A stretch of DNA of 26,229 nucleotides from a virus, in IMG/VR virus record IMGVR_UViG_3300045135_000037, positions 1 to 26,229 of that record; one strand, given 5' to 3'. Below are positions 1-26,229 of this stretch, piece by piece. Under the pieces are notes generated by a model. That model was not told where the DNA came from. It did not search any database and saw nothing but the letters and a program-made list of their open reading frames with translations. A program made the position numbers and the translations under genes. The first letter of the stretch is position 1. Each line of letters begins with the position of its first letter.

Positions 1-543
1 TATCCAGCTAAATGCTAGACCTTGGTAACGCAGAACGTCATCTTCCTTGTCTAGGTAGGACATCCACAACCTCGCACCAGAGGGCGCAGTCCACTGCATC
101 TTTCTTTCTGACCATTTAATTCCAGGCCATATCTTAGGATACATCTCTTGAGACTTAAAGATAAGTTCTCTCAGTTCCTCTGTTGTATGACGAAGAAGCA
201 AGCCCGAAAAAGCAGGATGACCCATATAACGTAAAGGATCAGCCAGCATAGCATAAGACTTGCCACCACCAGCACTGCCACCATATAGCACCTCTCGTTC
301 ACCTGCTGCTAGAAAATCTGTCTGGGGGCCAGCATTAGGTTTAAAAATTACATTGTGCTGCTGCTCAATCGGTATTTCATTTACGATTGGATCAGGCTTC
401 GGCTGCGCTGGTTTCTTCTTGGCTGTAGTTCGCTTTTGCGCCGAGGCGTTTCTGGTCGAGTTCTTCCGCTTTGGCGATTGCCTTTTTCGCATAGTCTGCC
501 CATCTGCGTAGGCTTCCAGCTTTGTTTTTTCTTCTTCGCTCAT
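1..543 (-). CDS. terL: Terminase large subunit, N-terminal part (truncated by window edge)
   Basis: This is the ATPase end of the packaging motor that pumps DNA into the procapsid. The visible 181 residues include a clear Walker A motif, GGSAGGGKS, at about residues 88-96. It is followed by LLLRHTTEELREL and YQGLAFSWI stretches typical of the TerL ATPase core. The nuclease domain lies off the left edge. I chose the ATG at 543 (MSEEEKTK), which has a GAAGAAG stretch upstream. An alternative ATG lies at 492. The first 50 or so residues are Lys/Arg-rich and low in complexity. With the start at 543 the gene overlaps the preceding HTH gene by 152 bases, which is unusually long, so the start is uncertain while the family is not. 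Confidence 0.93.
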   Translation of the reverse strand, partial: MSEEEKTKLEAYADGQTMRKRQSPKRKNSTRNASAQKRTTAKKKPAQPKPDPIVNEIPIEQQHNVIFKPNAGPQTDFLAAGEREVLYGGSAGGGKSYAMLADPLRYMGHPAFSGLLLRHTTEELRELIFKSQEMYPKIWPGIKWSERKMQWTAPSGARLWMSYLDKEDDVLRYQGLAFSWI

Positions 544-823
544 TGTCTAACCGCTTCTTCAAACCTACGTGAGATATTTCTCTACCTGTATTTCGTGTTA
601 GCCAGTTGGCTACTTCACGATACGAATACTGTTTTAAATACTGATTTGCTTTCTCTAGCATATCTAGTTGGTATTCGTTGGGTAACAGTACGTCTGGATC
701 GTCGGGGTCTACGTCATATCCAAATGGTATGGTACGTGATATACGTGGGATTGGAACCCATTCGTTGTTTTCTTTTATGTCAGTTGGTTGGGGTAACTTC
801 CATTGTTTTAATGGTTTAGTCAT
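392..823 (-). CDS. Helix-turn-helix protein next to terminase, possible small-terminase partner
   Basis: This 143-aa protein has a likely HTH segment near residues 63-95 (YSYREVANWLTRNTGREIS, then VGLKKRLDNERRR) and a charged helical C-terminus rich in Lys, Ala and Glu. It starts inside the end of the upstream gene (8-base overlap), so translation is probably coupled. Its position directly before terL suggests a DNA-recognition role in packaging, but the gene before it is also a small-terminase candidate. It could instead be a regulator. The last 50 codons overlap the terL N-terminus in another frame. Confidence 0.7.
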   Translation of the reverse strand: MTKPLKQWKLPQPTDIKENNEWVPIPRISRTIPFGYDVDPDDPDVLLPNEYQLDMLEKANQYLKQYSYREVANWLTRNTGREISHVGLKKRLDNERRRKNKAGSLRRWADYAKKAIAKAEELDQKRLGAKANYSQEETSAAEA

Positions 824-1187
824 CTTCTTCCATTTGTTTTGGTGGCATTAGCATAACACCACCCTTTGCCTCAACTTGCATCTTCTCAGTCTTAACAAGA
901 CCTGTCCGATCAAGTAACTCTTTAGCTGCTTGCATCTTATCACGAATGCCTAGTTCAGTTGGATCATACAGCGCACCTACCATAGCCATTGCAGCTTTAG
1001 GTGCATTGCGTGACATAAACAACTGGGTAGCATCAATGATCTCTTCCTTGAGGCTAGTCACAACTTGTGTTGTAGATGTTGTATCTGAATAGCCAGCAAG
1101 TTTCTTAGCTGTGAGTACATCACCACCTGCTTCATCAAACAGGACTGCTAGAAATTTCTGTTGTTGTTCTGTTAACTCACGAGCCAT
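816..1187 (-). CDS. Probable terminase small subunit
   Basis: This 123-aa protein begins MARELTEQQQKFLAVLFDEA, followed by a segment (DVLTAKKLAGYSD) that looks like the HTH of phage small terminases. Its middle (NAPKAAMAMVGALYDP, then RDKMQAAKELLDRTGLVKTE) matches the pattern commonly seen in these proteins: helical repeats, then a 'KELLDRAGL' stretch. Such subunits bind the packaging site and present DNA to TerL. It has a clear AAGGAAG ribosome binding site and lies two genes before terL. The assignment is by sequence pattern and context, not a database match. Confidence 0.7.
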   Translation of the reverse strand: MARELTEQQQKFLAVLFDEAGGDVLTAKKLAGYSDTTSTTQVVTSLKEEIIDATQLFMSRNAPKAAMAMVGALYDPTELGIRDKMQAAKELLDRTGLVKTEKMQVEAKGGVMLMPPKQMEEDD

Positions 1188-1199
1188 AACACTTCCTTA

Positions 1200-1670
1200 T
1201 TATACCATCAATTCAAAATGAGGTCCATCAATAAATGGTCTACGGCCCTCTGATCGACGTAGGTCTACGTATTCATTCATTGCATCTTCCATTGTACCTA
1301 CATAGGCAGCAATGTTTCCTACCGACCATGCGGCTCCCCATTTGATTTTGCAACCAACTTCATTTGCCGCTTGAGCCATAGCATCAGCAATGTTATCGTA
1401 AACATTAATTTCCCAAACTACATCTGAGCCATCATAGGCTACAAGGTCTACGGCATGTGAGTAACCGTCACCTTGAATCAAATGCTTTGACTTCATGGTT
1501 TGTGAACGTCCTGACTTATACAAACGTTCTTGTTCTGCTAAAGTTCTGACACCATACGTCACTCCGAAGTCTACAGTAGTGAGTTCAATAGCACGGTTAA
1601 CTGTTGCTACCATATCAGGGTGTACACCCTCTAGTTTCTTCAATGATCTACTTGAAAGTTTAAACGCCAT
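1200..1670 (-). CDS. Endolysin, M15-type D-Ala/L-Ala-D-Glu carboxypeptidase-like
   Basis: This is a zinc peptidase that should cut peptidoglycan cross-links at lysis. The 156 residues carry the M15 pattern: GVRTLAEQERLYKSG near residue 40, a zinc-ligand His at 63 (SKHL), Asp75 in SHAVDLV, and His151 in DGPHFEL. Between the first His and the Asp there are about 11 residues rather than the usual 6, a short insertion around QGDGY. No signal peptide is seen, so it needs a holin to reach the wall. It follows the spanin and holin-like genes in one operon. Confidence 0.88.
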   Translation of the reverse strand: MAFKLSSRSLKKLEGVHPDMVATVNRAIELTTVDFGVTYGVRTLAEQERLYKSGRSQTMKSKHLIQGDGYSHAVDLVAYDGSDVVWEINVYDNIADAMAQAANEVGCKIKWGAAWSVGNIAAYVGTMEDAMNEYVDLRRSEGRRPFIDGPHFELMV

Positions 1671-2025
1671 CTTTGTTCCTCTTAAACGGTAAGGATATTA
1701 GATTATACAAACCTTGTCCTATCTGCGTTGGTGTAGGTAATAACCATCCTAGTATTAATAGTAATATTACCCACACTGGAATGTTAGTATTTTTAATTGT
1801 CAGCTTATCTATAGATTCAGCTTCTACTTCTTTATTCTCAGTTACAATGTCTCTACCAGCTTCTTGTTTAGTTTGCTGGGCTACAACTTGCTGAGTATTC
1901 TCTTTGCCTATTTGTGCATTGGAGTTTACAGTTGGGCCACCACCACCTCCAAAAAATGGTAGACTAGTTAGACCGCAACTAGATAATAATAGGATCAGGC
2001 ATAGGCTACTTAGATGGCGGTACAT
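1660..2025 (-). CDS. Probable unimolecular spanin (lipoprotein with C-terminal membrane segment)
   Basis: The 121-aa protein starts with a lipoprotein signal: a hydrophobic run LCLILLL, then the lipobox L14-S-S-C17. A Gly-rich linker and a polar, Gln/Glu-rich middle follow. Near the C-terminus there is one membrane segment, residues 82-97 (IPVWVILLLILGWLLP). An N-terminal outer-membrane lipid anchor plus a C-terminal inner-membrane anchor is the layout of u-spanins such as T1 gp11, which fuse the two membranes at the last step of lysis. Its position between the holin-like and endolysin genes supports this. A longer in-frame start at 2055 would spoil the signal peptide, so 2025 is preferred. 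Confidence 0.72.
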   Translation of the reverse strand: MYRHLSSLCLILLLSSCGLTSLPFFGGGGGPTVNSNAQIGKENTQQVVAQQTKQEAGRDIVTENKEVEAESIDKLTIKNTNIPVWVILLLILGWLLPTPTQIGQGLYNLISLPFKRNKDGV

Positions 2026-2326
2026 TATTCTTAGCACCCATACTAGTAAAACCAAAGTATGCAGCCGTTACACCTGATACAGCTACAACATACACTGCAG
2101 CAATATCAGTTAAAAGATTAGCAGCCTCAGACAATCCCATGAATGAAGCTATTACAATTAATAGTGGATACGCTAACATGCCTGACAACGCAAACCATGT
2201 CATCTTTAACTGGGCATCACGCTTGTGATCTTCGTCCTCCATGCGACGACGACGATCTTCTAACATGATCTCACGTTCATCTTGGTCTAGTGTGCCATTA
2301 CCATTTAGATCGTAGTCTTCAACCAT
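2006..2326 (-). CDS. Holin-like membrane protein with N-terminal EF-hand
   Basis: The 106-aa protein starts with a textbook EF-hand loop at residues 6-17 (DLNGNGTLDQDE), with acidic or polar residues at loop positions 1, 3, 5, 7, 9 and 12 and Gly at 6. A strongly charged helix (EDRRRRMEDEDHKRD) and two membrane segments, about residues 43-63 and 72-92, follow. Two-segment small proteins beside an endolysin are usually holins. Here a predicted calcium site would sit at the membrane surface. The holin role is inferred from topology and position. It could instead be a membrane protein with another late function. Confidence 0.65.
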   Translation of the reverse strand: MVEDYDLNGNGTLDQDEREIMLEDRRRRMEDEDHKRDAQLKMTWFALSGMLAYPLLIVIASFMGLSEAANLLTDIAAVYVVAVSGVTAAYFGFTSMGAKNNVPPSK

Positions 2327-2583
2327 TATGTTCTCCGATACCTAGCAGACGTTTTAGCTGCAGCTTTAGGCTGTTTAGAAAACTGTTTACCTGCTGCTGT
2401 ATCTTTTCTTTTCTTTGCAGTACTAGCTGCATATTGAGAAGAAGACATATTTTTAATTGCAGCTTCAGGTAGGTAACGCTCTCCTGTAGCTTTTGGACCT
2501 TGCGTAGATGGTTTACCACTTTTAGTTCTCCACTTCTGCTTAGTCCATTTTTTAAGGCTCTGTTGTGATTTAGCGAGGGCCAT
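2326..2583 (-). CDS. Small basic phage protein of conserved type
   Basis: This 85-aa, very Lys-rich protein has the run RTKSGKPSTQGPKATGERYLP near residues 19-38, then SSSQYAASTAKKRK and a KxSARYRR end. This pattern is familiar from small unknown proteins of marine phages and cyanophages. Charge and size suggest nucleic-acid or virion association, but no function is established here. Its start overlaps the stop of the upstream gene (TAATG). Confidence 0.75.
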   Translation of the reverse strand: MALAKSQQSLKKWTKQKWRTKSGKPSTQGPKATGERYLPEAAIKNMSSSQYAASTAKKRKDTAAGKQFSKQPKAAAKTSARYRRT

Positions 2584-2813
2584 TATTTATAACCCCCGCC
2601 TTTCGCTTTGTATTGCTTTGCTAACATCTGAGCTTTACGAGCAGACCACTGACCTGCTCCACCACCTTTACTACCAGCTTTAATCTTATTAAAAAGATTC
2701 TTACGCATGGTTGGCTTTGTGTAGTTCCCAGCCGAGTTTACTGTAGATGTACTGCCGCCACGAGCCATCTTCTTTTTTGGTGTTGCTGCTCTTTTCCTCG
2801 TTGGCTTCTTCAT
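2583..2813 (-). CDS. Small basic Gly/Lys-rich phage protein
   Basis: This 76-aa protein has about one third Lys/Arg residues. The N-terminus is a KKPTRKRAATPKKK basic tail. The C-terminus, QWSARKAQMLAKQYKAKGGGYK, is a motif seen at the end of many small unknown phage proteins. It overlaps the end of the DUF1127 gene by 113 bases in another frame. No function can be assigned. A structural or DNA-coating role is only a guess. Confidence 0.72.
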   Translation of the reverse strand: MKKPTRKRAATPKKKMARGGSTSTVNSAGNYTKPTMRKNLFNKIKAGSKGGGAGQWSARKAQMLAKQYKAKGGGYK

Positions 2814-2967
2814 ACACTACTCTCCGTATATCTCCACGTCCAATGCCAATATCATTTAGTTCACGATCTGACATACGATCTAGCTGCATCATAGCAATAC
2901 GACGATCAGCTTCAGCTTGACGTGCTTCAATTAATTTGATGAATACTTTTTTTAACCACTGTTTCAT
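2701..2967 (-). CDS. DUF1127 (YjiS-like) protein
   Basis: The 88-aa protein carries a DUF1127 domain: an amphipathic N-terminal helix (MKQWLKKVFIKLIEARQAEA), then MQLDRMSDRELNDIGIGRGDI and RRVVYE (about residues 27-53). The domain is typical of short Arg-rich proteins of Alphaproteobacteria. The extra C-terminal 35 residues lie in the overlap with the next gene and may be less constrained. The ATG at 2967 has a strong AAGGAG site. An in-frame extension to 3030 has no start support and would cross the leader hairpin. A phage copy suggests acquisition from a host. Its role is unknown. Confidence 0.8.
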   Translation of the reverse strand: MKQWLKKVFIKLIEARQAEADRRIAMMQLDRMSDRELNDIGIGRGDIRRVVYEEANEEKSSNTKKEDGSWRQYIYSKLGWELHKANHA

Positions 2968-2976
2968 AACTATCTC

Positions 2977-3014
2977 CTTGTAAGTGTTTAAATGCTGCAC
3001 TGCAGCTTTACAAG
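2977..3014 (-). promoter_or_regulatory. Leader hairpin that may mask the DUF1127 ribosome binding site
   Basis: On the minus strand, CTTGTAA (3008-3014) pairs with TTACAAG (2977-2983). Inside lies a second perfect inverted repeat, GCTGCAGTGCAGC (2994-3006). The 3' arm TTACAAG overlaps the first bases of the AAGGAG ribosome binding site of the DUF1127 gene, so folding could hide it. Pairing is read directly from the sequence. The regulatory role is inference. Confidence 0.45.
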
Positions 3015-3033
3015 AATAGTTATACCACAAATA

Positions 3034-3062
3034 GTTATATCATACTATTGATATTATTGCAA
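3034..3062 (-). promoter_or_regulatory. Candidate sigma70-type promoter for the DUF1127-lysis-packaging genes
   Basis: On the minus strand TTGCAA (3057-3062) is followed after exactly 17 bases by TATAAC (3034-3039). This lies in the only non-coding gap of about 100 bases in the left arm, just upstream of the leader hairpin. AATAGTTATA occurs twice on the plus strand (3015-3024 and 3030-3039), so a second -10-like TATAAC lies 15 bases further downstream. Confidence 0.35.
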
Positions 3063-3067
3063 CCCCG

Positions 3068-3433
3068 TTATGATCTATTGGGGTTATAAAACTCTTTTCC
3101 TGATAGTGCTACACCTAAAGTACCACCACCATCATATACTACAATCTTATCACCTGCATGCATATAGAACACATTGCTTCCTTGTAGTACATCGTAAACG
3201 TTATTACCAGCTATAGACTTAGCATTTACAATAGTATGATAGGTAGTATCTTCTGCATGATACCATTGTATATACACATTATCTGTAGATGCTGCACCAT
3301 TTGTTACATGAAGAAAATCTATTTCTGCATCATGGTTTGCAGGACATGTATATAGTACATTAGCACTAGCACCACCTGAAGTTGCGGTAATGCTTAGTGC
3401 TTTTGTTACTGTGCTATAGTTACGTGCTACCAT
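3068..3433 (-). CDS. Probable virion-associated beta-rich protein
   Basis: This 121-aa protein has no signal or membrane segment and is rich in Thr, Ser, Val, Tyr and Asn. It has alternating beta-type stretches (KALSITATSGGASANVLYTCP, then EIDFLHVTNG and NVYIQWYHAED). Ending in GDKIVVYDGGG-type turns, it resembles small phage tail or capsid-decoration beta-sandwich proteins. This is an impression from composition and location among late genes, not a family match. Ribosome binding is weak, so coupling to the upstream gene (adjacent stop) is likely. Confidence 0.7.
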   Translation of the reverse strand: MVARNYSTVTKALSITATSGGASANVLYTCPANHDAEIDFLHVTNGAASTDNVYIQWYHAEDTTYHTIVNAKSIAGNNVYDVLQGSNVFYMHAGDKIVVYDGGGTLGVALSGKEFYNPNRS

Positions 3434-3715
3434 TTACTTTTTCTTTTTACGAGTAATCTTTTTAACAATCTTAGTTGTCCATGCTTCATTCTCAGGTGTA
3501 GTAGGATCATCCTTTACATAATGACCTTTTTCATTACGAGCACGTACCTTTTTAACTGGTGCTAAAATAGCTTGTAGTTCAGCAATCTCAGTTTGGTAGT
3601 TACCGTCTGCATCTTTTGTAACAACTACGTTTTTATTTATATCTTCTACATGTTGCCCATGATTTACCACAAAGTAACCAAGAGCACTAATTTGTGATAT
3701 TTGTTCTGGTGTCAT
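3434..3715 (-). CDS. Small late protein with Lys-rich tail, unknown
   Basis: The 93-aa protein begins MTPEQISQISALGYFVVNHG and contains NVVVTKDADGNYQTEIAELQAIL. It ends in a strongly basic TKIVKKITRKKKK tail. The AAAGG ribosome binding site lies within the preceding small gene. I do not recognise the family. The order (small basic protein, then beta-rich protein) suggests a minor virion component, weakly. Confidence 0.6.
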   Translation of the reverse strand: MTPEQISQISALGYFVVNHGQHVEDINKNVVVTKDADGNYQTEIAELQAILAPVKKVRARNEKGHYVKDDPTTPENEAWTTKIVKKITRKKKK

Positions 3716-3718
3716 CTT

Positions 3719-3874
3719 TTACCCTTTATAGGATGCGCCACACTTGGCGTACCCACCTTTATTCATTTTAACTTTAGGCTTAACCATACCACCACGTTTC
3801 ATGTAACCCATTTTGTTACGGACCTTTGTTGGTAGCTTGGCTAGACCTTTATTATCTGCTGGTACTTTTTTCAC
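3719..3874 (-). CDS. 51-aa Lys/Gly/Met-rich protein
   Basis: It starts at GTG (3874), with GGAG seven bases upstream. The GTG overlaps the previous stop as GTGA. The protein has 51 residues, with GYMKRGGMVKPKVKMNKGG in the middle and KCGASYKG near the end. The 'NKGGYAKCGAS' pattern recurs in small unknown proteins of marine phages. It also resembles the 47-aa neighbour in its repeated Arg-Gly-Gly-Met units. Confidence 0.65.
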   Translation of the reverse strand: MKKVPADNKGLAKLPTKVRNKMGYMKRGGMVKPKVKMNKGGYAKCGASYKG

Positions 3875-4059
3875 GCTGACGCTCCTTCAACTTTGTGGCA
3901 GTGGGGAGTAGCATATGCACCCCCCTGTCGTATCGTATTAGCTAACTGTTCAGCTTCTTTCAGACACGCTTCTTCACTATAGAAGGGTTCAGGTTTAGCT
4001 ATGATCTTACAGGACAATGCCATAGGATCAAAACAGACTAGCATAATACCGACCCACAT
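3871..4059 (-). CDS. Small two-cysteine protein with hydrophobic N-terminus, unknown
   Basis: This 62-aa protein starts with a short hydrophobic stretch (MWVGIMLVCFDPMALSC). A region with FYSEEACLKEAEQLA (C32) follows and a second Cys lies 22 residues later (C54). The same plan, a hydrophobic start then an aromatic-acidic-Cys motif and a Cys about 20 residues on, is seen in the proteins at 7610-7762 and 16978-17148. A secreted, disulfide-bonded peptide is possible. It is linked to the neighbouring genes by short overlaps. Confidence 0.6.
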   Translation of the reverse strand: MWVGIMLVCFDPMALSCKIIAKPEPFYSEEACLKEAEQLANTIRQGGAYATPHCHKVEGASA

Positions 4060-4060
4060 T

Positions 4061-4204
4061 TTATTTCTTCTTAGTCATGCCGCCACGCATCATCTTTTTC
4101 TTAGGCATACCACCGCCACGTAGCATAGGCTTTTTCTTTGTACCCATTCCACCGCCACGCATAGGTGTTTTTTTCTTAGTCATTGCACGAGGTTTCATCG
4201 CCAT
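4061..4204 (-). CDS. 47-aa protein made of Lys-Lys-Lys / Arg-Gly-Gly-Met repeats
   Basis: The ATG at 4204 has GGAG upstream. The product is almost only Met, Lys, Gly, Arg and Pro, in three imperfect units of the form TKKKxPM-RGGGM (TKKKTPMRGGGM, TKKKPMLRGGGM, PKKKMMRGGM) and a final TKKK. Its composition suggests a disordered nucleic-acid or membrane-surface binder. The reading frame is intact and fits between its neighbours with a short overlap, which supports it as a true gene. Confidence 0.6.
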   Translation of the reverse strand: MAMKPRAMTKKKTPMRGGGMGTKKKPMLRGGGMPKKKMMRGGMTKKK

Positions 4205-4721
4205 TTTGTAATCTCCGTTTTCTTCTATCTAAGACAAGAGCATTATACTCTTCTTCGGGATACACATCATAGTACCCTAGTTTCTCTAAACGTAGACTTG
4301 CATCATCTACTTTAGAAAGAGACTGAATAAACATCATGGCATATTCATCCTCTACTGAAGACTCCCATTCGTGTTCGTATAGAAAGTCTAAGTCTGCATC
4401 TTCTGCACCATAGTCAGGGTGAAACCCCATAATGTGCAAATCTTTTTCAGTGTATTTATCGTTTAAAAAATCTATGTACGCATTAAATAACTGTATGTCT
4501 GGAAATCTGTAGGATGCAACAACTACTAGATCATAGGTATTGTCAAACTTCAGAGCTTCATCATTTGCATCAGCTATCAATGCCTGTGTTTCAACTACGT
4601 GTACTTTGTTCTGCTTCCACGCTTCTTTTGCATAAGGACAAGCTGGTAAACCATTTAGGGCTGGATTAGCTACCTCTAGTACATTCAGTGACCAATCCCG
4701 TAGATCAGCAGCTATACTCAC
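4176..4721 (-). CDS. Conserved phage protein with GLPACPYAKEAW motif, unknown function
   Basis: The 181-aa protein opens with ADLRDWSLNVLEVANPALNGLPACPYAKEAWKQNKV. A core with alternating beta strands and helices (YDLVVVASYRFPD, then HIMGFHPDYGAED) follows. The PACPYAK motif recalls the CPFA signature of DUF1415-like proteins, but I cannot confirm that relation. It has no membrane segment. It starts at GTG, which overlaps the stop of the preceding gene (GTGA), so it is probably translationally coupled. Confidence 0.7.
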   Translation of the reverse strand: MSIAADLRDWSLNVLEVANPALNGLPACPYAKEAWKQNKVHVVETQALIADANDEALKFDNTYDLVVVASYRFPDIQLFNAYIDFLNDKYTEKDLHIMGFHPDYGAEDADLDFLYEHEWESSVEDEYAMMFIQSLSKVDDASLRLEKLGYYDVYPEEEYNALVLDRRKRRLQNGDETSCND

Positions 4722-5437
4722 TTATAGAACAAACCACGTGAACGGTAGTCTGTGTGTCCACTACGAACTGCACCACCTTGTTTAAATGCACGACCTGATT
4801 TATCTGCGCCTGTATCTTTTAATCGACGTTCCATTTTACGTAGTGCCGCATCCTGCTTGTCTTTCTTGGACATATTCTTCAATTTTTCAAGGTTGCGTTT
4901 AGCTGCTGTACTCAAGGCTTCACGGGCTTCCATGTTACGGACAACTGTAGCAATCTGATTATCAGTTGGGTTGCCAATGATCTCACCATCTTTCGTGATA
5001 CCATTCGTTGTGTTACCAACCATCATGTCACTATCTTTAAGTTTCTGTTTAGCTTTAGCTCTGATAACGCCCTCTTCACCCGCTAGGCTCACACCTTTAT
5101 CTTTAGATGCAGCATCACGTTTTGTTTTACTAGCAGCCTTAGTACGAGCAATATCCTGTTCCTCAGACATTGCATTCAGTTTATCTAGTAGCTTTTTATC
5201 TTTCGCTGAAAGAGTACCTTTCTCTTCCATAGTCTCCAGTGCAGCTACAAGTTTAGAACGTGCACGTGATCCTAGTGACGCTGCCTCTTTCATCGTTGTG
5301 CCAGTTGCTTGTGTCACCTTACCAGCTTTACCTGATTCCACGTCTAGAGTACCACGAGAGGGTGACTGCCCTTCATCTAACTCAGAGGTGTACTTCTTCT
5401 TAAACAGTTTCTGTGTAGGTTTAGATAGGTTTACCAT
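4718..5437 (-). CDS. Charged, helical late protein of unknown function
   Basis: This 239-aa protein is highly charged and rich in Ala, Lys and Glu, with predicted long helices (for example SKLVAALETMEEKGTLSAKDKKLLDKLNAM and a matching stretch near residues 170-200). It ends in the run GGAVRSGHTDYRSRGLFYK, a C-terminal pattern seen in other small marine-phage proteins. No enzyme motif or membrane segment is visible. An internal head or scaffold-like role is possible but unproven. Confidence 0.72.
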   Translation of the reverse strand: MVNLSKPTQKLFKKKYTSELDEGQSPSRGTLDVESGKAGKVTQATGTTMKEAASLGSRARSKLVAALETMEEKGTLSAKDKKLLDKLNAMSEEQDIARTKAASKTKRDAASKDKGVSLAGEEGVIRAKAKQKLKDSDMMVGNTTNGITKDGEIIGNPTDNQIATVVRNMEAREALSTAAKRNLEKLKNMSKKDKQDAALRKMERRLKDTGADKSGRAFKQGGAVRSGHTDYRSRGLFYK

Positions 5438-5724
5438 TTTACTTTATGACTCCAATAACGAGCACTTAACTTGCTAGGCTTTGCGTCCTGTGCATTGTGA
5501 CGTGCATAGTAGCTACGCTTACGTGCCTTATCTTTAGCTGACTTAGGATTCTTACCTGCACCTTTAACGCCCTGCTGACCAAAACGAATAAACTTGTACG
5601 TGTCACCTTCCTTCGCCATCACACAGTGAGACTTAGTTGGGTGATTAGGAGTACGCTTAGGCTTATTAACGCCCTTCAGCCCCTCCTCTTTCATTTTAGT
5701 TTTGACTCTTTCAGGTATCGCCAC
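5431..5724 (-). CDS. Conserved small basic phage protein (RFGQQGV motif)
   Basis: The likely start is GTG at 5724 (97 aa), preceded by AAGGA. Upstream in-frame codons overlap the previous gene. The protein contains PKRTPNHPTKSHCV, then TYKFIRFGQQGVKGAGKNP, a KARKRSYYARHNAQ stretch and a C-terminal LSARYWSHKVKW. This set of motifs marks a widespread small phage protein family of unknown function, with strongly basic composition. Confidence 0.78.
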   Translation of the reverse strand: MAIPERVKTKMKEEGLKGVNKPKRTPNHPTKSHCVMAKEGDTYKFIRFGQQGVKGAGKNPKSAKDKARKRSYYARHNAQDAKPSKLSARYWSHKVKW

Positions 5725-5926
5725 TGTCAGTCCATCCTTCCATACGCATAGCCCACTCCACGTGTTCCAACGTAAACTTCCTCCCATAATGGTTCTGTAC
5801 GGCTTCTCGCACGTAGAATACATCACTATGGGGGATATGTAAATCTTTTACTGTTCCATTGACTACATGTTTGTAGAACTCTTCTAGAACATTATCTGTG
5901 TATAGTTTTACTGATTTTTTTGTCAT
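5711..5926 (-). CDS. First gene of the leftward arm, small unknown protein
   Basis: This protein is 71 aa from the ATG at 5926 (MTKKSVKLYTDNVLEEFYKH). A TTG two codons earlier is a weaker alternative. The sequence has helical segments, with VREAVQNHYGRKFTLEHVEWAMRMEGW near the end. No family is recognised. No strong ribosome binding site is visible. It overlaps the next gene by 14 bases. It is closest to the divergent control region, so it should be the first leftward gene if a promoter lies there. Confidence 0.6.
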   Translation of the reverse strand: MTKKSVKLYTDNVLEEFYKHVVNGTVKDLHIPHSDVFYVREAVQNHYGRKFTLEHVEWAMRMEGWTDSGDT

Positions 5927-6495
5927 TGTCAATACTTAATTGAAATATACACAAACTCCTCGCCTATCGGCTTCACTTAACTGTATCACTGTACGTATAT
6001 ACTTAAATGTTATTATAGTTAGTGTATATATAAGAGTAGTATGTAAGGACATTATAAATGTTACATTGTACGTGTATCACTTTAAGTGTCATCCTAGTTA
6101 TCTACATACGTAGTTTTACACATTTTGTGTACCCTTGTCAAGTGGGTATCTGCGTATTGTAACAAACTGTAACACAATATTACATCACAATATGTTACAA
6201 TTAGTAACACTAACAACTGTAAACCACTATATATGTAATGTGGTTAACACTTCATTTTTCCTGATCTGTGTATTTACGTGTATACATATACGCACCACCC
6301 CCGTGTGGCCCATGCACACCCGCTCATACACAGCCGCATGACGTACACATGAGGTATATGTGCCGCTGGTGAACACGCATAATGCATACACATCCACCAT
6401 GCATAAGGAAAAGTGTTTACTTTCAGTAACATATCAGAGTGTGACAACTGTTATGGAATCAGTTGCCTAGCAAAGATGTGAATGAAATCATAGAT

Positions 6496-6582
6496 TTGTG
6501 ATCACAAGGTGTGTTGCAATGCCGATGCATATTTTGTAACCATACCCCACTACAGTGTAGTGTCCATTATTTGTGATCACAA
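6496..6582. repeat. Pair of identical 12-bp palindromes TTGTGATCACAA
   Basis: TTGTGATCACAA occurs exactly at 6496-6507 and again at 6571-6582, 75 bases apart centre to centre. Both are preceded by AT. Two perfect copies of a perfect palindrome in a non-coding control region are the classic form of operators for a dimeric repressor or activator. Confidence 0.7.
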
Positions 6583-6587
6583 AAACT

Positions 6588-6601
6588 GTCCAACGTTGGA
6601 C
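6588..6601. repeat. Palindrome GTCCAACGTTGGAC, copy 1
   Basis: This perfect 14-bp palindrome lies in the control region, six bases after the second TTGTGATCACAA site. It belongs to a family with copies at 7205-7220, 8088-8101, 9184-9199 and 14188-14201. It is a likely protein-binding site. Confidence 0.75.
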
Positions 6602-6617
6602 GTTATCACTGAAGCCT

Positions 6618-6641
6618 CGCACGAGTTTTGCGCACGAGTTT
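6618..6641. repeat. Tandem 11-bp direct repeat CGCACGAGTTT
   Basis: CGCACGAGTTT occurs at 6618-6628 and 6631-6641, separated by two bases (13-bp period). It sits between the palindromes and the promoter, so it could be an iteron-like or regulator site. Confidence 0.6.
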
Positions 6642-6642
6642 C

Positions 6643-6657
6643 GTAATCTTAGATTAC
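6643..6657. repeat. 15-bp inverted repeat GTAATCT-T-AGATTAC
   Basis: Perfect 7-bp arms flank one central base, directly after the tandem repeat. The form suits an operator, and it lies about 48 bases upstream of the TTGACA box. Confidence 0.6.
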
Positions 6658-6704
6658 TGCAACCGCACGGGAAACGGCACGGGCAGAGGATCGCACAGAA
6701 GGAG

Positions 6705-6731
6705 TTGACACTACTACTTACTTACTATAAT
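6705..6731 (+). promoter_or_regulatory. Candidate early rightward promoter (TTGACA / TATAAT)
   Basis: Both hexamers are exact sigma70 consensus: TTGACA at 6705-6710 and TATAAT at 6726-6731. The spacer is 15 bases, shorter than the usual 16-18. It points at the first rightward gene (6823). The -10 box lies inside the left arm of the nested inverted repeat, so factors or structure there could control it. Confidence 0.6.
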
Positions 6732-6811
6732 AGTTACACAGATAGTTTATTATATCTCACTGTTAAGTGAGAGATATAAGTAAACTCTCTAAAGTGTAAC
6801 ATAGTAAGTAA
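6718..6811. repeat. 94-bp nested inverted repeat before the first rightward gene
   Basis: Four pairs of complementary arms are nested in order: TTACTTACTAT (6718-6728) with ATAGTAAGTAA (6801-6811); GTTACAC (6733-6739) with GTGTAAC (6794-6800); AGTTTA (6744-6749) with TAAACT (6781-6786); TATATCTC (6751-6758) with GAGATATA (6771-6778). That is about 32 paired positions around a short loop. The right arm touches the AAAGGA ribosome binding site of the gene at 6823. The structure is read directly; its role as RNA switch, operator or origin element is not known. Confidence 0.75.
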
Positions 6812-6822
6812 AGGATAGTAAG

Positions 6823-7443
6823 ATGGCTAAATCAGCAAACAAAGCAGTTAAAGTTGAAGGTACTTCAATTGATGCCCTAATCAAAGAAGGCAAAGCCTTG
6901 GGTAAGATGTGGAATGCAATTCACAATGTGAAGCAGACCACGAAAGCCAACGGCTTTGATACACGACTAGGCAAATTGCTTGTTGAGCTAAAAGCTCAGT
7001 CTAGCTTGGACAGTGGTCAAATCTCACGTCAGACACTCACAACACATGGCATTCACAACATTGATCGTCGTAGACGTTCAGAGGCTTTGTGGTTCGTTGA
7101 AAACGAAGTGGCTTGCCGAGAGTTCATGCAAGCCTCAAAGAAAGGCTTCACATCCCTCACTGCTTTGCAGAAGGCTATGCGTGATGCTGCTAAAGCAGAT
7201 AAAGTGTCCAACGTTGGACAGTCTACCAAAGGTAAAGATGGTCTAGTGTCAGACACTGGTTGGCAGGAACCTAAAGCCACACAGGCAAACGTTACTGAAC
7301 AGCGTTCAGTCAATGTGATGATCACTCGTACAAAGTTGGTTGATAACATTGTAGAACAATGCCAGTTGAATAACTTGGACTTGGAAGCAATCATAAATGA
7401 TTTGCAAATGCAACTTGCGAAGCAAGCTAAGAAGGAGGCGTAA
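6823..7443 (+). CDS. First early gene, 206-aa protein of unknown function
   Basis: The gene has an AAAGGA site and is the first behind the early promoter. The product is helical and basic at first, with GTSIDALIKEGKALGKMWNAIHNV near the start and a long Ser/Gln-rich segment. A central part reads THGIHNIDRRRRSEALWFVENEVACREFM (residues about 75-102), and the C-terminus is helical (LVDNIVEQCQLNNLDLEAIINDLQMQL). No family is recognised. The RRRRSEALW helix could bind DNA, so it is one candidate reader of the palindromes. It carries one palindrome copy in its own coding sequence. Confidence 0.8.
   Translation: MAKSANKAVKVEGTSIDALIKEGKALGKMWNAIHNVKQTTKANGFDTRLGKLLVELKAQSSLDSGQISRQTLTTHGIHNIDRRRRSEALWFVENEVACREFMQASKKGFTSLTALQKAMRDAAKADKVSNVGQSTKGKDGLVSDTGWQEPKATQANVTEQRSVNVMITRTKLVDNIVEQCQLNNLDLEAIINDLQMQLAKQAKKEA
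7201..7225. repeat. Palindrome copy 2 within a 25-bp repeat inside the 206-aa gene
   Basis: The perfect 16-bp palindrome TGTCCAACGTTGGACA is at 7205-7220. A 25-base stretch around it is repeated exactly at 9180-9204. It is read in frame and encodes the residues KVSNVGQS. Confidence 0.75.
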
Positions 7444-7445
7444 GA

Positions 7446-7613
7446 ATGTTTTTTGCTAAAGCAATCCTATATGTCGCAATGTCACTTGCTACATTTGTAG
7501 CAGTCAGCATCAGCATGTTTGCATTCAGTGGTATGATGTCGCCAATCATTCTGATTGCCTTGATACCATATGCATTCATCTGGATACTCTTGCTAGTGTA
7601 TGGCATTGAATGA
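7446..7613 (+). CDS. 55-aa membrane protein with two hydrophobic segments
   Basis: The AAGGAGG site precedes the ATG at 7446. The product has two membrane segments, about residues 7-28 and 33-52 (ending IPYAFIWILLLVYGIE), joined by a short SGMMS turn. It follows the first early gene directly and overlaps the next as ATGATG. An early membrane peptide of this kind could act in host takeover or superinfection exclusion, but no family is recognised. Confidence 0.65.
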   Translation: MFFAKAILYVAMSLATFVAVSISMFAFSGMMSPIILIALIPYAFIWILLLVYGIE

Positions 7614-7762
7614 TGACGTATGCCTTGATCCTAATTGTTGCAGTCAAACATTCGTTTGTAATTGACCATAGCATGACCTATGACGATTGCATTGCTTTGC
7701 AAAATGAATGGACTGCAACACTAGATGAACACTCGTATGTAGTGTGCGAGATTGAACCTTAA
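7610..7762 (+). CDS. 50-aa two-cysteine protein with hydrophobic N-terminus
   Basis: It starts at the ATG overlapping the previous stop. A hydrophobic start (MMTYALILIVAV) is followed by MTYDDCIALQNEW (C27) and a second Cys 19 residues later (C46) in YVVCEIEP. It shares this plan with the small proteins at 3871-4059 and 16978-17148. It may be exported, and its function is unknown. Confidence 0.6.
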   Translation: MMTYALILIVAVKHSFVIDHSMTYDDCIALQNEWTATLDEHSYVVCEIEP

Positions 7763-7782
7763 TAGTCTTACAGTTATATAAC
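7752..7782 (+). promoter_or_regulatory. Weak candidate promoter overlapping a palindrome
   Basis: TTGAAC (7752-7757) is followed after 17 bases by TATATA (7775-7780), or after 19 by TATAAC (7777-7782). The -10 region lies inside the first GTTATATAAC palindrome, so a protein bound there would block it. It would serve the genes from 7843 onward. Confidence 0.3.
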
Positions 7783-7812
7783 ACTTGATTTATTGTGAAA
7801 GTGTTATATAAC
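7773..7812. repeat. 14-bp perfect inverted repeat with two GTTATATAAC palindromes
   Basis: GTTATATAACACTT (7773-7786) is perfectly complementary to AAGTGTTATATAAC (7799-7812), with a 12-base loop. Each arm also contains the palindrome GTTATATAAC (7773-7782 and 7803-7812), 30 bases apart, close to three DNA turns. No T-run follows, so it is not a standard terminator. An operator pair or RNA processing hairpin fits better. Confidence 0.7.
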
Positions 7813-7842
7813 ATGTATAGACATTAAAACGGAGTTACCGAA

Positions 7843-8079
7843 ATGGACTTGGATTTTTTCAGTGATTTGTACAAAGATGTACATGGCATCAGACCACGTG
7901 GTATTGTGCCAACACCTGAAATGGTGGATTACCTTCAACGTGAGTTGGAATACCAACTTGCAGAGGAACGTGCCATTGAAGATGCAAGCATAAATGCTTG
8001 TATGGCTCATGGTGCTCCTGACATAGACACTGCTATGCGGTGGCTAGAAGATGCCGAAGTCCACAGTATGTGGGCATAA
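7843..8079 (+). CDS. Small early protein with LYKDVHGIRPR motif
   Basis: This 78-aa acidic protein has an ACGGAG ribosome binding site. It opens with MDLDFFSDLYKDVHGIRPRG, a start pattern seen in small unknown phage and cyanophage proteins. A helical part (MVDYLQRELEYQLAEERAIEDASI) and a Trp-rich end follow. No function is known. It follows the GTTATATAAC pair. Confidence 0.72.
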   Translation: MDLDFFSDLYKDVHGIRPRGIVPTPEMVDYLQRELEYQLAEERAIEDASINACMAHGAPDIDTAMRWLEDAEVHSMWA

Positions 8080-8087
8080 TTCAAACC

Positions 8088-8101
8088 GTCCAATGTTGGA
8101 C
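8088..8101. repeat. Palindrome copy 3 (one mismatch), before the 229-aa Cys-rich gene
   Basis: GTCCAATGTTGGAC differs by one base from the perfect palindrome. It lies in the gap of about 40 bases between two genes, just before the ribosome binding site of the gene at 8121. Confidence 0.65.
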
Positions 8102-8120
8102 ACTTTTACGGAGTAAGCAA

Positions 8121-8810
8121 ATGACTTACACAGTTCATACTACACTTAAATCATCTAACCGCAAAGTGGGCAAGATACCCGTCACAACTACGAGTGCTGA
8201 CACTTGTCCTGATGCATGTCCGTTCAACAATGCCAACGAAGGTGGCTGCTATGCAAATGGTGGTCCATTGGCAATGCATTGGGCCAAGGTAACACGTGGT
8301 GAGCGTGGTGATGGTTGGACTACATTCATCGCAACTGTTTCATCTTTCAAAGATGGTCAGTTGTGGCGACACAATCAGGCAGGTGATTTGGCAGGTGATG
8401 GGCATCGTTTGGATGCTGATGCAAATGATCAGCTTGCTGATGCCAATGTTGGCAAACGTGGTTTCACTTACACACATTACCCTGTGTTGACTGACAAGCA
8501 TAATGCTCGTGTGGTCAAACGTATGAATGACAAAGGCTTTGTGGTCAATCTGTCAGCCAACAATGTCAAACATGCAGATGCATTGTATGACTTGGGCATT
8601 GCACCAGTAGCAACTGTGTTGCCAGAAACACAAACGACTAATACCACTACGCCTAAAGGCCGTAAGGTGGTCGTATGTCCTGCCACAATTCGTGATGATG
8701 TGTCATGTGCTACCTGTCAGCTATGTGCTAAACAGCGTGATGCAATCATAGGTTTTCCTGCACATGGTAGCAGCAAACGTAAAGCTAACAGCGTAGCTGA
8801 AGGAGTGTAA
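8121..8810 (+). CDS. Cysteine-rich conserved phage protein, possible metal or Fe-S binder
   Basis: This 229-aa protein starts at the ATG at 8121, which has ACGGAG upstream. The longer frame from 8040 overlaps the previous gene in an unlikely frame. The N-terminus has TCPDACPFNNANEGGCYANGGPLAMHW (C29, C33, C43). The C-terminal part has VVVCPATIRDDVSCATCQLCAKQ (four Cys). The middle, HYPVLTDKHNARVVKRMNDKGFVVNLSANN, resembles a TIM-barrel-like strand and helix run. The family is found in phages and plasmids; I recall a similar DUF7227 group but cannot check it. Function unknown. Confidence 0.75.
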   Translation: MTYTVHTTLKSSNRKVGKIPVTTTSADTCPDACPFNNANEGGCYANGGPLAMHWAKVTRGERGDGWTTFIATVSSFKDGQLWRHNQAGDLAGDGHRLDADANDQLADANVGKRGFTYTHYPVLTDKHNARVVKRMNDKGFVVNLSANNVKHADALYDLGIAPVATVLPETQTTNTTTPKGRKVVVCPATIRDDVSCATCQLCAKQRDAIIGFPAHGSSKRKANSVAEGV

Positions 8811-8811
8811 A

Positions 8812-9093
8812 ATGAAAGTACACAATGCAATGAATAACATTTATGTTAGATACATGGGTAGAGAAATATCTATTGCCCAACATGTAGTAAATGGACGTAC
8901 AGCAGTACAGGAAGTGGGTATACTACCTGCTGGTGTAGATATGCATATCGTAAGATATGATGCTGTACTGCCTAGTCTGATTACTGCTTTGCAGGAGATA
9001 CAAGATGAAATTGAAAAAGACATATGGGGTAATCAATCCCGTAGCGAAGGCACTATTGCAGGAGAGGCGCAGCCCACAGGTAGTGCCTCCTAA
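8812..9093 (+). CDS. Early protein of unknown function
   Basis: The 93-aa protein has a strong AAGGAG site seven bases upstream of its ATG. The product looks like a small beta-rich domain (IYVRYMGREISIAQHVVNGRTAVQEV, then GVDMHIVRYDAVLPSLITALQEIQDEIEKDI) with a low-complexity tail overlapping the next small gene. No family is recognised. Confidence 0.65.
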   Translation: MKVHNAMNNIYVRYMGREISIAQHVVNGRTAVQEVGILPAGVDMHIVRYDAVLPSLITALQEIQDEIEKDIWGNQSRSEGTIAGEAQPTGSAS

Positions 9094-9163
9094 AAAAGGC
9101 AACAAACGCAAACCTAAGAAAAAGGAGAAACAAAATGCGTTACGAGATGCAAAACTTTATTAA
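9005..9163 (+). CDS. Small basic protein with NPVAKAL...KK pattern
   Basis: The ATG at 9005 has AGGAG seven bases upstream. The 52-aa product reads MKLKKTYGVINPVAKALLQE at first. Then come RRSPQVVPPKKGNKRK and more Lys. The NPVAK followed by VVPPKKG matches a small basic phage protein type seen in many tailed phages. It overlaps both neighbours in other frames (89 and 29 bases), which makes it easy to miss. Confidence 0.65.
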   Translation: MKLKKTYGVINPVAKALLQERRSPQVVPPKKGNKRKPKKKEKQNALRDAKLY

Positions 9164-9284
9164 GTTTTCTAAAACAAAGAAAGTGTCCAACGTTGGACAG
9201 TCTAACAAACGTAATGACGATTGGAAACGTGAGCGTAAGATTGCACGTATTCAAAAGCAGCAGCAACGTAAAGTTGCACAATAA
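9135..9284 (+). CDS. 49-aa basic protein carrying the palindrome-coded KVSNVGQS segment
   Basis: The AAAGGAG site precedes the ATG at 9135. The protein is strongly basic (DDWKRERKIARIQKQQQRKVAQ). Residues 16-23 are KVSNVGQS, coded by the same 25-bp repeat as in the gene at 6823. It is otherwise unlike that protein, so the shared segment probably spread as DNA. Function unknown. Confidence 0.65.
   Translation: MRYEMQNFIKFSKTKKVSNVGQSNKRNDDWKRERKIARIQKQQQRKVAQ
9180..9204. repeat. Palindrome copy 4 within the second 25-bp repeat
   Basis: TGTCCAACGTTGGACA is at 9184-9199. It and its flanks match 7201-7225 exactly. It lies in frame in the 49-aa gene. Confidence 0.75.
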
Positions 9285-9312
9285 CCCTAACCCTAGATAA
9301 GGAGTATATGAT

Positions 9313-9648
9313 ATGACAAACCCTAACACACCTGTAGTAATGACCAAGCACCCTGAGTTGTATGCGGAGCACACATTCCACATGAACAAGGCTAAAGCCT
9401 ACACATACAACTACGTCTTGATTGACGAAGTGTTAGTTGAATGTTGGGATGAAATGACCATTGCAGAAATTGCAGAGGCCATGAATGAATTGCCTAACCG
9501 TATCATCTATCGTACACAAGTTTTGAAGAAACTAGGTATGATCAAAAGCAAGTTCAAAGTGACAGGCAAAACTGCCCTGCTAAAAGAACAGCGTCAGTTG
9601 CGTGTTCGTATGCGTCAGCTTGAAAAGCAAATAGAGCAGTGCGGCTAG
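9313..9648 (+). CDS. Early helix-turn-helix protein, unknown role
   Basis: The AAGGAG site is upstream. The 111-aa protein has an HTH-like stretch, EMTIAEIAEAMNELPNRIIYRTQVLKKLGMI (about residues 47-78), then a basic helical tail (EQRQLRVRMRQLEKQIEQ) that could form a coiled coil. This fits a small DNA-binding regulator. It is a candidate reader of the nearby palindromes, but nothing in the sequence shows its target. Confidence 0.7.
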   Translation: MTNPNTPVVMTKHPELYAEHTFHMNKAKAYTYNYVLIDEVLVECWDEMTIAEIAEAMNELPNRIIYRTQVLKKLGMIKSKFKVTGKTALLKEQRQLRVRMRQLEKQIEQCG

Positions 9649-9761
9649 TGCTACGCAAGAAAAAGTATGTAGTGTATGATGATCATGATCGTGTGGTCAT
9701 CATCACACACAATAAACGTATTGCAATCCAGTATGCGAAGGAGAAAGAAGATGCGAGTTGA
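9648..9761 (+). CDS. 37-aa small protein between early genes
   Basis: It starts at a GTG that overlaps the previous stop (TAGTG) and ends inside the start of the next gene. The product, LRKKKYVVYDDHDRVVIITHN at first, has alternating hydrophobic residues as in a small beta hairpin. Then comes a charged helix KRIAIQYAKEKEDAS. Ribosome binding is weak. The frame is tightly linked to both neighbours. Confidence 0.5.
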   Translation: MLRKKKYVVYDDHDRVVIITHNKRIAIQYAKEKEDAS

Positions 9762-10149
9762 AGTGTACTTCAATCTACATAAACACACATGGTCTGTCCG
9801 TTCAGCTAAGACGGGCAGAGTAATCTTGCACACTGACAAGGTGCACATACGTAATCCACAATTTGTGGTTCGTAAGTCAGGCCGTGACCGTGTGCTACGT
9901 GAAGGCAAAAAGAATGTCCACGCCTTTGTGCGTGGCGACATAACTGTGTTTGATGACTTTGATCCAGACTATTTGGACTACAGCCTTGTGATGTACAATC
10001 CGTACAAGCATGACACATTTGTAGACGTATGTGATGTGCGGCCTGTTCGTACAGCTAAACGTGCCGTGCTACAGCTAGAACCAAGGTACAACTGTCCACT
10101 TGAAACAGTTATGAGGCCGTATGTATATGCAGAAGGAGCACGTTCATGA
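9751..10149 (+). CDS. Conserved early phage protein, beta-rich, unknown
   Basis: The true start is the ATG at 9751, with AAGGAG upstream; a longer frame from 9676 is not supported. The 132-aa protein starts MRVEVYFNLHKHTWSVRSAKTGRVI. It then has FVVRKSGRDRVLREGKKNVHAFVRGDI, a pattern I associate with small conserved phage proteins of unknown function. No catalytic motif is visible. Confidence 0.75.
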   Translation: MRVEVYFNLHKHTWSVRSAKTGRVILHTDKVHIRNPQFVVRKSGRDRVLREGKKNVHAFVRGDITVFDDFDPDYLDYSLVMYNPYKHDTFVDVCDVRPVRTAKRAVLQLEPRYNCPLETVMRPYVYAEGARS

Positions 10150-10484
10150 CCAGTGAAGAAGTAATGAAATTAATACAAGGAGATACACCTATGCCCAAAG
10201 CAAAAGCAAAGAACAAAATTGAAAATGTAATGATCTCACGTAGTGACCTAGAAGATTTACTGGCATTGTACAATTGTCTTGACAGTATGACTAATGAAGT
10301 CGGTGAAACATTTGACTTAGACATATCTACACTACGTGATATACAACGCCTGTCTTACATGGTCAAAGCAAGGTTTGACTTCAGGCCACAGGCTGATGAG
10401 GAAGGTGACAGGCCGTGTCATTGGAAGCCGTGTGTGCTGCCTGATGATGAACGTGCTTGGTTTTACAAAGGAGAAACTGGATGA
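10146..10484 (+). CDS. Early protein with two possible starts, unknown
   Basis: The ATG at 10146 has AAGGAG upstream and overlaps the previous stop (ATGA). A second in-frame ATG at 10191 has its own CAAGGAG site, so two products (112 and 97 aa) are possible. The body, SRSDLEDLLALYNCLDSM, then LDISTLRDIQRLSYMVKARF, is helical. The end has two Cys (PCHWKPC). No family is recognised. Confidence 0.7.
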   Translation: MTSEEVMKLIQGDTPMPKAKAKNKIENVMISRSDLEDLLALYNCLDSMTNEVGETFDLDISTLRDIQRLSYMVKARFDFRPQADEEGDRPCHWKPCVLPDDERAWFYKGETG

Positions 10485-10720
10485 AAGTAATGGGTTACGA
10501 TGTAACCGTTGAAGTAGATGGTGTGGAAAGTGTCGTGCAGTTGGACGATACTTACCCATCTGTACATGATTGGCATAGTGCTACGGAGTTTGCTATGGCA
10601 CTTGCTGATCATATACATCCAGACGCTACCAACATCAGCTTTGTGGAGTGCTCTGAATTTGAACTTGAAGAATACAAATCGTATGGCTACATACACGAAG
10701 CACCTATGATGTTGCAATGA
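10481..10720 (+). CDS. Small acidic early protein, unknown
   Basis: The ATG at 10481 has AAAGGAG upstream and overlaps the previous stop (ATGA). The 79-aa acidic product starts MKVMGYDVTVEVDGVESVVQL and ends in EFELEEYKSYGYIHEAPMMLQ, with a likely alpha-beta fold. The longer frame from 10457 lacks start support. No family is recognised. Confidence 0.68.
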   Translation: MKVMGYDVTVEVDGVESVVQLDDTYPSVHDWHSATEFAMALADHIHPDATNISFVECSEFELEEYKSYGYIHEAPMMLQ

Positions 10721-10731
10721 AAGGAGATAAC

Positions 10732-11118
10732 ATGGTGGAAGCCACAATTAAACTAACGAAAACTATGCTAGACAAGAGCATCATTGATGCCAACAAAACT
10801 GTGCAGCAGTTTCTAACTGAAGACTTTGAAATGTCGTATGATGATCCATACTTTGTGCAGCAGTGGTACAATGAAAAGACAAATCGTTTTGAACGTGGTA
10901 AACTGACTGTCACTGGTGAGTATGCAGATGGTGAGCGTGTAGATGTACGCTTCTATCGCTCTGGATCACGTGCTGACAAGCGCATCAGTATACAGAAGCT
11001 GAAGCAATATGCTGAAGCAGGTGATACCATTGTCCTGACTTCCAATGTAGGAGATCGTGGCAGTGACGCAGAGTACCTTATTCATATCAATGTCGTGCGA
11101 GAAACCGATGCCGCATGA
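10732..11118 (+). CDS. Early protein of unknown function, 128 aa
   Basis: The start is placed at the ATG at 10732 (MVEATIKLTKTM), which has GAAAGGAG upstream; an ATG at 10717 has none. The protein has a helical start, then a beta-rich middle (RGKLTVTGEYADGERVDVRFYRSGSRADKRISIQKLK), and ends with DTIVLTSNVGDRGSDAEYLIHINVV. No family is recognised. Confidence 0.68.
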   Translation: MVEATIKLTKTMLDKSIIDANKTVQQFLTEDFEMSYDDPYFVQQWYNEKTNRFERGKLTVTGEYADGERVDVRFYRSGSRADKRISIQKLKQYAEAGDTIVLTSNVGDRGSDAEYLIHINVVRETDAA

Positions 11119-11176
11119 TGATCCATGTGACGATTGGTCAGACAGACAAATACCTAAACCAAAGGAGAAACCATGA
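11108..11176 (+). CDS. Possible 22-aa gene linking two early genes
   Basis: The frame starts at an ATG inside the end of the previous gene and its stop overlaps the next start as ATGA. That linkage is the same as for the proven neighbours. The product is charged (MPHDDPCDDWSDRQIPKP, then KEKP). Ribosome binding is weak and the size is tiny, so it is only a candidate. Confidence 0.3.
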   Translation: MPHDDPCDDWSDRQIPKPKEKP

Positions 11177-11688
11177 ACCGTTTTCTTATCAACTATTCAC
11201 CTGAGTTGTGTGCTCGTGACTTGTGTGACAAACATGTGGTCAAGATGCCACTAGAAGAAGCACAGATGCTATGCACCACCGTCAGGTTACATGCACCTGA
11301 GTATGCAGAGGAAGCAGGACTGTATCGTGCTGTACACCAGAAGCATCCGTGCACTATCTGGGCAGGGCAATCTCGTGCTAACTACTTGTATTCATTGGAT
11401 ATGTTTCGTGAAATGTGCCGTGAATACACACACAGATATGGCAAGGTACATGCATCATGGCGTTTGTATGATGCACTTGCAGATGCTGCACAGTATGTTC
11501 CTGATGGTGGTATCACACCACACCCTGAGTGTTTCAGTGAACACACTGACTTGAAGTCAGGTAGACCGTGGCCTATCCAAAGCTATCGTCAATTCTACAT
11601 GACCAAACAGAAACGTTTCAAGATGGTGTGGACTAAACGTGATACACCTGATTGGTTTGTACGGGAGACTGAAGATGCCTACGTGTGA
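11173..11688 (+). CDS. Pyrimidine-dimer-glycosylase-like phage protein
   Basis: This 171-aa protein has AAAGGAG upstream. It matches a family often annotated as pyrimidine dimer DNA glycosylase in phages: CDKHVVKMPLEEAQMLCT near residue 18, then HPCTIWAGQSRANYLY, EYTHRYGKVH, and a C-terminal IQSYRQFYMTKQ, then TKRDTPDWF. The named activity, cutting UV-damaged DNA, would suit a surface-ocean phage. The name is by family memory and the activity for this branch is not established. Confidence 0.7.
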   Translation: MNRFLINYSPELCARDLCDKHVVKMPLEEAQMLCTTVRLHAPEYAEEAGLYRAVHQKHPCTIWAGQSRANYLYSLDMFREMCREYTHRYGKVHASWRLYDALADAAQYVPDGGITPHPECFSEHTDLKSGRPWPIQSYRQFYMTKQKRFKMVWTKRDTPDWFVRETEDAYV

Positions 11689-11812
11689 GAACTGTGGTGA
11701 TGAAGAAGAAGCACTACATTATACAGAATGGAATGATGGCACTGAGTGTGGTGATCTATGCGAAGTATGTGCTGAAATGTTTATGAATATGGAAGAAGAG
11801 GAGACTGACTAG
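11675..11812 (+). CDS. 45-aa zinc-ribbon-like acidic protein
   Basis: The ATG at 11675 overlaps the end of the previous gene. The product has C4-E-N-C7 and C29-E-V-C32, with a further Cys25, a likely zinc ribbon. The acidic tail MFMNMEEEEETD-like end suggests a partner-binding role. It has GGGAG a few bases upstream. Function unknown. Confidence 0.6.
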   Translation: MPTCENCGDEEEALHYTEWNDGTECGDLCEVCAEMFMNMEEEETD

Positions 11813-12028
11813 ATGATAGCAGAAGTGTATAAAGAAAAAGGTAAAGAGCCTTGGAAGTATACCAGACAGGTGCTTGCTTCTGACGGTAAAATAGAAAGGC
11901 ATACGACACGGTATAGTTCATATAACTATGCATACCAGTTTGCCTATGATGATTTCAAGGCAGGTAAAATAAACGTTCTTTATCTATACCATCCTTGGGG
12001 TACATTAAAGGATGCTTTACATGCTTAA
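11813..12028 (+). CDS. Small early protein rich in Tyr and Lys, unknown
   Basis: This 71-aa product starts immediately after the previous stop, with an AGAGGAG-like site upstream. The sequence includes EVYKEKGKEPWKYTRQVLASDGKIERHTTRYSSY and a helical YAYQFAYDDFKAGK segment, which could be a small beta-sheet plus helix domain. It overlaps the SleB-like gene by 8 bases. No family is recognised. Confidence 0.6.
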   Translation: MIAEVYKEKGKEPWKYTRQVLASDGKIERHTTRYSSYNYAYQFAYDDFKAGKINVLYLYHPWGTLKDALHA

Positions 12029-12413
12029 TTCAATGCTTATATGCCTAGCACTTAACGTATATCATGAAGCACGTAGTGATGATATGATTGGGCAGTATGC
12101 TGTAGCACATGTCGTGATGAACCGTGTGCAGCATGACAGGTTCCCTGACGATACCTGTGCTGTAATCCACCAAGGGTATGAAAAGGGCAAGCACAAGTGC
12201 CAGTTCAGTTGGTACTGCGATGGTAAGTCAGACACGCCACATGATCCAGAGGCATGGGCATGGGCTGTACTGGTAGCATACGATGTGCTGCAAAGCCGTG
12301 TGCCTGATCCTACCTATGGTGCTACACACTACCATGCTACGTATGTGAAACCCTACTGGGCTGATCATTACAAACAGACTGTGACCTTGGGATCACACAT
12401 ATTCTACAAGTAA
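12021..12413 (+). CDS. SleB/CwlJ-type cell wall hydrolase
   Basis: This 130-aa protein is a lytic transglycosylase-like peptidoglycan hydrolase. It shows LALNVYHEARSDD with the likely catalytic Glu16. Then come GQYAVAHVVMNRV, CAVIHQ, the CQFSWYCDGKS block, and GATHYHATYVKPYWA with a final HIFYK. These fit the Hydrolase_2 family. The ATG at 12021 has AAAGGA at good spacing; the one at 12012 is too close. Placed with early genes, away from the lysis cassette, it may be virion-borne or act at entry or lysis. It has a mildly hydrophobic start but no clear signal peptide. Confidence 0.85.
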   Translation: MLNSMLICLALNVYHEARSDDMIGQYAVAHVVMNRVQHDRFPDDTCAVIHQGYEKGKHKCQFSWYCDGKSDTPHDPEAWAWAVLVAYDVLQSRVPDPTYGATHYHATYVKPYWADHYKQTVTLGSHIFYK

Positions 12414-12475
12414 GTGTTGACATACTTACATAACTATGGCAGAGTTGCCAGACAAACAACTGAAAGGAGCATAAC

Positions 12476-13324
12476 ATGCCACTAGACTTTAATAACACAT
12501 TCGACATTCCAACACACCTAGACTTTGATGTGGAATTTGAACCGACTAAAGTAAAAGACAAGAAGTATGTGATCAACGGTGAAACAGGTGAATACCTTGG
12601 CATCGTAGGTGATGGCTTCACCTGTGCATCACATGGTGATTTCTATCGTGGTGTCATGGACACACTGACTGAGAACCTAGAACCCTCAGAAACTATGAAT
12701 GCCAAGTACAACTGGCGTACTGCACGTAATGGTGCATGGACTATGTTGGACATCACACTGCCTGACATGCAGGTAGAGATCAGCACAGACAAGCACACAA
12801 CTACGCTTGGCAATCGTATTATATCTTTGCATGGCATTGATGGTTCATGCAGCAACCAAGTGTACTTTGGTCAGATTGATTTCTTCTGCACTAACGGCAT
12901 GATACGTGGCGAATACGACAAGGTGCGTAAGAAGAACACATCTAACTTCAGCTTGGACAGTTTCATTTATGAACTGAACCGTGCTCGTCGTGACTTCTAC
13001 GAAGAGACTGCCAAGATGCAGGTGTGGGCAGAGACTGACCTGAAGTACGTAAACGTACAGTCATTGCTAGAAGAGATGATTTCATCTAAGCGTAAGTCTG
13101 AAAAGATGTACCAGTTGTACTGTCATGAGGCATCGCAGCGTGGTCATAACAAGTGGGCATTGTATTCTGCGTTCACAAACTATGCATCGTATGCTGATGA
13201 ACGTAATGGGTTCAGCCTACGTAACACAGGGCATGACACACAGGCCATCAGCATGTTCACTCGTGAGCAAGAGGTGTCCAAGTGGGTATCAGACAAACGT
13301 TTCATTGAATTGGAGGCTGCATAA
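12476..13324 (+). CDS. DUF932-family phage protein
   Basis: The AAAGGAG site precedes the ATG. This 282-aa protein has the DUF932 layout: an early YVINGETGEYLGIVGDGFTCASH block with a predicted beta core, then TMLDITLPDMQVEI and a Gly/Asn-rich middle (GQIDFFCTNGMIRGEYDKVRKKNTSNFSL). The C-terminal part is helical, ending in NKWALYSAFTNYASYAD. The family is common in phages and plasmids, with no settled function. Its position just before the integrase is typical of accessory phage genes, but its role here is unknown. Confidence 0.75.
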   Translation: MPLDFNNTFDIPTHLDFDVEFEPTKVKDKKYVINGETGEYLGIVGDGFTCASHGDFYRGVMDTLTENLEPSETMNAKYNWRTARNGAWTMLDITLPDMQVEISTDKHTTTLGNRIISLHGIDGSCSNQVYFGQIDFFCTNGMIRGEYDKVRKKNTSNFSLDSFIYELNRARRDFYEETAKMQVWAETDLKYVNVQSLLEEMISSKRKSEKMYQLYCHEASQRGHNKWALYSAFTNYASYADERNGFSLRNTGHDTQAISMFTREQEVSKWVSDKRFIELEAA

Positions 13325-13327
13325 CAC

Positions 13328-14452
13328 ATGCGAACTTTACCACGATATGTACAACAACGAGTGTCACCTTCGGGTGACATCTCCTATCGTTTCAATCCAC
13401 CACAGACACTTGTAGATGCAGGTGTCGTGGAGCGTGATGAATTGGGCAGTGACCCAAAGGAGGCACGTAAACTTGCAAAGGAGTTAAACAAACAGATTGA
13501 TGAATATCGTGAAGAACAATCTAAGATTGTAGGACTGAAGCCAAGCAGCAGGGTTACTGATCTGATTAACTTCTACTATTTGTCTAACGATTTCAAGATG
13601 TTACGTGACTCTACTAAGGTAGACTACAGGTACTTTTTGACTGTCGTACACCAGACAATTGGGTGTCGCAAGTACAAGGAAGTTACACCTAAGATTGCAA
13701 AGCAAGCGTATGAGCAATGGGTAGAACGTGGCATCAGCTTCGCTAATCATGCGGCAACATGTGCAAGCAGAGTGTACAACTATGCGATCCAGATGGAACA
13801 TGCAGAGCAGAACCCATTTGCCAAGATCAAACGCAAGACTACGAAGCAGCGTAAGATGGTGTGGTCACATGGTGAAGTGAACAAGTTCCTTGACGTAGCG
13901 TACAGCGACTTTGACTATCGTAACGTTGGACTGATTGTGCACATGGCATACGAGTGGTGTCAGCGATTAGGTGATATGCGTATGCTGAAGTGGGAGAACC
14001 TAGACTTGGATAAGCAGCAGCTTACACTGGAGCAGAGCAAACGTAGGGCTGATGTGTTCCTGCCTATCTCTGATAACCTTACAGCTATGCTGAAAGAACA
14101 GAAAGCTGACTTCGGATTTCAGGAATGGGTAGTGCCACATCCTATGCCTGTGAAGGGTAAGTACAAACCATATGCTATGGAGAGACTGTCCAAGGTTGGA
14201 CGCAGGATCATGCGGTTAGCAAAGCTACCTGAAGAGTTACGTCTGATGGACATTCGTCGTACTGGTGTAACCCAAATGGTAGACAAGGGTGTGCCGTTAC
14301 CACAAATCATGGCAGTTACAGGACATACACATGTGTCTTCTGTGAAACCATACATGAAGCATACTTACGAAAGTGCAAATAGTGCATTGACACAGAGAGA
14401 TGTGTGTGTACAATCGACTGTAAGGAGTAACATTGAAAGTGATACACTATGA
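13328..14452 (+). CDS. int: Tyrosine integrase
   Basis: This 374-aa site-specific recombinase should integrate the phage at an att site. An N-terminal arm-binding-like part and a core-binding domain (about residues 75-170) precede the catalytic domain. The catalytic set reads R213 (CQRLGD), K238 (SKRRAD), R310 (MDIRRT), H333 (TGH) and nucleophile Y342 (VKPYMKHT). The usual His of the box II HxxR pattern is Met307 here. GGAGG lies 11 bases upstream. A palindrome copy (14188-14201) lies in its coding sequence. It ends overlapping the primase start (ATGA). No attP core was recognised in the window. Confidence 0.92.
   Translation: MRTLPRYVQQRVSPSGDISYRFNPPQTLVDAGVVERDELGSDPKEARKLAKELNKQIDEYREEQSKIVGLKPSSRVTDLINFYYLSNDFKMLRDSTKVDYRYFLTVVHQTIGCRKYKEVTPKIAKQAYEQWVERGISFANHAATCASRVYNYAIQMEHAEQNPFAKIKRKTTKQRKMVWSHGEVNKFLDVAYSDFDYRNVGLIVHMAYEWCQRLGDMRMLKWENLDLDKQQLTLEQSKRRADVFLPISDNLTAMLKEQKADFGFQEWVVPHPMPVKGKYKPYAMERLSKVGRRIMRLAKLPEELRLMDIRRTGVTQMVDKGVPLPQIMAVTGHTHVSSVKPYMKHTYESANSALTQRDVCVQSTVRSNIESDTL
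14188..14201. repeat. Palindrome copy 5 (one mismatch) inside the integrase gene
   Basis: GTCCAAGGTTGGAC lies in the integrase catalytic domain coding region (residues SKVG). It has one mismatch from a perfect palindrome. Being isolated and coding, it may be chance, so its membership in the family is weaker than the others. Confidence 0.45.
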
Positions 14453-15240
14453 ATATACATAATATTATAAATGATATATCACTTACTAATGGTGATACTA
14501 AACGTATGGACTGCCCTGAGTGTGGTGGACGCAAGACGTTTACGATCACGAATAATATGGGGTCTATCGTGTGGAACTGTTACAAGGCAGGGTGCACTGT
14601 GTCTGGCGGTAAGCGTACACACCTTACTGCTGAAGACATTCGTAAGTCACTTGGCAGTGTGGCAGAAGAGACACACGCTGTAAAATTCGACAAGCCTGAA
14701 TGGATTGTGTACGACAACGCTGCAATCCAAGACTTCTGTGATCAGTGGAGGCTTGATCCCGATATGATGGGGTTGATGTATGATGTGAAGGAACATCGTG
14801 TGGTCTTCCCTAATCGCCACAACGGTGTGATGGTAGATGCCAGTGGCAGAACGCTTGGTAAACTCTTACCCAAGTGGAAACGATATGGAAATAGTAGCTT
14901 GCCATACACATTCGGGTGTGGTAAAACTGCTGTAGTTGTTGAAGACTGCGTGAGTGCAGCCATTGTTGGTGCAACAGAGGGGTCTGGATGCTCAGATGGT
15001 GATGGATTTGTCGGGGTCGCAGTGTTGGGTACGTCATTGTCAGAGGGGCATAGGCAGTACTTATCGCAGTTTTCAACAGCTATTATTGCACTTGACCCTG
15101 ATGCTTTACCCAAGACACTGCAATTTGCAAAGGAATTACGTGGTCATGTACCGAATGTAAAAGTACTACGACTGCAAGACGATCTAAAATATCATAACCC
15201 TACCGACTTTAAAAACTTACAACACTTAGGAGAAACATAA
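14449..15240 (+). CDS. DNA primase with N-terminal zinc finger and Toprim domain
   Basis: This 263-aa protein makes RNA primers for lagging-strand synthesis. A zinc-binding start, C22-P-E-C25-GGRKTF then C44 and C49, is followed by a Toprim domain. That domain has VVVED at residues 162-166 (Glu165) and ALDPD at 214-218 (DxD: D216, D218). Unlike T7 gp4 it is a separate gene from the helicase, which begins at its stop codon (TAATG), so coupling is expected. Its own ribosome site is weak and it starts within the integrase end (ATGA). Confidence 0.9.
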   Translation: MNIHNIINDISLTNGDTKRMDCPECGGRKTFTITNNMGSIVWNCYKAGCTVSGGKRTHLTAEDIRKSLGSVAEETHAVKFDKPEWIVYDNAAIQDFCDQWRLDPDMMGLMYDVKEHRVVFPNRHNGVMVDASGRTLGKLLPKWKRYGNSSLPYTFGCGKTAVVVEDCVSAAIVGATEGSGCSDGDGFVGVAVLGTSLSEGHRQYLSQFSTAIIALDPDALPKTLQFAKELRGHVPNVKVLRLQDDLKYHNPTDFKNLQHLGET

Positions 15241-16463
15241 TGGAACTATCACTTGTACGCAGCTTAATGGACAAGGACTTCTACGATGACCATCGTGGTG
15301 CACGTTGTCCTGACAGGCTGTTCAGTAAAGATGTACGAAAGATTAAGCAGTCAATCGACACTGCTATGGATCGGTACTCTCGCACTGTTACGCCAGATGA
15401 AATTGAAGCCTTGTTTATGGCTAACAATCCCACGCTAACGACTGCACAGAAACAGGCGTACAGCCATCTGTTTCGTCAGATCAAAAGCGAAACGCCTATG
15501 GGTAGTGACGTGGCACAGGAGGTGCTATCCAAACTATTCCAACAGGTGGTGGGTGAAGACATTGCTAACCTTGGCTTTGACTATGTGAACGGCACAAAGT
15601 CTAGCCTAGAACCATTGCGTAATATGCTAGAGCAATATGGTGACGATTTCACACCTAACCTGAAGGTGGAGTGGGAAGACATCAGCCTTGATACTATCCT
15701 GTCCATGACTGATCTGGAATCACAATGGACGTTCAACATACCTACACTTGTACGTAAGGTTGAAGGTATCAATGCAGGTCACTTGATTGAAGTAGGTGCA
15801 CGTCCTAACACAGGCAAGACATCCTTCCATGCATCACTGGTAGCAGGGCCGAATGGCTTTGCATGGCAGGGTGCTAAGACAATTGTCTTGTGTAACGAAG
15901 AGGGCTACCATCGTGTGGCACACCGCTACATCACGGCAGCTACAGGCATGGACAAGTACGAAATTGCCAAGAACAAAGGACAGGCCATGTCAATCTTTGA
16001 CAAGATACGTGACAAGGTAATGTTCAAGGATGCCACTGGTCGTGACATGTCATGGGTGGAATCCGTATGCAAGTCATACAAACCTGATGTGGTCATACTA
16101 GACATGGGTGACAAGTTTGCCCGTACTGGTGGCTTTGCACGTCCAGACGAAGCATTGAAGGCTAACGCTATCCATGCCCGTCAGATTGCCAAGCAGCAAG
16201 AGTGTGCCGTGTTCTACATGTCGCAGCTTTCAGCAGAGGCAGAGGGCAAGGTGGTACTGAACCAAGCCATGATGGAAGGATCACGTACAGGTAAGGCAGC
16301 AGAGGCTGACCTTATGATAATGATCTCCAAGAACCCTACGGTGGAGGGGCAGGAGGAGGAAGACAACCAACGCCACATTAACATCGTGAAGAATAAACTG
16401 TCAGGTTGGCATGGTATTGTTCACACTGATTTGGAATACAAGATAGCGAGGTACGTAGCATGA
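15240..16463 (+). CDS. Replicative DNA helicase, DnaB/RecA-like
   Basis: This 407-aa protein should unwind the fork. Walker A is GARPNTGKT (residues 186-194) and Walker B is VVILD (284-288). Other RecA-fold helicase stretches are ETIV-like strands around LCNEEGYHRVAHR and the motif ending AVFYMSQLSAEAEGK. The N-terminal 170 residues are less conserved and could bind the primase. It has AGGAG upstream, overlaps the primase stop by one base, and its end overlaps the next gene. Confidence 0.9.
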   Translation: MELSLVRSLMDKDFYDDHRGARCPDRLFSKDVRKIKQSIDTAMDRYSRTVTPDEIEALFMANNPTLTTAQKQAYSHLFRQIKSETPMGSDVAQEVLSKLFQQVVGEDIANLGFDYVNGTKSSLEPLRNMLEQYGDDFTPNLKVEWEDISLDTILSMTDLESQWTFNIPTLVRKVEGINAGHLIEVGARPNTGKTSFHASLVAGPNGFAWQGAKTIVLCNEEGYHRVAHRYITAATGMDKYEIAKNKGQAMSIFDKIRDKVMFKDATGRDMSWVESVCKSYKPDVVILDMGDKFARTGGFARPDEALKANAIHARQIAKQQECAVFYMSQLSAEAEGKVVLNQAMMEGSRTGKAAEADLMIMISKNPTVEGQEEEDNQRHINIVKNKLSGWHGIVHTDLEYKIARYVA

Positions 16464-16978
16464 TAGAGAATGGAACAATCCGTGAAGATGGAAAACGTTG
16501 GGATGGATCACACTGGCGCAAGGTAGGCGTGAATCATCACCTGAATGAAGAAGGACTTGTATACTACAAGCGTAAGTATAGAACACTCAGTGGTTACTTG
16601 CAGCAGGGTGGAAAGATTGATCGCCTTGTATTTAACAAGATGAACCCAAAGGACATTGGTATATTTGCCAAGGCACTGTATGACAATCAGAAGTCAGGAC
16701 ACGTATACGTAATCGTGAATGATGCATGGCCTGAGTGGGTAAAAATTGGTAAGGCTATTGATGCAGAAGACCGACTGAATGGCTACCAAACAAGTTCACC
16801 TATGCGTGACTACAAGTTAGTGCATTCAGTTTACTTTGAAGACCGCCACAAGGCAGAGAAAAAAGCACACGTTGCAGCAGCATCCTCTACCAAACATCCG
16901 TGGAATAAAGTAGACAATGGCGAGTGGTTTAAACTGTCACATGAACAAGCGATTGAAATACTAGAAGGTATCGCATAA
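16460..16978 (+). CDS. T5orf172 / GIY-YIG-type nuclease-like protein
   Basis: This 172-aa protein has a C-terminal GIY-YIG-related domain: GHVYVIVNDAWPEWVKIGKA (about residues 80-99), then DRLNGYQTSSPMRDYKLVHSVYF and EKKAH, ending in NGEWFKLSHEQAIEIL. This is the T5orf172 pattern. The N-terminal part (RWDGSHWRKVGVNHHLNEEGLVYYKRKYR) looks like a small DNA-binding, HNH-associated or zinc-free domain seen beside nucleases. It could be a homing endonuclease or a genome-maintenance nuclease. It is coupled to the helicase (ATGA) and to the next gene (TAATG). Confidence 0.75.
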   Translation: MIENGTIREDGKRWDGSHWRKVGVNHHLNEEGLVYYKRKYRTLSGYLQQGGKIDRLVFNKMNPKDIGIFAKALYDNQKSGHVYVIVNDAWPEWVKIGKAIDAEDRLNGYQTSSPMRDYKLVHSVYFEDRHKAEKKAHVAAASSTKHPWNKVDNGEWFKLSHEQAIEILEGIA

Positions 16979-17148
16979 TGGTTTGGGTACTGATATGGTT
17001 TCAAATGACTAACACACAGGGTGTGGAGTACTACCAGTTGAATACGTTTACAAAGAAAGATGAATGTATTGCTGCGCTAGACGGTGCAGAAGTACTAATC
17101 CGAAACAATAGTGAAGCAGTAGCTTGTTTGGAGGTGAATGTAAAATGA
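16978..17148 (+). CDS. 56-aa two-cysteine protein, third of a small set
   Basis: It starts at the TAATG overlap. A hydrophobic MVWVLIWFQM is followed by FTKKDECIAAL (C30) and a second Cys 20 residues later (C50) in AVACLEV. This plan is shared with the proteins at 3871-4059 and 7610-7762. The stop overlaps the next gene start (ATGA). Confidence 0.6.
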   Translation: MVWVLIWFQMTNTQGVEYYQLNTFTKKDECIAALDGAEVLIRNNSEAVACLEVNVK

Positions 17149-17231
17149 CAGAAATATTAACGGCAATAGCTATACTAGCACTGATAATAGGTGGCTTCAT
17201 TATCATCGCCATCAGCGAGGTAAATAAATGA
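17145..17231 (+). CDS. 28-aa single-span membrane peptide
   Basis: The GGAGG site lies ahead of the ATG at 17145. Almost the whole product is one membrane helix (MTEILTAIAILALIIGGFII, then IAISEVNK). The stop overlaps the ThyX start by ATGA. It is a very small but well-placed gene of unknown role. Confidence 0.55.
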   Translation: MTEILTAIAILALIIGGFIIIAISEVNK

Positions 17232-17884
17232 TAGAGGTAACATATGTAGATCACATGGGTAATGACATATCAGTTGTGAATGCAGCACGAGTGTCATTCG
17301 GTAAGAAGTCAAAGCTAGAATGCATTGACATGGTGAAGGGCAAGTACGTGTTGAATAAAAAGGATGCCAAGCTGATTAACTATCTAGCTAAGTACAAACA
17401 CAAATCACCCTTCAATCATTCGTTTGTGACGTTCCATGTTAAGGCACCAATCTTTGTGGCACGTCAGCTTGTGAAGCACGAGTACATGCCGTGGAACGAG
17501 ATCAGCCGTAGGTATGTAGACGATCCACCCGATTTCTTTAAGCCTGATTACTGGCGTGGACGTGCTGAGAACGTAAAGCAAGGCAGCGCAGGTGAAGTGA
17601 AGTCTAATGCTAATGTGGCATACCAGTATCATAAAATGGAAGGGCTATACAAACAGCTACTAGACGAAGGTGTATGTCCAGAGCAAGCACGTATGATACT
17701 GCCACAGTCAATGATGACAGAGTGGTACTGGTCAGGTACATTGTATGCCTTTGCTAAGATGTGTCAGCTACGGTGCGCCAAGGACACGCAGCAAGAGTCA
17801 CGTGAGGTGGCAATGCAGGTGTCAGAGTATATGGAGAAACTATTCCCTGCATCGTGGGAAGCATTATGGGAGCATGGAACATGA
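17228..17884 (+). CDS. thyX: Flavin-dependent thymidylate synthase
   Basis: This 218-aa enzyme makes dTMP from dUMP with FAD, NADPH and methylene-tetrahydrofolate. The family fold is clear: NAARVSFGKKSK near residue 18, HKSPFNHSFVTFHVKAPIFVARQ, then the ThyX signature region KHEYMPWNEISRRYV at residues 83-97. The usual RHRX7S is KHEX7S here (K83, H84, E85, S93). The C-terminal ILPQSMMTEWYWSG and LRCAKDTQQE blocks are also typical. GAGG is upstream. It overlaps both neighbours by ATGA, within the replication module. Confidence 0.93.
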   Translation: MIEVTYVDHMGNDISVVNAARVSFGKKSKLECIDMVKGKYVLNKKDAKLINYLAKYKHKSPFNHSFVTFHVKAPIFVARQLVKHEYMPWNEISRRYVDDPPDFFKPDYWRGRAENVKQGSAGEVKSNANVAYQYHKMEGLYKQLLDEGVCPEQARMILPQSMMTEWYWSGTLYAFAKMCQLRCAKDTQQESREVAMQVSEYMEKLFPASWEALWEHGT

Positions 17885-18126
17885 ATAAAGACGCAGGAAT
17901 TATAGGTGTAGAAACCGTAAAAGAAAATGAAGATGGTAGTGCAGATTACACGTTTCACATGGACGCACATACTCGTGGTCTACTGGCAGAGGAAGGTCTA
18001 AGATTAGTTATACACTGTGCAGCAGCACAGATGGATATACAGGAAGTGTACGACTACATAGAAAAAAACATGGGGCTTACGGAATATAAGCAAGGAGAAG
18101 ACAATGAAATACGCAGTAATGATTGA
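17881..18126 (+). CDS. Small protein after thyX, unknown
   Basis: The start is taken as the ATG at 17881 (GGGAG upstream), which overlaps the thyX stop as ATGA, giving 81 aa. Earlier in-frame starts overlap thyX further. The product is MNKDAGIIGVETVKENEDGS at first, then a helical LLAEEGLRLVIHCAAAQMDIQEVYDYI part. No family is recognised. Confidence 0.7.
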   Translation: MNKDAGIIGVETVKENEDGSADYTFHMDAHTRGLLAEEGLRLVIHCAAAQMDIQEVYDYIEKNMGLTEYKQGEDNEIRSND

Positions 18127-18343
18127 TGTAGACGGGGAGTGGATGTACGTTCCTGAGAACCCCAAGATGTTTGCAAACCATCCTGAACCTAGAATATTTG
18201 ATGATCTACAGGATGCAATGATTGAACGTGACAAATGGAACACAGGTATAGTAGTTGACTACGCCACACGAGATGTCATACGTAGCATGACAGATGAAGA
18301 ACGTAGACGTGCAATGGTAAGGAGTTTAAAGAATGGTCAGTAA
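18104..18343 (+). CDS. Small protein before polymerase, unknown
   Basis: This 79-aa product has AAGGAG upstream and overlaps the previous gene by 23 bases. It starts with a beta segment (MKYAVMIDVDGEWMYV) and continues with LQDAMIERDKWNTGIVVDY, then a basic helix RSMTDEERRRAMVRSLKNG. It could be a small alpha-beta protein. No family is recognised. Confidence 0.68.
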   Translation: MKYAVMIDVDGEWMYVPENPKMFANHPEPRIFDDLQDAMIERDKWNTGIVVDYATRDVIRSMTDEERRRAMVRSLKNGQ

Positions 18344-18527
18344 ACATTTGTTTGATGAAGTAGAACTTGTGTCAACTATGAAGCACTACAACTTGACAGT
18401 TGAACAGGCGAAGGAAGCAATGAAACGCCACGCAGATGATCTGCAATTCCAAAAAGACCTTGACGCATTATATGAAAATGGGTTAAACAATGAATGGGAT
18501 ACATGGCACGATGGAGATTTAAAATAA
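18333..18527 (+). CDS. Small helical acidic protein before polymerase
   Basis: This 64-aa product has AAGGAG upstream, overlaps the previous gene by 11 bases and ends one base before the polymerase start. It is helical (LTVEQAKEAMKRHADDLQFQKDLDALYENG) with a Trp-rich end. No family is recognised. Confidence 0.65.
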   Translation: MVSKHLFDEVELVSTMKHYNLTVEQAKEAMKRHADDLQFQKDLDALYENGLNNEWDTWHDGDLK

Positions 18528-18528
18528 A

Positions 18529-20574
18529 ATGAAACTTACCCTCGACGTAGAAAACACTGTAACAAAGCGAAACGGAAAGATGCACCTTGATCCGTTTGAA
18601 CCTGAAAACACATTGGTTATGGTGGGTATGCTAGATGATCTTGGAAATGAAGAGCTTGTAACTTTTGATCACTCAGAGCAACAACCCACAACTGAGGGGA
18701 GGACTATTGTCCAACGCAAATTGGATGATGCCTCCCTTCTAATTATGCACAATGCACCACACGACTTGATCTGGCTATGGGAGTCAGGCTTTACATACGA
18801 AGGTCCAATCTTTGACACGATGCTTGGCGAGTATGTATTGCAGCGTGGTCAGAAAGAACCACTATCACTGGAGGCATGTGCAGAACGTTATGAATTGGAT
18901 ACACAGAAGCAGGATACATTGAAGGAGTACTTCAAGCAGGGTTATTCTGTTCGTGACATTCCACATGATGAATTGTCTGAGTACTTGTCTGCTGACTTAC
19001 ATGCAACACAACAATTGTATGATCGTTTGCGGATGAAGTACGAGGAATGCAGTTCACTGGACGCAACAATCAAACTGACTAACCAGTTGGCAGTACACCT
19101 AGCTAAGATATATCAGCGTGGGTTTACTGTGGACATGGATGCACTAGAAGAAGTGCGTAAAGAGTTTGAACAGGAACGTGATCAGCTAGTCACTGAACTA
19201 GAAGCACAGGTACGTGATCTTATGGGTGATCGTACAATCAACCTGAACAGCCCAGAGCAATTGTCATGGGTCATCTACAGCCGCAAGCCACACGACAAAA
19301 AGTTTTGGGTGGACTTGTTTGATGATCGTATGACTGACACAGAATATAAACGCCAAGTGCGTGTAAGCAGTGAAGTGTTGTACAAGCAAAAGGCAGTTCA
19401 ATGTAATGCCTGTAATGGTACAGGTCAGATACGTAAAACACGAAAGGATGGTACACCATATGCAAGAACTAACAAATGCACTGAGTGTGATGCTAGAGGA
19501 GTTAATTTTACTAATATCGGTAATACAGTTGCTGGCCTGAAGTTCGCTGCACCTACAGCCAAGTGGGTCAGTGCCAATGGATTCAGCACAAGCAAGGACA
19601 ATCTAGTGTTCCTTGAAGGTATTGCACGTTCCAAAGGTATGACAGAGGCAGAGTTGTTCTTACAACGTGTTCGCCGCCTGAGTGCCGTAGACACGTACCT
19701 GAGTAGCTTTGTGGAAGGGATAGCCACCCATACCAAGCAAGACGGTAAGCTGCATGTACGCCTACTACAGCACCGCACAGGCACAGGTAGGCTATCAGGG
19801 GCTGATCCTAACATGCAGAACATGCCACGTGGTGGTACATTCCCAGTGAAGAAGGTGTTCAAGTCACGTTGGGATGGTGGTCAAGTCATGGAAGCTGACT
19901 TTGCACAGTTAGAGTTTCGTGTGGCTGCATTCCTGTCGCAAGACAAGACTGCCATTGACGAAGTGACCACAGGTTTTGATGTACACTCGTACACTGCAAA
20001 GGTTATCAGTGACGCAGGTCAGAAGATTTCACGTCAGGATGCCAAGGCACATACATTTGCTCCGTTATATGGTGCCAGTGGGTTTGGACGTACTGAAGCA
20101 GAGGCTGCGTACTACAAGCAGTTCACTAAGAAGTACAGTGGCATTGGCAAATGGCATGAGGCACTAGCCAAGGAAGCACTCAACACAGGTAAGATACGTA
20201 CACCATCTGGACGTGAGTTTTCATTCCCAGATGTACAGCGTAGACGATTTGGTGGTGTGACATATTTCACACAGATAAAGAATTATCCTGTCCAATCGTT
20301 TGCAACTGCTGACATTGTACCTATATCTTTGATATACATAGATAAATTATTGGGAGTAAATCAAATGCAATCATGCATCGTCAACACAGTACACGATAGT
20401 ATCGTCATTGACGTGCATCCAGATGAAACAGAAAAGGTTATCAAGGTGATAAACCGCACTAACGAAATGCTTACGTCATTGGTCAACAAGAAGTGGAACA
20501 TAGACTTTAATGTGCCTCTATTATTAGAAGCAAAGATTGGTCCAAATTGGCTTGACACAAAAGACGTAGCCTGA
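18529..20574 (+). CDS. DNA polymerase I family (family A) with DnaJ-type zinc finger
   Basis: This 681-aa replicative polymerase has an intact 3'-5' exonuclease: D6 and E8 (LDVEN), D79 (HNAPHD), and Y152/D156 (YLSAD). The polymerase motifs are A (D457, DFAQLEFR), B (K506, F510, Y514-G515) and C (H622-D623, VHDS). F510 aligns with E. coli Pol I F762. Between the domains an inserted zinc finger has C292-NA-C295-NGTG and C317-TE-C320, the DnaJ CxxCxGxG type. This insertion is a known mark of HMO-2011-type phages. GGAG precedes the ATG. A processivity partner was not recognised. Confidence 0.95.
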   Translation: MKLTLDVENTVTKRNGKMHLDPFEPENTLVMVGMLDDLGNEELVTFDHSEQQPTTEGRTIVQRKLDDASLLIMHNAPHDLIWLWESGFTYEGPIFDTMLGEYVLQRGQKEPLSLEACAERYELDTQKQDTLKEYFKQGYSVRDIPHDELSEYLSADLHATQQLYDRLRMKYEECSSLDATIKLTNQLAVHLAKIYQRGFTVDMDALEEVRKEFEQERDQLVTELEAQVRDLMGDRTINLNSPEQLSWVIYSRKPHDKKFWVDLFDDRMTDTEYKRQVRVSSEVLYKQKAVQCNACNGTGQIRKTRKDGTPYARTNKCTECDARGVNFTNIGNTVAGLKFAAPTAKWVSANGFSTSKDNLVFLEGIARSKGMTEAELFLQRVRRLSAVDTYLSSFVEGIATHTKQDGKLHVRLLQHRTGTGRLSGADPNMQNMPRGGTFPVKKVFKSRWDGGQVMEADFAQLEFRVAAFLSQDKTAIDEVTTGFDVHSYTAKVISDAGQKISRQDAKAHTFAPLYGASGFGRTEAEAAYYKQFTKKYSGIGKWHEALAKEALNTGKIRTPSGREFSFPDVQRRRFGGVTYFTQIKNYPVQSFATADIVPISLIYIDKLLGVNQMQSCIVNTVHDSIVIDVHPDETEKVIKVINRTNEMLTSLVNKKWNIDFNVPLLLEAKIGPNWLDTKDVA

Positions 20575-20614
20575 TATAACTATACATTCGCAACTTTGAA
20601 AAGGAGACTACAAC

Positions 20615-21496
20615 ATGAATCAAGTAGCAACACAAACTAACTTCGCAGATATGGCAAAACTAATGGGTGTAAGCACAGAAGTGCAAGCAACCAAGGCAAG
20701 TACACTTGCACGTTTACGTATTAATCATTCACCTATCATGGGTGAAGCTGAAGTAAACGGCAAGTCAACTAAGGTTGAAGTCGTAGAGGGTGGCACATAC
20801 AAACTGGAGATTCCAGATGGGCCAACATACTACGCTTCATCTGTAAATGTACGTCCGTTTGTACAGCGTTATATGTACAAGCGTTTCATCAAGGGTAACG
20901 ACAGTTCACCTAACCGCTATGTCAAGACTGTTATGGCTGACAACTTGAACATTGACCTGAAGGACAATGACGGTGGGTTCAACTGTGGTAAACCTGCAGG
21001 ATACATTCAGGACTTCAAGGCACTGCCTGAGAAAACACAGGAACTGATTCGTCAGATCAAACGTGTTCGTGCAGTGTTTGGGGTGGTGGAACTGATTGAT
21101 CCAGTAGATGCGTCAGGTAATCCTGTCACCGTGGACGCAACCCCATTCATCTGGGAAGTTGAAAACCGTGATGCATTCAAGACTGTCGGTGATGTGTTCA
21201 ACAAACTAGGCAAGATGCGTAGGCTACCGCCAATGCATAAGGTTAGCTTGGGAACAGAGGAACGCAAGTTACCAAATGGTAATAGCTTCTATCTGCCAAA
21301 CACGCAGCTAGACTTGCAGACTACGTTGGACATGGATGACTCCACGCAGGAGACACTTGGTAACTTCCTTGCATGGATCACAAACTATAACGAATACATC
21401 TCTAATGCGTGGGATGAAAATGCCCACAAGCATGAAGAGGTGGATACAGCAACAGTCGATGACTTTATCGACATCACAGAAGAGGACTTCGCATAA
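20615..21496 (+). CDS. Probable single-stranded DNA-binding protein
   Basis: This 293-aa protein lies between polymerase and nuclease and has AAAAGGAG upstream. An N-terminal half with a beta-barrel-like run (STKVEVVEGGTYKLEIPDGPTYYASSVNVRPFVQRYMYKRF) precedes a helical part. It ends in a strongly acidic tail, DDFIDITEEDFA, as in SSB proteins, whose acidic tail binds partner enzymes. The role is inferred from tail, size and position; no sequence family is recognised with certainty. Confidence 0.6.
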   Translation: MNQVATQTNFADMAKLMGVSTEVQATKASTLARLRINHSPIMGEAEVNGKSTKVEVVEGGTYKLEIPDGPTYYASSVNVRPFVQRYMYKRFIKGNDSSPNRYVKTVMADNLNIDLKDNDGGFNCGKPAGYIQDFKALPEKTQELIRQIKRVRAVFGVVELIDPVDASGNPVTVDATPFIWEVENRDAFKTVGDVFNKLGKMRRLPPMHKVSLGTEERKLPNGNSFYLPNTQLDLQTTLDMDDSTQETLGNFLAWITNYNEYISNAWDENAHKHEEVDTATVDDFIDITEEDFA

Positions 21497-22356
21497 TGCA
21501 TCACCCTGCCGAAATGAAACTGCACCAGTTCATGACTGACGCAGCCAATGGAAAAACAACCTTCACAGACGAGGAAGCCTTTGACATTGGTGTAGATGTT
21601 GCGAACGCAGTACTACGTCAATTCGGCAGTGGTAAGTCTCGTGACGAGTTCAGGCTACGGATGTCCAACATTGGGCGTCCTACCTGCCAGTTATGGTTTG
21701 ACAAGAATAAACCAGAGACTGCATTGCCGAAGCCTTCAACGTTTGTAATGAACATGATGATTGGAGATATTGTTGAAGCTGTTTTTAAGGGGCTGCTCAA
21801 GGCTGCTAAAGTGGATTTTAAAGACACTGATAAAGTTAGCCTTCCAGTGGGAGATAGTAATGGTACTTCTGTTTCTGGGTCTTATGATCTTGTCATAGAC
21901 GAAGCAGTAGATGACGTGAAGTCAGCATCGCCTTGGTCTTACCAAAACAAATTTGAATCCTTTGACACATTAGCAAAGGGTGATTCATTTGGTTACGTAG
22001 GACAATTGGCAGGTTACGCAGAGGCATCTGGTTACAAAGCAGGTGGTTGGTGGGTAGTCAACAAAGCCAATGGCGAGTTTAAATATGTTCCTGCTACTGG
22101 CATGGACAAAGAAAAAGAACTTGGTAAAATCAAAGACACTGTGGAAACAGTTAATGAAAACAAGTTCAAGCGTTGCTTCAAAGCTGTACCTGAAACCTAT
22201 CGGGGTAAGCCTAGTGGCAACATGGTGTTGAACGACAATTGTAAGTTCTGTGATTACCGCTTTGAATGTTGGCCTACATTACAAGAGCTACCGTCAAAGG
22301 TATCACAAGCCAAGGAACCTAAGATTGTCGGATATGTAGAAGTAAAGGAGTATTAA
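21496..22356 (+). CDS. Cas4/RecB-like PD-(D/E)XK exonuclease
   Basis: This 286-aa nuclease shows SNIGRPTCQLWF (C64), GDIVEAVF (Glu94), GSYD (D131), the D-x-K pair D140-V-K142, and QLAGYA (Q170). Three C-terminal cysteines, C249, C252 and C258 (CKFCDYRFEC), with C64 match the Fe-S cluster set of Cas4-like exonucleases. It should process DNA ends in recombination or host DNA breakdown. Its ATG overlaps the SSB-like stop (TAATG), with GAGGA upstream. There is no CRISPR array nearby, so a phage replication role is meant. Confidence 0.85.
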   Translation: MHHPAEMKLHQFMTDAANGKTTFTDEEAFDIGVDVANAVLRQFGSGKSRDEFRLRMSNIGRPTCQLWFDKNKPETALPKPSTFVMNMMIGDIVEAVFKGLLKAAKVDFKDTDKVSLPVGDSNGTSVSGSYDLVIDEAVDDVKSASPWSYQNKFESFDTLAKGDSFGYVGQLAGYAEASGYKAGGWWVVNKANGEFKYVPATGMDKEKELGKIKDTVETVNENKFKRCFKAVPETYRGKPSGNMVLNDNCKFCDYRFECWPTLQELPSKVSQAKEPKIVGYVEVKEY

Positions 22357-22566
22357 ATGTTAGGTGATGATGAACTAAATGAACTACAAGAAGAGATCAA
22401 ACTTCTTGAAACACAATTGCGTGAACGTAAGCGAGAGCTACACGAGAAACGTTATGCAGGATTGCGTACTGCAATGGAAGCACGTAAGGATGCTGATCAA
22501 GCTATCACTGAAGAGTTGAAAGCATTAGGCATCAAAGCAATTCGGTGGAATCCCTTGTTCCCATGA
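22357..22566 (+). CDS. Small coiled-coil protein, unknown
   Basis: This 69-aa product has AAAGGAG upstream and starts directly after the nuclease stop. The first 50 residues form a strong charged coiled coil (DELNELQEEIKLLETQLRERKRELHEKRYAG). The end (LGIKAIRWNPLFP) is hydrophobic. It overlaps the endonuclease start by ATGA. Partner or function is unknown. Confidence 0.7.
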   Translation: MLGDDELNELQEEIKLLETQLRERKRELHEKRYAGLRTAMEARKDADQAITEELKALGIKAIRWNPLFP

Positions 22567-23015
22567 AACGTAAGCAGTTTAGCGCAGCATTAAAGTACGG
22601 GTATCGTAGCGGTCTTGAAGTCAAGGTGACGGAGTATCTAAAGGAACACAAGATTCCTGCACGGTACGAAGCAATCAAGATTGAATGGGAGGACTTGATG
22701 TACCGCACATACACTCCTGACTTTGTGCTGCCTAACGGCATTATTCTAGAAACAAAGGGGCGGTTCACATCAGATGATCGTAGGAAACACGTGCTCATTA
22801 AGAAGCAACATCCTAACCTTGATATACGGTTTGTGTTTACAAATAGTAAAGCCAAGCTATCCAAGGGGGCAAAGACAACCTACGGCATCTGGTGCGAACG
22901 CAATGGGTTTCTGTACGCAGATCGTTACCCACCAGAAGAATGGTTGAAGGAAAAGGGAAAAGACAAACACCCAGACTTGATAGAGTTTCCACTAGAAAAA
23001 ATAAAAAGGAGCTAG
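22563..23015 (+). CDS. Endonuclease I, T7-type Holliday-junction resolvase
   Basis: This 150-aa enzyme cuts branched DNA. Catalytic residues matching T7 endonuclease I are E19 (SGLEVK), D53 (TPDFVLPNG), E63 and K65 (ETKGRF). After these come RRKHVLIKKQHPNLDIRFVF and a C-terminal KTTYGIWCERNGFLYADRYPPEEW, as in the T7 family. The start is placed at ATG 22563, which overlaps the previous stop (ATGA); six extra upstream codons are not supported. It acts in genome resolution before packaging and in host DNA degradation. Confidence 0.93.
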   Translation: MKRKQFSAALKYGYRSGLEVKVTEYLKEHKIPARYEAIKIEWEDLMYRTYTPDFVLPNGIILETKGRFTSDDRRKHVLIKKQHPNLDIRFVFTNSKAKLSKGAKTTYGIWCERNGFLYADRYPPEEWLKEKGKDKHPDLIEFPLEKIKRS

Positions 23016-23016
23016 T

Positions 23017-23349
23017 ATGAGCAACGAAGAAGATGAAAAAATATTTGTAGACTTTGGACCTAATGACTTCATCCTACGTATATCACCTATATTAGATGAT
23101 GACGATGTATGGACAGGGGAATTAAATGTAGGCTACATGACAGTAGATGAAAACTACATGAATGATGATGACTATCAACACGTAGACCTAGTAGCTAATA
23201 TGGCTATCTCTGCAATCCCACTTATGGAAGAGAACAAAAGTTTTAGAAAAATGCTTTACGACTATACCCTAAGTGTGTTAAAACCAGAAGAGAAGCAACC
23301 CGTTACTGTACACGATGACAGTAATGTAATTAAATTACGATTCAAGTAA
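23017..23349 (+). CDS. Acidic protein of unknown function
   Basis: This 110-aa product has AAAAAGGAG upstream, starts just after endonuclease I, and is very acidic (MSNEEDEKIFVDFGPNDFIL, then LDDDDVWTGELNVGYM). It has helical LVANMAISAIPLMEEN and ends with a beta strand (NVIKLRFK). No family is recognised. Position suggests a role with the replication and repair proteins. Confidence 0.7.
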   Translation: MSNEEDEKIFVDFGPNDFILRISPILDDDDVWTGELNVGYMTVDENYMNDDDYQHVDLVANMAISAIPLMEENKSFRKMLYDYTLSVLKPEEKQPVTVHDDSNVIKLRFK

Positions 23350-23360
23350 AGGAGATTGAT

Positions 23361-23600
23361 ATGGCAGACAATGTAAACAGACCACCACACTACAACCAAG
23401 CTGGCATTGAATGCATTGATGCCATTCATGCTGCAACTGGTGATGGGTTTGAATATTATTTACAAGGTAATATTATGAAGTACTTGTGGCGTTATCGTTA
23501 CAAGAATGGCACTGAAGACTTGAAGAAAGCTCAGTGGTATTTGAACAAACTAATAGAGGTAAAAGATGATAGTCAAAGTGTTCTTGACTTTGGAGATTGA
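23361..23600 (+). CDS. DUF3310 protein (T7 gp1.7-related)
   Basis: This 79-aa protein has AAAGGAG upstream. It shows the DUF3310 motif: RPPHYNQAGIECIDAIHAA near residue 7, then YLQGNIMKYLWRYRYKNGTEDLKKAQWYLNKLI. DUF3310 proteins are small phage proteins. The T7 member gp1.7 is known as a dTMP/dGMP-type kinase, but the assignment of that activity to this shorter protein is uncertain. Its end overlaps the next gene by 35 bases. Its place next to the RNR genes agrees with nucleotide metabolism. Confidence 0.82.
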   Translation: MADNVNRPPHYNQAGIECIDAIHAATGDGFEYYLQGNIMKYLWRYRYKNGTEDLKKAQWYLNKLIEVKDDSQSVLDFGD

Positions 23601-23724
23601 TGAAGACGATTACCCATTTCCAGTTGACGGTGACGTGACAGAGGAAGTGGATGAAACCCTAAGAGATTTTATCTATGACGTAGATGGAATGGAAATAAAG
23701 ACAATTAAAATATTAACGGAGTGA
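23566..23724 (+). CDS. 52-aa acidic protein between DUF3310 and RNR
   Basis: The ATG at 23566 has AGAGGT upstream. The product starts MIVKVFLTLEIDEDDYPFPV and continues with VTEEVDETLRDFIYDVDGMEI, then KTIKILTE, a small alpha-beta plan. I associate it with conserved small phage proteins beside replication genes, function unknown. It ends two bases before the RNR start. Confidence 0.65.
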   Translation: MIVKVFLTLEIDEDDYPFPVDGDVTEEVDETLRDFIYDVDGMEIKTIKILTE

Positions 23725-23726
23725 CC

Positions 23727-25646
23727 ATGAATAATTATTTACCCACAGATTACCAGTCATTCATTCACAAGTCACGGTATGCAAAATACTTTGATGGTAA
23801 AGGAAGAGAAAACTGGGATGAAACAGTATCACGTTATATGGATAATGTGGTAGAGCCTGTGATTGATAGTGGTGCCAATGAAGAAAACCTAAACATTGCA
23901 CACGAGATTGAACAGGCTATCGTAGGGCTAGAGATCATGCCATCTATGAGGGCAATGATGACTGCTGGACCTGCATTGGATCGTGACAATACAGCAGGGT
24001 ACAACTGTTCGTATCTACCTGTAGACGATCCTAAATCATTTGATGAAGCAATGTTTATTCTATTGTGCGGCACAGGTGTAGGCTTCAGTGTTGAACGTCA
24101 GTACGTACAGAAGCTACCTGAAGTACCAGAGTTATTGTTTCCATCAGAGACTACAATCGTAGTGAAGGATAGCAAAGAAGGTTGGGCAAAAGCCTACCGT
24201 CAACTTCTTGCGCTGTTGTGGTCAGGTGAAATCCCACAATGGGATATTGGACTAGTACGCCCTGCAGGAGCACGACTAAAGACATTCGGTGGACGTGCAA
24301 GTGGACCTGCACCACTAGTTGAACTATTTAATTTTACTATTCAGACATTCAAGAATGCACAAGGCCGTAAGCTATCGTCAATGGAATGCCATGACTTGAT
24401 GTGCTTCATTGGTCAGATCGTTGTTGTCGGTGGTGTACGCCGTAGTGCTATGATCTCTTTGTCTAACCTAAGTGATGATCGTATGCGTCACGCTAAGTCA
24501 GGACAGTGGTGGGAGACTGCAGCACATCGTGCACTCGCTAACAACAGTGTGTGTTATACAGAGAAGCCAGACATTGAAACATTCATGCGTGAATGGACTG
24601 CTCTGGTAGAGAGTAAATCAGGAGAAAGGGGAGTATTTAATCGTGAAGCATCTAAGAAACAAGCTGCGAAGTATGGCAGACGTGATCCTAACTACGAGTT
24701 CGGAACTAACCCTTGCTCAGAGATTATCCTTCGCCCATATCAATTTTGTAATCTTACAGAAGTTGTGGTACGGGCCACGGACAGTGTGGAAGACTTGGAA
24801 CGCAAGGTGCGCCTTGCAACGATCCTTGGCACAGTTCAATCCACGTACACCAAGTTCCCATACTTGCGAAAGGTGTGGCAACGAAATACAGAAGAAGAAC
24901 GACTGCTCGGTGTGTCTCTCACAGGGATAATGGATAATCCTCTTTTGACTACAAAGAACAAAGGATTGGAGAAGACCCTTGCTAGACTTCGTGAAGTGGC
25001 TGTTGATACAAACGCTGAGTGGGCTGCTAAACTTGGCATTGCTCAATCTGTCGCTGTTTCTGCTATTAAGCCATCTGGAACAGTCTCGCAGCTTGTCGAT
25101 TCAGCCAGTGGTATCCATGCCCGTCATTCACCCTATTATATCAGAACCGTTAGAGGAGATAACAAAGACCCCCTAACACAGTTCATGATTGATCAGGGTA
25201 TTCCTAATGAACCTTGTGTGTTTAAGGGCGATACAACTACAGTGTTCAGCTTCCCACAGAAAGCACCTAACAAGGCAGTGACACGTAATGACATGTCTGC
25301 TGTAGAGCAACTAGAGATGTGGCTAATGTATCAGCGTCACTGGTGTGAGCATAAACCATCTGTGACTATCTCAGTACGGGATTCTGAATGGTTAGCTGTA
25401 GGTGCATTTGTGTACGAACACTTTGATGAAATGTCAGGTGTGTCATTCTTGCCACATTCTGATCACACATATCAGCAAGCACCCTATCAGGACTGCACTA
25501 AACAAGAGTACGAAGAACTACTAAAGCAAATGCCTAAGTCAATTGATTGGTCACTACTATCTGACTACGAACAGGAAGATAACACTGTGGCTATGCAGAC
25601 GATGGCATGTTCAGGTGACTCATGCGAAATCGTAGACCTAACATAG
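23727..25646 (+). CDS. nrdJ: Adenosylcobalamin-dependent ribonucleoside-triphosphate reductase (class II, monomeric)
   Basis: This 639-aa enzyme reduces NTPs to dNTPs using B12. The active-site set is C94 (YNCSYLP), N328-P-C330-S-E332 and C341. The spacing of 11 from C330 to C341 is the same as C408-C419 in the Lactobacillus enzyme. A C-terminal redox pair C628/C633 (ACSGDSCEIVDLT) passes electrons in. The loop ILLCGTGVGFSVE and the run VVVGGVRRSAMISLSN are also typical. The ATG at 23727 has ACGGAG upstream. It relies on the host or environment for cobalamin. It overlaps the next gene, and glutaredoxin lies nearby. Confidence 0.95.
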   Translation: MNNYLPTDYQSFIHKSRYAKYFDGKGRENWDETVSRYMDNVVEPVIDSGANEENLNIAHEIEQAIVGLEIMPSMRAMMTAGPALDRDNTAGYNCSYLPVDDPKSFDEAMFILLCGTGVGFSVERQYVQKLPEVPELLFPSETTIVVKDSKEGWAKAYRQLLALLWSGEIPQWDIGLVRPAGARLKTFGGRASGPAPLVELFNFTIQTFKNAQGRKLSSMECHDLMCFIGQIVVVGGVRRSAMISLSNLSDDRMRHAKSGQWWETAAHRALANNSVCYTEKPDIETFMREWTALVESKSGERGVFNREASKKQAAKYGRRDPNYEFGTNPCSEIILRPYQFCNLTEVVVRATDSVEDLERKVRLATILGTVQSTYTKFPYLRKVWQRNTEEERLLGVSLTGIMDNPLLTTKNKGLEKTLARLREVAVDTNAEWAAKLGIAQSVAVSAIKPSGTVSQLVDSASGIHARHSPYYIRTVRGDNKDPLTQFMIDQGIPNEPCVFKGDTTTVFSFPQKAPNKAVTRNDMSAVEQLEMWLMYQRHWCEHKPSVTISVRDSEWLAVGAFVYEHFDEMSGVSFLPHSDHTYQQAPYQDCTKQEYEELLKQMPKSIDWSLLSDYEQEDNTVAMQTMACSGDSCEIVDLT

Positions 25647-25819
25647 GTAATGTACCATCACCCTGCGTACTCGTATGCCGCATTGAAAACGGTGAGTGTG
25701 CAGGGTGCAAAAGAACTATTGACGAAATCAGAAATTGGATTATAATGAGTGAATACGAACAAAAGAAACTATTACATGAACTAAAATGGAGGAAAGATGT
25801 ACGTGATAATCACTCGTAA
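25622..25819 (+). CDS. DUF1289 small cysteine protein
   Basis: This 65-aa product carries the DUF1289 pattern: SPCVLVCRIENGECAGCKRTIDEI with C15, C19, C26 and C29, then RNWIIMS and a helical YEQKKLLHELKWR end. The family is found in proteobacteria and has no firm function; metal binding is likely from the four Cys. It overlaps the RNR end and the glutaredoxin start in other frames. AGGTGA lies upstream of the ATG. Its place between RNR and glutaredoxin suggests a redox or metal role with them. Confidence 0.8.
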   Translation: MRNRRPNIGNVPSPCVLVCRIENGECAGCKRTIDEIRNWIIMSEYEQKKLLHELKWRKDVRDNHS

Positions 25820-26039
25820 TCAATGCAACTTCTGTGATGATGCAAAAGCATTGATGAAAGGAGCAAACATTAACTACGTTGAATACAATATACAATCACC
25901 CAGTAGTGCTTGGGTATTGTATTTGTTAAAGCGTTCAAGTATAACAACCGTACCACAGATATTTAATTCTAAAGGAACACATATCGGTGGATACACAGAA
26001 CTGAAGGAGTATTTGGAACATGACAATGCCCACTCGTAA
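25797..26039 (+). CDS. Glutaredoxin
   Basis: This 80-aa protein has the dithiol active site C10-N-F-C13, the cis-proline TTVPQ (P53) and GGYTELKEYL at the end, all typical of glutaredoxins. It should reduce disulfides, most likely the RNR nearby. GGAGG is upstream of the ATG, which overlaps the previous gene by 23 bases. The final codons overlap the next gene. Confidence 0.92.
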   Translation: MYVIITRNQCNFCDDAKALMKGANINYVEYNIQSPSSAWVLYLLKRSSITTVPQIFNSKGTHIGGYTELKEYLEHDNAHS

Positions 26040-26229
26040 ACAATTTAGCCGTGCCTTGTACGCAGCGTATGATGCACCTGCAAAAGAAACACTGGTAAAC
26101 TATTTAGAGAACGCAGGACACACAATCGTAAACACTGAAGAGAACTATTCAGTTGACGTGGTATCACAGAAAAAAGATTACACATACTTCAACGAAGCAG
26201 AGGTAAAGGTTGCATGGACAGGTGATTGG
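26020..26229 (+). CDS. Partial gene after glutaredoxin, possible nuclease-like protein
   Basis: The ATG at 26020 has AAGGAG upstream; a second ATG follows at 26026. The visible 70 residues start MTMPTRKQFSRALYAAYDAP, with helical KETLVNYLENAGH, then NYSVDVVSQKKDYTYFNEAEVKVAWTGDW. The EVKVAW segment after VDVV looks like a PD-(D/E)XK nuclease core (D, then E-x-K). The gene runs off the right edge, so only a tentative name is possible. Confidence 0.6.
   Translation, partial: MTMPTRKQFSRALYAAYDAPAKETLVNYLENAGHTIVNTEENYSVDVVSQKKDYTYFNEAEVKVAWTGDW

Follow-up and report, generated by a model that had tools for sequence, protein, structure and literature searches.

The window analysed here, a 26,229-base virus record in IMG/VR, encodes a DNA polymerase with 99.6% identity to that of Roseobacter phage CRP-345, 82% to that of CRP-1 and 70% to that of HMO-2011. 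On the strength of these identities, the window is a piece of an HMO-2011-type phage close to CRP-345. Phages of this type have been described as forming a dominant, broadly distributed marine viral group, and the words promoter, intergenic, origin of replication and terminator are absent from the main comparative paper on them (PMC9038755). A large intergenic region (5933-6822), which holds additional palindromes, has leftward genes on one side and rightward early genes on the other, and its right end is occupied by a long hairpin. The features at and around the hairpin are as follows:

6705-6710, plus strand: -35-like TTGACA; 29 of 53 copies match it at 5 or more of 6 positions, 24-34 nt ahead of H2
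6718-6811, plus strand: the whole nested hairpin, supported by MFE, window scan, covariance model hit and compensation in 53 distinct copies
6718-6728, plus strand: left arm of outer helix H1, pairing with 6801-6811 (11/11 complementary)
6726-6731, plus strand: -10-like TATAAT, with a 15-nt spacer to TTGACA
6729-6732, plus strand: AT-rich left-side bulge between H1 and H2, overlapping the -10 box
6733-6739, plus strand: left arm of helix H2, pairing with 6794-6800 (7/7 complementary)
6740-6749, plus strand: left arm of helix H3, pairing with 6781-6790 (9/10 complementary)
6751-6778, plus strand: apical helix H4 (6751-6761 with 6766-6778, with a 2-nt bulge in the 3' strand), which contains the shared core
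6781-6790, plus strand: right arm of H3, complementary and conserved in relatives
6794-6800, plus strand: right arm of H2, complementary and conserved in relatives
6801-6811, plus strand: right arm of H1, ending at the ribosome binding site
6810-6815, plus strand: ribosome binding site AAAGGA, conserved beside the hairpin
6823-7443, plus strand: first early gene (206 aa, function unknown), of a family of the HMO-2011 subgroup

The product of the first early gene shows 95% identity to CRP-345 gp01 and 56% to its CRP-1 counterpart. It has no PHROG and no Pfam match above the Pfam cut-off, and its predicted structure, which is of low confidence (mean pLDDT 61), was not used. Positions 8121-8810 of the window encode a DUF7227 protein (phrog_2554) of a kind common in Pseudomonas phages; the first gene annotated in cyanophage P-SSP7 has a product similar to it. 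DUF7227 is an early gene common to phage types that also have the hairpin.

The initial annotation described the sequence as a four-tier nested inverted repeat of 94 bases and about 32 pairs that touches the AAAGGA site. All four arm pairs are indeed present and nest in the proposed order, the MFE structure of the 94 nt as RNA has 38 pairs, and the ribosome binding site (SD) lies flush with the outer arm, ahead of the ATG at 6823. As RNA, the hairpin folds with -35.4 kcal/mol, against a shuffle mean of -15.7 (z -7.05; 0 of 200 shuffles equalled it), and as DNA with -22.5 (z -7.9). It has the most negative z (-8.2) of the 523 windows of 100 nt that were scanned, and the covariance model described below matches it with 58.2 bits (E 1.3e-12). 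The core shared with other phages is found in H4 as TATATCTCAC-loop-GTGAGAGATATA, and the bulge between H1 and H2 measures 2-5 nt in relatives. In folding of a longer transcript, the stem gains pairing of 6712-6717 with 6815-6820, and the binding site then lies in an internal loop. The sequence ATAGTAAG (6815-6822) is a repeat present on either side of the ribosome binding site, and its second copy can also pair with the outer left arm, enclosing the site.

Some other candidates were discarded. The strong fold at 10516 lies in coding sequence and lacks the motif; an attP site is unsupported, with the integrase 6.5 kb away; the arms are interrupted by conserved bulges, which does not suit a telomere-type palindrome; and the stem has no T run after it, as a terminator would.

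A hairpin in the same place is found in CRP-345, CRP-1, HMO-2011 and about 80 IMG/VR loci. Those of the three named phages are equally stable, and that of HMO-2011 is quite different in sequence. Loci were collected with a pattern for the conserved element just upstream of the hairpin, which returned 102 IMG/VR stretches, most of the loci being metagenomic and redundant: the hairpin lies between this element and the first gene in all stretches with enough sequence except L062, which is unrelated. RNAalifold gave no structure on a plain alignment of 44 copies, in which the arms are misaligned, and the pairing was resolved by subgroup alignment and a covariance model built from 21 copies. Searches with this model found a single strong hairpin per locus, on the sense strand. 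Within the subgroup no loss of the hairpin was seen among functional relatives. It is absent at the genome ends of CRP-2, CRP-603, CRP-207, CRP-3, CRP-235, CRP-738, CRP-212 and HTVC033P, and when bacterial genomes were scanned for the upstream element, none of the 36 matches had the hairpin.

Compensatory changes in relatives, on which the initial annotation had made its proposal depend, are present in 30 of the 32 pairs as two-sided changes, which supports the idea of a long hairpin with a function. Across 53 distinct aligned copies, 97.6% of paired positions pair, compared with 75% in shuffles; sliding the partners by 1-3 columns as a control lowers pairing to 32-58%. Changed stem cells number 316 with both sides altered and 6 with one side altered, counts that do not represent independent events because the 53 copies share ancestry. 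Compensation is found in all four helices: H1 cells are 99.1% paired, with two-sided changes in 8/8 modelled pairs, and H2 is 98.4% paired. The same is seen over short distances. Where two copies have 6 or fewer differences (51 such pairs), stem changes are two-sided in 46 cases and one-sided in 0, and unpaired sites drift singly; the sole difference between the hairpins of L096 and L021 is one swapped pair. In this respect the hairpin is a remarkable example, its arms changing in matched pairs only. Template switching between inverted repeats, a process known to homogenise their arms (PMC8604942), could produce such a lack of one-sided intermediates and keep the arms alike as a mutational artefact rather than by selection. 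It leaves unexplained why the hairpin persists at one fixed place across very different sequences and phages; we regard this explanation as extremely improbable, and template switching as at best a source of changes that selection keeps.

The position of the hairpin relative to the gene is also conserved. In 49 of 50 copies the SD follows its base at a distance of 1-4 nt. The spacing between SD and ATG is conserved as well, and different first genes stand behind the same hairpin and SD in L029 (80 aa), L100 (57 aa) and L117 (29 aa). In L203, L207, L226 and L240 the SD (GGAG or GAGGAG) is inside the outer 3' arm.

Both elements of the consensus-like promoter of the initial annotation, TTGACA and TATAAT, are present, with a short 15-nt spacer. 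Promoter-like sites in the hairpin region are no more frequent than in shuffles. A simple promoter scan favours AATAGT at 18 nt over TATAAT at 15 nt. In TTGACA-bearing HMO-type loci the start is predicted to fall 31-41 nt from the -35, close to the base of H3, the inner helix, and in the window the left arm of H3 is the predicted 5' end of local-promoter transcripts, judged from the -35/-10 spacing. A CTTGACA-type -35 at the matching distance occurs in 29 of 53 copies, and the hairpin is kept in the other 24, so it does not depend on the local promoter. For the same reason a promoter switch cannot account in general for why the structure exists. Farther upstream, no conserved promoter could be named. 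In L126 (HTVC033P), the last 65 bases contain the strong promoter TTGACA-17-TATATT. Pairing is possible between its spacer and the stretch that carries the GAGG site ahead of the first gene, which amounts to a weaker version of the same logic.

It had been proposed that transcripts from the local promoter would lack the outer left arm and stay open, and that transcripts started upstream would hide the start region. Folding of 50 loci agrees with the former, with a mean unpaired probability of 0.63 for the 22 nt before the SD when transcripts start at the inner helix. The latter holds for these 22 nt, which are occluded in long transcripts (0.11), but less so for the SD itself, which shifts from 0.69 with an inner-helix start to 0.47. 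The two-promoter translation switch is, at this point, a prediction.

The apical core, TATCTCAC..GTGAGAGATA or ATCTCTCCCTTTAGGGTGAGAGAGAT, also heads early genes in other phages. Scans of viral contigs with the apical core alone gave 113 distinct contexts. In 109 of these the flanks pair with each other at 12 or more positions, so that the core sits in a long hairpin. The search pattern fixes the core, so its conservation in these sets is no evidence; the flanking stems are. The core is present in T7-like cyanopodoviruses with transaldolase and a phage RNA polymerase (L195, L214) and in phages with other terminase families (L171, L172, L182). P-SSP7 is a model T7-like Prochlorococcus phage. 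Among Prochlorococcus podoviruses, the core query matches P-SSP2 at 40/40 bases, P-SSP3 at 97% and P-SSP7 partially.

The cyanophage-type loci have a -10 box (TATAAT, TATACT or TAGAAT) about 6-9 nt before the hairpin base. The start predicted from this box, in P-SSP2 and P-SSP3 among others, falls at the hairpin base, and the whole hairpin would thus form the 5' end of the first early transcript. The outer stem of these loci likewise has two-sided changes. The first ORF lies about 150-330 nt downstream of the hairpin in P-SSP7, P-SSP2 and P-SSP3. Because cyanophage transcripts are predicted to begin at the hairpin base, with the first gene this far away, hiding the start region cannot, as far as these predicted starts indicate, be the whole function of the hairpin family.

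Two tandem copies of the hairpin stand ahead of two successive genes in L169, L191, L172 and L188. The second copy has no TTGACA in L169 and L191, and in L172 it directly follows the stop codon of gene 1. This pattern is expected of an element that acts within the transcript. L193 has tandem core hairpins too, and in most tandem loci each copy precedes a gene. L188:1-1166 (minus strand) and L260 contain the same core on much longer, GC-richer stems, down to -72 kcal/mol.

Pairing in the hairpin is almost strictly Watson-Crick. G-U (G-T) pairs make up 6 of 1653 cells and are confined to the helix base and the apical closing pair. Their share of MFE pairs is 1.8% (plus strand) or 3.0% (minus strand), compared with 10.8% in shuffled and 13.2% in coding sequence; the minus strand of the hairpin folds about equally well. 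G-U pairs are normally tolerated in RNA helices. Such strict pairing is unusual for RNA, and fits very strong selection, a role as DNA or arm homogenisation by template switching. A DNA-level element would be a cruciform or single-strand hairpin, e.g. a replication origin or a supercoiling-sensitive promoter, in the divergent intergenic region. It would account for two-sided changes with virtually no G-T or A-C intermediates, where RNA would allow G-U, for outer arms that are kept as well as the inner arms despite their absence from local-promoter transcripts, and for the location in a large region with additional palindromes between divergent gene sets. However, the SD distance is fixed at 1-4 nt whatever gene follows, a tie that an origin does not predict. 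In addition, copies occur between co-oriented genes and always in sense orientation relative to the gene, the 3'-strand bulges are conserved, and the cyanophage promoter is directly before the hairpin. We consider a DNA-level role unlikely.

We favour, at a probability of about 0.6, the reading that the early phage message carries the repeat in its 5' leader as a hairpin acting in cis, with roles in processing, 5'-end protection or start access. The value is held at this level mainly because G-U pairs are nearly absent; the fold of the minus strand and the distance between the cyanophage hairpin and the first ORF also count against this reading. In its favour are the compensation in all four helices, the fixed SD distance, kept when another gene follows, the loci with the SD inside the 3' arm, the tandem copies before successive genes, the -10 box just before the cyanophage hairpin and the several terminase families that carry the hairpin. 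The structure, its compensation, the fixed SD distance, the shared core and the tandem copies are all observed. The account that follows, which takes the element to act as RNA and names an enzyme, start sites and a direction of effect, is inferred. Transcripts initiated upstream would fold the whole stem into a double-stranded rod of more than 30 pairs that reaches the first gene's ribosome binding site. This rod and its conserved apical core are most likely recognised and processed in the host, with RNase III as the leading candidate given the parallels in T7 early RNA and the lambda N/cIII leaders, and/or shield the 5' end of the message. A cut or a transcription start within the stem would free the binding site. 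Where the CTTGACA promoter exists, local transcripts would begin at the inner helix, leaving the core as a 5'-terminal stem-loop and the start region open.

Given its location within early transcripts and before genes, its conserved core and its compensated stems, the hairpin would, by analogy, work most like the sites at which RNase III processes the early RNA of T7 and lambda. PMC5371410 summarises known cases in which this enzyme controls early leaders of phages. The sites of T7 early mRNA and lambda N/cIII are likewise long irregular hairpins in early leaders or between genes, before SDs, and start access there changes with cleavage (PMC5371410), as we propose for this hairpin; what differs here is an apical core of 20-26 nt that is conserved in sequence across unrelated phages. 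In common with RNase III sites, the hairpin has 38 pairs (at least about two helical turns), an asymmetric 3'-strand bulge and a position in an early leader or between early genes, with the SD 1-4 nt from the helix. The sequence conservation of the apical core exceeds what RNase III is known to need, which counts against assigning the site to this enzyme.

With predicted starts within a few nt of the helix base in cyanophages and in TTGACA-bearing HMO-type loci, the hairpin could instead be a plain 5'-terminal stabiliser against 5'-end-dependent decay, with no processing or translational role. A transcript start at the hairpin base, as predicted here, is shared with the ompA-type stem-loop, but the hairpin described here is much longer and has a conserved core and compensated outer arms. 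A stabiliser would need neither the HMO-type outer arms nor the conserved core sequence, nor copies between genes, and we find this explanation quite improbable.

The put sites of phage HK022 are two stem-loops, structured RNA heading early transcripts with conserved unpaired or apical bases. The hairpin would resemble them in its place at the start of early transcripts, its RNA structure and its conserved bases of this kind, and it differs in being a single long hairpin with copies before individual genes. A put-like antiterminator would bind host RNA polymerase through the sequence-conserved apical part of the leader so that terminators in the long early operon are ignored. This would suit a location at or near the early transcript start in phages that use host RNA polymerase early, as well as lower stems kept by compensation and a core kept by sequence across alphaproteobacterial and cyanobacterial phages. 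Where put has two adjacent stem-loops after the early promoter, one long hairpin is found here, and a second, small hairpin is located upstream of the -35; moreover, antitermination does not need repeated copies before single genes and does not explain why the hairpin directly abuts the SD. Antitermination of this kind is therefore a doubtful explanation.

In the leader-hairpin reading, early phage messages appear to share a widespread control element that has so far gone undescribed. The window has no match in Rfam 15, the best sub-threshold hits being at chance level. PhotoRC-II RNA (Rfam RF01717), the cyanophage psbA leader, aligns weakly to P-SSP2 at the AGGGUG-like loop of the terminal hairpin; the alignment scores 18.4 bits, no more than chance hits do, where the gathering score is 39, and membership in this family was rejected. 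We tentatively raise the possibility, which we would not rate above a minority view, that the core is a specific RNA ligand of host machinery common to alphaproteobacteria and cyanobacteria, which unrelated marine phages captured independently or passed between them and which lets them control their first transcripts without any phage protein, and hence an undescribed RNA family. Candidates for the machinery that would read it are RNA polymerase, the ribosome or a ribonuclease. A leader element that heads early genes in both HMO-2011-type phages and P-SSP7 would give marine infections a switch point in common. The element is testable in existing laboratory phage-host pairs, and a covariance model is now available for family searches.

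Further conserved elements lie upstream of the hairpin. One, upstream of the promoter at 6618-6692 of the window, reads CACGAGTTT.GCGCACGA(A/G)(C/T)TTC - variable perfect stem-loop - TGCA(GT/AC) ... GAAACG.CA.GCGCAGAGGATC. The sequence of its stem differs widely between phages with complementarity kept, and the triplets flanking the stem covary (GTT/AAC, ACT/AGT, ATT/AAT). The palindrome GTCCAACGTTGGAC occurs both upstream of the first gene (6588-6601) and within it (7207-7220). Relatives have GTCCRA....TYGGAC variants upstream that are almost always symmetric, and the palindrome looks like an operator. The perfect dyad TTTGTGATCACAA/TTGTGATCACAAA is present in two intergenic copies (6495-6507 and 6571-6583) and is kept in CRP-345, CRP-1 and others.
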